Under the pieces are notes generated by a model, which had not been told where the DNA came from, made no database searches, and saw only the letters and a program-made list of their open reading frames with translations. The position numbers and the translations under genes are program-made. From Pontiella desulfatans (GTDB taxonomy: Bacteria; Verrucomicrobiota; Kiritimatiellia; Kiritimatiellales; Pontiellaceae): a DNA stretch of 64,000 nucleotides. Where the stretch lies: NCBI RefSeq assembly GCF_900890425.1, contig NZ_CAAHFG010000001.1, forward strand, positions 558,001 to 622,000, given 5' to 3'. Positions 1 to 64,000 of this stretch are shown here, in pieces (position 1 is the first letter of the stretch; each line of letters opens with the position of its first letter).

Positions 1-210
1 GCCGAGGCTTCGCTCGAAATCCTCCCGGGCCAGCGCAACCTTGCCTTGCTGCAGGTAATGCGTTCCCCGTTCGTAATAATTCCACCAGTTGTGGTGGGTG
101 ATTTCTTCGGGGGCGTTGCCTGGAGGGGGCGCGGTGGTTTGGCATCCGGGAAGGGTGCACAGGAGGGCTAGAACGATGCAACCATGGACGCTATGTTTGA
201 TCCTTTTCAT
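1..210 (-). CDS. Lipoprotein, C-terminus cut by window edge
   Basis: Seventy codons on the minus strand begin at the ATG whose complement lies at 208-210 and run off the left edge, so the protein is incomplete. The N-terminus (MKRIKHS, then a hydrophobic stretch ending LCTLPGC) is a type II signal peptide with a lipobox-like cysteine at about residue 25, so the product is probably lipid-anchored. The mature part includes HHNWWNYYERGTHYLQQGKVALAREDFERSL, which has the look of the first helix pair of a TPR-type repeat (inference). Function unknown. Confidence 0.6.
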   Translation of the reverse strand, partial: MKRIKHSVHGCIVLALLCTLPGCQTTAPPPGNAPEEITHHNWWNYYERGTHYLQQGKVALAREDFERSLG

Positions 211-373
211 TGAATCCCGCTAATTTAAGGTATGCTAAATCCAGAAACCAACGCATACGCTACCTAGAATTGCGGGATTCATCTAGTACTTTTACCCAGA
301 TGTTGCTTTTGAAAAGGGCGTGGAAGTGGGGAATGGCTCCAGAAGACCCTGGAGCCATTTGGTCATGCCTTGA

Positions 374-766
374 TTATCCGAGCTCCGGGACATCCATCCA
401 CTTGCGTTCTTTCCAGCTTTGCATGCCGAGTTCGGCGAGCTGGACGCCCTTGGCGCCTTCCATCAGCGAATAGTTCCACGCTTCATCCAGCACGACGTGC
501 TTGATGAACATTTCCCATTGGATCTTGAAGGCGTTGTCGTAGTTGGTGTTGGCATCCACCGGTTCCAGCACCAAGTCGCCCAAATCAATCACATCGCCGG
601 GGGAAACGTTGGAGACCGCTGCGGGCAGGACGAGTTCAGGATAGCCCTCCTTGTTGACCAAAAGGCTCCAGTCCGAGTCGATCAGCCAGGTGTTGGTGGG
701 GAAGATGCCGCCGTCTCCGGTGGACCAATACTCTTTGTAGACGGCGTTTACAATTATGGAAAACAA
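374..766 (-). pseudogene. C-terminal remnant of a Gfo/Idh/MocA oxidoreductase
   Basis: The reading frame of about 130 codons matches only the last third of a Gfo/Idh/MocA-type dehydrogenase: a beta-strand-rich segment, then FKIQWEMFIKHVVLDEAW, LMEGAKGVQLAELGMQSW and KERKWMDVPEL, the usual C-terminal end of this family. The Rossmann NAD-binding half (about 250 residues), with the GxGxxG and EKP motifs seen in the complete paralogues of this window (13732-15105, 26905-28212, 31504-32805), is missing upstream. No convincing ribosome binding site precedes the first ATG. It is best read as a decayed gene. Confidence 0.65.
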
Positions 767-855
767 TAGCCGAACACCCTGATGCCATTAGGTTGAACGG
801 TCCCTTGGATTTTTTTTGGGTTGACGGAGAACCTCAGATGGCTGGTTCGCTTTGT

Positions 856-1086
856 TTATTTATCTAGTTTGCTAACAATCAGTTTTGTTTTCTTAACTAG
901 GAATACGCCAAATCCGAGTTGGATTGCCGGATGCAAAAGAGAGTAGAGGGCGGTTGAGAAAAGATGGCTTTCGAAACTTAACTTCGCAAGATTGATCACG
1001 GTAAGAGCTACAATGGATAGTGCTTTAACGAGTATATATACACCTAGTAACTTAAGTCCAACTTCGTATGTTTCTTGTTTGGTCAT
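856..1086 (-). CDS. Small hydrophobic protein, function unknown
   Basis: 76 residues. The ATG at 1084-1086 is chosen because an AAGGA box precedes it by about 7 bases; a longer start at 1128 would overlap the neighbouring gene and lacks such a box. The protein begins MTKQETYEVGLKLLGVYILV and has two hydrophobic stretches (about residues 8-33 and 40-65) with a lysine-rich tail, so it is probably a two-pass inner-membrane protein. It lies just downstream of the propeller gene on the same strand. I do not recognise a family. Confidence 0.5.
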   Translation of the reverse strand: MTKQETYEVGLKLLGVYILVKALSIVALTVINLAKLSFESHLFSTALYSLLHPAIQLGFGVFLVKKTKLIVSKLDK

Positions 1087-1121
1087 TTTTTTCCTTAGCG
1101 AACGATCAGCTAAGGTGCGGG

Positions 1122-2492
1122 TCACCACGTCGCCTTCAGCGACTTGTTCGCAGTTGATGTACTGTCGCTCGGTCCCAGAAGCTTTACCTCATGCAGGCAT
1201 AAACCGTACCGCCCTCCCGGAGGGTTGAAGTCCAGCTTTACGCCATTCCAGCCACGACTGAAGTTCGCGGAGTAACACAACCACAGAGTCCTCCCGTCTT
1301 CACTTACGAATTTGCTTGGAAAATTGAGGAAGTAAGCCTGGTCACCGAAGTCTTTCAAGTAGACGACCATCCTCCATGGACCCGTGAGCGTATCGGCTTC
1401 CAGGATGTATGAGTCCATCTTGGCTACGGTTGGCCAGCCGTCCGTGATGCACATCAGGTATTTCTTTAGCCCGGGTACCCAGGTGGCCGTGACACAACCC
1501 ATGTTGTTGTTCCACTCGATCAATGGCTTGATCTTCTCGAAATCACCGGTCCAGACAGGTTTGCCGTTCACGTCGTGCCCCCCGAAAAACTCATAAGCCT
1601 TGATGTCATTGATTGTTTCAGGGGACGGCTTGACGCGTGCCATGTAGACCTGATCGGCAGTAATCCAGCTCAGATTGGCGTGCGCAAAGTCCGTATCGCA
1701 ATCCTGTACTTCAAATCCTCCTCCCGTGGCGGGCTTGACACATGGACGCGGTTCAGGATCGTCCACCATTGCGCCCATGCCTAGCATGTAGGCCTTTCCA
1801 TCGGGTGAATGTTTCATGTTCTTGCCGAAATCCACAAAATGAGGTGCACCCATTTTTACCGGGCCGAGATGCACTTTCGGCTCGGGAAACAACGGCGTTT
1901 CGGGTGAGAGAGGTGAAGGCTCCCATGTCTTGCCCATATCCCGCGAGATCTGGAAACCCGGCATCGGCCCCAGGACCGGCCAATTCCAGGTGAATCCGTT
2001 GTGCTTGGTGCTTCCGGCTGGCCCAAGACAATAAGTGCCATAGTACCAGATACCGTTATGAACCAATGACCCCGCGGGGTAACGCCCTTTGTAAGGCTCG
2101 GCGCTGGCAGCTTTTGGAGGAGATGTATTCTTGATGATTAATCTGAGTGGATCATCACCAATCATCATTCCGTGGCCCGTATGTGCCTTCTTACCGTCAT
2201 ACCCGGACTTGCAAGAGACTCCATCGGTTTTTCCGTCAGTCCATGGAGAATACAGATTGCCATCACTTGCCCAGGATGGGTACCATGTGTCACCACAGTG
2301 ATAATCACTATGGCGACCAGTGAAGAAGATCGCCGTCAACGTTTGCGATCTCTCAAACGGGCAGTCGTCAGGAACTTCAGATTTCCATGTGAATCCGTTA
2401 TCAGCGTCAGTTGGTGTGTTCTTGTCGCTGGCAGCTGAAACGCCGACCGTTATTAATACAAACACGAAGAACAGTGATAGATGTCGTATCAT
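1122..2492 (-). CDS. Secreted beta-propeller protein (GH43/DUF4185-like)
   Basis: 456 residues with a clear signal peptide (MIRHLSLFFVFVLITVGVSA). The ATG has an AAAGGG box at good distance. The mature protein has repeated strand patterns of a five-bladed propeller such as NGIWYYGTYCL, GFQISRDMGKTWEPS, AYMLGMG, KYLMCITDG and LWLCYSANFS, the type of alternation seen in GH43-like and DUF4185 proteins. I infer an extracellular glycan-binding or glycan-cleaving role; the exact family and the catalytic acids are not certain. A TTGGATAGGC sequence lies about 170 bases upstream on the coding strand and resembles a motif found before three other loci here. Confidence 0.6.
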   Translation of the reverse strand: MIRHLSLFFVFVLITVGVSAASDKNTPTDADNGFTWKSEVPDDCPFERSQTLTAIFFTGRHSDYHCGDTWYPSWASDGNLYSPWTDGKTDGVSCKSGYDGKKAHTGHGMMIGDDPLRLIIKNTSPPKAASAEPYKGRYPAGSLVHNGIWYYGTYCLGPAGSTKHNGFTWNWPVLGPMPGFQISRDMGKTWEPSPLSPETPLFPEPKVHLGPVKMGAPHFVDFGKNMKHSPDGKAYMLGMGAMVDDPEPRPCVKPATGGGFEVQDCDTDFAHANLSWITADQVYMARVKPSPETINDIKAYEFFGGHDVNGKPVWTGDFEKIKPLIEWNNNMGCVTATWVPGLKKYLMCITDGWPTVAKMDSYILEADTLTGPWRMVVYLKDFGDQAYFLNFPSKFVSEDGRTLWLCYSANFSRGWNGVKLDFNPPGGRYGLCLHEVKLLGPSDSTSTANKSLKATW

Positions 2493-2708
2493 CAGGTATC
2501 CCTTTCATTGCAGACCTTATGGCTGAAGTTGATGAAACGTGCCTTCGGCACTAATTTTCATGCGAAATTATTTGCGCTTCGCTTCAGGAGCCTCGGTCGG
2601 TTTTTCCTGTTAAAGTTAGAGGCGTGCCCGATGGTTTATCGCGGGCTGCTCTTCCGAAGAAGAGCCTATCCAACATTGAATACTCACATTCAACCCAAAG
2701 GACGCGCC
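2493..2708. other. Intergenic region with short hairpins
   Basis: No gene is supported. The stretch has two short perfect hairpins, CGTGCCTTCGGCACT (near 2539) and GCTCTTCCGAAGAAGAGC (2648-2665), and directly after it the minus-strand TTGGATAGGC sequence (2664-2673). It separates the propeller gene from the IS110 remnant and probably holds the left end of that element. Confidence 0.4.
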
Positions 2709-2822
2709 ATGAAGAAACTATACATCGGAATCGACGTTCACAAAGACTCAATTGTTGTTGCGCTTGCTTTTTCCGACCAAGCAGAGCCGACGCTTTTGGG
2801 AAAGGTGTCGGCCGACCTCTTC
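2709..2822 (+). pseudogene. N-terminal fragment of an IS110-family transposase
   Basis: The frame begins MKKLYIGIDVHKDSIVVALA, the RuvC-like DEDD start of IS110-family transposases (GIDVHKD carries the first catalytic Asp). After about 37 residues the similarity stops where a GC-rich repeat mosaic begins, so at least 300 residues are missing. It is unrelated in detail to the complete IS110-type gene at 45420-46475 (GIDLHTRQ). Non-functional remnant. Confidence 0.75.
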
Positions 2823-3075
2823 CCAACGCCTGCGATGCCTTGCTGGAGGGGCGCACGCCGTGCGCCCGGGCGGACGGCGTCTGCCCCTCCACGGGCGGCT
2901 CGGATGGAACCTCGCCCTCCACGCAGGGGGCTTAAGATTCATGAAGAGCCTGGCGGTAGTCTTTGTGCTATGCGCGCAATTGCTTCTCAATTGTGTGGCC
3001 AACAAAACCGTCCGCACCGGTTTTTAAAGCGGCGTGGCCTTTCCGTTCCCGCCGCACCAGGGCGGCTGTGCCGCA
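2822..3075 (-). repeat. GC-rich repeat mosaic, inverted relative to 39.2-40.3 kb
   Basis: This block carries, in reverse orientation, the same modules as 39229-40325. One is a strongly palindromic GGAGGGGCGCACGCCGTGCG-type segment followed by the complement of 'aaggcatcgcaggcgttggg'. Next is a segment with CAATTGCTTCTCAATTGTG and TGAAGAGCCTGGCGG. Last is AACCGGTTTTTAAAGCGGCG-like sequence (near 3020). The mosaic truncates the IS110 fragment. It has no coding role that I can support. Confidence 0.7.
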
Positions 3076-3144
3076 AACGATCCGGCGGGGGAAGAGGGTA
3101 TGGCTGTTGCCAAACGGGACGCATTGGGATACATCTAATCGATC

Positions 3145-5358
3145 ATGATTGCTCTTAAATGCAGGATACGCTTTGCCGTGCCGGTTTTGCTGGCCGTGTT
3201 GATTTCCGGGACGGCGTTTGCCCGTGCGCCGATCACGAGCATTGCGGCTGTTCGCGACCTGGCGCCGGAAATGGCGGAAAAGGGGCAGCCTGTGCGGGTT
3301 GAAGGCCAGGTTCTTTGGGTGCATCCGACGGGCAATGGATTTTTTTTGCGCGGGGGCGAGGTCAGCATTTATGTTCGGCAACCCAGGGGCGGCCCTGCCT
3401 ATTCTAGGTTTTCGCCGGGGGAGATGGTTCGTGTTGAGGGGGTCTCGAACAAGGGGTTCTTTTCTCCCTCGATCTATGCGGACTCGGTGGAGTTGGTTGG
3501 GAGCGAACCTTTGCCGGAGGCGCGCCCGTTCCACGATTTTGAATTTTTTTCGGCGACGATCGATTGCGATTGGGTCTGGGTTGCGGGCCGGATTGTTTCC
3601 ATGCGTGTTTATTCCGGAGGCACGGGCGGGGAAAACATTACGCTGGCGGTGCAGCACAACAATAGCATGCTGGATGTCCAGATTCCCCAGACGGAGGGGG
3701 CCGAGGAAAAGGTGGCGGAACTCATGTTCAGCCGGATTCGGTTCAATGCCGTGGCCGGCACCCAGTTCAACATGAATCGCCAGGTGGTGGGCCGTACTTT
3801 TTTTGTGAACTCGGTGGACGACTTTGAGGTGATCGACGACTACAAGCCGCGAAAGGGGCTTCGGGTGCTGCCGATCCATGAATTGATGCGCAGCGGGGAA
3901 AACGACCGGCTGCCGGTGGGGACGCACGGATTGGTTTCGCATGTGGAGGGGAAGCATATCTATCTGCGTGGCGAGGAGGCCTGCATCAAGGTCACCGCCC
4001 GCGCCGTTCCGGATGTGGTGGTTGGCGACTATGTGGAGCTTGAGGGCTTTGTGCGCCCGTTGCCGATTAGTCCGGAATTCCTGGCGCGCGAGGTGCGGGT
4101 TGTCGGGCATCGGGAGCCTCCGCTTCCGGTGGCCATGGAGGTGGACGAGGCGCTGCGGCACAAGTGGGATTATTTCCCGGCGACGGATTTGAACCAGGAG
4201 CTGGTCGAGATCGAAGCCCTGCTGGTGGATGTGGGGGAATCGTTTGGCTTGTCGACGGGGGAGCGGGAGCGCACGTTGCTGTGCCGGCACAACACCTATT
4301 TGTTCGAGGCCAAGCTGCCGGCCCATGTTGAAATCGAGGGTGGGCTGAAGCCCGGGGCCACCCTGCGGCTGACGGGCATCTGTAACCTGACGCGCAGCGA
4401 GGAACGGCGGTGGCGGCTCTACATCGATTGGTTCTGGATCCAGCTGCGCGGTGCGGGCGATGTTGAAATCCTAGTGCCCGCCCCGTGGTGGACGGCCGCC
4501 CGGTTGCTATGGGTGCTGGGCATTGGCCTGGGGGTTCTGGCGCTGGCGCTGGTTTGGGTGGGGTTGCTGCACCGAACGGTTGAAAAGCAAACGGGCATCA
4601 TCGGCGACAAGATCGAGCGCGAAGCGATTCTCGACGAACGCCAGCGGATTGCGCGCGAGCTACACGACAACCTGGAGCAGGGGCTGGCCGGGATGGCGAT
4701 CCAGCTGCGCGGGAGCCAGCGCCTGCTGGAGCTCAATATGAAACGCCGGCTCGAGTCGATCGCGTGCGCACTCCGGTTGGCGGGCGGCAATACGGAGCTG
4801 AAGAACCATTTGGAGGGTGCGGCAACCGAAGTGGAGCAGGATGCGGCGAAAAACCGGCGGGCGATCGAGGTGGTGCAGGGGATGCTGGCGCACTGCAGCG
4901 AGGAGTCGCGCTCGTCCATCCTCGATCTGCGCGGGGGATTGCTGGAGCGGATGGATCTGCCGGCGGCCCTGCGCGCGGCGCTCGAACCCTTGGCCGAAGA
5001 GTGCGGCGCCCGGTTGGTGGTTTCGGTGGAAGGCGAGCCGCGCCGCCTGAAAAAGGTGGCCGAACGCAACCTGCTGTTGATTGCCAAGGAGGCGGCAACC
5101 AATGCGGCGCGCCATGCCAAGCCCTCGACCCTATCGGTTGAGCTGGTCTTTGCGGACGACGTCCTCTCCTTAAGGATAGTTGATGACGGCCAGGGGTTTG
5201 CGGTAGACCATCTGCCCAAGGCGGGGCGGTTCGGCCTGCAGGGCATGCACGAGAGGATCAACCAATTAAACGGTTCCATACAGATCAAGAGCGCGCTGGA
5301 CAAGGGGACGGCCGTTGGGTTGAATATCCCTTCAACCAAGGAATGGGAACTGGATTGA
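3145..5358 (+). CDS. Membrane sensor histidine kinase (HisKA_3 type)
   Basis: 737 residues. Signal peptide (about 1-27), then a long periplasmic part of about 420 residues whose segments ([40 protein letters not shown] and similar) look like repeated OB-fold-like barrels (inference). One transmembrane helix lies at about 454-476 ([20 protein letters not shown]). A HisKA_3 dimerisation box, [20 protein letters not shown], has the phospho-acceptor His at about 507. A C-terminal HATPase domain follows with N-box [17 protein letters not shown] and G-boxes DDGQGF and [12 protein letters not shown]. It would phosphorylate the regulator whose start codon overlaps its stop codon (TGATG). The start is preceded by repeat DNA and has no clear ribosome binding site. 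Confidence 0.9.
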
Positions 5359-5999
5359 TGGCCAAGGGGAAAACAACGACGGTGTTGGTGGTGGACGACA
5401 ACGCCCTGCTGCGGCTGGGGCTGACGGAAACCATTTCGATTGAACCGGGCCTTGAACCGGTGGGGGCGGCGGCGAACAGCGAGGAGGCGTTGCGGCTGGT
5501 TCGCAAGCTCAAGCCGGACGTCGTTACGATGGACTACCAGATGCCCGGCGAAAGCGGGATCGAATGCACCCGCAAGATCCTGGCCGAATTCCCGGAAACG
5601 AAAGTGGTGCTGCTCTCCGTGTTCGACTCGGAAGAGGATATCTGGAAGGCGGTGCAGGCCGGCGTGAAGGGCTATCTCACCAAAAAAGCCGGCGAGGTGG
5701 AGGACGTGCTCGAGGCCATTCAGGAGATCGCGGCGGGGGGAACCTATTTCCCGGCGGGCATTGCCCAGAAGCTCGAACGCCGCCGCGGCAAGGAAAGCCT
5801 CACGCCCCGCGAAATGCAGGTGCTGACCGAGCTGGCCAATGGCTTGAGCAACAAGGAGATTGCCGAAGTGCTCAAGATCTCGATGCCCACGGTGAAGCTG
5901 CATATTGTTAACCTTCGCGAAAAACTCGATGCCGCCGACCGCACCCAGGCGGTTGTCCATGCGTTCAAGCGGGGCATCCTTCATCTGAATTCCCAATAA
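5358..5999 (+). CDS. NarL/LuxR-type response regulator
   Basis: 213 residues. The ATG at 5358 is used because it overlaps the kinase stop codon in TGATG; an in-frame ATG at 5343 would lie inside the kinase gene. Receiver domain at about 1-125 with the acidic pair D13-D14, phospho-acceptor D59 ([13 protein letters not shown]) and conserved lysine in GYLTKKA. The LuxR/GerE helix-turn-helix is at about 148-205 ([20 protein letters not shown], then [13 protein letters not shown]). It forms a two-component pair with the kinase. Its targets are unknown, but a GGATAGGT palindrome lies 50 bases downstream, before the next secreted-protein gene. Confidence 0.93.
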
Positions 6000-6040
6000 T
6001 ACGCCCCAATAGCCGGGGATTTTCGCCTAAACGCCCGTCT

Positions 6041-6056
6041 ATCCTAATGGATAGGT
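6041..6056 (+). promoter_or_regulatory. Palindromic GGATAGGT site, possible operator
   Basis: Perfect palindrome CTATCC-TAAT-GGATAG with a following GT, 106 bases before the start codon of the 1129-residue secreted protein. Related GATAGGT sites stand at 13492-13507 and 33826-33841, each upstream of another glycan locus. Regulatory function is inference. Confidence 0.45.
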
Positions 6057-6161
6057 TGGCGTTCTCATTGGGTCTGTTATACCTCATCATGTTAACTGTC
6101 TCGTTAGGAGGCGCCGGTGAGTCCGGGGTTGCGCGGCAGGCTTGACGCAGGAGGAAATAAG

Positions 6162-9100
6162 ATGAGGAAACAAACCCGATCCCTAATGGTGCTGGCGGGC
6201 TTGGCCGTAGCGGCCCAGGGGCAAACGATATTCGAGCGTTCCGCCGGGAGTTATACCGGCGGGCAGGAGCTTGCGGGGCAGAACAACTGGACGCAGCTGC
6301 TCAACCACGACACCAACGGGGTGCCGGTTGTCTCGAACCAACTCGGCGGGGTGACGTTCAGCGTGGATAACAGTGCCTGGTTGATAAACGACGCGGCCAG
6401 CGACAACGCCTTCTTGGTGGAAACCAACGGCAGCTATGTCTATCTGGATGAAGTATCCGCCGGCAACGAGCTCTACAGCGAGTGGACGGGGACGATGGAC
6501 TTCAGCTTCAGCTTTCCGGCAGCCACCTATGCGGCCGGAGAACTGCCGAATGCCAACTTTTTCACCATAGGGTTGACCGATTCCACCACGAACGGCTTGA
6601 GCGAGTTCCAGCAAGACGATGTCTGCATGTTCCTGCGCTACCGGGCCAACAACCGCCTCGATATGCAGTTGCAAACCGAGCAGGACGCCGACCTCAGAAT
6701 TTTCCAGACGCCTTCCGATGCAACCACCTATGCCGAGCCTGCCGTTCTTCTTGGGATGAATCCGCAAACCGGAGACTGCCAGTCGGACGAACTCCGTTTA
6801 ACCTGGACGATTCGCAAATCCACCGACGGAGCCTATTCCGCCTGGGGCAGCGTCTCGAATCTTAGTAGCGGGGTGTGGATCGATGATATCCGCACGAACG
6901 GCCTTGGTGGCAACGTGGTTTCCACGGCCGGGAAAGATAAATCCGCGGCGGTCTATGCTTCGTCCAGTCCGGTCTTGGCCATGGGGCGCCTGGGCAGTGC
7001 CTACCAGGAACCGTTTACGGTCGCCGGCAACGGCTTGGTCGATATGGATATCAACGATCTGACCGTCGTGAAATCCATTGTTGCCCCCGCGCTGACGGCT
7101 CCGGCAAACGGTTCCGCCGTTGCCTACGATTCGCAGGTTACCATCAGCTGGGAAGCCGCGGCGGAAGCCACGGGCTATGAGGTGTTCCGGGCCACGGCCA
7201 GCGGTGGCTATGCCGCGGCATTCACCAACCTGGCCGGCCTTTCGGTGGTGGATGCGGGGCTGGCCAACGGCACGGACTATTTCTACGTGGTTCAAGCGGT
7301 CTATCCGGGTTTCCCGAACTCGACCAACTCCACGGAAGTTTCCGCCACGCCGGTTGCCATCTTCACCGGCGGCCTCATCGACACCTCCTTTACTTCCGCC
7401 GAGGGCTATTCCAATGGCGACCTCGCCGGCCAGCAGGGCTGGGAAGCGGCAACCGGAACCGATCCCAACGCCTTCAACATCACCAACGCCACCACAACCG
7501 GCGAGGCCTCGACCCTCGGAAACGGGTTCGGGAACACCAACTATATCGGCAACGCGGTTTATCTCGATAAGCTGATGGACAACCTGGCCGACGATACCCT
7601 GGAAGGTTCCATGGAGTTCCAGGTGCAGACCTATCTGGCCGACGGGCAGACCGTTGCAACGCTGCTGAACGCCGACATCCTGTCGTTCGGGCTCACGTCC
7701 GACGCAAACAGCGCGCACGTTGCGTGGGACGGCGACAAGGCCTTGATGCTGGTGCGCCTGGTGGCCGATGGCAACATCGCCGTGCTCTTCACCACGGAAA
7801 ACTCCGATGCATCGACGAAGCTGGCGGAGCTCCAGCGCGAAGACCTCGGCTGGGATCCCGAAGACGAAGACGCGGACGGCGTGACGACCGACGACCTCGT
7901 CTCGGAAACCATCACCCTCGACTGGAGCATCCGCAAAACCCGCGAGTCGGGGGTCTACCAGGCCAAGGCCACGCTCGGTTCCTCGACGGCCACCAACACG
8001 AGCCTCGCCTACTACACCTCCACGAAGCAAGACATGTACGACAGCGCGGCTTCCAGGTTCACGCTGGGGCACTACCGCAACGCGTGGAAGACCAACGGCA
8101 CCCTCACGAACAAGGCGGACGTGGTTCTCGAGGCCCTCAGCCTGACGCACACCAACTATCCGCCGGAAGTCACCGCTCCGGAGGGGGTGACCACGCTAGG
8201 CGGGGATCGAAGCGTTACCGTCAGCTGGCCGTCCACCCTGGAGGCAACCAGCTACGACGTGCTGTTTGCCGAACAGTCCGGTGGTTCGCAGCGTGTGATC
8301 GCCAGTGTGTCCGACCAGACCTATTTCGACTCGCCGCGCTTTAACGGCGTAACCAACTGGTACACGGTTCGCGCAAACTTCGATGCCGGATCCGCGGACT
8401 CCGCGGAAGTGCCCGGCGTGCCGTTTGCCTCGATCAAGCAGATCGATTGGTTCGGCGACCAAACCGGCGGCAAGGACAATATCTCGACGGGGCAGTTCGG
8501 GCTGGACCAGACGACCGGCCTGTCGACGAACGGCGGCATGATGTTCCTCGACTACACCTCGGCGCCCCTGCTTTCGGGTTCGGTGAATGCCAAGTATGTC
8601 AATGTGCCGCTCTATGCCATCGTGCAGAACAACACGGTGGGGCCGGACATCTCCAACGGGAAGGGGGCGGCCGGCCTCGAGGTCCAGACCAAGACATCCA
8701 ACGGACTGGCCAGCGACGACCTGGATCTCTGGGCGAACGGTTCGGCAATGAACCTGCTGGCCTACATCCAGACGGCCGACTGGTCCGATGCGGAGGCGAC
8801 GGTGGACATTACCACCGACACCCATTCCGTATCGCTGGCCAACAAGCTGAATACGGGAACCCTGCGCTTGGCGATCCGCAACAACGGGCTGTGGTATGCG
8901 CACGAAACCGCGGTTGCGAACGGAACCCAGAACATTCCCGCAGGCCGACTCGATGTGGCCAACCTCTACGACGAAAATTGGGCGGCGATCGGTGCGGCCG
9001 GCGTGGTGGATCCGGGGACGCTGCTGGCCGATCCGGGCGCGTTCGACAAAACCCACAACGACTCGTTCACGGCCGTGGACGCCATCGGCTGGTTGTATGT

Positions 9101-9551
9101 CGGCGCAACCGGTAGCCGCATGAAGGTTTACGAGCTGTCCTACAGTTCATCGGGATCGGTTCCGTCGGTCGATTACTGGGCGGGCGAAAACGGGGTCACG
9201 AACCTCAACGAGGACATCGATGGCGACCTGCTCTCGAACCTGAAGGAATATGCCTTTGGCGGCGATCCGAACAACGGCGCCGATGTGGGTACGCTGCCAA
9301 GCTTCACGGCGGCCAACCTGGATGGAGTCGATGGCTTCGTGGTGGTTCACGTCGAGCTGCGCGATCCGGCGCCGGGCGTCGGCTACTCGCTGGAACGAAC
9401 GCTGAACCTGGCCATCCCGTCGTGGGCGGACGATCCGGCCGCGGAAGAACTCGGTACGGAGAACATCGACTATTACTTCAAGGCGGTCACGAACTTCATT
9501 CCGGCCGACGCCGCCGCGAAGTTCCTCGATCTGAAGGTCAACGAACTATAG
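6162..9551 (+). CDS. Giant secreted protein with FN3-like and LamG-like domains
   Basis: 1129 residues. Start at ATG 6162 (MRKQTRSLMVLAGLAVAAQG, signal peptide) with an AGGAGG box; an earlier in-frame start lacks one. Three related beta-sandwich segments (about 22-300, 400-660 and 770-960, opening IFERSAGSYTGGQ, IDTSFTSAEGYSNG and IDWFGDQTGGKDN) alternate with two fibronectin-III-like segments (VTISWEAAAEATGYEVFRA and VTVSWPSTLEATSYDVLFA). The end carries a calcium-binding-like turn, DIDGDLLSNLKEYAFGGDPN, and a final beta module ending FLDLKVNEL, shared with other large proteins here. Probably a cell-surface or extracellular glycan-binding protein. No catalytic domain is recognised. Confidence 0.75.
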   Translation: MRKQTRSLMVLAGLAVAAQGQTIFERSAGSYTGGQELAGQNNWTQLLNHDTNGVPVVSNQLGGVTFSVDNSAWLINDAASDNAFLVETNGSYVYLDEVSAGNELYSEWTGTMDFSFSFPAATYAAGELPNANFFTIGLTDSTTNGLSEFQQDDVCMFLRYRANNRLDMQLQTEQDADLRIFQTPSDATTYAEPAVLLGMNPQTGDCQSDELRLTWTIRKSTDGAYSAWGSVSNLSSGVWIDDIRTNGLGGNVVSTAGKDKSAAVYASSSPVLAMGRLGSAYQEPFTVAGNGLVDMDINDLTVVKSIVAPALTAPANGSAVAYDSQVTISWEAAAEATGYEVFRATASGGYAAAFTNLAGLSVVDAGLANGTDYFYVVQAVYPGFPNSTNSTEVSATPVAIFTGGLIDTSFTSAEGYSNGDLAGQQGWEAATGTDPNAFNITNATTTGEASTLGNGFGNTNYIGNAVYLDKLMDNLADDTLEGSMEFQVQTYLADGQTVATLLNADILSFGLTSDANSAHVAWDGDKALMLVRLVADGNIAVLFTTENSDASTKLAELQREDLGWDPEDEDADGVTTDDLVSETITLDWSIRKTRESGVYQAKATLGSSTATNTSLAYYTSTKQDMYDSAASRFTLGHYRNAWKTNGTLTNKADVVLEALSLTHTNYPPEVTAPEGVTTLGGDRSVTVSWPSTLEATSYDVLFAEQSGGSQRVIASVSDQTYFDSPRFNGVTNWYTVRANFDAGSADSAEVPGVPFASIKQIDWFGDQTGGKDNISTGQFGLDQTTGLSTNGGMMFLDYTSAPLLSGSVNAKYVNVPLYAIVQNNTVGPDISNGKGAAGLEVQTKTSNGLASDDLDLWANGSAMNLLAYIQTADWSDAEATVDITTDTHSVSLANKLNTGTLRLAIRNNGLWYAHETAVANGTQNIPAGRLDVANLYDENWAAIGAAGVVDPGTLLADPGAFDKTHNDSFTAVDAIGWLYVGATGSRMKVYELSYSSSGSVPSVDYWAGENGVTNLNEDIDGDLLSNLKEYAFGGDPNNGADVGTLPSFTAANLDGVDGFVVVHVELRDPAPGVGYSLERTLNLAIPSWADDPAAEELGTENIDYYFKAVTNFIPADAAAKFLDLKVNEL

Positions 9552-9557
9552 GGAAAA

Positions 9558-9585
9558 CAACCCGCGCCCCCGTGGCGCGGGGTTG
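9558..9585 (+). terminator. GC-rich hairpin after the 1129-residue protein gene
   Basis: CAACCCGCGCC pairs with GGCGCGGGGTTG around a CCCGT loop, seven bases after the stop codon. It lacks a following T-run, so it may be a Rho-assisted terminator or an mRNA-stabilising hairpin. Confidence 0.5.
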
Positions 9586-9600
9586 AAGTTAGGAGAACCA

Positions 9601-9678
9601 ATGAAAAAAAGAGACGTAGCCATGGTGTTGCTGTTGAGCGCCGGGCCTGTTTTGGCGGGGGTTTCCTGTTATCCTTAA
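9601..9678 (+). pseudogene. Signal-peptide stub of a lost gene
   Basis: A good ribosome binding site (TTAGGAG) precedes ATG 9601 and 25 codons that read MKKRDVAMVLLLSAGPVLAG, a classical signal peptide, then VSCYP and a stop. The stop codon TAA belongs to the CCTTAA that begins the dispersed repeat at 9673. The stub therefore seems to be the 5' end of a secreted-protein gene cut off by repeat insertion; the body of the gene is absent. Confidence 0.6.
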
Positions 9679-9838
9679 CCCGGGAATGGAACCACGGATG
9701 AACACGGATGGACGCTGATATTCAAGACGATACGAAATTTGCCCCACTTTCCCGCTGGGTTGGGTGTCGGTTGTGCATATCCTGTCTTGGGTTCTGTGTT
9801 TATCCGCGTTCATCTGTGGTTCATTTACGTTTGTAGGG
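9673..9838 (+). repeat. 'CCACGGATGAACACGG' hairpin repeat, copy 1
   Basis: About 165 bases starting CCTTAACCCGGGAATGGAAC and ending in TTCATTTACGTTTGTAGG. The ends are inverted repeats (CCACGGATGAACACGGATG against its near-complement CGCGTTCATCTGTGGTTCA). A copy in the same orientation lies at 19158-19322. Such elements are common MITE-like dispersed repeats; no gene inside. Confidence 0.8.
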
Positions 9839-9867
9839 TTGTGTGCTAAAAGAGGGGACTTATAGGA

Positions 9868-9988
9868 ACTTAGCTTGAATGGTCTCACTACAGAGGACAC
9901 GGAGGCACAGAGAAATATAGCAATTCCGCTCCTCTGTGCCTCAGTGCCCTCTGTGGTAAAAAAAAACGAATCAGTTTAATTTGGTATT
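9868..9988 (+). repeat. 'CACAGAG' hairpin repeat, copy 1
   Basis: About 120 bases: a conserved left flank (CTTGAATGGTCTCAC), a palindrome whose arms are ACAGAGGACACGGAGGCAC and its near-complement, an A-tract and a conserved right flank (CAGTTTAATTTGGTATTA). The right end abuts the ATG of the next gene, which has no other ribosome binding site. An inverted copy lies at 13582-13700 and a same-orientation copy at 39880-40000. Confidence 0.8.
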
Positions 9989-12900
9989 ATGAGAAACAGA
10001 TTGGGATTATGCGTGGTTTCCCTTGCGGGATGGGTGTTGTCTTCTTCGGCCGCCGTGGTCTGGAGCGAGGATTTCGAGGGGGCGGCCTTGAACGCCGCCT
10101 CGGGCAACAACCAAACCCTGCCCGGCACCGTGCTGCAAACGGCGAACTCGGCGAGCGGAATCATTGTCGATGCAACCACCGATTCCGCGGCCGCCGCGGC
10201 CTTCCCTTTGGCTTCGGGAAAGTTCATCCGCCTTTCCACCGATGCCAATGCATTCACGGCGCTCCGCTCCAGCCTGAACCCGATCCCGTTTGGCCAGGTT
10301 CCGCCCACGGCGACCTATGCCCTGACGTTCGATATGTATCTGCCGGACAACCTGGCCGTCGCCGTCGGGGATTTCCAACCGCGTTTCGCGCTGGACGGCG
10401 CAGGGGGGAACGGCCCAACCGATGCTTCCTCAGAACAACATGCGGCCGGCCAGTACCACGTTGCCTATGCCGGGCCGATCTCGGATTTCATTGCAACGGA
10501 CGTCAATGAGGTGCGGCCGTTCATCGGCATCGACCAGGCCGGGGCGTTGCTGGCCGACTATCTCTACATCGACAACATCCACTTGGAAATCACCGAGGAA
10601 GCAGAACCCCCGCCTCCGCTCAATACGGCCTATTTTGCCAACCTGAAGGCAAACCGCGTGGAATCGACCCCGTTGGTGAAGTGGAAGCAGTTCGGCCCCG
10701 GCATGTCGGGATACATCGACAAGTTCTGGATCAACAACGGCGATCCGGATGCCATGTATACCCAGCTCGACATGGGCAACGGGCACGTCACCCTGAACCG
10801 CGGCGAATACTGGACGAGCTACAAGGAGATCGATGGCAACGGGCTGCCGGGGGGCATCACCGGCATTGAGTTTTCCTACCAGGATCCCGACTTCGGACTG
10901 ATGATGGCGAAGGAGGGGATCTATTCAACGACCAACCGCGGCCGCAGCTGGTTTTTTTTGCTGGATATCGAACCCGCCAACTCCCAGATGCACAGTGTGC
11001 TGGCGGTCGATCCGAACAACGACGCGGTGTGGTATATCGGGGCCGGCCAGCATTGGATGATCAAGGATACCCATTTCACCCAGAGCGGGTTGTTCTATTC
11101 CACGGACGGAAACTATTCCTCCGGGTTCATTCTCAAGTCCACCGACAAGGGCCAATCGTGGACAAAGGTTACTTCCGTGTTCCCGGCCGATTCGGACTTC
11201 AGCAAAATCATCGTGGACCCGCGTAATTCGGACGTCGTCTATGCCTCCAACCAGCATGGCGTCTATAAAAGCACCAATGGAGGGGCCGACTGGGCGCTGG
11301 TGCCGGGACACGGCCAGCTGCCGCACAACCAGCCGCGCGACATGGGGTTCTATTTCGACGGGGCCGATGAATTCCTGCTCTACGTGCTGGAGGTTACGCA
11401 CTACACGCCCAACGGCAGCACCATCGATACCTCCGGCGGGGTGTTCCGCAGTGCCGACGGCGGCGCGAACTGGGAGGATCTAGCCGGCAACCTCGGCATC
11501 GACATGGGCATCGTCGGCCCCTCGTCCTATGGCTACCGGGAAAAATATTTCTGGGCGGTCGGCAAGTGGCTCGAGACGACTACGGACGATGTGAAAACCA
11601 ACCATCCCGTCTTCCCGACGAACACCTTCAGCCAGTTCACCCGCATTGCGGTGGACCCCACCAACAAGGACCGCGTCTATCTTTCGCACAACTACAAGCA
11701 CGACTATGCCTTCCCGCCCGGCAACATTTGGATGACCGAAAACGGCGGAACGAACTGGATCGCCGCCGCCCGCGAAGGGCCATACTGGATGAACGGGACG
11801 GACCAGGCCTACTGGCAGTCGCGCGGGCAACCCCTGGGCATGAACGCGAATTTCGCCCATGTGGATCGGGAGCATCGCGAAAACGACAACACCCAATCCG
11901 GCCCGCGTTTCGTCTTCTGCAATCCGCTGGGGGACGTCTACACCGCCTTTGCCCAGCAGGTGATGTGCTCCACCGACCACGGCGCAACCTGGAACCAGGT
12001 GGACGACGACGAAACGTTCCCGGGCAGCGGCCACTGGGTGGGGCGGGGCGACTGCAACCTGCCCGGCGAAACCTTCTGCCTGCAAACCGGAACTCCCGGC
12101 ACCTACCTCTGGGGCAGTGGCGAACATGGTCTTTGGCGCAACACCGACGATGGAAACCTCGTCTATCCGGGCGCCATCGCCGTGGAGCAGCTCACCGGCC
12201 AAAGCATTTCAGACAACAGCCCGCTCTCCATTTCAACCATCGCCACCGATCCCCGGAACCCGAACCACGTCTACATGATTCCGTTCCGGCAGGATATGCG
12301 CGGCGAGCTGCTCTTCTCGGACGACGGCGGCGACTCGTGGACCACGCTTTCAACGCCGATTGTTTTTCCCGGAGCAAACGATGTGCTCGATTCCCGTTCG
12401 CTTTTGATCGACCACCAGGATGCGAACAACCTCTATTTCTGCATTCCGTTTTCGGAGTGGGAGCGCTGGTCGGGCAACTTCGTCAACAACGGGCGCAAGT
12501 TCGATGGGGATACGGAAACGTTCGGGCAGGGTATTTATAAATCCACCAATGGCGGCATCAGCTTCGACATGGCCACCAACGGCATTCCGGCGAACCGCAG
12601 CGTCTACCGCCTGGCGATGGACCAGGCCGATCCGCAGATCCTCTATGCCGCGTTGAACGAAACGCACAACGGCGATCCCGGCGGTCTGTATCAAACGACG
12701 GATGGCGGGGGCCAATGGAACCCGCTCCCGATTCCGTCGGGGATCCGGAGCGTGAACCACGTGGTGGTGCATGCGAACGGCGGCATCTATATCGCCTGTG
12801 GCGACTATAACGGATCAACCGGGGGCGGCTACGTCAGCCAGGATGGCGGGGCCTCCTGGCATTTGCTCTTCGACATGCCCTACCTGCGCCACTTCGTGCC

Positions 12901-13483
12901 TTCGATGGCCGATCCCGACATCATTGCGGTCACCGTGGAGAGGAACACCACCGTCGGGCAACGCAATCCCGGGCTCTATGTAACGATCGATGGCGGTGCC
13001 AATTGGCATAAAATCAACAACCGCCACGGGCAACCCGACGGTATCCGCAAGGTTGAACCCGATCCCTACGATCCCGACGTGCTCTGGATGGGCAATCATG
13101 GAACCGGCTTTTTCCGGGCGGACATTTCGCCGCTGAAAACCGGGGAGCCGATTCCGTTCTTCTGGGATTGGATGGAGGAAAACGGGCAGAAGGGCAGGTT
13201 GGCCGATGCGGATGCGGATGGCTTCGACGGCCCCGCCGAATTCGTGGCCGGCACCGATCCCGACGATGGCGGCAGCTATCTTCGGGCCGATCTGGCGGAG
13301 GGGAACCGCATTGCATTCGAGTCGGTCGAGGGCCGGCTCTACACCATCGAGGTTGCCGGCGACCTGCGGTCGGGGTGGTCGGTGCTGACCAACGGGGTTG
13401 CGGGCACCGGAGGCCCGTTGGAGTTCGTCGATGCCGGGATGGCGTCGAACCGCTTCTACCGTGTGCAGGTTGAACTGCCTTGA
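9989..13483 (+). CDS. Secreted Asp-box (BNR/VPS10-like) propeller protein
   Basis: 1164 residues. Signal peptide MRNRLGLCVVSLAGWVLSSSAA; an N-terminal jelly-roll-like domain of about 190 residues. Then ten Asp-box repeats of the form S-x-D-G-G-x-x-W (STDKGQSWTKV, STNGGADWALV, SADGGANWEDL, TENGGTNWIAA, STDHGATWNQV, SDDGGDSWTTL, STNGGISFDMA, TTDGGGQWNPL, SQDGGASWHLL, TIDGGANWHKI). This number and spacing fit a tandem propeller like GH74 xyloglucanases, though I cannot confirm the catalytic Asp pair. A D-x-D-x-D stretch near 1070 precedes a C-terminal beta module ending FYRVQVELP. The gene is bracketed by inverted copies of a ~120-bp repeat. Confidence 0.75.
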   Translation: MRNRLGLCVVSLAGWVLSSSAAVVWSEDFEGAALNAASGNNQTLPGTVLQTANSASGIIVDATTDSAAAAAFPLASGKFIRLSTDANAFTALRSSLNPIPFGQVPPTATYALTFDMYLPDNLAVAVGDFQPRFALDGAGGNGPTDASSEQHAAGQYHVAYAGPISDFIATDVNEVRPFIGIDQAGALLADYLYIDNIHLEITEEAEPPPPLNTAYFANLKANRVESTPLVKWKQFGPGMSGYIDKFWINNGDPDAMYTQLDMGNGHVTLNRGEYWTSYKEIDGNGLPGGITGIEFSYQDPDFGLMMAKEGIYSTTNRGRSWFFLLDIEPANSQMHSVLAVDPNNDAVWYIGAGQHWMIKDTHFTQSGLFYSTDGNYSSGFILKSTDKGQSWTKVTSVFPADSDFSKIIVDPRNSDVVYASNQHGVYKSTNGGADWALVPGHGQLPHNQPRDMGFYFDGADEFLLYVLEVTHYTPNGSTIDTSGGVFRSADGGANWEDLAGNLGIDMGIVGPSSYGYREKYFWAVGKWLETTTDDVKTNHPVFPTNTFSQFTRIAVDPTNKDRVYLSHNYKHDYAFPPGNIWMTENGGTNWIAAAREGPYWMNGTDQAYWQSRGQPLGMNANFAHVDREHRENDNTQSGPRFVFCNPLGDVYTAFAQQVMCSTDHGATWNQVDDDETFPGSGHWVGRGDCNLPGETFCLQTGTPGTYLWGSGEHGLWRNTDDGNLVYPGAIAVEQLTGQSISDNSPLSISTIATDPRNPNHVYMIPFRQDMRGELLFSDDGGDSWTTLSTPIVFPGANDVLDSRSLLIDHQDANNLYFCIPFSEWERWSGNFVNNGRKFDGDTETFGQGIYKSTNGGISFDMATNGIPANRSVYRLAMDQADPQILYAALNETHNGDPGGLYQTTDGGGQWNPLPIPSGIRSVNHVVVHANGGIYIACGDYNGSTGGGYVSQDGGASWHLLFDMPYLRHFVPSMADPDIIAVTVERNTTVGQRNPGLYVTIDGGANWHKINNRHGQPDGIRKVEPDPYDPDVLWMGNHGTGFFRADISPLKTGEPIPFFWDWMEENGQKGRLADADADGFDGPAEFVAGTDPDDGGSYLRADLAEGNRIAFESVEGRLYTIEVAGDLRSGWSVLTNGVAGTGGPLEFVDAGMASNRFYRVQVELP

Positions 13484-13491
13484 GCTTTATC

Positions 13492-13507
13492 GGCCTTTTG
13501 GATAGGT
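13492..13507 (+). promoter_or_regulatory. GGCCTTTTGGATAGGT motif
   Basis: Sixteen bases with one mismatch to 33826-33841 (GGCCTTTTAGATAGGT). It lies about 225 bases upstream of the oxidoreductase that heads the 13.7-25 kb operon. I infer an operator or promoter element, possibly shared by glycan loci. Confidence 0.4.
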
Positions 13508-13581
13508 GCATTCCCGTTTGGAACAGGGGAGAGTGAACGTCCCTTGTTCGATGGTGTGGTTGAGCATGCCACATGGGGTCT

Positions 13582-13700
13582 GATACCAAATTAAACTGAT
13601 TTTAATTTTTTACCACAGAGTTCGCAGAGACGCAGAGGGTGGCAGGTATATTGGTTGCTCAGTGCCTCCGTGCGCTCTGTGGTGAGACTCTTCAAGTTAA
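13582..13700 (-). repeat. 'CACAGAG' hairpin repeat, copy 2 (inverted)
   Basis: Reverse-orientation copy of the 9868-9988 element: TGATACCAAATTAAACTG at the left, a palindromic CCACAGAG...CTCTGTGG core, and GTGAGACTCTTCAAGTTAA at the right. Together with copy 1 it forms a ~3.8-kb inverted-repeat unit around the Asp-box protein gene. Confidence 0.8.
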
Positions 13701-13731
13701 TTGCCTTTGAATCGTAAAAAAAGGAACGGAA

Positions 13732-15105
13732 ATGAATCTATCCAGAAGAACAAGCTTATTTGCGGGCGGCGCGGTTTCCGCCTGCTCGCTGATTCCCGGC
13801 AAGGTGCTGGGCGCAAACGAAAAGGTGAATGTTGCCTGGATCGGCGTCGGCGGGCGCGGCAACCGGCTGCTCAGCAACTTCGAGCGCTCCGGGGTGATGA
13901 ACGTGGTGGCCCTGTGCGACGTCGATCTGAAGTCCAGTTTTGTCGACGAGGCGAAAGCCCGTTTCCCGAAGGCATACCTCTACGACGACTGGCGCAAGCT
14001 GTTCGACGAAAAGGCCAACGCGTTCGATGCGGTGATGGTGATGGTGCCGGACCACTCCCACTTTCCGGTCACGATGGCGGCCATGGCGCTGGGCAAGCAT
14101 GTCTACACCGAAAAGCCGCTGGCCCGCACCTTCCAGGAAATCGAATTGATGACCCAGGCCGCGCAACGCCACGGCGTGGTCAACCAGATGGGCAACCAGG
14201 GCTTTTCCGGCGACAACTATTTCCAGTTCAAGGCGTGGAAGGAAGCCGGCGTGATCCAGAACGTCCGCCATGTGGATGCCTTCATCAACAACGGGTTCGC
14301 CTGGTATCCGCACCACTACGATGCCAAAAAGGCCATCACCGGCTGGCCGGTCGGCGAGCCGATGCCGGAGCACATCAACTGGGATGCCTGGATGGGAACC
14401 ACTCCGGAGCATCCGTACAGCACGCTCTATTCCCGCAACAAGTGGCGCGGCTGGCAACAGTACGGTACCGGTGCGTTCGGCGACTGGGGCGCGCATATCT
14501 TCGACACCATGCACCACTTCCTCGAGTTCGGCATGCCGGAGTCGATCGAAGTGAAGACCCTTAAAAATAAACACGAGCTGATCTTCCCGGAGGCTTCGAC
14601 GCTCGGTTTCAAGTTTCCCGCGCGCAACGGCCTGCCGGCCATGACGGTGGACTACTACGACGGTTGGAATAACCTGCCGCCGGTTCCGAAGGAGTTCGAA
14701 GGGCGCGAGCACGACTTCCACAAGGATCCCGGCAAGTTCATCTTCACGGACGATCTCGTCTTCTACGGCAAGCATCACGGCGACCCGCTGCAGGTTGTTC
14801 CCTACGACCGGATGCGCGAAATGCTCAAGGCGGGGGAGCTGCCCAGGAAATGGGAGGACCATTCCGACCACTACGCCAACTTTCTGCTGGCCTGCAAGGG
14901 CGTGGAAAAGGCGCGCTCCCCGTTTTCAATTGCCGGCCCGTTGTCGCAGTTCCTCATCCTCGGCTCCATTGCCCAGCGCATCGGCAACCCGGGCGAGACG
15001 CTGGCGTTCGACCGGGCGAAGAACCGCTTCAGCAACAACGACCTCGCGAACGGTTTGCTCAAGGACACCCCGCGCAAGGGTTGGGAGCAATATTATGAAC
15101 TGTAG
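13732..15105 (+). CDS. Gfo/Idh/MocA-family oxidoreductase with secretion leader
   Basis: 457 residues. The leader MNLSRRTSLFAGGAVSACS contains a twin-arginine-like pair followed by a hydrophobic stretch, as in exported members of this family. NAD(P)-binding Rossmann motif VAWIGVGGRGNRLL (about 33-46), dinucleotide loop VVALCDVD, and the EKPL catalytic-region motif at about 130. The C-terminal alpha/beta domain closes with YANFLLACKG. An AAGGAA box precedes the start. It heads a plus-strand block of glycan genes and may oxidise a sugar or glycoside, for example to a 3-keto form (family knowledge; the substrate is unknown). Confidence 0.85.
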   Translation: MNLSRRTSLFAGGAVSACSLIPGKVLGANEKVNVAWIGVGGRGNRLLSNFERSGVMNVVALCDVDLKSSFVDEAKARFPKAYLYDDWRKLFDEKANAFDAVMVMVPDHSHFPVTMAAMALGKHVYTEKPLARTFQEIELMTQAAQRHGVVNQMGNQGFSGDNYFQFKAWKEAGVIQNVRHVDAFINNGFAWYPHHYDAKKAITGWPVGEPMPEHINWDAWMGTTPEHPYSTLYSRNKWRGWQQYGTGAFGDWGAHIFDTMHHFLEFGMPESIEVKTLKNKHELIFPEASTLGFKFPARNGLPAMTVDYYDGWNNLPPVPKEFEGREHDFHKDPGKFIFTDDLVFYGKHHGDPLQVVPYDRMREMLKAGELPRKWEDHSDHYANFLLACKGVEKARSPFSIAGPLSQFLILGSIAQRIGNPGETLAFDRAKNRFSNNDLANGLLKDTPRKGWEQYYEL

Positions 15106-15138
15106 ACCCATGGCTTTCGTTCTTTGGCGGAGGACGCC

Positions 15139-17508
15139 ATGACGAAGGGACGTGCCGTTCTATTGGCCTTGCTGATGGGGGGAGGCGCCGTTGCCGATGT
15201 TCCCCTGATGGGGAGCAACCTGCCGGGCAAGAGTCTGCTGGACGGCGACTTTGAGGAGGTCCGTGCGGGTTGGCGGAATCCCGGGCAGTCGCCGTACTGG
15301 ACGACGAAAGTGGTTGAGGGAAACGGCAAGGTCGGCTTTGCGTTGGGGCGGATGATGAACGGCGGGGCCGCGAAGGCGACCGTTGAATCGAGGGTGCTGG
15401 ACCACACCGGGATCAAGGCGCTGAAGGTGGGCGATGTGTTGGCCTGGCGTTTTGCCTCCAATACGGAATATCCGTGCGACGGGCGCGTGAGCCTCGCGCT
15501 GGTGTTCGGCGATTCGGAACGCATGGTGGCCGGGCGCGTGAAGGTGCCGAACGGCCCCGCGAAGCCGCAGGTCTATGAAGGGTTTTATACGGTCACGGCC
15601 CGCGATGCAAAACGGGGTATGCCGAAGCTTAAATTTACCTTGGAATCGACCCACGGGATTATCGTCTACGTCTACTGGGTGGATGTGAAGGTGTTGCAGG
15701 GGGGAGTCTGCGGGTTGGCCGCCAATGCCATCGATGCGGGAATCGAACTCTCCTGGAACAGCGATGAAAACAAAACGGTTACGGTTTACCGCAGCGACGA
15801 AGAGCGCACGGGATACGGGAAAATGGCCGATGGAATCGATGGCAACCACTGGATCGACCGTTCCATCATCCACGGCAAGACCTATTGCTATGCGGTGAAG
15901 CAGGGGACTTCGGTTTCGCCGGTGGTCAAGGCCCGCAAAATGGATTCGGTTCCGCCGGCCGCGCCGCATGCGGTTGAAGCCTCCGGCGAGGATTGGGTGG
16001 TGAAGCTCGGTTGGAAGACCGGCGATAACGATGTTGAATATTTCAAGGTTTACCGGGATGGCATTTGCATTGCGCCGCATGTGGCCGGCAACCACTTCGA
16101 GGACATGCTGCCGCCCAAAGGCGTACGGAACAGCTATGCGGTGATGGCCGTCGATTATAGTGGGAATGCAAGCCCGCTTTCCGAGGTTGCCATGGCGAAG
16201 GTGAAGGCCGTGCGCGGTGCTTCGTTCAGCGATCTCATTCTGCCGATGCCGATTCACCAAAAGCTCCGTTCGGATCTGTGGGGAGCGGCCAGTGTGCGGC
16301 CGCGCGATCCCGACAACGGGGTCGAGCATCCCGATTGGTCCTATTGGGGCGGCAAACCGATCAAGGATCCGTCGGACGGCAAATACCACATCTGCGTGAC
16401 CCGCTGGCCGGAAGGCGATCGCAAGGGGCACTGGGCCTGGCCCGGTTCGACGGTTGCGCATGTGGTGTCCGACAATCCGACCGGGCCCTATGTCGAGCGG
16501 GACGCCACGGCCTACGGTTTCGCCAACGGGCTGGGCCATAATCCGAACATCATTTTGCTGAACGACGGGACGTATGCGCTCTATTCGCTGATCAACTGGA
16601 AGGCGATGGTTCTGGCCTCGGATACGATGAACGGCCCGTGGAAAGTCCAGGGTGAAATGAAGGTCAACGTTCCGGAAAACTACACGAATGCCTACCGGCT
16701 TGAGCGCAACCTCTCCGGCGTGCAGTGCGAAGACGGCAGCTTCCTGTTCGTCACCAAGGCCGGTGCGATGATGCGCAGCACGAACGGCATTCTCGGCCCC
16801 TACGACGTGGTCTCGGGAGTCGTCGGCGAAAACGAAACGATTCCTCCAACATACCGCAACTCGAATTATGAAGATCCAACGCTGTGGCATGACGGGGTGC
16901 AGTTCCACATGCTCATCAATGCCTTTCTCGACTACCGCGCCATCTACCTGCGTTCCCCGGACGGCGTGAATTGGAAATATGAGGATGGGTTGGCCTATAC
17001 GCCGACCTGTACGCAGTACGAGGACGGCACCCGCACCTTCTGGCACAAGGTGGAGCGCCCGAATGTGCTGCAGGATGCGTTCGGCCGCGCAACCCATCTG
17101 TCGCTGGCGGTGATCGACGTGAAGAAGGAAGACGACTTCGGCAACGATGCGCACAGCGCCAAGCACGTGATTATTCCTCTGGCCGTGCCCAAGCGCCTGA
17201 CGATGCTCAACCCGGAGCCGGTGAATGGGGATACCCGCGAAATCCGGGTGCTGATCCATTCCGAAGAGGGCTTCGATGCCCGGGCCGACCTCGATCTGGA
17301 ATCGCTCCGCTTCGGCGGTTCAGAGGCTGTAAACTTCGGGGGTGGTTCCCTGGTTCGGAAAACAGAGAAACATGCCGAAGGACTGGTGGTGGTCTTCGGC
17401 GAAGGCTGCGGAATCTCCGCAAAGAATTTTGTGGGCAAACTGATCGGCCAAACCAAGGATGGCGGTCTGGTGGTCGGCTATTCAAAACTGACAGGGAATG
17501 AACAATGA
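15139..17508 (+). CDS. Secreted GH43-like propeller protein with FN3-like domains
   Basis: 789 residues. The ATG at 15139 is chosen over an upstream TTG because GGAGG lies at the right distance; the signal peptide is [19 protein letters not shown]. Residues about 20-180 form a jelly-roll-like domain and about 190-365 two fibronectin-III-like segments. From about 370 a five-bladed propeller pattern appears: [71 protein letters not shown]. This suits a GH43/GH117-type glycosidase fold (inference). Its stop overlaps the next start (ATGA), so it is translationally coupled to the sulfatase. Confidence 0.7.
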
Positions 17509-19136
17509 AAAAACAGGTGTTGTTTTTAACCGTTGTGTTGGCCGCTTCCGCGGCTGTGGCAACAACGAAGCCCAACATTATCATCTATTTCGCGGACGAC
17601 ATCAGCGCGCGCGAGTTTCCCGTGTATGGAAGCTCGGTGTGGACTGCCCCGGATGCAACCACCACATCCGACCCGAAATACCGGGCCAAGACGCCGGTGA
17701 TCGACCGCTTGGCCGAAGAGGGGTGCTGGATCGAGACGGCCTGGGCCTCGGTGGTGTGCAACCCCAGCCGCGCCATGATGATGTCGGGGCGCTATGCCTA
17801 TAGGACCAAATGGTGGAACAACGGCGACCGGGGACGCGGCCATGATGAAACCGGCAAGCTGGTCCATACCTGGCCGGTCTACCAAAGCTCCCCGTTGCTG
17901 ATCGGGCATGTGGCGCAGCAGGCCGGCTATGGAACCTTCTGGTCCGGCAAGACGCAGATGGCGGGTGAATATGCGCTGCATGGGTTCGATGAAGGTTGTT
18001 TTACGCCCGGCGGCTTGAGCGATACGGACAATCCCTACACCGACTTCAAACACAAACCCATCAAGGGCGGCGGAAAACATGCGGTAACCAATGTGGATAC
18101 CGGACGGCCGGTTGAAACCTACTGGCAGCATGGCTGGTATTGGTATCCGCACGTTAAACTGATGAACCATCCAACCGCTCCGGGCAAAACCGTTTGGTGG
18201 CCCAATACGCCGGAAAGCCAAAAGGATTTCGGGCCGCATACCTATGGGCCGGATGTGGAGCTCGACTTTGCCTTCGATTTCATGGAACGGAAGCACCAGG
18301 AGGGAAAACCCTTCTTCGTCTACCACACCTCCCATCTCGGGCACGACGCCTTCAACTGGCTCGATCCCGAATACAAGAAGTGGGCCAAGAGCAAATGGCC
18401 GAATGCGCCGATCGTGAAATGGGATGGCCGGAACTACACGCGGACGCAACCGAAGATCACCGGCGACAAGGGTGAGTATGAGACGCACGGCACCATCACG
18501 GAACCGGGGATCCATCACCACATCAATTATATCGACTACCAGATCTGGCTCTATCGGCGGAAGCTCGAGCAGATGGGCATCGCCGACAATACGGTCATCA
18601 TTATTTGCGCCGACAACGGCACCAGCGGATACGGGAAGATCAGCCCGGAAATCCAGAAGGGTTGCCACGTTCCCATGATCATCCATGCACCAGGCATGAA
18701 AAAACACGGCAAGCAGGAGGTGCTGATGAGTGTGGCGGACGTTATGCCGACCATTGCCGACCTGGTCGGCTTCAAGATTCCGGACGATTATAAGATCGAT
18801 GGAATAAGCATGGTTCCGTTCCTGTTCTCCGACCAGCAAGAGCACCGCGACTGGATCTACACCTACCGCGGGCCGGAACAGTTCATTCGCGGAAGAAAAG
18901 TGCTTAAGGATGGACGGGGGAAATGGTTCGATGTCTCCACGGACCAGGACGACCTGATCAGTTTCGACGAAATCAAGGACTGGGGTTCGGTGCTTGAGGT
19001 GCATCGCGCCGAGCAGGAAAAGCTGTTGGAAATTCTTCCGCAATACGATCTCTATTTCGACGAATACAATGAGCCGGGCGTTCCGGATGATCCGCAACGC
19101 AAGATGAAAAAATATTACCGGATGTCGAAGGATTAA
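17505..19136 (+). CDS. Secreted S1-family sulfatase
   Basis: 543 residues. Signal peptide to about residue 19, metal-binding [12 protein letters not shown] (D31, D32) and active-site box [13 protein letters not shown] with C85, the cysteine converted to formylglycine in CxPSR sulfatases. Further family features are [10 protein letters not shown] and [14 protein letters not shown] (metal-binding Asp-Asn). A Cys-type enzyme needs an anaerobic sulfatase-maturating enzyme, which is not in this window. It is closely similar to the gene at 33908-35782 along its whole length, so the two are paralogues. Substrate: presumably a sulfated algal glycan. Confidence 0.92.
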
Positions 19137-19157
19137 AGGCAGGGGACCAACCCATGA

Positions 19158-19322
19158 ACCTTAATTCGGGAATGGAACCACGGATGAACACGGATGAACG
19201 CTGATATTCAAGTAGATACAAAATTTGTTCCACCTCCCCGTGGGTTGGATATCGGTTATGCACCTCCTGTTTGGGTATCTATGTTTATCCGCGTTCATCT
19301 GTGGTTCATTTACGTTTCTAGG
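19158..19322 (+). repeat. 'CCACGGATGAACACGG' hairpin repeat, copy 2
   Basis: Same orientation as 9673-9838: CCTTAATTCGGGAATGGAAC at the left, TTCATTTACGTTTCTAGG at the right, inverted-repeat ends. Its last bases (AGG) lie directly before the esterase start region and form part of the ribosome binding site used there. Confidence 0.8.
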
Positions 19323-19331
19323 ATGAAGAGC

Positions 19332-20873
19332 ATGGTTTTCAAATGGGGCGTCGTTGCCTTTGTACTGGGTGCGGGGGTGGCCGGGCCTCGGGCCGAAGTG
19401 GTGCTGCCGAATCTATTCAGCAACCACATGGTGCTGCAGCGCAATCTGCCCAATCCAGTCTGGGGCAAGGCCGATCCCGGTGAAAGGGTGACGGTGGAAT
19501 TCGCCGGGCAGAAATACGAAACGGTTGCCGATGCACAAGGCGACTGGCGCATAAAGCTGAGCGCCATGCCCGCGAATGCTAAGCCGCAGATTCTTCGGGT
19601 TTCAAGTGTCCAGTCTCAAGTGTCCATCACCGACGTCCTCGTCGGCGAGGTGTGGATGTGCTCCGGACAATCCAATATGGGGTGGGCGATCGACAACATC
19701 AACGATGCCGACATGGAGGTGGCTACGGCCGACTATCCGCATATCCGGTTGCTGCAGGTTCCGCATGTCGGGACGCAGGAGCCGCAGTTCAACATCGACG
19801 CCCAATGGAAGCTCTGCACGCCGGAGAACGTGAAGGGTTTTACCGCGCCGGGCTATCTGTTCGGGCGGCAGCTGCACACGGTGCTGAAGGTGCCGGTCGG
19901 GCTGATCTACAACGCCTGGGGCGGTTCCGATCTGGAGGCGTGGCTGCCGCGTAAGGTGCTCGAAGAGGCCGGACAGGATGAATACCTGGCCGAATGGGAT
20001 GAATATCTTTCAACGTATACCGACGCGACGCTGGCGAACGATGCGGTGGAATATGAAAAGTGGCTCGCCGCCGGGAAGCCGGGGGCGAAGCGTTGGCCGC
20101 CGGTGGATGTCCGCACGGCGCAGAAGCGCCCGGCCAACATCTACAACGGCAAGCTGCATCCGACCATCGGCTACGGCATGAAGGGCGTCATCTGGTGCCA
20201 GGGCGAGAGCAACATTGGCCGCGCCTATGAATACCGTGCACTCTTCCCGCTGCTGATCAACTCCTGGCGTGAATGGTGGGGACAGGGCGACTTTCCGTTT
20301 TACTGGATTCAGCTGGCCGACCACAACGACGAGAAGCCGGAGCCGGGCGAGAGCTACTGGGCCGAGCTGCGCGAGGCACAGACGATGGCGCTGCAGCTTC
20401 CAAACACTGGAGAAGCCGTGGTGATCGATCTCGGCGAAGCGCGCGACATCCACTACCGCAACAAGCAGACGACTGCGGCGCGCCTTGTCCGCCACGCGCT
20501 GGCCAAGGACTATGGCTACAAGATCGCCACCGAGAGTCCGCGTTTCCAATCCATGGAAATCGAGGGGAGCAAAGCGGTTTTAACATTCGACCACGTCGCC
20601 ACGCACCTCTATGCCTTCGATGTTCCCGAGGTGAAGGGCTTTGCCATAGCCGGTGCGGATAAAACGTTTGTTTGGGCCGAAGCAAGGATGGTTGGAAAAA
20701 ACACGGTCGAGGTCTGGTCGGAAAAAGTTCCGGAACCGGTGGCGGTGCGCTATGGCTGGGCGGACAATCCGGTGGTCAATCTCTACGACCGCAACAGCCT
20801 GCCGGTCACCCCGTTCCGCACCGACGACTGGCCGGTGGGAACCATGGGTAAAAAGACACTCTATAGAAGGTGA
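19332..20873 (+). CDS. Secreted sialate O-acetylesterase-like (SGNH) esterase
   Basis: 513 residues. The ATG at 19332 has AGGA eight bases upstream; ATG 19323 is an alternative three codons earlier. Signal peptide MVFKWGVVAFVLGAGVAGPRA. The mature protein opens EVVLPNLFSNHMVLQRNLPNPVWG, the typical start of the 9-O-acetylesterase family. GEVWMCSGQSNMGW carries the catalytic Ser; GVIWCQGESNIGRA and FYWIQLADH are later SGNH blocks, and the family's catalytic His is probably in EARDIHY (about residue 375). It probably removes acetyl groups from the glycan treated by the neighbouring sulfatases and fucosidase. Confidence 0.87.
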   Translation: MVFKWGVVAFVLGAGVAGPRAEVVLPNLFSNHMVLQRNLPNPVWGKADPGERVTVEFAGQKYETVADAQGDWRIKLSAMPANAKPQILRVSSVQSQVSITDVLVGEVWMCSGQSNMGWAIDNINDADMEVATADYPHIRLLQVPHVGTQEPQFNIDAQWKLCTPENVKGFTAPGYLFGRQLHTVLKVPVGLIYNAWGGSDLEAWLPRKVLEEAGQDEYLAEWDEYLSTYTDATLANDAVEYEKWLAAGKPGAKRWPPVDVRTAQKRPANIYNGKLHPTIGYGMKGVIWCQGESNIGRAYEYRALFPLLINSWREWWGQGDFPFYWIQLADHNDEKPEPGESYWAELREAQTMALQLPNTGEAVVIDLGEARDIHYRNKQTTAARLVRHALAKDYGYKIATESPRFQSMEIEGSKAVLTFDHVATHLYAFDVPEVKGFAIAGADKTFVWAEARMVGKNTVEVWSEKVPEPVAVRYGWADNPVVNLYDRNSLPVTPFRTDDWPVGTMGKKTLYRR

Positions 20874-20932
20874 GTATATAAATCTGAAATCCGCATGAGG
20901 AATATCATGCTCGAACATTTGGAGAAAAAATC

Positions 20933-22348
20933 ATGAAATGGATTGTTGCGGCGCTGGCAGTTTTCATTGGGTGTGCGGGGTATGCATCGGACATCAGGCA
21001 GCCTAACATCGTCATGGTGATGGTGGACGACCTGGGGCTGTACGACCTCAACTGCTACGGCTACAAGGCGGTTGACACGCCGAACGCGAACAAGCTGGCG
21101 GAGGAGGGGATGTTCTTCAGCAATGCCTATGCCGGATCGACGGTGTGCACGCCATCGCGCGCAGCGGTGATCAGCGGGCAGGCGCCTGCGCGCCTGCACC
21201 TGACCAACCATATTTCGAATCAGCACTTCGCGCCCGAGAATCCCATTCTGCTCAACGCGCCTGAGGTGACGGCGCTTCCGCCGGAAACCGTCACCTTTGC
21301 CGAGAAGCTGCGCGACAACGGCTACTCCTGCGGCTTTTTTGGCAAGTGGCATTTGTCGCGCCAGAAGCCCGACGCCAGCAACCGGGTGGTCGACGAACGC
21401 ACCCAGCCGGATAACCAGGGGTTTGAAAACAACGTCGGCGGCAATGGCAATGGCGGCCCGCCCGGCGGATGGTTTTCGCCGTATAAAAACCCCTACCTCC
21501 CGAACGGCCCCGAAGGCGAATACCTGCCCGAGCGTCTCGCCAATGAAGCGGTGGCCTACATGGAAGCCAACAAGGACAAGCCCTTCCTGATCGCGATGTG
21601 GAACTATACCGTCCATTCACCGATCGAAACCACGCAGGAACTGACCGATAAATACAAGGCCCGCAAGCAGGCGGGCGCGAAGGTCGGCAATCCGGTCTAT
21701 GCCGGCATGGTCGAGGCGGCCGACAACGTGCTCGGTCGCCTGCTGCAAAAAATCGATGAGCTCGGACTGCGGGACAACACGCTCGTGATGCTGACTTCCG
21801 ACAACGGCGGCTTTAATTACGGGGTCACCGACCATCCCCCGCTGCGCGGGACAAAGAGCTGGCTTTTTGAGGGCGGCCTGCGCATTCCGCTCATCGTGCG
21901 CTGGCCGGGAAAGGTTAAGCCGGGGAGCGTCAGCGAGGAGCGCGTAACGCACCTCGACTTTTTCCCGACCTTCATGGAGGCGGCCGGCATTGCGGTCGGG
22001 CCGGATCAGATCCTCGACGGCGAGAGCATGGTTCCTGTTCTGGCCGGCACGGGCGGCATGCAGCGCGACGCCGTCTACTTCCACTACCCGAACTATGCCT
22101 GGCATGCGAAGAACCGGCTCGGCGGCGCGATCATTCAAGGGGATTTCAAGTTGCTCAACTGGTATGACGACGACTCGGTCGAGCTCTATAACCTGAAAAA
22201 TGATCCGAGTGAAAAACAGGATCTCGCCGCGCGAAACCCCGAGCTGGCCGAGCGTCTGAAGCGCAAATTTAAAAAATGGCTGAAGGATGTGGATGCCAAC
22301 ATGCCGGTAGAAAATCCGGAGCATCGGGATGCGGGAGAACGTTCGTGA
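20933..22348 (+). CDS. Secreted S1-family sulfatase
   Basis: 471 residues. Signal peptide to about residue 19, metal site [17 protein letters not shown], active-site [13 protein letters not shown] with C72 as the formylglycine precursor, lysine/histidine block [10 protein letters not shown] and [12 protein letters not shown]. The C-terminus has the usual [21 protein letters not shown] box precedes the ATG. The stop codon overlaps the GTG start of the fucosidase (GTGA), so the two are translationally coupled. Compared with 17505-19136 it belongs to a different S1 subgroup. Confidence 0.93.
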
Positions 22349-23826
22349 AAAAAGCATTTGCCATCGGGGCCGGGGTACTGGCGGTCGGGAGTGCCGCCGC
22401 TGCATTTGAGGCAAACTTCCAATCCCTGGATCAACATCAGGCACCGGAGTGGTTTAAGGATGCCAAGTTCGGGATCTATACCCACTGGACGCCGACCACG
22501 ATGGGAAATGAGATCGCCGGCGTCGGGTGGTATCCCTTCTTCATGTATGCGGATGTCTCGATCGAGCGAAGCAGTGGAGAGGGCAAACGGCAGGGGGAGC
22601 CGACGGAAGTCAACACCGGCCCGCACTGGGCCTATACCGAGCATGTTAAAAAATACGGCGATCCCTCCGCGTTCGGTTGGAAAGATCTGCTGAAAACCTT
22701 TCAGCCGAAATCGTTCGATGCGGCGGAATGGGCGGAGCTGTTTCAGGAAGCCGGGGCCCGCTTTGCCGGGCCGGTGGCGATTCATCACGATGGCTATGCG
22801 ATGTGGGACAGCCAGGTGACGCGGTGGTGCGCGCAGCAGCAGGCCGGCTTTGATCCGTCGAATCAACTTGAACGTGAAATCCGCAGGCGCGGCATGAAAT
22901 ATATCGCCTCGTTCCACCACAGCCATACCTGGCGCTATTTTCTGCCGTCCTACCGCCACGACGGTGCGGATCCGGAATTTGTGGATCTCTATTTTGAACC
23001 GCATCAATACGGCGATCCGTTGTCGCCGCGTTTCAAGAAATGGTGGCGCGGTCTGCTGGATGAATACATCGAAAAATACAGCCCGGACATGATCTGGCTG
23101 GACATGGGCACGCGCGATATTCCGGATGACATGATGTATTCCTTTCTGGCCGATTACTACAACCACGGTCTGAGCGAAGAGAAGGAAGTGGCGACGACGG
23201 TCAAAAGCTATTCGCCGTATCTGCCCGGCGCGATCGTCGACTACGAGAAAGGCCGGGTAAAGGATCTGCAGGAAAAACCCTGGTTGACGGATGATACCGT
23301 TGCGCCGGGTTGGTTCCATTCGGGCCGACCGGGCGTGAAGACCGCCAACGATGTCATCGATATTCTCGCGGACATTGTCAGCAAGAACGGATGCCTGCTG
23401 CTGAATGTCGGCCCGACGTCGGATGGCGTGATCCCCGAGGAAGAGAAACAGATTCTGCGCACGGTTGGTACCTGGTTGAAGGTCAACGGTGAAGCGATAT
23501 ACGGCACCCGTCCATGGCATACGGCAGGCGAAGGCCCCACCGTTATCAAGGAATCGAAGGGCTTTCTGAAAAACCTGCACTATACCGCCGAAGATATCCG
23601 CTACACCCGCACGAAAGATAACCGGACGGTTTATGCCATCGTTTTGGACAAGCCGGAGGGGTCTCTGTTGATGAAGGTGGTGCGCGGTACAGACGCAATA
23701 AAAACCGTTTCGCTACTCGGTTATGACGGCGGGATCAAATGGGTGCAGGAAGCCGACGGACTGCGTGTGAGCATTCCGCAAAGCATAACGCCAGCCCATG
23801 CATATGTTTTTAAATTAAACCCATAG
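22345..23826 (+). CDS. GH29 alpha-L-fucosidase, secreted
   Basis: 493 residues from a GTG start at 22345 (GGGAG box upstream; GTGA overlap with the sulfatase stop). Signal peptide [21 protein letters not shown]29 landmarks in order: [52 protein letters not shown] (nucleophile Asp region), [17 protein letters not shown]. Retaining enzymes of this family release terminal alpha-L-fucose. With two adjacent sulfatases this fits attack on a sulfated, fucose-containing glycan such as fucoidan (inference). Confidence 0.92.
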
Positions 23827-23835
23827 GCCGCACGC

Positions 23836-25050
23836 ATGATGAAATGGAAATCAAACATAGTAATAGCCGGGGCCGTGCTCTTGTCCTGTTGGTCAGCGGC
23901 TTCAAAAGGAGAGCATGAAATGAGCGCGGAACTTCCTTCTGCTGTATATCTGAACATTAAGGATTTCGGGGCCAAGGGGGATGGCAAGAGCGATGACACC
24001 CCCGCATTGCTGAAAGCAATGGAGCAGGCAACGTCCGGGAATGGAACCATCTGGTTCCCGACTGGCACCTACTGCATCCACCCGGTCAAGGTTCCTTCGC
24101 ATATTGCGCTGCGGGGCGACTCCAACTGGGGCTATGAAAACAAGGGAAAGAAGGATCCGGACTTCGAGGGACGCACGACGCTCAAGGCGCTCTCCGGCAA
24201 CGCCCGGGCCTTGCTTGATTGCCACGATACGCGCGGAACGCGCATCATCGGCCTGACCTTGGATGGAAATAAGCAGGGCGAATCGATGCATGGCATCTAT
24301 GCCCGCCATACCGGGTGCGAGCTGCACCTGGTGGTTGAGGATTGCCGGATCAACCATTTCACCGGTTCCGGCATTCGGCTGGAGAAGGCCTGGGTGTTCG
24401 CCGTCCGCCGCTGCCTGGTCATGTGGAACGGCGAACACGGGATCGACTGCACCGGCGGATATGACGGTTGGGTGATGGATACCATGCTGACGGCCAATGC
24501 CGGCGCCGGTTTTTATGCTGGAGGCGAGGCGCCGAAAGGCATGGAGGAAAAAGAAAAGAAGGCCATCGGGTTTTTTGGAAGCGCATCGGTGATGCTGACG
24601 GCCAACCGGATCGAGTGGAACCGCGCGGGCGGCATTGTTCTGAATAAATCAAACTCCATGCAGATCAACGGGTGTTCGATCGACCATAATTTCGGCCCCG
24701 GAATCATGATGATCGATTCGACGGCCAACACCATTACCGGATCCAAGATCCGCACCAACGGAGTGGATTGCGAGGGCGAATTGAGCTGCCAGATTCATCT
24801 GGAAGACTGCAAGGGCACCGTCGTTACCGGCAACACCTTGTGGGGGTGGTTCGACCGTGGGGAGCATGACTACAAGGATGCCGACCCGCTATACGGGATC
24901 ATCGTCAAAAACCTGACCGGCTGCGTGGTTGCGCAGAACGCCATGTTTGAAAGTTCCAGTATCGAAGGCATTCGCGACCACGGCGGACACGAATCGACCG
25001 TTTTCGAAAACAACACCTACGTGAAGCCGAACATCCGGATAAAAAAATAA
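23836..25050 (+). CDS. Right-handed beta-helix lipoprotein (pectate lyase_3-like)
   Basis: 404 residues. The N-terminus MMKWKSNIVIAGAVLLSCWS ends in an LLSC lipobox, so it is probably lipid-anchored. Then VYLNIKDFGAKGDGKSDDTP, the hallmark start of Pectate_lyase_3/GH28-type helices, and about eight parallel-beta-helix turns (for example CRINHFTGSGIRLEKAWVFA, NRIEWNRAGGIVLNKSNS, CSIDHNFGPGIMMIDST, NTLWGW). The catalytic class (lyase, hydrolase or epimerase) cannot be told from these motifs. It ends the plus-strand glycan block and converges with the next gene, 14 bases away. Confidence 0.78.
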   Translation: MMKWKSNIVIAGAVLLSCWSAASKGEHEMSAELPSAVYLNIKDFGAKGDGKSDDTPALLKAMEQATSGNGTIWFPTGTYCIHPVKVPSHIALRGDSNWGYENKGKKDPDFEGRTTLKALSGNARALLDCHDTRGTRIIGLTLDGNKQGESMHGIYARHTGCELHLVVEDCRINHFTGSGIRLEKAWVFAVRRCLVMWNGEHGIDCTGGYDGWVMDTMLTANAGAGFYAGGEAPKGMEEKEKKAIGFFGSASVMLTANRIEWNRAGGIVLNKSNSMQINGCSIDHNFGPGIMMIDSTANTITGSKIRTNGVDCEGELSCQIHLEDCKGTVVTGNTLWGWFDRGEHDYKDADPLYGIIVKNLTGCVVAQNAMFESSSIEGIRDHGGHESTVFENNTYVKPNIRIKK

Positions 25051-25064
25051 GGCTCAAGTCCTGT

Positions 25065-26915
25065 TTAGAATGGAGCTGAATAAACTTCCAAGACCACGGT
25101 GCTCACCCGTCCGCCATCATCGGGGAAGGTGAGGTTGATTTCGTTGTCTGTCCGAATCAGGCCGGCGGGCAGGGGAACCGGCATGGCTCCAAAGAACCCG
25201 CCTTTCCGGTTGGCCTGATCGGAGCCCATCCAATCATTGGGAAACTCAACGGGTTGTCCGTTAATGGTCAGCCGGGGTGTTTTGCTTAAGTCGTGTTCGC
25301 GGGCGAGCCCAATGCGCAGGGTGCCCGTCGAGGATTCATTTGCATTCACGCCGTTAATATGGAAGGAAATATTCTGATCCGCGACAATCGGCTGAAGATA
25401 GGAGGAACTGTAGTAGATTGTTGTCTTCACCGAGCGCTGAGGAACCAGCGGCGCGGAATAGGTCACATGCAACACAATGGTTTCGTGCGGTTGCATCACC
25501 AAATGGCTCGGGAGTGATGCGACTTTTTTGTTGGTGTACAATACGGCCTGTTGTTTCGGAATATACATGCGTTTGAGTTCGACGGATTTTATTTCCGGAA
25601 GTCCATCAGGTAGCTGGATAGAAACGTCACGCTGTTTATCTTCAAAGTTGTTCAGACAGATAAAGGCATCAGCTCCGTCGGCGAAAGCGAAGGCCGAGAT
25701 GTCGGGATCGCTTGAACCGGTGTGTACCCGCTGCCCCTTGACGTCGCGCCACAGGCGATAGAACTCCATTTTTTCGGTTTCCAGAAAGCGGGTCGGTTTG
25801 CCGTCCACCATACTTTCAGGATCCGGCCGCCAGAGATCGGCGGAGAAGGGTTGTCCCTGGTTCTTCGGGTTATTGTAATACCACGGGCTTTTGGTGGTGA
25901 TGAATGGCACCGCAATCAACAGGCGGTCCTGGCGGCCGAGCAGGGAGAATAGAAAATGATTATATGAATTCAACTCGGCCGAAGCACGGGCCGGGGAATA
26001 GGTGTCGCCCTCAGGCCAACCGGATGAAACATCGCCGTATTCGCTGATGGCAAAGGGTTTCGGTTTTCCCCATTTCATGGACCCATAGGTTTCGACCAGA
26101 TCCATCAGCGCCTCAACCCGGCTGCCGCTGCGCCGGCTGCCGGCCTGCTGCGTGTGCGTTGCATCCATAAATAAAAAGTCGATGGCATCGATGTGCGGCC
26201 CGGCCACATCCATAAACATTTTCATGCGCGATTCCCAATGGCCGAAATCCCAGAAATGCATCATTGGCCATGCGCTGGTATAGCCGATCACTTGCGTCGA
26301 AAGCCCGCGTCGGTCGATCTCCTTCCCGATCTCGGCAATCACCTCAGTCATGCGGGCCCGAACGGCGGCCTGATCTTCGCCGTATCTCCCGGCGGCCACA
26401 AAGGGAATCGATATGGGGGAATAAAAGTCGGGCCGGAAATCATCCTCGTAATTGTATTCAAGAACATCGGACGCATACCGGGCCATTGCCGCTGGATCAT
26501 CCTCCATATTAAAGGTGGCCCGCGCCTCACTCGTTACAATGCGGCGGGGGGTGCGATAGGCGAATAGGGGATCGGCCTTGGCCCTGGCAATCACGCCCGG
26601 CGCGCGAGCCTTGATCGTTTCCGTATCCGGATATGGCGTTCCCATTTGATGTCCGCTGAATGGTCCATCGAACGCGCGCCCGAATCCGACATGCAGCGCT
26701 TTCAGCTGCTCCAGATCCGCCTCGGTCAAGGCTCCGCCGGTATAGCTGCTGTGCACATTGAAGAACTTGCTGCGGTCCAGCTCCGATGAGTCGCCAAGCA
26801 CCTGTTCGTCCAACAGATGAACCGTCACCGTTACCGGCGGCCCAGTCCCACGACTACTCAGCACAGACAAACAGGCGATTCCTATGATCGCCTTGATCAT
26901 CAAGTTAAGCTTCAT
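25065..26915 (-). CDS. GH86-like glycosidase (agarase/porphyranase type), secreted
   Basis: 616 residues. Signal peptide MKLNLMIKAIIGIACLSVLSS. The mature protein opens SKFFNVHSSYTGGALTEADL and contains FGRAFDGPFSG, YTSAWPMMHFWDFGHWESRM, IDAIDFLFMDA, FAISEYGDVSSGWP and LLIAVPFITTKSPWYYN, then a C-terminal beta-sandwich. The ISEYG block (likely nucleophile Glu) and the opening resemble GH86 beta-agarases and porphyranases; this assignment is from memory of the family pattern and should be treated as probable. The gene overlaps the upstream oxidoreductase by 11 bases, so they form an operon. Confidence 0.62.
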   Translation of the reverse strand: MKLNLMIKAIIGIACLSVLSSRGTGPPVTVTVHLLDEQVLGDSSELDRSKFFNVHSSYTGGALTEADLEQLKALHVGFGRAFDGPFSGHQMGTPYPDTETIKARAPGVIARAKADPLFAYRTPRRIVTSEARATFNMEDDPAAMARYASDVLEYNYEDDFRPDFYSPISIPFVAAGRYGEDQAAVRARMTEVIAEIGKEIDRRGLSTQVIGYTSAWPMMHFWDFGHWESRMKMFMDVAGPHIDAIDFLFMDATHTQQAGSRRSGSRVEALMDLVETYGSMKWGKPKPFAISEYGDVSSGWPEGDTYSPARASAELNSYNHFLFSLLGRQDRLLIAVPFITTKSPWYYNNPKNQGQPFSADLWRPDPESMVDGKPTRFLETEKMEFYRLWRDVKGQRVHTGSSDPDISAFAFADGADAFICLNNFEDKQRDVSIQLPDGLPEIKSVELKRMYIPKQQAVLYTNKKVASLPSHLVMQPHETIVLHVTYSAPLVPQRSVKTTIYYSSSYLQPIVADQNISFHINGVNANESSTGTLRIGLAREHDLSKTPRLTINGQPVEFPNDWMGSDQANRKGGFFGAMPVPLPAGLIRTDNEINLTFPDDGGRVSTVVLEVYSAPF

Positions 26916-28212
26916 AGTCTCGCCGCGCCCCTTTCATCCATTCGGACGGAACGTCGGAAGTAAACATTAACCCCTTTGGGTCCCAACCGATTTCTTGCTG
27001 GTGTCGGTAGGAGAGATTCATCAGATGGCAGCAGATGGCGGAACGCGCCCCCGCTTCCACCGGAACCATCGGCTGTGTGCCGTTGACGATGGCATCGAGG
27101 AAGTTCTGGGTGTGACCGCCTTTTTTCTGTTGCGGGAAACGGATTTTCGCATGCTCCAAATATTCGCGTTCGGTCAGCACCACTTCGCGGGCCAGCGATC
27201 CATCGGACGGTTCCAGAAATTTATGAACAACCTTTCCGTCGATCTCGAACTGGAATTGTCCGCGGCTGGCCTGAATGCGGCCGTTTTCGCAGATGAAGTC
27301 CACCATGAATCCTTTTTCGCGAGTGACCTCAAGTCCTCCTTGATAAACCAGTTTGGCCCCGTAATCATTTCCGCCACCTTCCGGCGGCAACGCTTTGATT
27401 GGACCGGACTTATCCATGCCCAATGCCATCTGAATAATATCGAGATGGTGCGCACCCATGTCACAGATGCCCCCGCCACCGTATTCAATGGTCTGACGCC
27501 AGCCCATAGGGAATTTTTCATGGACACCACGCGGGCTCAGTTGTGAATTATAGTGATTCAATGGAGCAGGCCCGCACCACATGTTCCAGTCCAGCCCCGG
27601 CTCCATCTCTTCTTCCGGCAAATCAAACGGACGCCCCGGCCCCCAGAAATCGGATTTGATGCTGAGCACCTTTCCTGCAATTTCATTGCGTGCCAGCTCG
27701 GCCGCCACGCGGAATTCCTGCATGCCACGCTGCTGCGATCCGGTCTGCAGCACGACCCCGGCCTTCTGAACCTCTTCCATCACCCGGATCGATTCGTCGA
27801 TATCGTGGGTGAGCGGTTTTTCGCAGTAGATATGCTTACCCGCCCTTGCTGCATCGATCGTGATCTGAGCGTGCCAGTGATCGGGCGTGGCGATGCAGAC
27901 CGCATCAATATCATCGCGCGCCAATAGTTCACGATAGTCGTTATAGGCAGCGCACTCCTTGTTGCCATAGTTTTCATTCACACGAGCCTGCTCGGCTTCA
28001 CGGCGGGTTTTATCCACGTCGCACACCGCAACCAGCTTGGTCCGCGCCATCAGCCCGTTCACATGCCAGTACATCATGCGGCCCATGCCGATGCAACCCA
28101 CCCGCAGTTCTTCAATCGCCGTTGCCTTGGGTGCACCAATGCTGAACAGCGGAAGCGAAACCCCTGCTGCACCTGAAACCTTAATAAACGCTCTCTTATT
28201 CATGATGTTCAT
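26905..28212 (-). CDS. Gfo/Idh/MocA-family oxidoreductase with secretion leader
   Basis: 435 residues. Leader NKRAFIKVSGAAGVSLPLFSIGA; Rossmann motif LRVGCIGMGRMMYWHV; LVAVCDVD; ATPDHWHAQITIDAARAGKH and YCEKPLTHD (Lys of the EKP motif). The C-terminal part has the conserved substrate-domain pattern EYGGGGICDMGAHHLDIIQM. A start three codons later (28203) is possible. It overlaps the GH86-like gene, which suggests that both act on the same glycan. An NAD(P)-dependent sugar oxidation is the family role; the substrate is unknown. Confidence 0.85.
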   Translation of the reverse strand: MNIMNKRAFIKVSGAAGVSLPLFSIGAPKATAIEELRVGCIGMGRMMYWHVNGLMARTKLVAVCDVDKTRREAEQARVNENYGNKECAAYNDYRELLARDDIDAVCIATPDHWHAQITIDAARAGKHIYCEKPLTHDIDESIRVMEEVQKAGVVLQTGSQQRGMQEFRVAAELARNEIAGKVLSIKSDFWGPGRPFDLPEEEMEPGLDWNMWCGPAPLNHYNSQLSPRGVHEKFPMGWRQTIEYGGGGICDMGAHHLDIIQMALGMDKSGPIKALPPEGGGNDYGAKLVYQGGLEVTREKGFMVDFICENGRIQASRGQFQFEIDGKVVHKFLEPSDGSLAREVVLTEREYLEHAKIRFPQQKKGGHTQNFLDAIVNGTQPMVPVEAGARSAICCHLMNLSYRHQQEIGWDPKGLMFTSDVPSEWMKGARRDYEA

Positions 28213-28262
28213 GTTCTCATTCGAGGTTGGGTTTTAGAAGACTAAAGTTCAAGGGCTAGAAA

Positions 28263-29318
28263 TTAGATCCTGCGCGCGGCGTAGAGCGCCAGGATATTTT
28301 CCACCGGGACATCCCCTTCGAAATCCTGGCTCGGGCCGAGGATGTAGCCGCCGTTTTTGTTGAGCGTTTCGATGAAGCGTTCGGCTTCGGCGGTCACTGC
28401 GGCAGGGGTGCCGTGCGGCAGCAGATCCTGCGTGTCGATGCCGCCGTGGAAGCAGAGTTGGTCGCCGAAGTCGGCCTTCAACCCTTCGGGTTCCATGCCG
28501 GCGACCTTCTGAATGGGATCGAGCCCGTCTACACCGCAGTCGATTAAATTTCCAATGATTGGACGAACCGCGCCGCAGGAGTGTTGCAGATAGAAGGCGC
28601 CGTGCCGATGTGCGAGGTCGGCCAAACGTTTGGTGTTCTTTGCGAAGAACTGATTCCACATGTCGTTGCTGAAGAGCATGCCGTTCTGGGTGCCGTAGTC
28701 GTCGCAGACGCAGAGGATATCGATCCGTCCGTCGGCGGCCTCAAACATGCGGCCATAGTATTCCAGTTCAAATTCCACCATCTTGTCGAAGAGGTGCTGG
28801 GCATATTCCGGTTCCGTGGCCATATCGATGTAGAGCTTCTCCGCATCCACCAGATTGGTGACAAACTGATAGACACCCGGCCAGCCGATGCGTAGCGCGC
28901 GGTTTTCATGCTTTCCGCATTCTCGGGCCACGGCTTCATAGTCAAAATGATCCGGGTTCGGCCAGGTCCAGGCATCGAGCTGCTCAATGGTTTCGGTTTC
29001 CTGAAGGGGATAGTAGGTGGTGTGGGCATTATACTCAGCGCCGTTCCAATGCATGATATACCGATAACCGAATTCGTGGGTAAATTCATCGTGCCCGTCC
29101 GCGGTTTTCTGAACCGGAAGCTCCGGCCCGATATAGGGGGCCCATAGATTCCAGACATCAATATCCATTTTATCGTGAACCGCTTCATACGAATCCACCC
29201 CGAAATGCTTCATCAGTTTTCCGTAGGCCACATCGACGCCCTTCAAAAAACAGGGAACCCGGTCGGGCGTCTTGTGTTCAAATGCCGCGCGAACGCGTTC
29301 CTTAGATGTCATGCCCAT
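28263..29318 (-). CDS. UroD/MtaA-family methyltransferase-like protein
   Basis: 351 residues, cytoplasmic (no leader). Start MGMTSKERVRAAFEHKTPDRVPC with an AAAGGAG box is typical of the uroporphyrinogen decarboxylase / MtaA-CmuA superfamily. Conserved blocks are CDDYGTQNGMLFS, LQHSCGAVRPII (zinc-type His-x-Cys), CGVDGLDPIQ, CFHGGIDTQDLLPHGTP and GGYILGPSQDF. Such paralogues in glycan-degrading PVC bacteria lie beside sugar genes and are unlikely to be haem enzymes; a corrinoid-linked methyl transfer is possible (inference). It sits upstream of the oxidoreductase and GH86-like genes and divergent from an AraC regulator. Confidence 0.8.
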   Translation of the reverse strand: MGMTSKERVRAAFEHKTPDRVPCFLKGVDVAYGKLMKHFGVDSYEAVHDKMDIDVWNLWAPYIGPELPVQKTADGHDEFTHEFGYRYIMHWNGAEYNAHTTYYPLQETETIEQLDAWTWPNPDHFDYEAVARECGKHENRALRIGWPGVYQFVTNLVDAEKLYIDMATEPEYAQHLFDKMVEFELEYYGRMFEAADGRIDILCVCDDYGTQNGMLFSNDMWNQFFAKNTKRLADLAHRHGAFYLQHSCGAVRPIIGNLIDCGVDGLDPIQKVAGMEPEGLKADFGDQLCFHGGIDTQDLLPHGTPAAVTAEAERFIETLNKNGGYILGPSQDFEGDVPVENILALYAARRI

Positions 29319-29337
29319 TATGGAACTCCTTTGGCCG

Positions 29338-29426
29338 GGTGGTATTTATATTATGTCAGATTGGTTATAGCGCTTATAATTCCCATGTAGAAGTTGATAT
29401 CCATTAATCAGGTGGTATTTATATTA
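29338..29426 (+). promoter_or_regulatory. Two identical 16-bp direct repeats between divergent genes
   Basis: GGTGGTATTTATATTA occurs at 29338-29353 and again at 29411-29426, 73 bases start to start (about seven helical turns), in the gap between the UroD-like gene and the AraC-type regulator. Same-face spaced direct repeats of this kind fit operator half-sites for the regulator encoded next door (inference). Confidence 0.55.
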
Positions 29427-29432
29427 ACTGAA

Positions 29433-30206
29433 ATGGAAAATCTATTCTGGCATATCAATCTGGCTGAAAAACCGACCTGTCATTACATCGGCACCGGAAT
29501 CTCGGAAGAACACCACAACAGGATCTATTGCCTGCCGAACCTGTGGTGCCTTCATCTGTACGACTTTGAGGGGACGCTGACCATGGAGGAGGGGTGTCTC
29601 GATGTGCACCCGGGCGACATCGGGTTCATCCCTCCCGGAAAAACCGTGACCTATGCCGTATATGGAACCGGCGTTCATCTGGCCTGCCATTTTTATATGG
29701 GCGGAGGGAGCAGACCGCCCCGGACCCTGCCGGCCATGATGCCGTCCGGAGCGCTCTATCCTGAGTTTTCGGAAGCCTTCCGGAAAATACTTCATCTTCA
29801 TGCGGCCAGCCCGTTTGCGGCGGACATCAAACTTTGGGATGTATTGCTGGATGCAGAACGGATGGGACAACGGGTTCAGCAACGGGAAAATGCGCTGCAT
29901 CCTGCGCTGGAAAAATGCCTCCAGTATATTGAACTCAACCTTGCGGCGAAACTCAGTGTTGCGGAGCTGATTGGGCTTGCGGGCGTTTCGCATCCCTATC
30001 TTGTTCGACTCTTCAAGGAGCATCAGGACTGCACGATCACCGAATATATCCAGCAGCGGCGCATGACCAAAGCGCGGCACCTCTTAACCGAGACCGATCA
30101 ACCCGTCAAATCCGTCGCCATCGATTGCGGCTTCACCGACCTGCAGTATTTCAATAAATGCGTCCGTAAAGCCTTCGGCATTTCTCCTCGGGCAATGAGG
30201 GGATAA
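29433..30206 (+). CDS. AraC-family transcriptional regulator
   Basis: 257 residues. The ATG at 29433 is preferred over a TTG at 29394, which would put the direct repeat inside the gene; the ribosome binding site is weak. The N-terminal half is a cupin-like sensor (LDVHPGDIGFIPPGKTVTYAV); the C-terminal half has the double helix-turn-helix: LSVAELIGLAGVSHPYLVRL, then PVKSVAIDCGFTDLQYFNKC and FGISPRAMRG. It is divergent from the UroD-oxidoreductase-GH86-like operon and probably controls it in response to a sugar. Confidence 0.85.
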   Translation: MENLFWHINLAEKPTCHYIGTGISEEHHNRIYCLPNLWCLHLYDFEGTLTMEEGCLDVHPGDIGFIPPGKTVTYAVYGTGVHLACHFYMGGGSRPPRTLPAMMPSGALYPEFSEAFRKILHLHAASPFAADIKLWDVLLDAERMGQRVQQRENALHPALEKCLQYIELNLAAKLSVAELIGLAGVSHPYLVRLFKEHQDCTITEYIQQRRMTKARHLLTETDQPVKSVAIDCGFTDLQYFNKCVRKAFGISPRAMRG

Positions 30207-30629
30207 TCAGTCTGCCACTTAACGCTGCGGGCTAGGAATTTATTCTTCCGGAAGTGGCCGGCCTTTGGTTTCCGGGGCCTATATGACCGTTACCGGAACA
30301 CAGTCCGGGATTTCTCCGTCCAGCACACATAAGAATCGTTCTCTTTAAGTCATGGATTCTAGTTCCCTTTTTACCACCCGCTGCGCTAGAGGACACAGAG
30401 GCACTGAGTTTCCGGTTTCTCTGTGTCTCCGTACAACTATCCGTCAATTTCTTGTTTTCCTGGCAATTTTTTTTACCACCCGCTGCGCTAGAGGACTCTG
30501 AGGCACAGAGGGTTAGGATGCTCTGTGTCTCTGAGATCTCTGTGGTAAAAAATCCGTGTCTTCGGTGTTCATCTGTAGCTTCAAATAATTTGGTTGCGGC
30601 ACCGCTGCTCCAGGCGCTCTGTGGTTGAA
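30207..30629. repeat. Gene-free region with two degenerate 'CACAGAG' hairpins
   Basis: No gene. ACCACCCGCTGCGCTAGAGG occurs twice in direct orientation (near 30371 and 30473). Each copy is followed by a palindromic GAGGC-ACAGAG/CTCTGTGTCTC stem, and the second ends CTCTGTGGTAAAAAA. They are related to the ~120-bp elements at 9868 and 39880 but lack their conserved outer flanks. The end of the region may hold the terminator of the convergent genes. Confidence 0.65.
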
Positions 30630-31412
30630 TTATATGCCTGCGGGAGCCAGATCCCGGATCCAGATGTTGCGGTATTCCACCGGGCTGCCGTGCCCTTGGA
30701 GGAAGAAGGGGCGTTTAGCTTCGTGCACTTCGTAGGGGAGCACCTGGTTGTGCTTGGTTGGCCCGGTGATTTCCGTGTTGATATGGACGAACACGCCGTT
30801 GTGGATGACCGAGATGCGAGCCGGCTTAACCAGCTCACCGCCGTTGAACACCGGCGCCGTGAAATGGATGTCGTAGCTCTGCCATTCGCCGGGTTTGCGG
30901 CAGGCGTTGAACAGGGGCGGGGTCTGTCCATAGACCGCCGCCGCGGAACCGTCGGCATAGAGTTCAACGGAGTAGGAATCGAAAACCTGCAGTTCATATT
31001 TTCCCATCAGGAAAATTCCGCTGTTGCCGGAATTGTTGATCTTGTTTGTGTTGATCTCCGTTGGAGCCCGCCACTCAATGTGCAGCTGGCAGTCGCCGAA
31101 GGCGTCTTGGGTTGAAAGGCCGCCGGCGAGCCGGATCGCGCCATGCTCGATCGTGCATTTGTTCGGAGCAAACTTTTCCAGCGAGGTGCCTCCGAACAGG
31201 ACGATCGCATCGGATGGCGCCGGAGCCATCCCCGTGTATTCACCGGGAATGACGCGCGGTGGCTGCGGCCGGTCGACCTGGTGGACGATCCATTTTTGTC
31301 CGGGAATTTTAGGCGTCCAGGTCACGCCCGGACTTTTGTATGTATGGAATCCTTCTTCGGCCAATGTTGCGGATGAAATCAGCAGTGCAGTATGGATGAT
31401 CCATCGTTTCAT
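30630..31412 (-). CDS. Secreted DUF1080 protein (3-keto-disaccharide hydrolase domain)
   Basis: 260 residues from the ATG at 31412 (GAGGT box; signal peptide MKRWIIHTALLISSATLA). A single concanavalin-like DUF1080 domain: AIVLFGGTSLEKF, QLHIEWRAP, NSGNSGIFLMGKYELQVFDS, PGEWQSYDIHFTAP, ISVIHNGVFVH and FFLQGHGSPVEYRNIWIRDL. The domain family includes 3-keto-glycoside hydrolases that act after a Gfo/Idh/MocA oxidoreductase has made the 3-keto sugar. Such an oxidoreductase is the gene directly upstream, so the pair makes biochemical sense. Confidence 0.85.
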   Translation of the reverse strand: MKRWIIHTALLISSATLAEEGFHTYKSPGVTWTPKIPGQKWIVHQVDRPQPPRVIPGEYTGMAPAPSDAIVLFGGTSLEKFAPNKCTIEHGAIRLAGGLSTQDAFGDCQLHIEWRAPTEINTNKINNSGNSGIFLMGKYELQVFDSYSVELYADGSAAAVYGQTPPLFNACRKPGEWQSYDIHFTAPVFNGGELVKPARISVIHNGVFVHINTEITGPTKHNQVLPYEVHEAKRPFFLQGHGSPVEYRNIWIRDLAPAGI

Positions 31413-31433
31413 GACGTACCTCAATTGTATTTT

Positions 31434-31498
31434 GTTTAGACGGGATAACAGGATCTTAAGGATTATATTCATCCAGTTCCTCCTGTAATCCTGTCAAA
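31434..31498. repeat. 'CAGGAT' inverted-repeat element
   Basis: Sixty-odd bases with arms GATAACAGGATCTTAAGGAT and near-complement ATCCTGTCA, between the oxidoreductase and DUF1080 genes. This is a dispersed hairpin type common in PVC and related genomes. It may act as an intercistronic mRNA hairpin. Confidence 0.6.
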
Positions 31499-31503
31499 AA
31501 GAA

Positions 31504-32805
31504 CTATGCGTTCATCCAATCGGTGGATGCCTTGCGGGAGCGCAGCGCGTTGGCCTCGGCATCGCCGGGGAACTCTTCGGTTGCCGGATCCCATTTGACG
31601 GTACGGTCGAGCTTCATCGCGATGGAGCCGGTGAGCAGGGTGGTGCTGAGGCGATGCAGGTCTTCGGCATCATAGTTCGGCTTCGCACCCTTCAGGACTA
31701 CATCGAGGAAATTGCGCTGCTCATACGGCGGCATGTTCCAGATTTTGCTGTCTTCGTAGGTGCCCTTCAGGATCTTCTTGTCGTGCGCCATCAGCTGTCC
31801 GCGCCATCCATCGCAGCCGCACCAGCCTTTGGTGCCGTAGAACATGATGCGCGGCTGGGAGGAAATCACATTCATGGTGACCCCGTTTGCATACGTGAAT
31901 TTCAGGTCAAAATAGTTCGGCACATCGTTCATCGAATCTTTCGGGGTGATGTGTTTGATGGGTTCCACCTTCACGGCGCTGGTGCGTTCCGAAAAGTTGG
32001 CCACTTGGGCGGTATCGCAGAGGTGCATGCCCCAGTCCGTCAGCACGCCGGCCGCAAAGGCATCCTGCTGGCGCCAGGCCTGGGGGTCGGTGCGGTTCGC
32101 CGTGTAGGGCTTGTATGGGGCCGGCCCCAGCCACATCGGATAGTTGATGTCTGCCGGAACAGGGGTTTCGGGCAGGTTCGGATAGGACCAGGATTTATAG
32201 GGCAGCCCCACATCGATTTTGATCAGGTCGCCGATCGCGCCGTTGCGGACGGCTTCGGCCAGTTTGTAGTAGTGAATCACCGCGCGGTCTTCGAGGCCGA
32301 CGGTGAAGACCTTACCGGTTTGCTTCTGCACGTTCACCAGTTCGCGGCCTTCGGCAATGGTGAGGGTTGGCTTTTCGCTGATGACATGCTTGCCGGCTTT
32401 CATGGAGAGAATGGAGAGCGGCACGTGCCAGTGGTCGGGGGTGGAAATGCAGACGGCATCGATGTCTTTGCGGGCGAGCAGATCGCGGAAGTCGGGGATG
32501 CCGGCGCAGCCTTGCTCTCCATAATGCGCGTTGACGATGTTCTGGGCGTTGGCCTGGTTCTTGGCTTTGACATCGCAGACGGCCACCACCCGGCAATCCT
32601 TTTCCTGAAGGAAGCTCTTCATGTTGACCTGGGTGCCTTGGTTGCCGACTCCAATAAAACCCATCGCAAGGAGGTTGGAAGGGGCTTCCGCGCCGAGCAC
32701 CTTGGAGGGGACAATGGCCGGGAACGCAAGCGCGCTTCCGGTCAGCAACCCCGCCTTGAGGGAACTGCGACGTGAGAGGGTGGATCTGCTTTTTTCTGTT
32801 TTCAT
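31504..32805 (-). CDS. Gfo/Idh/MocA-family oxidoreductase with Tat-like leader
   Basis: 433 residues. Leader STLSRRSSLKAGLLTGSALA is a twin-arginine-type signal, so the enzyme is probably exported folded with its cofactor. Rossmann motif AMGFIGVGNQGTQVN; VVAVCDVK; STPDHWHVPLSILSMKAGKH; ISEKPTLT (Lys of EKP); GVLTDWGMHLCDTAQVA. The next gene downstream is a DUF1080 protein, which suggests the oxidative 3-keto route for glycoside cleavage. An AraC regulator lies 76 bases upstream on the same strand. Confidence 0.87.
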   Translation of the reverse strand: MKTEKSRSTLSRRSSLKAGLLTGSALAFPAIVPSKVLGAEAPSNLLAMGFIGVGNQGTQVNMKSFLQEKDCRVVAVCDVKAKNQANAQNIVNAHYGEQGCAGIPDFRDLLARKDIDAVCISTPDHWHVPLSILSMKAGKHVISEKPTLTIAEGRELVNVQKQTGKVFTVGLEDRAVIHYYKLAEAVRNGAIGDLIKIDVGLPYKSWSYPNLPETPVPADINYPMWLGPAPYKPYTANRTDPQAWRQQDAFAAGVLTDWGMHLCDTAQVANFSERTSAVKVEPIKHITPKDSMNDVPNYFDLKFTYANGVTMNVISSQPRIMFYGTKGWCGCDGWRGQLMAHDKKILKGTYEDSKIWNMPPYEQRNFLDVVLKGAKPNYDAEDLHRLSTTLLTGSIAMKLDRTVKWDPATEEFPGDAEANALRSRKASTDWMNA

Positions 32806-32881
32806 GATGAACGGTCTACCATGGGAATGTTCGCTTTGCTAAGCGTAATATTTTTCCAAAAGTTGCACTATTGTCGCATGC

Positions 32882-33697
32882 TCATTTCCGCAGGGATCCG
32901 GGGGACATGCCGGTTTCCTTCCTGAACTGCCGGATGAAGAACGGGACGTCGCGGTAGCCCAGCGAGTCGGCGATTTCGGTGATCGGGCAGTTGGACGTTC
33001 CCAGCATCTGGACGGCCTGGGCGATGCGATGCTCAATCACGTAGCGGTTTGGGGCATTGCCGGTGATGCGGTTGAACCAGCGGGTCAGCTGGGAGCGGGA
33101 GAGTCCGGTTGAATCGCACATGACCTCCACCCGCCAGTCGCGGCCGGGATCGTGTTTGATGTTTTCAATCAGCTCCTCCACCTTCTGCTGGACTGCGCCC
33201 ACCGGCCCGCAGGCCAGGTTTTGCTCCAGGAGGTGGTATAATTGTAGCAATGCGGTTTCCGTGTGCCGGGTTGAACGTTCATCGTCCTTCTGCCTGCGTT
33301 TGACCGCGTATGCGGCCACTTCCTCGAAAAGGCTGACCTCGCGGATCGGGGTGTGGATGAGTTCGCCGGAGGCTTCGGTTGCCGGCAGTTCCGCAAAATG
33401 GGCCGCAAACATCGTGACCGGTTTGTCGTCGAGGGCATGGCCGGAGAGTCGCTGCCCCGGCAGGAACAGAAAGCAGGTCCCCTTGGTTGCTTCATGGGTT
33501 TGGCCGTTCAATGCATAGCGGATGCGGCCGCCCATCACATACTGAAGCGTCAGCACCTGGACTTCCACCTCCCACGTCCAGTTTTTCATGTTATGGAGGA
33601 TGTAGGGGGTGATGCGCGACGGCGAATCCGGGAACACCGGACGGTCTTCCTCATAGAACGGAGTCTGGAACTTCAGTGGTTGAAACGGTTTTTTCAT
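32882..33697 (-). CDS. AraC-family transcriptional regulator
   Basis: 271 residues. N-terminal cupin-like sensor (YVMGGRIRYALNGQTHEATK, then CFLFLPGQRLSGHAL). The C-terminal double helix-turn-helix has WRVEVMCDSTGLSRSQLTRW and PITEIADSLGYRDVPFFIRQ, ending ETGMSPGSLRK. It is divergent from the sulfatase at 33908 and precedes the oxidoreductase/DUF1080 pair, so it could regulate either or both. Two TGGACA sequences in the shared 210-bp gap are candidate binding sites. Confidence 0.87.
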   Translation of the reverse strand: MKKPFQPLKFQTPFYEEDRPVFPDSPSRITPYILHNMKNWTWEVEVQVLTLQYVMGGRIRYALNGQTHEATKGTCFLFLPGQRLSGHALDDKPVTMFAAHFAELPATEASGELIHTPIREVSLFEEVAAYAVKRRQKDDERSTRHTETALLQLYHLLEQNLACGPVGAVQQKVEELIENIKHDPGRDWRVEVMCDSTGLSRSQLTRWFNRITGNAPNRYVIEHRIAQAVQMLGTSNCPITEIADSLGYRDVPFFIRQFRKETGMSPGSLRK

Positions 33698-33760
33698 GGC
33701 CCGATGTGATCCTTGTTCAGAGGACTAACATTGAAGGTTAAATGTTCACAACTGCTCTTT

Positions 33761-33777
33761 TGGACAGGATCTGGACA
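33761..33777 (+). promoter_or_regulatory. TGGACA direct repeat, possible AraC operator
   Basis: TGGACA at 33761-33766 and 33772-33777, one helical turn apart, inside TTTTGGACAGGATCTGGACA in the divergent gap between the AraC regulator and the sulfatase. Operator role is inferred from position and spacing. Confidence 0.4.
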
Positions 33778-33825
33778 TTTTGTGCCGGATCGTTTGGCTT
33801 GGATTGCCGTAAGGTTGAAGGCCTA

Positions 33826-33841
33826 GGCCTTTTAGATAGGT
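33826..33841 (+). promoter_or_regulatory. GGCCTTTTAGATAGGT motif
   Basis: Near-identical to 13492-13507 and lying 67 bases upstream of the sulfatase start. See the related palindrome at 6041-6056. Confidence 0.4.
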
Positions 33842-33907
33842 TCGCGAGGGGAGGAAACATGAGACGTTTGCCGTCTCTTTAGTGAATGGTTATTTAGGAG
33901 AGTTGAT

Positions 33908-35782
33908 GTGAAACCGTCAGGGATCATTTTTTTCAGCGGTGCGTTGCTTGCCGCGAGCGCATGGGCGAAGGCGGATTCGCCGGCGACGGGCTTGTCGAAA
34001 CCCAACATTATCGTCTATTTCGCGGACGACATCAGTGCGCGCGAACTGCCGGTCTACGGATCGGCGGTGTGGAGCAAGCCGGAACGGGGCGATACCTCGG
34101 ATCCGGCGTTGCGGGCCGTGACCCCCGTGCTGGACCGGCTGGCAACGGAAGGCTGCTGGATCAAGACCGCGTGGGCGGCCTGCGTCTGCAACCCCAGCCG
34201 CGCCATGATGATGTCCGGCCGATACGCACACATCACCAAATGGTGGAACAACAAGGACAAGGGGCTTTCCTACGACGAGCAGGGGAAGCTTTCCACCTAT
34301 CCCGTGTACGAGAGTTCGCCGCTGCTGATCGGGCACGTTGCGCAAAAAGCGGGCTATGGCACCTACTGGTCCGGGAAAACCCAGATGGCGGGGGGATACG
34401 CCGAGCACGGCTTCGACGAAGGGTGCTTCACCCCGGGCAGCCTGAGCGACACGGACAACCCCTATACCGACCTCAAGCACGTGTATAAAAAGGTCAATGG
34501 CGAAAAGGTGCTGGTCAATGTGGACAACGGCGAAATCTGCGACACCTATCTGCAGCATGGCTGGAACTTTTGCCCCCACGTTAAGCTAATGAACCATCCG
34601 ACCGATCCCGGCAAGACGGTCTGGTGGCCGAATACACCGGAAGCGAAGAAGCGTTTCGGGCTGTCCACCTTCGGCCCGGATGTGGAGCAGGCGTTTTCCA
34701 TCGATTTCATGGAACGCATGCACCAGCAGGGCAAGCCGTTCTTTATCTACCACACCACCCATCTCGGACACGGCGCGTGGGACTGGCTTACGCCCGCAAA
34801 CGGCCAGTGTTGGCCCGGTACGCCGAAGATTGCCTGGGAGGGGGGAAGATACACGCGCACCGAGCCGGTTGTGACCGGCGACAACGGGGTCTACGACCTG
34901 CACGGAACCATCACGGAGCCGGGCATGCACAGCCATATCAACTACATCGACTACCAGATCTGGCGGTATCGGCAGAAGCTGGAGGAAATGGGCATTGCCG
35001 AAAACACCGTCATTGTTTTCTGTGCCGACAATGGCTCGGCCGAATACGGCAAGAACAAGGGCGAGCAGCAGAAGGGCTGCCACGTGCCGATGATCATCTA
35101 CGCGCCGGGCATGAAAAAACAGGGCGGTCAGGATGTGCTCGTCAGCCTGGCCGACATCATGCCGACCATCGCCGACCTGGTCGGGTTTGAGATTCCGGCC
35201 GATTATGAAGTCAACGGGAAAAGCCTGGTGCCGTTCCTTTATACCGACGGGAAGGAGCACCGCGACTGGCTCTATACCCAGCGCGGCCCCGAGCAGCTGA
35301 TCCGCGGAACGCACGTCCTCAAGGACGGGCGGGACCAATGGTGGAACGTTGCCGATAACCCGGCCGACCTGATCAGTTTCTCGGAAATCAGGGAGTGGGG
35401 CGGCGTTTCGGAAGTCCACCGCGCGGAGCGCGAGGAGCTGCTGCACATCCTGCCGGATTTCGATCTGTATTATGAGGAGTTCAATGCCCCCGGCGTTCCC
35501 GGAGGGTCAACCTTCAACCCGAAACGCTACGGCCGCAAGCCCGAAGAGGTGGCAAAGCCGGCCCCTCCGGCAAAAAAGGAACCTCCGCGTTCCATGCCGT
35601 CCGCCACCCCGAAGGGGCAGGGGAAAACGAAGGACGCCTTCTGCAGCTGGAAAAAGACCGAGATGGAGAAGAAGGGCAAAACCTATGTCCAGGCCCAGGT
35701 CGAAAAGCTGTTCGATCAGATCGATGCCAACCAGGATGGCCTTGCAACCAAGGAAGAGCAAAAGGCGTATTACGCAAAATAG
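33908..35782 (+). CDS. Secreted S1-family sulfatase with C-terminal EF-hand
   Basis: 624 residues from a GTG start with a TAGGAG box. Signal peptide to about 20; metal site [12 protein letters not shown]; active site [14 protein letters not shown] with C94 as formylglycine precursor; VFCADNGSAEYG. It is colinear with the sulfatase at 17505-19136 but carries about 80 extra C-terminal residues: a proline-rich linker (KPAPPAKKEPPRSMP) and an EF-hand loop DANQDGLATKEE with all usual calcium ligands. The EF-hand may give calcium-dependent stability or anchoring (inference). First gene of a three-sulfatase run. Confidence 0.92.
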   Translation: MKPSGIIFFSGALLAASAWAKADSPATGLSKPNIIVYFADDISARELPVYGSAVWSKPERGDTSDPALRAVTPVLDRLATEGCWIKTAWAACVCNPSRAMMMSGRYAHITKWWNNKDKGLSYDEQGKLSTYPVYESSPLLIGHVAQKAGYGTYWSGKTQMAGGYAEHGFDEGCFTPGSLSDTDNPYTDLKHVYKKVNGEKVLVNVDNGEICDTYLQHGWNFCPHVKLMNHPTDPGKTVWWPNTPEAKKRFGLSTFGPDVEQAFSIDFMERMHQQGKPFFIYHTTHLGHGAWDWLTPANGQCWPGTPKIAWEGGRYTRTEPVVTGDNGVYDLHGTITEPGMHSHINYIDYQIWRYRQKLEEMGIAENTVIVFCADNGSAEYGKNKGEQQKGCHVPMIIYAPGMKKQGGQDVLVSLADIMPTIADLVGFEIPADYEVNGKSLVPFLYTDGKEHRDWLYTQRGPEQLIRGTHVLKDGRDQWWNVADNPADLISFSEIREWGGVSEVHRAEREELLHILPDFDLYYEEFNAPGVPGGSTFNPKRYGRKPEEVAKPAPPAKKEPPRSMPSATPKGQGKTKDAFCSWKKTEMEKKGKTYVQAQVEKLFDQIDANQDGLATKEEQKAYYAK

Positions 35783-35791
35783 GAGAGGCGC

Positions 35792-37603
35792 ATGATGAAA
35801 CATAGTTTTTACCTGACACTGCTGATCGCAGGATCGGCTTTCGCGAAGACGCAGCCCAATGTGCTGTGGGTTCTGACCGACGACCACCGCTACGACTCGA
35901 TCCGCGCATTCAATCAAATGATGACCGGCGACGAGATGAGCCCGCTGGGTTATGTGGAGTCGCCGAGCACCGACAAGCTGGCGGAAATGGGCACGACCTT
36001 CATCAATACCTATTGCCATGCGCAGGGCTGTGCGCCGTCGCGGGCGTCGATGCACCTCGGGCGCTATCCGTTCCGCTCCGGGATCTATGAGTTCGAGTGG
36101 TTCAACAAGGATACCGAGCATTGGAAACCCTCGCTGCCCGAGCAGATGGCCGCGCTGGGCTACCAGACCTTCCACGTGGGCAAGCTGGGCGTGCGCGTCC
36201 GCACCACCAACAGGAACGGAAAATTCGGGACCCACCAAATCTACCAGCAGGATATCAGCTTCCATAGAATGTTCGATGAAGGCCTGACCGGTTGGAGCAA
36301 AGGCGAGGTAACCGAGGTGGCCGGGATTAAACTGGACAAACCTACCCATTGCGACTGGTTGCGGACGCTGGAAGGGACGTGGGAATATACCGGTTATGAA
36401 CTCAACAAAATCGCCGGGCTCGAAAACCACAGCAAGCAGGTCGATGAAAAATACGACATCCTGCGCAAGTATGCATCTCCGGAGGAAAAACAGCCGGGCT
36501 ATGGCGAGATCATCGGCGGCGTCAGTTCCCAGCCGGCCGGAAAAAACCGCGACGGCCGCTATACGACCGAGCTGGTCCGCTTCCTGGAAAACCCCAGCCA
36601 AACACTGGCCGTCGGCTCGCAGACCTTTACCGGCGTGAACCCAAGCAAGCCGCTGTTCGCCAACATTGGCTACGATTTCCCGCACACCCCGGTGCTGCCG
36701 CCAAAATCGTTCCGGGATCGCTTCCTCAAAAAGAAATACACCATTCCGGTGGTCGATAAGGATGAGTTCGGCAAGCTGCCGCCGCAGTTGCAGGGCCTCA
36801 TCAAAAAGGCGGCGTCGGAACACTATTCCGATGCAGACAAGCAGCAGATGGTTCAGGACTATTATGCCTACTGCGCATACGGCGACCACCTCATTGGCGA
36901 GGCGGTCGAGGCGTTCCTGGCCTACAGCAAAAAGCAGAAGCAACCGTGGATGATCGTCTATGTCTGCGGCGACCATGGATGGCGGCTCAACGAGCATGGA
37001 TCCATCTATAAGTTCGCCCCGTGGAAAACCGACGCGCTCGATCCGATCATTGTCGTCTCCTCCGACAAGAAGCGGTTTCCCGCCGGCAAGGTCGTCACCG
37101 ACCTGACCGAATTCGTCGATATTGCGCCCACCATCATGGCGGCCGGCGGCGCCAACCTGGAACAGCCGCAGTATGCCTACCTCGATGGCTACGACCTCGC
37201 CAAGGTCACCTCCGGCGAGCTGGAACCCCGCGACTACATCGTTGGTGAAAGCCATGCCGTAACCGGGCCGCGCGCAACGCTGCGCACCCCGGACTACATG
37301 TTTTCCATCAAGTCCCGCCCGAAGAACAAAATGGGCGGAAAGGACATGAAGTGGGCCATGACCGCCTCATACAAAGACCTCGAACCGGTGCTCTACGACA
37401 TGAAGCGCGATCCGGACGAACTCAACAACCTCGCCTTCAATCCGGAGTACAAAGGCATTGCGATGAAAATGAAGGATAAGCTGCTCAATATCGTGATCGG
37501 CGACAACCGCGTGGAAGTAATCTGGAATGCCAAAGGCGACGGAACCGAGGTCTCCCGCAGCAACTTCGCCCCCGGCGCGGACGATAAAAAACTTAAACTC
37601 TAA
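35792..37603 (+). CDS. Secreted S1-family sulfatase
   Basis: 603 residues. Signal peptide MMKHSFYLTLLIAGSAFA; metal site VLWVLTDDHRYD; active-site GCAPSRASMHLGR with C80; FHVGKLGVRVR in place of the common GKWH block; VYVCGDHGWRLNEHG near the C-terminal metal site. It is longer than most S1 enzymes, with an insertion at about 160-260. An AGGAG box precedes the start, nine bases after the previous stop. Same operon as the flanking sulfatases. Confidence 0.9.
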   Translation: MMKHSFYLTLLIAGSAFAKTQPNVLWVLTDDHRYDSIRAFNQMMTGDEMSPLGYVESPSTDKLAEMGTTFINTYCHAQGCAPSRASMHLGRYPFRSGIYEFEWFNKDTEHWKPSLPEQMAALGYQTFHVGKLGVRVRTTNRNGKFGTHQIYQQDISFHRMFDEGLTGWSKGEVTEVAGIKLDKPTHCDWLRTLEGTWEYTGYELNKIAGLENHSKQVDEKYDILRKYASPEEKQPGYGEIIGGVSSQPAGKNRDGRYTTELVRFLENPSQTLAVGSQTFTGVNPSKPLFANIGYDFPHTPVLPPKSFRDRFLKKKYTIPVVDKDEFGKLPPQLQGLIKKAASEHYSDADKQQMVQDYYAYCAYGDHLIGEAVEAFLAYSKKQKQPWMIVYVCGDHGWRLNEHGSIYKFAPWKTDALDPIIVVSSDKKRFPAGKVVTDLTEFVDIAPTIMAAGGANLEQPQYAYLDGYDLAKVTSGELEPRDYIVGESHAVTGPRATLRTPDYMFSIKSRPKNKMGGKDMKWAMTASYKDLEPVLYDMKRDPDELNNLAFNPEYKGIAMKMKDKLLNIVIGDNRVEVIWNAKGDGTEVSRSNFAPGADDKKLKL

Positions 37604-37607
37604 CTTG

Positions 37608-37690
37608 AGTGACTTAACCGCGAAGACGCTAAGGCGCGAAGAAGGGAGAACCTTTGTTTCTTTGCGACTTTGCGGTCAATAAATTCGGAG
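37608..37690. repeat. 'CCGCGAAGACGC' hairpin repeat
   Basis: ACCGCGAAGACGCTAAGGCG on the left and near-complement TTTGCGACTTTGCGGT on the right form a stem between two sulfatase genes. Another type of dispersed palindromic repeat; its last bases are next to the GGAG box of the following gene. Confidence 0.6.
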
Positions 37691-37700
37691 AATCCGATAC

Positions 37701-39203
37701 ATGAAAAAACTGTTTATTACTACATTCCTTGCGGTTGTTTCAGCCGCGGTCGCTGAAAAGCCGAACGTTGTTTTCATCCTGGCGGATGATCTCGGGCTGG
37801 GCGACGTCAGCTACCATGCGCGCAGGATTTTGAACAAGGAGCCGTTCGTTGAAACGCCGAACATCGATGCGCTGGCGGAGCAGGGCCTCTGGTTCACCGA
37901 CGGCCATTCGGCCACCGCGCTCTGCGCACCAACGCGCTACTGCGTGATGAGCGGCAACAACAACTATCGCTCCTACGCGCCCGCCGGCGTGTGGAGCACC
38001 TTCGCGCCGACGGCCTTCAAGGAAGGAGAGGTTACACTCGGCACGTTGATGCGCGACGCCGGCTACCGCACCGGCTTTTTCGGCAAGTGGCATATGGGCG
38101 GCGATTTCCAGGTGCCCGGCACCCAGCAGGTTTACCGCGGCCCCAAGTCGGGCGACATCATCGACCAGGTCGATGTGACCCGCTGGATCGGCGGCGGCCC
38201 GAAATATTGCGGCTTCGACTACGACTTCACCACCCCGTGCGGCGTGCAAGGCCCCATGTATCTGTTTTATGAAAACCAGCAGTGGGCCCCCTTGGCCAAG
38301 GATTCGAAGATCGTCTTCTTCAACAAGGACAATGCCACCAACCCCAAGGATGTAAGCGACAAGGGGCCGGGGCCGGGCGACTCGAACTGGGACGCGCGCA
38401 AGGTCGGTAAGTTGCTTTCCGCCAAGGCCGTGGACTTCATCAAGGCCAACGCGCAGAAAAAGGAACCCTTCTTCCTCTACTACTGCAGCCCGACGGTCCA
38501 CCTGCCTCATTGCCCGCCCGACGAGTTCGACGGCCGAAAGATCAAAGGCAGCTCGGTCTCCGACCATCTGGACATGACCGCCGATCTCGACATGCAGGTC
38601 AAACGCATCGTCGATGCGCTCAAGGCCTCCGGCGAATTCGAAAACACGCTGATCGTCTTTTCCTCCGACAACGGCGGCCTGACCGATGGCAAGGCCAAGC
38701 AGGAAATCGGATACGAGCCGGGCGGCGGATGGAACGGCAGCAAGAACCTGCCCTTGGAAGGCGGCCACCGCGTCCCGACCTTCGCCGTCTGGCCGGGCCA
38801 CATCCAGCCCGGCGTCACCGGCGAGCTGGCGGTCAACCAGGACATGGTCGCCACCTTCGCCGCATTGGTCGGCACCACGATCCCCAAAGGCCAGGCGCAG
38901 GATTCCAACAACCTGCTGCCGCTGCTCACCGGGAAAGGCCGGTTTGTCCAACGCGACTTTTTCGTCAACCAGGCCGGCGCCAACCAGGAGCTGATGTATC
39001 GGAAAATGCCGTGGAAACTCATCATCCAGAGCAACTTCAAACGCACCCAGTATGAACCCAAGGCCCTCTACAACCTGAAGGACGATCCCGGCGAAAAGAA
39101 AGACCTGATCAAGAATCCGGAATACAAGAAGCTCGTCGAAACCATGTTCAAGGAATACATGGACATCCTGCAATCCGGCCAACCCACCGCACCGGGACGC
39201 TAG
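37701..39203 (+). CDS. Secreted S1-family sulfatase
   Basis: 500 residues. Signal peptide [18 protein letters not shown]; metal site [16 protein letters not shown]; active-site [13 protein letters not shown] with C75 (CxPTR variant); [24 protein letters not shown]; the end has the family pattern [20 protein letters not shown] box precedes the ATG. Architecture resembles arylsulfatase-A-type members of S1. Substrate unknown; context suggests a step in removing sulfate from one marine glycan together with the two upstream sulfatases. Confidence 0.92.
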
Positions 39204-39879
39204 ACCGTAAGGCCCTTTCGTGGAGGGGCGGAAAGAAATCTTGGAGTGCGGCGGGAACGGAAAGGCCACGCCGCTTTAAAAACCGGTGCGGATGGTATTT
39301 CTACAGGACAATTGAACGATAAGACTATTTCGGTGCGGGTGGATTTTTTAAACCGTTGCGTCCGCATCGGAAATAGTCCTGTTGTTAATCGTCTTGTGAA
39401 AAAAACGGGTTGGAGGGCGAGGTTCCATCCGAGCCGCCCGCCGCCCCGGATCGTTATTCGCCGCGAACCTCCTTCGCCAAGGCTACGGCGGTCAAGTATC
39501 GCGCAGGGAAACGCAAGGACGGGGCGGAAAGATTTTTTGGAGTGCTGCGGGAACTGAAAGACCACGCCGCTTTAAAAACCGGTGCGGATGGTATTTCTAC
39601 AGGACAATTGAACGACAAGACTATTTCGGTGCGGGTGGATTTTTTAAACCGCTGCGTCCGCACCGGAAAGTGTCCTGTCGTTAATCGTCTTGTGAAAAAA
39701 ACGGGTTGGAGGGCGAGGTTGCATCCGAGCCGTTCGTGGAGGGGCGGACGCCGTCCGCCCGGGCGCACGGCGTGCGCCCACTCCAGCAAGGCATCGCAGG
39801 CGTTGGGATGGCCACACAATTGAGAAGCAATTGCGCGCATAGCACAAAGACCACCGCCAGGCTCTTCATCCCTAATATG

Positions 39880-40000
39880 AACTTAACTTGAATGGTCTCA
39901 CCACAGAGGACACGAAGGCACAGAGGAGCGGGAATGTTCAATTGCTCTGTGTCTCGGTGACCTCTGTGGTGAAAAACAAACCTGTTTAATTGGGTATGAT
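39880..40000 (+). repeat. 'CACAGAG' hairpin repeat, copy 3
   Basis: Same orientation as 9868-9988: AACTTGAATGGTCTCACCAC at the left, palindromic core, then CCTGTTTAATTGGGTATGAT at the right. It sits inside the mosaic before the integron. Confidence 0.8.
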
Positions 40001-40021
40001 TCTCACCAAAGCGGCTTCGCA

Positions 40022-40110
40022 GCAGAAAAAATGACAGAACAATTAGGACAGAATGATTTCCTTTATGCCGTAACCATGAATTATTTTGTCCTAATTATTC
40101 TGTCAAAAAA
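40022..40110. repeat. 'GACAGAA' inverted repeat
   Basis: TGACAGAACAATTAGGACAG faces TGTCCTAATTATTCTGTCA across about 40 bases, a long imperfect palindrome of yet another dispersed type. No gene. Confidence 0.6.
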
Positions 40111-40360
40111 ATTGCACGATTTGCTTAACCGCGAATGAACACCAATGAACACGAATTTCCCCTGCGCCGCACCGGAAAGTGTCCTGTCGTTAATCGTCTT
40201 GTGAAAAAAACGGGTTGGAGGGCGAGGTTCCATCCGAGCCGTTCGTGGAGGGGCGGACGCCGTCCGCCCGGGCGCACGGCGTGCGCCCCTCCAGCAAGGC
40301 ATCGCAGGCGTTGGGATGGCCACGAGGAGGCGCAAAAAGTACAAAGACCACAGCCTGGTT

Positions 40361-40525
40361 CTACGGCATGAGACGGCATCCCTCCGCGAACGCCAGGAAA
40401 CGCTTGATCCAGTCGCAGTACGTTTGCTCCGTCCGGTAGGCATAGTGGTAATAGCGCATCGTTTCGCGCACTTGATCCATTAGTTTATGGTTTTTGTCGG
40501 GTTTAAACTTCTTCTTGTCTTCCAT
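40361..40525 (-). pseudogene. intI: Integron integrase remnant (N-terminal SAM-like domain)
   Basis: Fifty-four codons from an ATG at 40525 with a GAGG box. Residues 14-48 (KLMDQVRETMRYYHYAYRTE, then QTYCDWIKRFLAF) match the N-terminal core-binding domain characteristic of integron integrases (usual pattern: L-x-x-x-R-x-x-x-R-x-x-H-Y-[SA]-x-R-T-E-x-x-Y-x-x-W-I-x-R-F). The sequence then leaves the family and stops; the catalytic domain with the R-H-R-Y residues (some 270 residues) is gone, replaced by repeat mosaic. Its orientation, opposite to the cassette array starting 166 bases away, is the classical integron layout. Confidence 0.8.
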
Positions 40526-40619
40526 AAAAACCTCACTAATATATTCATATCTGGAGTGGATCGTAAGATTAGGTCATCTATGGATTATTGGCCAGCGATT
40601 TTTCCGGTTTTAACATAAA

Positions 40620-40697
40620 ATAGCGTCATACATGGAGAATCCGTCCAGCCCATAGGGTACGTAGGTGGAATATTTTCCATGGACGCAACTGTTCGAA
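40620..40697 (+). other. Probable attI site and first cassette junction
   Basis: Between the integrase start (40525) and the first cassette gene (40718) lies GCAACTG^TTCGAA, with the seven-base box GTTCGAA at 40691-40697. The bases after the caret equal the complement of the TTCGAAC box found at 42425-42431, directly behind the last gene of the cassette, as the integron mechanism requires. The left limit of attI is not visible. A weak TTGGCC...TAACAT promoter-like pair (about 40580-40610) could be Pc. Confidence 0.6.
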
Positions 40698-40717
40698 TAA
40701 AAAATAGAAGGAAGATT

Positions 40718-41173
40718 ATGAAACCAAAATTAATGCTATTGTTGATCATATCGTTACTTTCCATGACGACATTGGTTTCAGCCAAAAATGACATTGTCCT
40801 TTCTGTTACAAAGCAAGATGCACAGGGAGCAACGAATGAAAGTCTAAACAGCTCGAATGCCTGTAGTCTTTTGGAGAAAAGTATAAAGAACAGGATGCAA
40901 AAGAACTTCAAGAACCTCTATGAAGAAAAATATGGAAAAACCAATAAACCCATCCCACTAGAATCCAAATCATGGGTTTTAACAAAAGGAAACTACAACT
41001 TCGTTGTCGTGAGAGTGTCCTGTTCAGACATAATGAATTCCATCGCTATTTATGGGATCAAAGATGGGATGTTAATCCGAGTTTCTGGTGTGCGTGAAGG
41101 AAAAAGTCAAATTCCGATTTCATATGGTGAATTCTCTAAAAAGGTTAATGAAACATTTGGAGTAAAGCTATAA
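40718..41173 (+). CDS. Secreted hypothetical protein, first gene of cassette A
   Basis: 151 residues; ATG with an AAGGAAG box. Signal peptide MKPKLMLLLIISLLSMTTLVSA, then a mainly polar mature part (SLLEKSIKNRMQKNFKNLYE, ...NYNFVVVRVSCSDIMNSIAI, YGEFSKKVNETFGVKL) without a domain I know. The two cysteines could pair in the periplasm. Base composition is clearly richer in A+T than the flanking sulfatase region, in keeping with acquired cassette DNA. Confidence 0.65.
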   Translation: MKPKLMLLLIISLLSMTTLVSAKNDIVLSVTKQDAQGATNESLNSSNACSLLEKSIKNRMQKNFKNLYEEKYGKTNKPIPLESKSWVLTKGNYNFVVVRVSCSDIMNSIAIYGIKDGMLIRVSGVREGKSQIPISYGEFSKKVNETFGVKL

Positions 41174-41253
41174 CTCAACATTTCAACCCACACAGAAAGG
41201 AAGTAAAATGAGTGAAGAACCAATCATTGAAACAGCATGCACAAATTGTAAAA

Positions 41254-42267
41254 TAGGGGTATTCACTTCGCTGGACTAAGTCTGTATCTTGTGGTTTCTT
41301 CCCCTGACCGACAGGGATATTTCCTTGAACCGAACGGGTTCCATAGCGACTGCATTTTGTAGCAGACGGTAAAACAGCATTCCCCGCGAGCGGGAAGTGC
41401 GCCGGTTGAAGCGGAACGTGTATTCGTCGAGATAGTATGCCAAATGCTCGTGACTTACTGCGCCCTGATGTGTTCCGCCAAGCCACCGCTTAAGCAAACT
41501 GGCGACTCGATGGCAAAGGGGGAGCAGGTTCGCGCCAACATCCTCGGATTTCCGAACGACTTTATGGTCGTAGCCCAAAGCTCCCAAACCATTGTACCCC
41601 TTCCACCCGTCCGTCTTCACCTGCGTACCCGGATCAACTGTTTCTCGGATGGCCCCTTCAAGACTTTTGGATGAGGCATCGGGTATTTTTACAAGGCGAA
41701 TGCGACCGACGGCCTTACCATTCTCCTGCGCCACGATCAGCACAAGGGTCTTACCTTCGGCTCCGCGCCCCCGTTTCCCGGGCCTTGTGCCGCCTATGAA
41801 GGTTTCATCCACCTGCACGGTTCCGGTCAGTCTTTCCCGTCCCGGACGTACCATCGCCCGGCGGAGCTTGTGCAGCCACGTCCATGCGGTCTTGTAGCTT
41901 CCGAGGCCGAGAACGCGCATCAGTCCCAGGGCGCTGGCTCCGTTCTTCTGGCTTGTCACCCACCAGATCGCCCTGAACCAGGACGCCAGCGGTTTGCGGG
42001 TGCCCTCAAAGATCGTACCCGAGGTTACAGATGTTTTACGACTGCACTTCTTGCACTTGAAAAGGCCGTCTGCCAGTCGCCACGACTCCCCATGGCCACA
42101 GGCCGGGCAAAGGAAGCCGTTCGGCCATCGCAATGATGCAAGATAGTCGCGACATGCTTCTTCACTTGAAAAGTTCAGTTCCAATTCTTCCAGATCCTTT
42201 GGATACGCTTCCATGAAACGTGTGTACCACAACATGTGGGTCTAGTCCAGCGAAGTGAATACCCCTA
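41254..42267 (-). mobile_element. IS1595-family insertion sequence (ISXO2-like)
   Basis: 1014 bp. Perfect 25-bp terminal inverted repeats, 41254-41278 and 42243-42267, beginning TAGGGGTATTCACTTCGCTG. An exact 8-bp target duplication TTGTAAAA stands at 41246-41253 and 42268-42275; 8 bp is usual for IS1595. One transposase gene on the minus strand, whose stop codon lies inside the left repeat. Confidence 0.95.
41276..42235 (-). CDS. IS1595-family transposase
   Basis: 319 residues (a start at the eighth residue, 42214, is possible). N-terminal zinc ribbon CPACGHG...CKKC at about 43-66, then the DDE-type catalytic core with VQVDETFIGGTRPGKRG (first Asp), VKTDGWKGYNGL (second Asp), and the ISXO2-type block CHRVASLLKRWLGGTHQGAV followed by HLAYYLDEYTFRFNRRTSRS. 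Complete; together with perfect ends and target duplication the element looks active or recently active. Confidence 0.95.
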   Translation of the reverse strand: MLWYTRFMEAYPKDLEELELNFSSEEACRDYLASLRWPNGFLCPACGHGESWRLADGLFKCKKCSRKTSVTSGTIFEGTRKPLASWFRAIWWVTSQKNGASALGLMRVLGLGSYKTAWTWLHKLRRAMVRPGRERLTGTVQVDETFIGGTRPGKRGRGAEGKTLVLIVAQENGKAVGRIRLVKIPDASSKSLEGAIRETVDPGTQVKTDGWKGYNGLGALGYDHKVVRKSEDVGANLLPLCHRVASLLKRWLGGTHQGAVSHEHLAYYLDEYTFRFNRRTSRSRGMLFYRLLQNAVAMEPVRFKEISLSVRGRNHKIQT

Positions 42268-42424
42268 TTGTAAAAAAAAGATATCAGTGCCCCTAAGTTG
42301 GTTTGAGGAAAATTCATTCTGCTCAGCTTGTGGTGGGGAAATTGATACTAAACCACTTTCCGATTTTGCTTATGAAAAAGTACTTGAGGCAAAAGAGGCT
42401 CTTCAGCAAAAAATGAATAAATGA

Positions 42425-42797
42425 TTCGAACCACCATTAAGTCCTTTTGAGTAAAGACAAAAAATCCCCTGATCCAATCTTTTTGCGTTTTTCCAACTTT
42501 CGCTATCGATTGAACTATCCAACCCGGATTCAACTTGTGCCGTTTTTATTTCTACATGGGCGAGTGGAGCAAGGCTCCCTCAAACAACCGTGCGGGCTCA
42601 GGCGGCCAGATCTCCCCGACGAACGGGGTGGCGGCTGTCACGGATTACTAAGATCCATGACGTCCCAGAAAATCATGCGGTACATCCCTGTGCGCTACCT
42701 ATTCAAGAAAAACAGCGGCTGTCTGCGTTCGTCTTCCGCAAGCGTTCCGCCAAGCCTCTCTATTCATAGGCTCTGAAAATGTCATAGGCTATGACCT
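42425..42797. other. Interrupted attC start and unassigned DNA left of IS66
   Basis: TTCGAAC at 42425-42431, immediately after the zinc-ribbon stop codon, is the R'' box of cassette A (complement of its first bases at 40691-40697). No attC arm follows; the missing arm is present at 46610-46688, so the site is split by about 4.2 kb of insertions. The rest (42432-42760) has no gene I can support, only a small hairpin (CTCCCCGACGAACGGGGTGG) and the IS66 left end from about 42760. Confidence 0.5.
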
Positions 42798-43175
42798 ATG
42801 AATGATTCAATACCTCCAACCGAACTGACGATACTCAAGGCCGACACGGCCGGCCGCGTGAGAACCCCCATTGAACAACGGAACGCGCTGCTTGACGCGT
42901 TCGAGCAGAGCGGCATGTCGGGGGCCGCGTTTGCGAAACTGCATGGAATCAAGTACCCGACCTTTGCGTATTGGCGGAAACGCCGCGAGGAGGCGCGCAA
43001 CGAAGACGACGCGCGCTCGGGTCCGTTTTTCGAGGAGATTGAAATCCAACGGGCGGCGGCGGGCCCAGGTGGGTTGGGGATCGAGCTGCCGGGCGGGGCC
43101 CGCTTGGTTATCGACCGGGCCGATCAGTTCCCGATGGTGGCGGCGCTGCTGAAGTACCTGGAGCACTCATGCTGA
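42798..43175 (+). CDS. tnpA: IS66 accessory protein TnpA
   Basis: 125 residues. RVRTPIEQRNALLDAFEQSG and MSGAAFAKLHGIKYPTFAYW form the helix-turn-helix typical of IS66 ORF1 proteins, followed by the WRKRREEA linker. No ribosome binding site is visible in the end sequence before the ATG. Its 3' end overlaps tnpB by 7 bases. Required with tnpB for transposition in studied IS66 members. Confidence 0.85.
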   Translation: MNDSIPPTELTILKADTAGRVRTPIEQRNALLDAFEQSGMSGAAFAKLHGIKYPTFAYWRKRREEARNEDDARSGPFFEEIEIQRAAAGPGGLGIELPGGARLVIDRADQFPMVAALLKYLEHSC

Positions 43176-43522
43176 GTTTCACGGGGGCGCTGAAGGTGTA
43201 TGCGGCGATGGAACCGCAGGACATGCGCAAGAGTTTCAACGGGCTGGCGGCGGTGGTGCAGGAGCACCTCGGGGGCGATCCATACCAGGGGGCGCTCTAC
43301 CTGTTCACAAACAAGCGGCGCAACCGGCTCAAGATCCTGTTCTGGGACGGCACCGGGTTGTGGGTTGCGGCGAAACGTCTCGAACAGGGGTGCTTCAGCT
43401 GGCCGCAGCCGTCGCGTTCCGGCCAGAAGCGGCTGTCGCTCACGCCGGAGGCGCTGGCGCTGCTGACCGACGGGGTGGATCTCAAAGGCGCGAAGATGCG
43501 CCCGTGGTACGAGCGCGAATAA
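43169..43522 (+). CDS. tnpB: IS66 accessory protein TnpB (Orf2)
   Basis: 117 residues. Contains the highly conserved MRKSFNGLAAVVQEHLGGDP, YLFTNKRRNRLKILFWDGTG and RLEQGCFSWP of the IS66 Orf2 family, ending LTDGVDLKGAKMRPWYERE. CTGGAG precedes the start. Complete length for the family. Confidence 0.95.
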   Translation: MLSFTGALKVYAAMEPQDMRKSFNGLAAVVQEHLGGDPYQGALYLFTNKRRNRLKILFWDGTGLWVAAKRLEQGCFSWPQPSRSGQKRLSLTPEALALLTDGVDLKGAKMRPWYERE

Positions 43523-43571
43523 AGTCTGGAAAAATCTGAATGCAACGGGGCCTTTGCTGTCTAAGGGAGGC

Positions 43572-45083
43572 ATGAGTGAAGCTGACATCATCGCCCGCCA
43601 AAACCAGGAAATCGAGTTCCTCCGCGAGGAGAACCGGTTGCTGCGCCAGAAGGTGGATCTGCTCGTTCGCCAGATCTTCGGCGGCGGCAAAAGCGAGAAG
43701 CTTTCCCCCGACCAGATCGAGATGCTTTTCGGAGACGAAACGCCGGGACAGCCGGAGGCTTCCGCTGATGAACCGGCCGCTGTGGAAGCCCCGGAACCCG
43801 CGCGCAAGCGCCAGCCCCGCCGGCCCCGCTATCCGGAAAACCTTCCCGTCGAGGAAGAGATCATCGACCCCGAGCCCGTCAAGGCCAACCCCTCGCTCTT
43901 CCGCCAGATCGGCGAGCAGGTCAGCGAACAGCTCGACTACGAGCCAGGCCGTTTCAAAATCAAACGGCAGGTTCGCCGCACCTTCGTGAAGCGCAACGAT
44001 CCCGATGCCGTGCCGACCACCGCGGCGCTTCCGCCGAAACTGCTCGAGCGCGGCATGATGGCCCCCGGCCTGCTGGCGCATGTGGTCGTGGGCAAGTACG
44101 CCGACCATCTTCCGCTCTACCGGCAGGAACAGATCTTCAAACAACGGTACGACGTCCACCTCGGGCGCAACACCCTCTGCCGCGGCGTCGAGCTCGTTGC
44201 CGAATGGCTCAAGCCGGTCGCACAACAGATGTTCAAGGAACAGCTCGCCGGCGGCTATGTCCAGCTCGATGAAACACCGGTGCAGTATCTGAGTGCCGGG
44301 CGCGGCAAAACCGCCAAAGGCTACCTGTGGGTGTCGAACGCACCCCGGAACAAAGACACCGTCTTCCACTGGGCGCCGGGCCGCGGCTACGAACACCTGA
44401 AGCGATGGCTGCCCGACCAATTCGACTGCATCATCCAGACCGACGAATACCAACCGTATGCCAAACTAACGAAGGAACTCGCATTGCCCGCGCACGCCGC
44501 GTGCTGGGCACACGTGCGCCGCCGCTTCTTCAAGGCATACGAGATGGGCGAACACCGGGCGCGCAACGGCTGGATCCTCCACCAAATCGGACAGCTCTAC
44601 CAAATCGAAAAAAAGCTTCGCGAACAAAACGCCGGGCCCAACCTGCGCGCCGCCATCCGCGAAAGCGAAAGCCGTCCCATCCTCGACCGCCTCTTCCGAG
44701 TCTTCGGGGCCATGTTCGAAGGCGGATACTACAAACCCAGATCGCTCACCGGCACCGCCGTCGCCTACGCCCTGCGCCAGCGCGAAGGACTGCGGGCCTA
44801 CGTCGAACTCGGCCAGGTCGAGATCGACAACAACGGCGTCGAAAACGCCATCCGCCCCGCCGCGCTCGGCCGCAAGAACTGGCTGTTCATCGGCGACAAG
44901 GACGCCGGCTGGCGCAGCGCCGTCATCTACACCATCCTCGCCAGCTGCAAAACCCACGGCCTCGACCCCTACGCCTACCTCAAGGACGTGCTCGAACGCC
45001 TGCCGGACATGACCATCCGGCAGATCCCCTCGGTCACACCCCGCGCCTGGGCCAAGGCCCGGTCTATGAAACTCGCATCATAG
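43572..45083 (+). CDS. tnpC: IS66 transposase TnpC
   Basis: 503 residues from ATG 43572 (GGGAGG directly before it; a TTG at 43554 is an alternative). Coiled-coil start IIARQNQEIEFLREENRLLR, then a proline-rich segment, the zinc-type and core region (VVGKYADHLPLYRQEQIFKQ; YVQLDETPVQYL with a catalytic Asp; CIIQTDEYQPY with the second; AHAACWAHVRRRFF) and the C-terminal block VEIDNNGVENAIRPAALGRK with NWLFIGDKDAG. Full length, so the element may be functional. Confidence 0.95.
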   Translation: MSEADIIARQNQEIEFLREENRLLRQKVDLLVRQIFGGGKSEKLSPDQIEMLFGDETPGQPEASADEPAAVEAPEPARKRQPRRPRYPENLPVEEEIIDPEPVKANPSLFRQIGEQVSEQLDYEPGRFKIKRQVRRTFVKRNDPDAVPTTAALPPKLLERGMMAPGLLAHVVVGKYADHLPLYRQEQIFKQRYDVHLGRNTLCRGVELVAEWLKPVAQQMFKEQLAGGYVQLDETPVQYLSAGRGKTAKGYLWVSNAPRNKDTVFHWAPGRGYEHLKRWLPDQFDCIIQTDEYQPYAKLTKELALPAHAACWAHVRRRFFKAYEMGEHRARNGWILHQIGQLYQIEKKLREQNAGPNLRAAIRESESRPILDRLFRVFGAMFEGGYYKPRSLTGTAVAYALRQREGLRAYVELGQVEIDNNGVENAIRPAALGRKNWLFIGDKDAGWRSAVIYTILASCKTHGLDPYAYLKDVLERLPDMTIRQIPSVTPRAWAKARSMKLAS

Positions 45084-45419
45084 ACGTCATAGATGGCCAC
45101 CTATGACGTTTTCAAAATCTATGATCAATAGTTGTCAAGGGGTGCTTCGCGGATCGCTTACCGTCTTCCGGTGTAACGATAATGCAGTGGAAGGCAGAGT
45201 CCAGTTTGGTGCGGGCTTGCGACAGGGTCGGCTCCTTATTAAATCAGGTTCTGTAAAAACCGGAGGCGGCGGTTCCAATCAAGACGATCGGGTACGGGTT
45301 CTTTCCAGCGCGGCTGATTCGGATTCAAACCATTTTATTATGCCGTGCATCGGATGACCACTTTGTCCCAGTTAGAATATCCGGATCACCACCGCCTCCT
45401 TATAAAAGTGTATATTAAA
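45084..45419. other. Gene-free stretch between IS66 and the IS110-type gene
   Basis: Holds the IS66 right end to about 45131. The remainder has no supported gene. CAGTTAG at 45369-45375 is the inverted counterpart of CTAACTG at 46582-46588 and may mark subterminal repeats of the IS110-type element. Confidence 0.4.
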
Positions 45420-46609
45420 TCATCGTCGCCCCTTAATCAGCTGGTCGACATTAAAGCCGGTTTTGCGATCGAGCATGAAATAAACCGCCCTGGCAATCTT
45501 GGCTGCGATAATAGCGTTGGCCGTGTGCTTGCCCTTCTTGCGCTCGAGTTTCTGGTAGTAGGCATTGAGTTTCGGGTCGGCACGTTTACCAAGAATAGCG
45601 GCCTGCATGAAAGCCCACTTTAAATATGGATTACCCATCTTACGCCCTTTGCCGCCAAAGTCCTTGCCGCCGCTTTCATTAGTCCCGCAAACCAGGCGGC
45701 AATAACTGATGTAATCCTTCACCGTAGGAAAACGTTTAATATCGATCGTTTCGTAAATAATCGTGAGAGCCAGAATCTTTCCGATGCCCGACGCTGTGCG
45801 AATCAACCGATAATCCTGTTGCTGAAAATCCCGGGCATGCTTTTCGATGCGCTGCTCCATTTTAAGAATAATCTCATCGTAGCTTTCAATAATGAACAGT
45901 TCAGCTTCACTCGTAAACGAATCCACCGGATTATCAAAACTCGCCCGCACGCCTTCTCTCCAGCGCTCCTTACTATTGGAGCTGATCGTCAGAGGCTGGT
46001 TGCCTGCGGCCATGACTTCGCTGGTAGAATGGCCGGTGAGTTCTGAGCGGTTTTTAACAAACTTGTTTCGACGCCTGAGCAGCTTACGCACAGGTCGCAG
46101 ATCACGGGGACAGACATAAGCCGGCGGGATCCGGTTCGTGCGCAGGCATTCGGCCAGTTCACGGCAATCCTCTTTGTCGTTCTTATGCTTATTCGCTGCG
46201 ATTGATTTCACATAGTACGCATGGGCCAGTACAAAGTTGATTCCGGCATCCTCGCAGGCATCGGCCAGCCAGAAACATACAAAGCAGCTCTCGCATGTTA
46301 CGGTCAGATCATGACGGTACGGCTCCACCAGTTTTAAGAAAAAAGCGAAGTCATTGTTTCTAATATTTCGATGCACCAGGATATTTCCCTCCTGATCCAT
46401 CACACAGATGTACATTTGTCGGGTATGCAGGTCGATTCCGCAGTTGAATTTCGTCGTTGTTTTGTAATACTTCATTCATGCCTCCTTCGATTAGTGCTAA
46501 TTGGAGACGCCATCCTCGGGTGGTCAGCCGTATTGCTTGGCCAGAGGGGGGCATCTAATTTTAGTTTAAGGAATAATCGTCCTAACTGAAGGACTTAGAT
46601 GAGTATCAA
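45369..46609 (-). mobile_element. IS110-family element next to a headless attC
   Basis: Limits are estimates from the CAGTTAG/CTAACTG inverted pair near both ends and from the point (about 46610) where attC sequence starts. The element has one transposase gene on the minus strand. The right side ends where the R'' box of the attC would be. IS110 elements of the IS1111-attC group are known to insert into integron attC sites; whether this one belongs to that group is inference. Confidence 0.5.
45420..46475 (-). CDS. IS110-family transposase
   Basis: 351 residues, start with a near-perfect GAAGGAGG box. N-terminal DEDD domain: FNCGIDLHTRQMYICVMD, TCESCFVCFWLADACEDAGI, KNDKEDCRELAECLR. The C-terminal Tnp20-type domain has LIRTASGIGKILALTIIYET and SYCRLVCGTNESGGKDFGGK, which holds the catalytic Ser region. 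Full length. Different subgroup from the fragment at 2709-2822. Confidence 0.93.
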   Translation of the reverse strand: MKYYKTTTKFNCGIDLHTRQMYICVMDQEGNILVHRNIRNNDFAFFLKLVEPYRHDLTVTCESCFVCFWLADACEDAGINFVLAHAYYVKSIAANKHKNDKEDCRELAECLRTNRIPPAYVCPRDLRPVRKLLRRRNKFVKNRSELTGHSTSEVMAAGNQPLTISSNSKERWREGVRASFDNPVDSFTSEAELFIIESYDEIILKMEQRIEKHARDFQQQDYRLIRTASGIGKILALTIIYETIDIKRFPTVKDYISYCRLVCGTNESGGKDFGGKGRKMGNPYLKWAFMQAAILGKRADPKLNAYYQKLERKKGKHTANAIIAAKIARAVYFMLDRKTGFNVDQLIKGRR

Positions 46610-46688
46610 GCTCATTGACCCTACTTGGACAACGCCCGTCGAGTCAGGCAACGATTAACCCCCAAGCGGGTCATGAGTAACGTTAGCA
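46610..46688 (+). other. attC site of cassette A, right part (R'' box displaced)
   Basis: CTCATTGACCCTACTTGGAC then AACGCCCG at the left and CCAAGCGGGTCATGAG then TAACG^TTAGCA at the right form the paired arms of an attC. GACCCTACTTGGACAACGCC is identical to the site at 48327. The R' box GTTAGCA is at 46682-46688. The R'' box is missing here and matches the TTCGAAC at 42425-42431; joined, the site would be about 86-90 bases, like the two complete ones. Confidence 0.7.
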
Positions 46689-46708
46689 GCAAATAGGAAA
46701 ACAGATCA

Positions 46709-47680
46709 TTGTTCGAACACGAAAAATTTGATGTCTACGATTATGAGGATATCCCTCTTAACGAAGATATTTACATCATGGATGAAATCTACCTCGAAGA
46801 ATATGAGGCACAGCTAGTAAAATTCTTTAGTGATGGAGAAAACTTCGACCCCGTTGGCTACATAAGCTATGCGTCTGTCAGCGCAGTTAACAGCAAGTCG
46901 GTAGAAATTTCATTAGCAGTAAATATTTGGGACAGATATCACCACGTTAATATAACTCTCCCTCGGGATCAGTTTGTTACCTGTGTCGGTTCATGGCAAA
47001 CAGATGAAAAACCACACCTTTTCGTTAAAACAGATTGGCACAACACTCTGTACCGAAGAAATTATTCGATTTTTACACTAATAGATGTCGCTGATTTTAA
47101 AAAGGGAATGGATGACGGTCTCGTTAAAAGGGATGTCCTACTTTCTTTGCGAGACCAAATCGATGAACTTGCAACGGAATATAAAAATATTTCGTTTATA
47201 TCATTTGCGGACAGCCTGATATTAAAAAGCAATTGGACTACCGCAAATTTCAGAGTTAAGCAAAAATATACATACTCTCCCGAGGTGTTCATTGAACTAT
47301 CGATAAAAATTAACGAGATCTATTCTAAAACACTTGGCTTATCGACATATGCAATCATCACTCAAGGTTCTAATGAGTATTATGACGACCCATTACTTCA
47401 TATTTCAAAATCACAAAACCACATTTGTCTTAATAGTCTTGGAACACCATTTGCGCAATTAATCGAAATAGATGCTGCGGCACGGGGTGGAGTGAGAGAA
47501 GGTTTGCATCCCAAGTCAGACCTCTACATGGATGTCCAATACTTCTATTCTCTGAATTTCAAATCTGGATTTGAGAAAAACTCAGAACCATATAACAGCT
47601 ACAAAAGTAAAATGATGTCCGAACCATCCAAATATTACTACTCAACATATGATCGGATTACCGAGAACTTAGAAAAATAA
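46709..47680 (+). CDS. Hypothetical protein of cassette 1
   Basis: 323 residues from a TTG start (46709) with TAGGAAA upstream; the next ATG would remove 20 acidic residues (FEHEKFDVYDYEDIPLNEDI). It has an acidic N-terminus, then mixed alpha/beta sequence such as VEISLAVNIWDRYHHVNITL, FISFADSLILKSNWTTANFR and STYAIITQGSNEYYDDPLLH. The FADSLILK segment and the ITQG block look like a nucleotide-cyclase or GGDEF-like core in rhythm, but I see no catalytic signature and do not assign a function. A+T-rich. Contained exactly between the cassette boundaries 46683 and 47762. Confidence 0.6.
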   Translation: MFEHEKFDVYDYEDIPLNEDIYIMDEIYLEEYEAQLVKFFSDGENFDPVGYISYASVSAVNSKSVEISLAVNIWDRYHHVNITLPRDQFVTCVGSWQTDEKPHLFVKTDWHNTLYRRNYSIFTLIDVADFKKGMDDGLVKRDVLLSLRDQIDELATEYKNISFISFADSLILKSNWTTANFRVKQKYTYSPEVFIELSIKINEIYSKTLGLSTYAIITQGSNEYYDDPLLHISKSQNHICLNSLGTPFAQLIEIDAAARGGVREGLHPKSDLYMDVQYFYSLNFKSGFEKNSEPYNSYKSKMMSEPSKYYYSTYDRITENLEK

Positions 47681-47681
47681 T

Positions 47682-47768
47682 TGCTAACCAGAACGTAGAA
47701 CCTATCGTGACAACGCCCGTTGATGAAGTTGAAGCACAATCCACTCAGGCTCACGTTTAACGTTAGGC
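47682..47768 (+). other. attC site of cassette 1
   Basis: 87 bases. R'' box TGCTAAC at 47682-47688 is the exact complement of GTTAGCA, the bases that open cassette 1 at 46682-46688. R' box GTTAGGC at 47762-47768. Internal GACAACGCCCG is shared with the other two sites. It begins one base after the stop codon of the cassette gene. Confidence 0.85.
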
Positions 47769-47772
47769 AGTG

Positions 47773-48297
47773 ATGAATATGAGTGTATTAATAGCATTAT
47801 CCATTGCATTTATAACCTTTTATTTGGTGTCTATTGTTACCAATGCAAAAAAGGTTCGTTCAGATGCAGTTAGATGGTTGAGCTGCAGCGATTTTAGATC
47901 TTCTTTCTTTATCAAATGTGATCTAACACATGAGATAGTAAAAATAGAAAGCGATCCGATTCCGGTGATAGAAAGCGTTCTTAAAGACAATAAACTTATG
48001 GTGTATAAGAATAATCATCACCTCGTTGCAACAACCGCTAATAAATTTTCATCAGTGGAGATCGCTGTGAAGGTATTTGTTTCTGACGGACATCTTATGG
48101 TTTGTATTCGAGACTCATACCATTCAAACTTGATATCTGATTATTATTTTGAGAAACACAAAAATTCTATCTCCCATCTCAGGGATCTCATTTTGGAAAC
48201 ATCATGTGGGGACTGGAAACAAGATTGGTTTGAGAGCGGGCAAAAAGAGAGATATTCAAAAGCAAGAGATTATAGAAGGCCGAGACAAAAACAGTAA
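47773..48297 (+). CDS. Membrane-anchored hypothetical protein of cassette 2
   Basis: 174 residues; the gene starts four bases after the attC end, so the leader is almost absent and no ribosome binding site is visible (a GTG at 47770 or ATG at 47779 are alternatives). One N-terminal membrane helix MSVLIALSIAFITFYLVSIV, then a soluble domain with FFIKCDLTHEIVKIESDPIP and HLVATTANKFSSVEIAVKVF, ending in a basic tail (YSKARDYRRPRQKQ). No family recognised. Confidence 0.6.
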   Translation: MNMSVLIALSIAFITFYLVSIVTNAKKVRSDAVRWLSCSDFRSSFFIKCDLTHEIVKIESDPIPVIESVLKDNKLMVYKNNHHLVATTANKFSSVEIAVKVFVSDGHLMVCIRDSYHSNLISDYYFEKHKNSISHLRDLILETSCGDWKQDWFESGQKERYSKARDYRRPRQKQ

Positions 48298-48326
48298 ATT
48301 CACTTAGTCTATGGAAAGAAAAACAG

Positions 48327-48414
48327 GCCTAACCAGATCCTTGACCCTACTTGGACAACGCCCGATTTTGAAGGCAACGTCTATTTCCCAAGCGGGTCAG
48401 GATTAACGTTCGAA
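48327..48414 (+). other. attC site of cassette 2
   Basis: 88 bases. R'' box GCCTAAC at 48327-48333 is the exact complement of GTTAGGC that opens cassette 2. Arms GATCCTTGACCCTACTTGG and CCAAGCGGGTCAGGAT pair with one bulge. R' box GTTCGAA at 48408-48414; the TTCGAATAA that follows opens cassette 3 and equals the opening of cassette A. Confidence 0.85.
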
Positions 48415-48426
48415 TAAGGAAATATC

Positions 48427-48609
48427 ATGAGTAAAAAAGCTAGAATTGCAATTGCATGGTACAAACCTGAGCAGTGGGCATTATTAAAAGCCTACTCCGT
48501 TGATAAAGAAGTGATTGAAGACACCTTTGAGGAATGGGCAGAACATGCTGACAAACAATTTGAAGGCATGGAAAAGGGGTCAGGCCGCCTAAATCGTCAT
48601 TTTGGTTGA
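48427..48609 (+). CDS. Small cassette 3 protein, 3' end probably altered
   Basis: 60 residues with an AAGGA box. MSKKARIAIAWYKPEQWALL, then KAYSVDKEVIEDTFEEWAEH looks like an ordinary small soluble protein. From about GGGGTCAGGCCGCCTAAATC (48577 onward) the DNA is of the type that precedes REP-associated transposase genes, so the last dozen residues (KGSGRLNRHFG) are probably not original. No attC follows; it seems deleted by the incoming element. Confidence 0.6.
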   Translation: MSKKARIAIAWYKPEQWALLKAYSVDKEVIEDTFEEWAEHADKQFEGMEKGSGRLNRHFG

Positions 48610-48641
48610 CGAGTGCCTATGTCTTTGCTTGAGAGCCTGGC

Positions 48642-48743
48642 ATGGCGAGAAAACCTCGAGCTGAATTTGAAGGTGCGACCTACCACGTGATGTGCCGTGG
48701 GAACCACCAGGAGCCGGTCTTTAAGGATGCAAAGGATCACTAG
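48642..48743 (+). pseudogene. REP-associated tyrosine transposase (RAYT) N-terminal remnant
   Basis: Thirty-three codons, MARKPRAEFEGATYHVMCRG then NHQEPVFKDAKD and a stop. The start is the typical RAYT/TnpA_REP beginning (P-R-x-x-x-x-G-A-x-Y-H-V-x-x-R-G-N), but the HuH and catalytic Tyr regions are absent. It marks the right edge of the integron. Confidence 0.75.
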
Positions 48744-49065
48744 CGGTTTTGGGGGCGCGCGGTGGTTGCCCGTTCGGCGGGGCAGGCGGGACGCCTGCGG
48801 TACAGCAAGTGGAGCGTAAGCGTGCGGTGGTATTTCCCCGACGGGGCAGGAAAGCCCCCGCTCCGTTGGGAGCACCCATCGATTCTTTCCATCCGGTTAT
48901 CCGGTCAAAAAGATTCGTTGATGGGAATGGGGTCGCTCGGCGGGGCAGGCGGGACGCCTGCGGTACAGCAAGCGGCACATCGGGTCTCCGTCAGCCCCGG
49001 ACGGCCGGAGCGGGGCGTTTGAACTTTCTCCATGGAAGGGAACCCGTACGGGTTTTGGGGACTCG
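48744..49065. repeat. REP-like repeats, 36-bp direct pair
   Basis: No gene. An identical 36-base segment stands at 48774-48809 and 48937-48972; its core is GGCAGGCGGGACGCCTGCGG, a perfect stem (CAGGCG/CGCCTG) followed by TACAGCAAG. A further GC hairpin lies in between. The pairing with a RAYT remnant 30 bases away fits a REP/RAYT system. Confidence 0.75.
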
Positions 49066-51639
49066 TTATTCGGAGACTTTAATTTGGATGAATTTGCGGT
49101 CTTCATCGGTTGCAACCTGCACGGCGACGGTTTCCAGATGGTCATTGGTTTCGAGGATCAGCTCGGTGAGGCCATCGCCGACACCGCGCCAGACCGCCGA
49201 GGTGAGGGCCGATGCCCAGACGGTATCGACGGACAGCCCGGTGTTGTTGCGGCGGCGATAGATGGCCACAAAGGTGGCGTTGCTTGCGGCAAGCTCCACG
49301 GCGGGTTGGTCGGCCACCAGCGGATTGAGCGCTAGGGCCCACTCCTGCCGGTTGTTGAAGCGGTCGCTGTCCGGGTTGCCGCCGAAGGTTTCGTCGGTTC
49401 CGGGTGGCGCATTGGAAAACGCTGCGTCTGCCCATAGCGCATAGGTGGTGCCAAGCGCATCCTCCACGAGGATATGATCGATGGCCGGGTCTGCGGCATT
49501 CCAAAGCAAATTCGCAGTGCGGAAGCGGAGCTTGATTTTTCCGGTGGCGGAATAGGCCGAAAGGTCTACGGTTGCCGTGGACCACGGATCGTCACTGCCG
49601 GTGTGTTGCTGCCTGCTTTTCGTCCAGACATTGGACGTCCAGGATGCTCCGTCGTGAACATCGAGGGAAAGGTGGTCGATGTATTCGCCATACATGTGGT
49701 AGTCGAATTTCATTACGGGGGCGCTCAGCCCGCTGAGATCGAAATAGGCGACCACGGAAGCGGTTTTGTATAAACCCAGGCCATGATGACCTTCGGCATA
49801 GAGATAGTAGGATCCATCGGAGGCGCCGCTTGGGCCGGATGCGGCCGTGGTTGTTCCGCCGCTGTTGACCGTCCAGTCGTAGTCGTCGTCGCGGACTTGC
49901 ACCCAGTCTCCGCTGGAGCCGTCCTCGAAGCTTTCCGCATAGGGAGGCACGATGTAGTTGATGATGGCAACGGCGGATGCGGCCGCCGAGGGTTGGGTTG
50001 CGTTGGCATTCGCCGATTTATCGCGTGCCGTTACGGTGTAGGAATAGGTGGTTCCCTGGGTGAGGTCGCTGTCCAGATAGGTGGGGCTGTTCTGCCAGCC
50101 GCTGTCGTGGGATCCGTCGGCAATGGTGGTGTTCGAGAAATAGTATTCCACTTCGTACGGATCGGACGCCGCCGCAGCCTCCATCGATAGGGCCGATGCG
50201 CCGTTGGCCGCAGGGGCGGAGGCCCACTGCATCGGGTCCGGGGCCGGTGCCTGCAGGTCCAGCGCGGCCCATAGCGCGGGATGATCCGAAAGGTCGGCCG
50301 AGACGGTGGCATATTTTCCCGACGAGGTGAAATGCGGGACGCTGCAGATGTGGTCGCGCCCGTCGGATTTCCGGTCCGGTGTGTCGAGGATTGCGGCGAC
50401 ATTGGTGTGGAGGAGGTTGAAGTCGCCGAGCATGATCAGGTTTTCGGCCTCGCCCAGCGAGCCGATGCCCAGCTCGTTGTACACATAGTCGCGGAAACGG
50501 GTTAATCCGGATTTTTCATATTCCCAGTCGTTGTCGTTAAAGTTGTAGGTGTTGTGGAAGTGGAAGAGATCAACCTCGCTTGCGCCCAGCTGGATGGCAA
50601 CGTGCTGGGCATGGCGCTCCCATTGGTCGTATTGGGGGTCGGTCTGGATCAACTCCTCGTCGGTGGAGAGGAAGGGATGCTTCGAAAGGATGGCGATGGA
50701 GGTTTGCTTGGGCGTTTCCCAGGGCCAGTAATCCGTCTCCTGGTTGACGGTGCGGAAGCGGTAGGGATAGTCGAGGAAGACCGACTGGACGGCGGTCCAG
50801 CAGTCGCCGTTGTCGACCTCCTGCAAGCAGAGGACATCCTCGCCGTTCATGAACGTGTTGCGGAAGGCCGTCAGGTTGTCCTGCGGGGTTCCTTCGCCAT
50901 CGGGGCCATACCCCCCGTGGATGTTGTAGGTCAGGATGGCGAAGTCGGCGTAGCCTCCGAGGATGGCGATGTTATCAAGCCCCAGCGCCTGGTTGTTGAC
51001 ATTGGCCGTATCGACCTGGAAGCGGAAGACGGCCTCTTCGCCGGGCCCCAGGATCTGGTCGCCAAGCAGGCTTAAATCCAGTTCCTTGTCCTCGTAGTCC
51101 GAAACGGAAGCCAGCCCGTTCAGGATGGATGTCCATCGCATCAGCAGGGTTCCGTCCGGATCGGCAAGGTCGCCGCTGTCATAATAGAGTTCCAGGTTCC
51201 GGGGCGAGTTACCGTTGATGCTCGCGAAATCGAACACCACCTTGTCCAGGTGGATATTGCGCGAGGTGCCATTCGATACCGAAAAATGAATGGTGTTCTT
51301 ATCGACGCGGATGCTCATGGCGCCATCGGCGGCCGTGCTCCCGGTTTCCACGGCCGGTCCATAGGTTCCGTCGGTGGATCCCCACGTATTGCGGGCGCCA
51401 TCGCCGCCATACAGGGAACCGGAAACCTGGTCGAGATCGCTGACGGCTTCCTTCGCGGAATTCAACCAGCGGTGGGCCTGGAAGGCCGACGAAAAATCAT
51501 GCCAGCCCGCCAGCACCGCATGGTCTGCGTGCAATCCGGTCGGCAGGATGAAGCAAAGGAATCCAAGGAATACGCAGGCGGATAATTTCGAATTCCTGAT
51601 TCGTCGTCCCGTTCTTTTCACATGCGCAACACTGTTCAT
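49066..51639 (-). CDS. Secreted endonuclease/exonuclease/phosphatase-family protein
   Basis: 857 residues from ATG 51639 (MNSVAHVKRTGRR, then hydrophobic LSACVFLGFLCFILPTGLHA); an in-frame ATG 30 codons earlier gives an unlikely leader. Residues about 35-225 are a jelly-roll-like domain; about 230-455 the EEP fold with FAILTYNIHGGYG, CLQEVDNGDCW, MLGDFNLLHTN and LSDHPALWAALD (metal and His ligands). Then an FN3-like segment and a MAM/CUB-like domain (YAESFEDGSSGDWVQV). The end has the D-x-D repeat (NPDSDRFNNRQEWALALNP) and C-terminal module ending FIQIKVSE. Substrate could be DNA or a phosphoester. Confidence 0.82.
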   Translation of the reverse strand: MNSVAHVKRTGRRIRNSKLSACVFLGFLCFILPTGLHADHAVLAGWHDFSSAFQAHRWLNSAKEAVSDLDQVSGSLYGGDGARNTWGSTDGTYGPAVETGSTAADGAMSIRVDKNTIHFSVSNGTSRNIHLDKVVFDFASINGNSPRNLELYYDSGDLADPDGTLLMRWTSILNGLASVSDYEDKELDLSLLGDQILGPGEEAVFRFQVDTANVNNQALGLDNIAILGGYADFAILTYNIHGGYGPDGEGTPQDNLTAFRNTFMNGEDVLCLQEVDNGDCWTAVQSVFLDYPYRFRTVNQETDYWPWETPKQTSIAILSKHPFLSTDEELIQTDPQYDQWERHAQHVAIQLGASEVDLFHFHNTYNFNDNDWEYEKSGLTRFRDYVYNELGIGSLGEAENLIMLGDFNLLHTNVAAILDTPDRKSDGRDHICSVPHFTSSGKYATVSADLSDHPALWAALDLQAPAPDPMQWASAPAANGASALSMEAAAASDPYEVEYYFSNTTIADGSHDSGWQNSPTYLDSDLTQGTTYSYTVTARDKSANANATQPSAAASAVAIINYIVPPYAESFEDGSSGDWVQVRDDDYDWTVNSGGTTTAASGPSGASDGSYYLYAEGHHGLGLYKTASVVAYFDLSGLSAPVMKFDYHMYGEYIDHLSLDVHDGASWTSNVWTKSRQQHTGSDDPWSTATVDLSAYSATGKIKLRFRTANLLWNAADPAIDHILVEDALGTTYALWADAAFSNAPPGTDETFGGNPDSDRFNNRQEWALALNPLVADQPAVELAASNATFVAIYRRRNNTGLSVDTVWASALTSAVWRGVGDGLTELILETNDHLETVAVQVATDEDRKFIQIKVSE

Positions 51640-51747
51640 GCAGCCAAGGTAGCAGGGGCGCCTGGGTCCGGCTTGTAGGATTTTGGCATCTCTGTGTATG
51701 CCCGTCACAGGGTTGGAACGGCGGCGCAAGGCGGACGTGCGGAGCTC

Positions 51748-53496
51748 CTATCCATCGAGCCGCATGCACCTCACGGTGGCATTTTTCCGGCGGGCCCAGG
51801 GATGCGCGTTGAGATCGGAGCAGTCCGCTTGCCAAACCAGGATGCCATGCCGCCCCAAGGGCTTTGGCACCTCGAATTCGATCCCCGTTGCGCCGATGGG
51901 ATCCGCCGACACAATGCGCGCCTGAAGCGACGGGGTTGAGTGGATTTCGTTTTCGTCGAGGGCCGACCAGTTGAATTGTTTGAGTCCGTATTCCTGAATT
52001 CGGTGCGGTGGTTGCCCGGGCGCCAGCGCGCGCCCCTGGAGCAGCAGGCCGTGCTGGCCCTTCGGCAGCACCTGCACCGCCGCGCCCATCACCGGCAATG
52101 GATCGCCGGGGTGCCATTCGGTGCCGTTTTGGCCGGGCATCATCGTCAGCACATCGACCGCCAAGTCGGGGTTATCCAGTTCCACCCGGAGAATATCCAG
52201 CACAAACTGCGCGCGGACAAACAATCCGGGCAGGTTGACCAATAGCAGGTGGTCGCTTGTTCGTATTGCGTCGCGAACCGGCTCCAGCTGGCGCACCATT
52301 TCCTGAACGGAGCCGGGCTGGTTGACGATTTCGGCCTGCCGGGCCCGCAGCGCCCATGCCTGGAAGGCCACGAATGCAGCCATGGCAACGCCCAGCGGAA
52401 GCCTCCGCTTCAGCGGTTGGTTGGCCAGCACGAGCCCGATGCTTCCAGCCAGGGCCACCGATGGCAGGTAGAGATAGCGCTCGCTCAAATAGACAAAGCT
52501 GGTGGGCAGCCAGGTCAGGACGCCGAGCAGGACCAGCAACCCAAACCGCCGGTCGCGGCGAAGCAACCACCCCATGGCCGCGAGCAGTGAAAGGCCGACC
52601 GCCAAAAAGAGGGGACGATGCAGCAGGGCAACGGTTTCGGCATCGGCGAACGGCACGGTAACCTCCGCCGCCAGCAGGTTGCCGGTGTAGCTCCGCAGCT
52701 GGAGCCAAAGGTGTTGCGGAAATCCCGGGCTGAGCGGCGAAACGAGGTAGGGAGGGAGGAAGTCGCTTCCTTCGCCCCCGAGTGCCAGGTTTTTTAGAAT
52801 CAGCACCGCCATTGCGATGGCCCCGTAGGCGATGTATAGCAGCCAATCGATCCTGCGCTTTTCGACCCATGCGTCATGGACGATGAAAACCACCGGGGCA
52901 ACCACCACCAGTTCCTTGGTTGTGAGGCCAAAGATGAAACAGGGCAGCGCCCACCACGGTTTTCCGGCAAGGTGCAAGGCCAGGGCGGCCAGGAACCCGA
53001 GCGCCGCAAGCGAGTCGGTTCGTCCGGCGATATACCAGATGCATTCCGCATGCGCGGCCCAGCCGGCGAAGAGCAGGGCCGACCACAGCGCGGGCCAGCC
53101 CGCACCCAGCAACCGGAACAACACGAAACCCACCAGCATGCAGCAGGCGAGGTGGATCATGACGTTGGTCAGGGTGAGGCCAAGCGGATAGGCCGTGCCC
53201 CAAACCGCTTGATCGATGGCATACGACACGAGAACCGTTGGCCTGAAAAACCGGATGCGGCCCTCTTCCTCCATGAACCAGAGATGGTCCCAGCGGTTTT
53301 CGACGGTCATGGCCTCGATGACGGCCATGTTGCCGGCCTTCACCTGCTGGATGTTGTGAAGATAGCGGTAGTCGTCGGCCTCCAGGCGCGGGTTTTCAAG
53401 CGCCGGCCACGAGGTGGCCAGCACCACCACCGCGCAAAGCAGATGGCTGAGCCACAGGCCATGCCGACCGAGGCCGCTCAAAACCCTTCTCCCCAT
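51748..53496 (-). CDS. Multipass membrane protein, GT-C-like
   Basis: 582 residues. About ten hydrophobic helices occupy residues 15-395; the loop after the first helix holds ENPRLEADDYRYLHNIQQVK, whose adjacent acids are placed like the Asp-Asp/Glu motif in the first periplasmic loop of GT-C glycosyltransferases. Residues 400-582 are a soluble C-terminal domain (VREMVRQLEPVRDAIRTSDH, VLTMMPGQNGTEWHPGDPLP). By this plan it could be a dolichyl/undecaprenyl-phosphate-sugar mannosyltransferase-type enzyme (inference). It overlaps the upstream gene by 19 bases, so both are co-transcribed. Confidence 0.6.
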   Translation of the reverse strand: MGRRVLSGLGRHGLWLSHLLCAVVVLATSWPALENPRLEADDYRYLHNIQQVKAGNMAVIEAMTVENRWDHLWFMEEEGRIRFFRPTVLVSYAIDQAVWGTAYPLGLTLTNVMIHLACCMLVGFVLFRLLGAGWPALWSALLFAGWAAHAECIWYIAGRTDSLAALGFLAALALHLAGKPWWALPCFIFGLTTKELVVVAPVVFIVHDAWVEKRRIDWLLYIAYGAIAMAVLILKNLALGGEGSDFLPPYLVSPLSPGFPQHLWLQLRSYTGNLLAAEVTVPFADAETVALLHRPLFLAVGLSLLAAMGWLLRRDRRFGLLVLLGVLTWLPTSFVYLSERYLYLPSVALAGSIGLVLANQPLKRRLPLGVAMAAFVAFQAWALRARQAEIVNQPGSVQEMVRQLEPVRDAIRTSDHLLLVNLPGLFVRAQFVLDILRVELDNPDLAVDVLTMMPGQNGTEWHPGDPLPVMGAAVQVLPKGQHGLLLQGRALAPGQPPHRIQEYGLKQFNWSALDENEIHSTPSLQARIVSADPIGATGIEFEVPKPLGRHGILVWQADCSDLNAHPWARRKNATVRCMRLDG

Positions 53497-54473
53497 TCAT
53501 TGGCGCTGTCGATGGGCTCGCGGGCAAGCGACTTCCGGTTCAGCAGGAAATGCAACAGGCCATAGAGGCCGAGCGGAGCAACGAAACCGTAGAGCATGAG
53601 GCGGATGAAGCCAAAATGGTAGGTTGGATCGGGAATGATGCGGTAGCAGTTCCAGAAAACCAGCATGCAGCAAAACCAGACGGTTGCAAAGTTGGGCAGT
53701 GCATCGCCCGAGCGCATCCAATGCAGCCCCTTGAGCCGGCGTTTGGTGAATGGCGCAAAGAGGTTCGAACCCATGAAGCCCAGCTGGTCTTCCAGGATAT
53801 GGATGGCATAGGCGCAAAACGCCACGATTCCGGCCCGCCACCCGAGCCATGCCGCCATCGGCGCCGCCAGCGCGGCCCCGAGCACCAGGCTGTGCGTCCA
53901 GCTGCGGTGCCACGGTAAAAAATGGATGTTCACCCGCCCGTCGGCGTCTTGCTCGAAACCAAAGGCGGGGCCGTCGAAGATATCGACGGTGGTCACGGCT
54001 TCGTAGGTTTCCTCGATGGGGGCCGCCAGTCTTGCCCATCCCTTGGCGGCATCGGCTTCCGGGAAGGAGCCGGGGACGGGGAGCTGGCCGGTGGTAACCA
54101 CCGGTCCGAGTTCGACCTCGACGCCCTGCCTCTGCGGATCGAAGCGAATCCTGAACTGCCGCCACTGGTCGGCCGAGAGCCGCAAGGTGTTGATCTTGAG
54201 CCGGAACATGCCCTTTTGATCGAGCGAGGCGGAAACGGCTTCGGCAATCCGGTCGGCGATGGCCTGCGGATCGGGCCGGCGCGGATCGGGGGTGATGGAT
54301 TGGTGGTAGCGATAGAAAAAGCGGTAGAACTTGAAGTCGATCGTGTCCGGCAGGATCCCGAAAGCCGCCCCCAGGATAAAGTAGGCCGGATTCTTCTCGA
54401 GGGCCGCCGCAACCGCCCACGGAAAGCACGAGGCCACCGCCACACCCGAGATAAAATGGGAAATCCCCTTCAT
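53478..54473 (-). CDS. YdjM/DUF457-like membrane metal-dependent hydrolase
   Basis: 331 residues. MKGISHFISGVAVASC, GAAFGILPDTIDFKFYRF, LPWHRSWTHSLVLG and AYAIHILEDQLGFMG are the His/Asp clusters of the YdjM-type membrane hydrolase family, between membrane helices. About 100 residues (70-165) between the first two clusters are an extra soluble domain not seen in short members (QFRIRFDPQRQGVEVELGPV). Three helices close the protein. Physiological substrate unknown, often linked to membrane lipid or envelope functions. Confidence 0.72.
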   Translation of the reverse strand: MKGISHFISGVAVASCFPWAVAAALEKNPAYFILGAAFGILPDTIDFKFYRFFYRYHQSITPDPRRPDPQAIADRIAEAVSASLDQKGMFRLKINTLRLSADQWRQFRIRFDPQRQGVEVELGPVVTTGQLPVPGSFPEADAAKGWARLAAPIEETYEAVTTVDIFDGPAFGFEQDADGRVNIHFLPWHRSWTHSLVLGAALAAPMAAWLGWRAGIVAFCAYAIHILEDQLGFMGSNLFAPFTKRRLKGLHWMRSGDALPNFATVWFCCMLVFWNCYRIIPDPTYHFGFIRLMLYGFVAPLGLYGLLHFLLNRKSLAREPIDSANEWGEGF

Positions 54474-54652
54474 TGGTTTCCGATGCTAAACCACACCCGC
54501 CGCCAAAGACACTGAATTTCCATTCAAAACATTACAGGGATCACTGGAGTTTTTGTCCACGTTCCGAACGCCGGGAGCGTTCAGCGGCCCTTCGTCGGAC
54601 AGCCATCATTTTGTTTAACGATTGAGGGTTCGGGGTTGACTGCCGCCGGGGG

Positions 54653-56449
54653 TTAGTTGGCAATCAGTTGCATGGTTTTGTCGGCATCCAGTTTGATGTG
54701 GTGCGTGCGGGTCTGGTTGTTGTGTTCAATGGTGATGGAATAGCTTCCTTTGAAACCACGGAGTTCGACGATGCCTTCGGGGTTGGTTTTCCGGCGTTCT
54801 TCGGTGTGCCACTCTTTCGTTAGCAGCCGCTCCCAAACCTGGCCCATGGCGGTTGGGGTGAAGTCTTTGCGGTAGAGGGCGGCGGAGGGGCGAAAGTTGT
54901 CTTCGAGGAAGATCCAGTTGATGAGCGCCGACATTTGGGGGTGGCTGTAGATCAAGGTGACGAAGTCCTCGAAGAAGCGCGCCTGCAGGTCCGGGTCGGG
55001 GTGGTCGAAGTCGAACTCGGTGATCTGCATTTTTTTGCCGAACGCGGCGTAGCGGTCGATGCGCTCGAGGATCAGCTCCGGTGGCATGGGGGTGGTGAAG
55101 TGGCCTTGGAAGCCGATGCCGTCGAGCGGGGCGTTGTTTTGGATGAGGTATTCAATCCAGCCGTAGTAGTTGTCCCGATGTTCCTGGTTGTTGTCGGAGA
55201 GGATGCCGTAGTCGTTGATGTAGGTGAGGTAGTTGGGGTTTGCCTTGCGCGCGGTTTCGAACCATTCGAGCACAATCTCCTTACCCAGCAGGTCCATGTA
55301 GTCGTGTTCGGTGTAGGGTTCGTTCATGACGTCCCACTCGCTGAAGGCATCCGGGTAGAGGTTGGCGAACGTTTCGATGTGGTCGGTGAGGTCTTTCCGG
55401 AAGGCGGCGGGGTTGGTTTTGTGGAGATCGTATCCGTCTGGCAGCCGTTCGAATCCGGGCCAGATGAAAAGGTGTCCGCGCAGGGTCATGTTGTGCGTTT
55501 CGCACCAGGCGACGAGGCCCGGAACATGTTGCTTGAAGTGGTTGTGCAGCCGCCACTTCATGGCGTTGGTGGGGGTGATCTTGCTGCAGGTGCGCGTGAG
55601 GATCGCCGAATACTTTTCCCGCTCCTCCTGCGGGACGTTCGGCGAAACGAGCATCGGCGTATGGACGGCCGCGCCGAATCCGAATTGGTGGCGTTCGAGC
55701 TTTGCGTGGATGGTTGCACCTTCCACGGGTTGGCCGGTGGGGTCGACCAGCTTCAGTTGCAGGTTGGCCTTGCGGTGTTGCTCGATCCGTTGGCGCGCGG
55801 CGGTGCGCCATGGGGCGTCGGGTTCCATGCCGGGGTAGTGGATCTGCGACCGGGGCAGCTTGGCAAGGGGAACCGTTTTCCCGAAGCCATGGACGCGCAG
55901 GCCGGCTATTTGGAAGGTATGCGGATCGACGCCGCCGAGGAAAAGGTTCAGCACGGTTTGCGGGGTGTCGGTGGCCGCGATTTTGATCTCGAACGGGATC
56001 AGGACTTGCTTCCATTCCCGGGTGAGGAAGAGGTCGGTCTGGACGTGCCCGCGCCAGTCGTCGTAGTTGGGTTTGTATTGGATCATGAGGCTGCTGGCGC
56101 CATGCCGGCTGCGGGTTTCGAGCGTGCGGCAGTGGAAGGCGATGAGGCCGGTGTCGCCCACCTCCCAGCGGTTGGTCTCGAAAAACTGGAGGTTCAGCGC
56201 ATAGGGGCTGGAGCCGGGGTTTTTGATGTCCAGCGTGAGGCACTGGCCGAAGGGCATCCCCGCGACGGGGTCGGTGGAGAAGCCGATTGTTTCCGGCGGG
56301 TAGGGCGGGCGCTTGTGCAGGAGCTCGGTGGAATGGTCGAACACGATAACCGGTTGATGGATCTGTTCGGGGTCTTTCAGGTTTTGCGGTCCGTTTGCGC
56401 GGCCGGTGGCCGCCAGGAGCGCGAAAAGGAGTGTTGCTGTGGTTCTCAT
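54653..56449 (-). CDS. Secreted GH10 endo-beta-1,4-xylanase
   Basis: 598 residues, signal peptide MRTTATLLFALLAATGRA. Residues about 20-200 are a carbohydrate-binding-like beta-sandwich (FETNRWEVGDTGLIAFHCRT); the GH10 TIM barrel spans about 240-545. General acid/base E377 in EWDVMNEPYT and nucleophile E478 in QITEFDF are both present; HLFIWPG, YINDYG and GIGFQGHF are further family blocks. A short C-terminal segment (VELRGFKGSYSITI) matches the end of the other GH10 enzyme. It is transcribed away from the next genes through a 334-bp divergent region. Confidence 0.93.
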   Translation of the reverse strand: MRTTATLLFALLAATGRANGPQNLKDPEQIHQPVIVFDHSTELLHKRPPYPPETIGFSTDPVAGMPFGQCLTLDIKNPGSSPYALNLQFFETNRWEVGDTGLIAFHCRTLETRSRHGASSLMIQYKPNYDDWRGHVQTDLFLTREWKQVLIPFEIKIAATDTPQTVLNLFLGGVDPHTFQIAGLRVHGFGKTVPLAKLPRSQIHYPGMEPDAPWRTAARQRIEQHRKANLQLKLVDPTGQPVEGATIHAKLERHQFGFGAAVHTPMLVSPNVPQEEREKYSAILTRTCSKITPTNAMKWRLHNHFKQHVPGLVAWCETHNMTLRGHLFIWPGFERLPDGYDLHKTNPAAFRKDLTDHIETFANLYPDAFSEWDVMNEPYTEHDYMDLLGKEIVLEWFETARKANPNYLTYINDYGILSDNNQEHRDNYYGWIEYLIQNNAPLDGIGFQGHFTTPMPPELILERIDRYAAFGKKMQITEFDFDHPDPDLQARFFEDFVTLIYSHPQMSALINWIFLEDNFRPSAALYRKDFTPTAMGQVWERLLTKEWHTEERRKTNPEGIVELRGFKGSYSITIEHNNQTRTHHIKLDADKTMQLIAN

Positions 56450-56783
56450 ATCGGCCTCGCAGTGCTAAGTGTTTGATATGGTGGAGTAGAACATAGCTAT
56501 ATCAAAGTGGCAAGAGTGTTCGAAGTGATATATCTTATAGGCATCCATTTGTGTGCGCTTGCTGGTGGGATAAGTCGCTGTAGTCCAACGCAAAAATCTT
56601 ATTTATGCCGTATGGGTTGCCTCGATCGGGGGCACCAGCTGATCAAAAGTAAAAAAACCGGTTGACATTGATATAGTCATGATATATACACATTCCAGCC
56701 TAAGGAGTAGGTGGATCTTGTTCGTGCATGGGGGCGGGTGCTTCCTGCGATGGAGAGAGAGCGAAAGACCGATGGAGGTAGAG
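56450..56783. promoter_or_regulatory. Divergent promoter region of the xylan locus
   Basis: No gene. On the plus strand TTGACA (56662-56667), a 17-base spacer and TATACA (56685-56690) make a good sigma-70-type promoter 94 bases before the next start. The spacer holds TTGATATAGTCATG (56668-56681). The same sequence with two swapped bases, TTGATATAGCTATG, lies on the minus strand at 56492-56505, just upstream of the xylanase gene. The matching element in both promoters suggests a common regulator. Confidence 0.6.
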
Positions 56784-59363
56784 ATGAAAAAGTGGTTGGC
56801 AATATTAATGGCAGTGGCCTATGCGGGTATTTCGCACGGTCAGGATATTATAGATAGTTGGAGCTTTACTGTGGATCCGGATCCTAATGCGAGTATCGCG
56901 ACGTCGCTAAGTACGTCCGATATTGCTGGGGGCGGTGGCGCTACCTGGGCAGACAACAATAACTCCAGTATTGAAGGCGGGGAGGCCAAGTTCATTCGCG
57001 CGGGGACGCAGAACTATTTCAAGGATGCTATTCCTTCAGTGGTTGGCATTGCAGGCGCAACGACTGGTAAGTTCCAGTGTGAATGGGATTTCACATCGGT
57101 TGATTTTGCCAATACCGCGCTGCTAGATCAAAAAACAACGTGGGCATTGGGTATACGGGGAGCCGGAAACTCAGATGCCATGGTTCGGTTGCAGTATGAA
57201 GGCCAGTTAAACGTAACAAACGTGAATGTTGCGGGCGTAACCAACATATATGCAGATGCAAACCACATAGCCCTGCTGGTCAAGGATGCGAATTTCAACT
57301 GGACAGAGGCGGCGACTTTTTCGGGGAGCAGTATCGCCAATCTGCATCTCAGGCTGGTCTACGATCTCGATAATTCCACTTTCACAACGTACTACGCGCC
57401 TGATGGCGGTAGTGAAACCTTGCTGCACGATGGCACGCTTCCCTCGGGGTGGGCGATATCCACGTATCGTATTGCAGCCCAGTTTCTGAACGGCGGCTCC
57501 ATTTGGGAAGTCGGTGATGAGCTTTTCGTTGACAACATAACCTTCACGCAGCTCGAATCCGCCGCGCCGCCGCCGGCTCTGGCGCTGATCGATCTATGGA
57601 CGTATACCGACAATACGAATGGCGCCGGCATGGGTGAGGGTGTGAGTACGGGATATGTAGGAGGGGTTAGCTTTGGCAATGCCGATGTGGCCGTGATTAC
57701 GAACAACATGCTGCTCTTCCAGCACACGAGCACCAACGAATCCCAGGACAGTATTTTCCGGACGGCCACGCCTTCACTGTATGCCAGCGGAACGACAGGT
57801 ATTTATGAGTTGGCATGGGACTATGTTGCTTCGGACTTTTCCATCTCCGACGCATCGAACACGACCGGCAATGCGGGGATGACCATTCGGGACACGGCAA
57901 ACGGAAATGTTGCCATGGGCTTCCGCCTGCGGTTTGATGGAAACAACCACCTGCTGCAAATGGATGATGCCAACGGAAACAATCAGACGATGGCAACCTT
58001 CCCCGGCAGTACCCTAAGCAATCTGAGTGTCCGCTTGGTCATGGATCTGGACAATTCGGGATCAGCCGGTTCGGCAGCACTGCTTTACACCTTGGATGGA
58101 GGCGTTGAAATTGGAGCAACGTATGAAGGTACGGTTCATGCAAACTTTGAACTGAGCCAATACCGTATGATTGTCCAGACGGTCAATGGCGGAAACGGCT
58201 GGCAGTTGGGCGATACTATTCTAACCGACAACCTTCGATTTGAAAAGGTTGCAGCCATGCCACTTCCACCGGTCTACGGCAACTTGGTCGTTTATGAGAT
58301 GAACGACCCGGTTGATACCCTGCTGAACGCGCTGGCACAAACCGGCACGGACGGGGGTCAATTCGTCGGTGCCGATGCCAATATTGCTGCCAACGGCTTG
58401 GGCAGTCTCGTGGCTTCCGGTGACGGCACAAATGATGTCTATCGCGCCCACGATCTGGATTTTGCATATGTTGATGGATTGCATCGCCTCGAGTTTGCAT
58501 TCGATGAATGGAACCTTGTTGCTTCTGAAGATAGTTCCTCATTAAAGTTTGGGTTCGGCGATTCCACCGGGAACAACAATGTTCAGTTCGGCATCGATGT
58601 CAACACCAACAATGGAACCGTGCGCTTCCGTGCTGCGGCCAACAATGGAGGTGGAGCCGGTCAGGACTTCTATGATCATGCAGGTTATGTTGCATCCACG
58701 GGTGTTGTGCTTCGTATCGACGCTAACCTGGATGCCGGAACCTACAGTGCCTCATGGTGGTATGACAACCAGACTGAGGATGATGCTGTGTCTGTAGTGA
58801 GTGGTGCGAGTCTCGGCGCGCTCAGTGACATTGCGCAAGTCAAGCTTACGCTGAATGTGGGTGGTACAATCGGAATGGATCCAGCTGACTACATCAATGT
58901 GGATTACCTAAGGTATACTTCCACTGCGGTTATTCCGACCGCGGCCGAGTTTTATAATGCCTGGTTAGCGGAGTATCCGACCCTCGGAGCTCTGACCAAC
59001 CTGACCGACAACAAGGACGGGGATGCGCTGGACAACCTTGGTGAATATGCATTTGGTGGTGATCCGGATGATCCAAATGATATTGGTTATGTTCCGAATA
59101 TGGGCGACACGGTTGATATCGGTGGCACCAACTACATCCTGCACGTTTACCAGCGTCGGCAAGACAACTCCATCCGGGGGCTTAGCCACTGGATTGAGTT
59201 GGACACCGATCTGATATTCGATCCGGCATTCACAAACGACACCAGCCTCTACACCATCTACGGAGCAGCTAACGTCGATGATACTTGGCGCTCCATCACC
59301 AATGCGGTTAACGCAGGCGCGGGTGTGCGGTTCATTAACACGAAAGCGCAGTTCACTCCGTAA
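56784..59363 (+). CDS. Secreted protein with repeated ~225-residue 'IDxW' domains
   Basis: 859 residues from ATG 56784 (GGAGG box; signal peptide MKKWLAILMAVAYAGISHGQ). Two copies of an uncharacterised beta-rich domain, about 22-258 (opening IIDSWSFT) and 268-492 (opening LIDLWTYTDNTNGAGMGEGV), each ending in a TDNLRFEKV-type motif. A third, related LamG-like domain lies at about 500-750 (VYEMNDPVDTLLNALAQTG). The C-terminus has DNKDGDALDNLGEYAFGGDP and a terminal module ending FINTKAQFTP. The same domain occurs twice in the adjacent GH10 enzyme, so I infer a xylan-binding role. Confidence 0.75.
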   Translation: MKKWLAILMAVAYAGISHGQDIIDSWSFTVDPDPNASIATSLSTSDIAGGGGATWADNNNSSIEGGEAKFIRAGTQNYFKDAIPSVVGIAGATTGKFQCEWDFTSVDFANTALLDQKTTWALGIRGAGNSDAMVRLQYEGQLNVTNVNVAGVTNIYADANHIALLVKDANFNWTEAATFSGSSIANLHLRLVYDLDNSTFTTYYAPDGGSETLLHDGTLPSGWAISTYRIAAQFLNGGSIWEVGDELFVDNITFTQLESAAPPPALALIDLWTYTDNTNGAGMGEGVSTGYVGGVSFGNADVAVITNNMLLFQHTSTNESQDSIFRTATPSLYASGTTGIYELAWDYVASDFSISDASNTTGNAGMTIRDTANGNVAMGFRLRFDGNNHLLQMDDANGNNQTMATFPGSTLSNLSVRLVMDLDNSGSAGSAALLYTLDGGVEIGATYEGTVHANFELSQYRMIVQTVNGGNGWQLGDTILTDNLRFEKVAAMPLPPVYGNLVVYEMNDPVDTLLNALAQTGTDGGQFVGADANIAANGLGSLVASGDGTNDVYRAHDLDFAYVDGLHRLEFAFDEWNLVASEDSSSLKFGFGDSTGNNNVQFGIDVNTNNGTVRFRAAANNGGGAGQDFYDHAGYVASTGVVLRIDANLDAGTYSASWWYDNQTEDDAVSVVSGASLGALSDIAQVKLTLNVGGTIGMDPADYINVDYLRYTSTAVIPTAAEFYNAWLAEYPTLGALTNLTDNKDGDALDNLGEYAFGGDPDDPNDIGYVPNMGDTVDIGGTNYILHVYQRRQDNSIRGLSHWIELDTDLIFDPAFTNDTSLYTIYGAANVDDTWRSITNAVNAGAGVRFINTKAQFTP

Positions 59364-59381
59364 CCATAGTTTCAACCAAAA

Positions 59382-59414
59382 CGAAAGCCTCCCGTTTGCG
59401 CGGGGGGCTTTTTG
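59382..59414 (+). terminator. Rho-independent terminator
   Basis: AAAGCCTCCCG pairs with CGGGGGGCTTT and is followed by TTT, 20 bases after the stop of the repeat-domain protein. Downstream transcription of the xylanase may depend on read-through or its own promoter. Confidence 0.85.
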
Positions 59415-59455
59415 GGTGAAGACCCGTCGGGTCTCGTAAGAGAGGAAGAGCTTTC

Positions 59456-62400
59456 ATGAAAATCATTGCATCACTGGCATTCGTCATTTTTCTTGCGCTG
59501 ACAGCGCGGGCGGGTTCTTTGACCGCGGCTGAAATAGGCCAGATCGAGGCCGAGTTCGGAATGACGCTCTCCTCCAATGAAATCACAAAACTGAGTGCGG
59601 TGGTTTATCCAACCAACTCCGCGCAGTGGCGTTCCGATGCTTATGGCCGCATTGACACCCATCGGAAAGCCGAGCTGGGCATCCAGGTGGTCGATATGAA
59701 CGGCGATCCCGTCGAAGGGGCGCAGGTTGACGTGAAACTCAAGCGCAACGACTTCAAATTCGGTGGCACCTTTTCCGCCAAGGATTTTGACGGGGTAACG
59801 CTTCCTCCGACCATGACGACATCCACCTACAAGGAGCGGTTGCTTTCGATGTTCAATGCGGTTGGCCTGAATAATGGATTCAAGCCGCGCCTGACCGGAA
59901 TCCATCCCTATTTGCCAGCCGTGAAAAGCTGGGCGGCGGCGAACGATCTGCCCATCCGCGGCCACCTGCTGATCTGGCCGGGCAACACCAACAACAACCA
60001 TCTCACCTCGGCGGTGCTGGCCGATGTCGAAGCCGTGGAAGCTGCACTGACCAACGGATCGTCGCAGGCCGTGATCGATGGCCTGCGCGATGACTTGAAA
60101 CTGACCATCAAAACAGAGATGGAGGCCTGGGCTTCCCAGCACGATGTCTACGAGTGGGATGTCATCAACGAACCATTGGGCAACCACCGTGTTCAGGATG
60201 CGCTGGACGACTATGATGTCATGGCGGACTGGTTTGAAATTGCCGAAAGCAACAAGGTTTCGGCGGACTGCAAGTTGCTCATCAATGAATACCAGATTAT
60301 CTCCGCCATGAGCTCAAACCGCAGTGAGAATTCGTACATTAACCGTCGTGATGGCTATATGGCCGAAATTGACCGTCTAATCGCTAACAATGCGCCGCTT
60401 AATCGTATCGGCTTCCAAAGTCGCATCAAGCTGGAACGCCGCGAACCCCAGCTGATTTATGACCGTCTCGAAGAGTGGGGCAACGCCTACGGTCTGGAAA
60501 TGGCCGGCACTGAATTCGAAGTGGTGGATTCCGATCCCGGGGATTGGATGGAATATATCTACACCGAGGAAGAGCGCTCACAGATTACCGAGGAGATGAT
60601 GACGCAATATTTCAGTCATCCTCTCGTCACCGGATTCAATGCCTGGAATGCCATCAACGATGATACCGAAGCGCTGGTCGACTACGCTGGAAGACCCACC
60701 ATCCATGGACTGGTTTGGTACTACCTCCACCGGATCCGCTTCAACACCGATGCCACCCTCGCTTCGGGTCTTGATGGCCGCACCGGCCTGCGCGCCTTCA
60801 AGGGCGAGTACGATATCACCGTGACCTATCAGGGGCAGGAATATGCCTCTGCCCTGTCCCTAACCAACGATGAATCGGTCGTCTTCAGTTTGGTTTCATC
60901 CGTAGCTGACGATCCGAACACCTCCGAGGTGGTCGATGCCTGGCACTACGACGGGCTGACGAATGGGGCAGGGCTGGCGCAGGGGGTCAGCACCGGCGTG
61001 GTGGGTGGTGTGTTCTTCAACAACAATGCTCTCGCGTCCATCGGGAACGGGACGGTGCGCTGGCGGTCCGATGGTGTTGCAGACAGCATGTACCAAGGCA
61101 AGGATAGCTCCTCCTACGACGGGGCAAGCAACGGCCTCTTCCAATTGTCGGTCGATTTCCTCGATGCCGACTTCACGGCGACATCCGCTTTGTCCAACGG
61201 AACCGGACGGGTGAATTATGGGATCAAGGACGGCAGTGGAAACGATGCCTACTTCCGCCTGACCTTTGTCAGCGGCGGAGGATCAAATGCCCAATACCGA
61301 CTGGAGGTGAAGGACGCCCTCAACAACAATTTGAACGTGGCCTCTTTCTCCGGAACCACGCTGGATCATCTGGCGGTGCGTGCCGTCTACGATCTGGCTG
61401 CCAGCGGCTCCGCCGGATCATTCAAGGTCTACTATCGCAAGAACGGCGCCTCAGAGGTGCTGGCGCATACCGGCCAGCTGGTGGCCGGATTCGCGCTTGA
61501 TCAATTGCGTGCCGTGGTGCAGACCTACAATGGTGGTGCCAACTGGGCCGCCGGCGACCAACTCTTTACCGACAACCTCGTGCTCCGCAAGCTCGGCGAT
61601 CCGCCGCCGCCCCCCAGCGAAACCGTGATCGACGGCTGGTATTTCGACGGGCTGGCCAACGGGGCGGGGCTTTCCGAGGCGCTTAGCGTGGGGGCCGTGG
61701 GGGGCGCGGCCTTCGGGGACGATGCCATTGTTTCGATCTCGAACAATGCCACGCGCTGGGCGTGGGACGGCGCCGATCCCTCGGCATTCAAGACCACCGC
61801 GCCTTCGAGCCAGGCAGGCGCCACCTCCGGTTTGTTCCAGGTGGGCTGGGACTATGTCTCGGCCGACTTCGCCAACACGGATGCCGCCGATGGGTCGGCC
61901 AACATCGGCTTCGGCATCCGCTCCGAGGCCGACGGCAACCAGGATGCGGCCTTCCGCCTCCGCTACGACGGAACCGCCAACGAGTTCCTGCTGCAGCTCA
62001 CCGATGCCAACGGCGCGAACCAGACCCTGGCCACCTTTGCCGGAAACCAACTCACCAATCTCAGCGTTCGCATGGTGCTCGATCTCGATAGCCGGGGTGC
62101 GGCCGGTTCTCTCAAGCTCTTCTACACACCGAATGGCGGCGGCGAAATGGCGGGCACGGTGGCCGGCATGCTGCACCCCTTGTTCCGGATCGACCTGCTG
62201 CGCTATGCCGTGCAGACCACCAACGGCGGAACGGCCTGGGCGCTTGGCGATGCGGCCATCACCGACAACCTCGTGTTCTCGTTGCTGACGGCCACCGCGA
62301 CACCCGCATCGCTCTATGAAGATTGGCTGGCGGACTATCCTTCCGTTGGAAGCACCAACATCGAAGACAATCTTCTTTTCTATGCCTTCGGCGCCAATCC

Positions 62401-62671
62401 AACCAATCCGGCAACCACCGGCAACTGGCCGGAATACCAGGTCGTTGAGGGCGGGCTGGAGTATGTCCACTACGAGCGCAACGATGCCGAGGCGCGCGGT
62501 CTTGGCTATGTTGTCGAAACCACCGGCGACCTTTCCGGTTCCTGGACAAACGGCGGCTTCGTCTTCGTGGGTGCGGGCGGATCCGGTGCCGCGTTCAATG
62601 TTGTCACGAATCGGCTGCCGGTCGCAGCCGGCGCCGGCTTCATTCGCGTGAATGTCGAATACAACCCTTGA
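59456..62671 (+). CDS. Secreted multidomain GH10 xylanase with two 'IDxW' domains
   Basis: 1071 residues, signal peptide MKIIASLAFVIFLALTARA. GH10 barrel at about 85-440: GHLLIWPG, acid/base E239 in YEWDVINEPLG, LLINEYQ, and nucleophile E353 in MAGTEFEV. LRAFKGEYDITVTYQGQEY matches the segment after the barrel in 54653-56449. Then two tandem 'IDxW' domains, about 492-720 and 724-944 (VVDAWHYDGLTNGAG; VIDGWYFDGLANGAG), which are probable carbohydrate-binding modules. The terminal module has LLFYAFGANPTNP and ends FIRVNVEYNP. Confidence 0.92.
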   Translation: MKIIASLAFVIFLALTARAGSLTAAEIGQIEAEFGMTLSSNEITKLSAVVYPTNSAQWRSDAYGRIDTHRKAELGIQVVDMNGDPVEGAQVDVKLKRNDFKFGGTFSAKDFDGVTLPPTMTTSTYKERLLSMFNAVGLNNGFKPRLTGIHPYLPAVKSWAAANDLPIRGHLLIWPGNTNNNHLTSAVLADVEAVEAALTNGSSQAVIDGLRDDLKLTIKTEMEAWASQHDVYEWDVINEPLGNHRVQDALDDYDVMADWFEIAESNKVSADCKLLINEYQIISAMSSNRSENSYINRRDGYMAEIDRLIANNAPLNRIGFQSRIKLERREPQLIYDRLEEWGNAYGLEMAGTEFEVVDSDPGDWMEYIYTEEERSQITEEMMTQYFSHPLVTGFNAWNAINDDTEALVDYAGRPTIHGLVWYYLHRIRFNTDATLASGLDGRTGLRAFKGEYDITVTYQGQEYASALSLTNDESVVFSLVSSVADDPNTSEVVDAWHYDGLTNGAGLAQGVSTGVVGGVFFNNNALASIGNGTVRWRSDGVADSMYQGKDSSSYDGASNGLFQLSVDFLDADFTATSALSNGTGRVNYGIKDGSGNDAYFRLTFVSGGGSNAQYRLEVKDALNNNLNVASFSGTTLDHLAVRAVYDLAASGSAGSFKVYYRKNGASEVLAHTGQLVAGFALDQLRAVVQTYNGGANWAAGDQLFTDNLVLRKLGDPPPPPSETVIDGWYFDGLANGAGLSEALSVGAVGGAAFGDDAIVSISNNATRWAWDGADPSAFKTTAPSSQAGATSGLFQVGWDYVSADFANTDAADGSANIGFGIRSEADGNQDAAFRLRYDGTANEFLLQLTDANGANQTLATFAGNQLTNLSVRMVLDLDSRGAAGSLKLFYTPNGGGEMAGTVAGMLHPLFRIDLLRYAVQTTNGGTAWALGDAAITDNLVFSLLTATATPASLYEDWLADYPSVGSTNIEDNLLFYAFGANPTNPATTGNWPEYQVVEGGLEYVHYERNDAEARGLGYVVETTGDLSGSWTNGGFVFVGAGGSGAAFNVVTNRLPVAAGAGFIRVNVEYNP

Positions 62672-62697
62672 TTTCAATAGAGAACAGGAGAAAAGCA

Positions 62698-63504
62698 ATG
62701 AAGAGAAATACCGTGTTGTTGATGAGTGCCGCCATGGGGGCGCAGTGCGCAATGGCATCCATTACCACAACCTATTCAAACCTCGGCAACATGTCCGCAA
62801 GCGTTGGGGCATTAACCAATGCGCTGACCGTTGCGGCGGGCGATGTGGTTGTGATGGTGGGTGCAACCAACAAAAAGAAAAGCGTGAACAAGCTCACCTT
62901 CACCTCATCGGCGGGTACGTTCGTGGATCTGGATACGGCCACCCAGCTGGCCAACGATGCCAACCCAAACTCCTACCTGAGCTACTTGGTCATCGATACG
63001 GCCGGCACCTACGACTTTATCGGAACCACCGATGTGCTGGGCATGACCGCGACGGTGGGGGCCTACAAGCTGTCGGCCGACAGTGGCCTGATCGAACTCG
63101 CGGCCTACAATGCGAAAAGCTACAACATGGCGGTCGGAGAGTCGCGGTCGATCACCAATTTCATGGGGTGGGGGTCCAACGCCAATGCGGGCGACTACGA
63201 CGGAATTGCAACCATCGGTGTTGGCTCCTCGCTGCGGGGAACGATTTCCAATACCGATTCGGTCGGCGGCTTTTTCCTGGACATCGATAAATCCGGCAAG
63301 CGTCTTGCCGGATATTCCGACCGCTCCGGCGAGGTCAACGTCAAGCATATCTGGGACATCACCAACGCCGATGCGGCCAATGCCGAGAGCGGGGGGATTT
63401 CCGGCGCGGCCTTCGCCGAGGTGATTCCGGAACCGGCAACCCTGGGATTCGTCGTTCTGAGCGGCGCGGCCATTCTGTTTATTCGCCGCCGGTTCATGGT
63501 TTAG
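62698..63504 (+). CDS. PEP-CTERM surface protein
   Basis: 268 residues from ATG 62698 (CAGGAG box; signal peptide MKRNTVLLMSAAMGAQCAMA). Mainly beta-strand, rich in Thr, Ser, Ala and Gly. The C-terminus EVIPEPATLGFVVLSGAAIL then FIRRRFMV is a textbook PEP-CTERM signal: VPEP-type motif, membrane helix and basic tail, recognised by exosortase for cell-surface sorting. It lies 26 bases after the xylanase stop, so it is likely co-transcribed and may be a surface component of xylan use. No exosortase is encoded here. Confidence 0.85.
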   Translation: MKRNTVLLMSAAMGAQCAMASITTTYSNLGNMSASVGALTNALTVAAGDVVVMVGATNKKKSVNKLTFTSSAGTFVDLDTATQLANDANPNSYLSYLVIDTAGTYDFIGTTDVLGMTATVGAYKLSADSGLIELAAYNAKSYNMAVGESRSITNFMGWGSNANAGDYDGIATIGVGSSLRGTISNTDSVGGFFLDIDKSGKRLAGYSDRSGEVNVKHIWDITNADAANAESGGISGAAFAEVIPEPATLGFVVLSGAAILFIRRRFMV

Positions 63505-63507
63505 GCG

Positions 63508-63984
63508 TTACGGCGTGCGCGCGAGCTGAAGCGCCAATTGAACGGCTTGCTTTGCCGATTCGGCAACGTGGATGCCGGGGTCGGGGTGGCCTTCGCGGGA
63601 GACCGTCCAGGTGTGGAGCCCGACGACGGGGACTTTGAGGCGCAGGGCGAAGGCGATTTCGGAGAGGGTGCCGTAGGCGCCGTGGACGGCGATGACGGCA
63701 TCGCAGGAGCGAACGAGCAGGGCGTTGCGGTAGGCCCCGAGGTCGGTGGGGATGCCGATGTCGATGAATTCGTTGGCCGTGGTTTTGTCGGTGCCGGGCA
63801 GGATGCCGACGGTCTGGCCTCCGGCGGACTTGGCCCCTTCGGCGGCGGCGCGCATCATGCCGTCGAGCCCGCCGCAAAAGAGGATGGCCCCGGCTTTCGC
63901 GATTTCCTGGCCGACCTCCACGCCCAGCCGGTATTGCTCTTCGGTGGTCGTGTGCGGCCCCAGCACTCCAAGGTGAATTTTCAT
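63508..63984 (-). CDS. TIGR00725/LOG-like Rossmann protein
   Basis: 158 residues, cytoplasmic. VLGPHTTTEEQYRLGVEVGQ, LFCGGLDGMMRAAAEGAKSA and IAVHGAYGTLSEIAFALRLK form the nucleotide-binding pattern of the SLOG/TIGR00725 family, related to LOG phosphoribohydrolases. The usual LOG motif PGGxGTxxE is changed to HGAYGTLSE, as is common in TIGR00725 members. Enzyme activity is unproven for this branch. Its stop codon faces that of the PEP-CTERM gene across 3 bases. Confidence 0.82.
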   Translation of the reverse strand: MKIHLGVLGPHTTTEEQYRLGVEVGQEIAKAGAILFCGGLDGMMRAAAEGAKSAGGQTVGILPGTDKTTANEFIDIGIPTDLGAYRNALLVRSCDAVIAVHGAYGTLSEIAFALRLKVPVVGLHTWTVSREGHPDPGIHVAESAKQAVQLALQLARTP

Positions 63985-64000
63985 AAAACGCAGTTTATTG

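What the first reader, a model, noticed from the sequence alone, without database searches (positions are those of the whole stretch)
46682..48414. Cassette boundaries obey the exact R'/R'' complementarity rule
In an integron array the bases after the crossover belong to the next cassette and must complement that cassette's own R'' box. Here cassette 1 opens GTTAGCA and its R'' is TGCTAAC; cassette 2 opens GTTAGGC and its R'' is GCCTAAC; cassette A opens GTTCGAA (40691) and its R'' is TTCGAAC (42425). Three exact seven-base matches, each different, are hard to explain by chance and show these are true cassettes, excised and inserted as circles.
Basis: seen in the sequence. Interest (0 to 1): 0.82.

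Follow-up and report, generated by a model that had tools for sequence, protein, structure and literature searches.

The report
Integron cassette array in Pontiella genome
The window holds a real but decayed integron, a platform that stores genes as swappable cassettes, and each cassette's two ends match exactly as the textbook excision-as-a-circle mechanism predicts, a rule then confirmed on some 160 cassettes of the same bacterial genus; it is a well-documented new example of a known system rather than a new one.

Summary
It is not chance. In the same genome 19 of 25 adjacent attC pairs close 7/7 (mismatched pairs 1.7%). In six other genomes of the genus, not used to build the attC model, 126 of 141 distinct cassettes close (at most 19 in 5000 permutations). 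Shifting the boundaries destroys the match. The attC sites fold as expected, with strong compensatory change and almost no G-U pairs. Upstream lie attI and an integrase remnant in the canonical divergent layout. This is an integron array (Pontiella, Kiritimatiellota).

Correction and addition: the half site before cassette 1 is the right half of cassette A's own attC. An IS110/IS1111-type element (42432-46607), itself split by an IS66-family element, inserted exactly after A's R'' box. Related elements sit at the same position of different attC sites in relatives. The array therefore runs attI-A-1-2-3 (3 truncated).

The rule is textbook integron biology, so this is a new member of a known kind. 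The attC-targeting IS lineage is the more interesting part.

The parts
40379..40525 (-). intI remnant: first ~49 residues of an integron integrase (MEDKKKFKPDKNHKLMDQVRETMRYYHYAYRTEQTYCDWIKRFLAF), then truncated
   Evidence: TIGR02249 match to model positions 1-34, E 1.5e-5; translation identical to the N-terminus of the C1:1467546 integrase
40526..40691 (+). intI-attI intergenic region with attI; crossover ...GGACGCAACTG|TT
   Evidence: 168 bp 100% identical to the same region of the C1:1467546 integron, identity stopping at ACTGTT
40691..42431 (+). cassette A, GTTCGAA...TTCGAAC; contains a 151-aa ORF (40718-41173) and a second small ORF broken by an IS
   Evidence: 7/7 closure; ORFs
41254..42267 (-). 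IS1595-family element inside cassette A, 8-bp target duplication TTGTAAAA, inverted ends
   Evidence: PF12762/PF12760; inverted ends and duplication
42425..42431 (+). R'' box of cassette A (left part of attC_A)
42432..46607 (-). IS110/IS1111-type element inserted exactly after R'' of attC_A; transposase 45420-46475 (-), ~560-nt noncoding region downstream of the transposase, interrupted by an IS66-family element
   Evidence: NF033542 190 bits; both junctions reproduced in relatives; noncoding region aligned
42738..45161 (+). IS66-family element inside the noncoding region of the IS110/IS1111-type element; 8-bp duplication CGTCTTCC
   Evidence: PF05717, PF03050; ends read
46608..46688 (+). right part of attC_A, ending in GTTAGCA, the R' box that opens cassette 1
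   Evidence: R1 model 81.8 bits, E 9.8e-20, not in the training set; junction comparison
46682..47688 (+). cassette 1, GTTAGCA...TGCTAAC; 323-aa orphan ORF 46709-47680
   Evidence: 7/7 closure; no Pfam, NCBIfam or PADLOC family; no relative in 43 genomes of the order
47682..47768 (+). attC_1
   Evidence: R1 72.4 bits (this site is in the model's training set)
47762..48333 (+). cassette 2, GTTAGGC...GCCTAAC; 175-aa orphan ORF 47770-48297
   Evidence: 7/7 closure; no credible family match
48327..48414 (+). attC_2
   Evidence: R1 97.5 bits (in the training set)
48408..48576 (+). cassette 3, opening GTTCGAA, ORF from 48427, cut off at ~48577 by the start of another repeat

Best explanation
This is a decayed chromosomal integron. 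A truncated intI lies divergent to attI, followed by at least four gene cassettes (A, 1, 2 and a truncated 3), cassettes A, 1 and 2 each ending in its own attC. The start/end complementarity arises because a cassette excises as a circle by attC x attC recombination at G|TT. In the circle the first bases of the cassette (TTNNNN) become the R' box of its own attC and must pair with its R'' box in the folded bottom strand that the integrase recognises. The match survives insertion into an array, so each cassette start matches its own R'' and not the R'' of the preceding cassette in the composite site. Cassette A can probably no longer be released through its own attC because an IS110/IS1111-type element split it after R''. 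Shown: motifs, closure statistics, covarying hairpin, attI and intI remnant, IS junctions. Inferred: that circles form, that the bottom strand is used, and that the intact integrase elsewhere in the genome could still act on these sites.
For: Exact heptamers. Closure in the same genome 19/25, in relatives 126/141, sharp boundary. attC covariation: 11 of 15 pairs with compensatory change in 13 sites; in 134 distinct sites from relatives, 95.0% of cells paired against 70.3% shuffled, covariation score 0.594 against 0.165 shuffled and at most 0.117 slid, and only 3 G-U cells in 2009 (that alignment was fitted to the model, so it leans towards the structure). 45-46 attC sites in the genome. intI remnant, attI identical to that of a second integron, one integron integrase with an intact frame at C2:975563-976492, 409 bits over a cut-off of 265. 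One unpaired base in the L'' arm at the same column in all 13 sites, the place of the first extrahelical base, whose identity is not essential (PMC2727003).
Against: No integrase in cis: only an N-terminal remnant remains. The second integrase (C1:1467546) is frameshifted. Recombination and circles were not observed. 11-24% of neighbouring pairs do not close perfectly; several span inserted elements or missed sites, but not each was examined.
Confidence: 0.97

Rival explanations
1. Chance: 7-base inverted matches between cassette ends arise because all R boxes resemble each other (GTT.../...AAC).
For: The three fixed bases GTT/AAC match in nearly every pairing, so the real information lies in four bases only; mispairings give 1.7-5.6% perfect matches.
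Against: 126 of 141 against at most 19 in 5000 permutations; 91% against 5.6% over the four variable bases.
Confidence: 0.005
2. The array is an IS or REP-type inverted-repeat family, not an integron; the matching ends are terminal inverted repeats of each unit.
For: Units have matching inverted ends; the region is rich in insertion sequences, and a REP-associated-looking sequence follows at 48577.
Against: The heptamers differ from unit to unit (32 distinct perfect R' heptamers), whereas one element family shares its ends. The units carry attC hairpins with covariation, lie beside attI and intI, and encode unrelated orphan genes.
Confidence: 0.01
3. A qualification rather than a true rival: the cassettes in this window are fixed relics. 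The complementarity is inherited from past insertion and no longer maintained by recombination.
For: intI truncated in cis, IS elements in cassette A and in its attC, cassette 3 truncated, attC clusters scattered over the genome.
Against: An integron integrase with an intact reading frame lies elsewhere in the genome and could act in trans; closure in this genome is still 19 of 25.
Confidence: 0.4

Closest known systems
Sedentary chromosomal integrons and clusters of attC sites lacking an integrase (CALIN)
   Same: intI divergent to attI, head-to-tail cassettes of orphan genes, attC hairpins of similar size and sequence within the genome, closure of each cassette start with its own R''
   Different: intI here is an N-terminal remnant, so in this window it is attI plus array without a working integrase; the R' boxes often read GTTCGNN rather than the consensus GTTRRRY known from mobile integrons (the latter from my own knowledge)
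attC-targeting IS1111 family elements (ISKpn4, ISPst6, ISPa25; IS1111-attC group)
   Same: Transposase of the IS110/IS1111 superfamily, long noncoding region downstream of the transposase, insertion at one end of attC sites (PMC11187229)
   Different: Occurs in Pontiella and its order; best plasmid-borne transposase is only 42% identical; subterminal repeat only about 9 bp (TAAGTCCTT); exact insertion position in ISKpn4 sites not compared because the figures and the original reports are not held

Membership tests
Integron gene cassette array | attC sites with R''-L''-L'-R' architecture folding to a hairpin | tested here: met
Integron gene cassette array | each cassette's R' (its first bases) complementary to its own R'' | tested here: met
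   window 3 of 3; genome 19/25; relatives 126/141
Integron gene cassette array | extrahelical base(s) on the R''-L'' arm and unpaired central spacer | tested here: met
   one unpaired L'' base at alignment column 16 in all 13 sites and unpaired spacers between R and L boxes; the second conserved extrahelical T was not tested separately
Integron | attI next to the first cassette | tested here: met
   168 bp identical to the attI side of a second integron in the genome, ending at the crossover
Integron | functional intI in cis | tested here: not met
   only ~49 N-terminal residues remain; intact homologue in trans at C2:975563-976492. This lowers 'complete integron' to 'integron remnant with its array'.
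Integron | integrase-dependent excision and insertion of circular cassettes | not testable with these tools
   needs experiment or read data
attC-targeting IS1111 group | IS110/IS1111 DEDD transposase | tested here: met
   NF033542 190 bits over cut-off 140; PF01548, PF02371
attC-targeting IS1111 group | longer noncoding region downstream of the transposase | tested here: met
   525-631 nt downstream in five relatives and ~560 nt in the window, against ~130 nt upstream
attC-targeting IS1111 group | insertion at one fixed position of attC sites | tested here: met
   left junctions NNNNAAC| and right junctions GAGTATC|AA(G)+attC arm repeated over many copies with different attC arms
attC-targeting IS1111 group | subterminal inverted repeats of 11-13 bp | tested here: inconclusive
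   only TAAGTCCTT (9 bp) shared exactly, with 6- and 10-bp extensions
attC-targeting IS1111 group | common ancestry with ISKpn4/ISPst6/ISPa25 and a seekRNA matching attC | not tested
   reference sequences not at hand; no guide segment identified by eye in the noncoding region

The most novel reading that the evidence does not exclude
The IS110/IS1111-type elements of Pontiella and its order are a lineage that evolved attC targeting separately from the known IS1111-attC elements. They enter attC sites between R'' and its spacer whatever the attC arm sequence, which would mean that an RNA-guided transposase reads only the few bases common to attC sites (or the attC fold) and acts as a natural brake on cassette exchange.
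Probability: 0.25. Interest if true: 0.5.

Novelty: new member of a known kind. Interest (0 to 1): 0.33.

Why it matters
Closure of cassette start with its own R'' helps define cassettes but is usually illustrated on a few. Here it is measured on about 165 cassettes of one genus with explicit controls, and it gives a simple test for cassette boundaries and for disrupted cassettes in raw sequence: with the IS junctions it placed the two halves of an attC 4.2 kb apart. It documents cassette-rich integrons in Pontiella (Kiritimatiellota); no paper in the held library mentions both words. The IS elements that split attC sites at one point bear on how RNA-guided insertion sequences recognise sites that share structure more than sequence.

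Tried and rejected
Chance and boundary-shift explanations rejected. Rfam scan of the window at gathering threshold gave nothing, so the structure was modelled from the genome's own sites. The first estimate of the IS110-type element's left end (45191) was wrong: in that place DNA similarity merely resumed after a variable stretch, and copies without the IS66-family insertion put the end at 42432. Cassette 1 and 2 proteins: no Pfam, PADLOC or credible NCBIfam match, no viral relative; cassette 1 also has no plasmid-borne relative (cassette 2 was not searched in plasmids). The weak NCBIfam and PADLOC matches (E 0.01 and above) are taken as noise. A guide segment complementary to the attC junction was looked for by eye in the aligned noncoding region and not found. 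A Vibrio campbellii relative of the transposase was opened but its ends were not analysed. No structure prediction was run.

Full report
What was claimed and what is there. The six heptamers of the finding are at the stated coordinates and form three exact reverse-complement pairs, each different. A further GTTCGAA at 48408 opens a third cassette after attC_2. The window is G000:C1:558001-622000 of an 8.66-Mb genome in six contigs. The nearest named relatives of the genome's integrase are Pontiella (a MAG at 82%, P. sulfatireligans at 76%), so the organism is most likely a Pontiella (Kiritimatiellota); its species name was not established.

The sites are attC. Thirteen sites from two contigs, two of them in the window, align over 86-91 bases. 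Their consensus structure is a hairpin in which 11 of 15 pairs show changes on both sides that keep the pair. A covariance model of these sites finds 45 to 46 sites in the genome, the weakest at E about 0.001, and sites in 26 of 28 genomes of the genus. In 134 distinct sites, all from relatives and none used to build the model, 95.0% of cells pair (70.3% when partners are shuffled, at most 40.2% when slid), the covariation score is 0.594 (shuffled 0.165), and only 3 of 2009 cells are G-U. That alignment is fitted to the model and so leans towards its structure; but the near absence of G-U, which RNA helices commonly show, is what a DNA hairpin or DNA inverted repeat should give. The single unpaired base of the L'' arm lies in the same column in all 13 sites, where the first extrahelical base of attC lies. 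Its identity varies here (G, T or A on the top strand), and experiments on the Vibrio site found its identity not essential (PMC2727003).

The closure rule. In an array the two halves of an attC belong to different cassettes, so only a cassette's start and its own end should match. In this genome 25 neighbouring pairs give 19 perfect matches, the same-site halves only background. Twenty stretches from six other genomes of the genus give 126 perfect of 141 distinct cassettes, against 5.4% of mispairings and a maximum of 19 in 5000 permutations. Shifting the assumed boundaries by up to 8 bases at either end leaves 118 of 142 at the assigned boundary, 53 at the one-base inward extension, one at two and none elsewhere, and pairing drops from 0.88 at base 7 to 0.44 at base 8. 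Among the imperfect pairs some are long spans (1275, 3066 and 7518 bases in this genome), one ends in the IS end GAGTATC, and the rest were not examined one by one.

The platform. On the other strand, 40379-40525 encodes the first 49 or so residues of an integron integrase. From its start codon to the crossover the sequence is identical over 168 bases to a second integron of the genome (C1:1467546), where a different cassette follows; identity stops within the GTT of the crossover. That locates attI and shows the canonical layout, intI divergent to the array. The integrase of the second integron is frameshifted. A third, at C2:975563-976492, is open and scores 409 bits against a cut-off of 265, with attC sites about 1.9 kb from it. 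It could act in trans; that is inference.

Cassette A and the split attC. The finding left A's attC unexplained. Relatives of the element carrying the 45420-46475 IS110-family transposase were compared. Left ends, where intact, read (C/A/T)ACCATTAAG(C/T)CC directly after an NNNNAAC box. Right ends read GAGTATC, followed by AAG (once AAA) and, in nearly all, an attC arm that differs from copy to copy. One right end (L159) is followed by sequence I did not recognise as attC, and one (L170) by a shorter site. In the window these junctions lie at 42431/42432 and 46607/46608. So the element spans 42432-46607. It contains an IS66-family element at 42738-45161 with duplication CGTCTTCC. The right half of A's attC is 46608-46688, the site directly before cassette 1. 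An IS1595-family element with duplication TTGTAAAA (41254-42267) lies inside cassette A. The array is thus continuous: attI, A, 1, 2, 3, with 3 cut off near 48577.

The inserted element. Its transposase is of the IS110 family (NF033542), with a 525-631-nt noncoding region downstream in relatives, the arrangement typical of the IS1111 type. [quoted passage not shown] The Pontiella elements do the same kind of thing. Whether they descend from the same attC-targeting group was not tested; the best plasmid-borne transposase is 42% identical. In this genome's 13 aligned sites the spacer after R'' is mostly CAG (AAG or AAA in 3), whereas inserted copies nearly all show AAG. That suggests a preference for AAC|AAG, but the numbers are small and the last base of the element is uncertain by a position or so.

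Cassette contents. The 323-aa and 175-aa proteins of cassettes 1 and 2 have no credible family and no relative among 43 genomes of the order apart from a marginal 23% match for cassette 2. Orphan genes are usual in integron cassettes.

Verdict. It is established integron biology (from my own knowledge of the cassette literature; the pairing of R' with R'' in the folded site is described in PMC2727003). It is a new member of a known kind. No held paper mentions both Pontiella and integron, which says little, because most subscription papers are not held.

Noticed in passing
window 42432-46607; also L049 (C4, near 55,000), L166-L172, L174, L175: IS110/IS1111-type elements inserted at one fixed point of attC sites in Pontiella and its order, separating R'' from the rest of the site.
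   Followed up: partly
window 40379-40691 and G000:C1:1467546-1468650: The intI start and attI segment is 100% identical between two integrons of the genome that carry different first cassettes; one intI is truncated, the other frameshifted.
   Followed up: partly
G000:C2:975563-976492: Open integron integrase frame of 463 aa with an N-terminal extension; many matches to TIGR02249 in the phylum also sit in open frames of 400-550 aa.
   Followed up: no
window ~48577 and L038 ~2060: The same sequence start (GGTCAGGCCGCCTAA.TCGTCATTT) cuts off cassette 3 here and the IS110-type copy on contig C4, possibly the edge of a REP-associated transposase element.
   Followed up: no
L179, L180, L181 (G024:C1, about 2305500-2343700): A ~38-kb cassette array in one relative, with a ~240-bp cassette repeated in tandem about ten times.
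   Followed up: no
A3 alignment of attC sites: attC stems of the genus use almost no G-U pairs (3 in 2009 cells), a possible general way to tell DNA hairpins from RNA structures by covariation.
   Followed up: partly
attC R' boxes in the genus: Many cassettes open GTTCGNN, with C at the fourth base, outside the GTTRRRY consensus.
   Followed up: no
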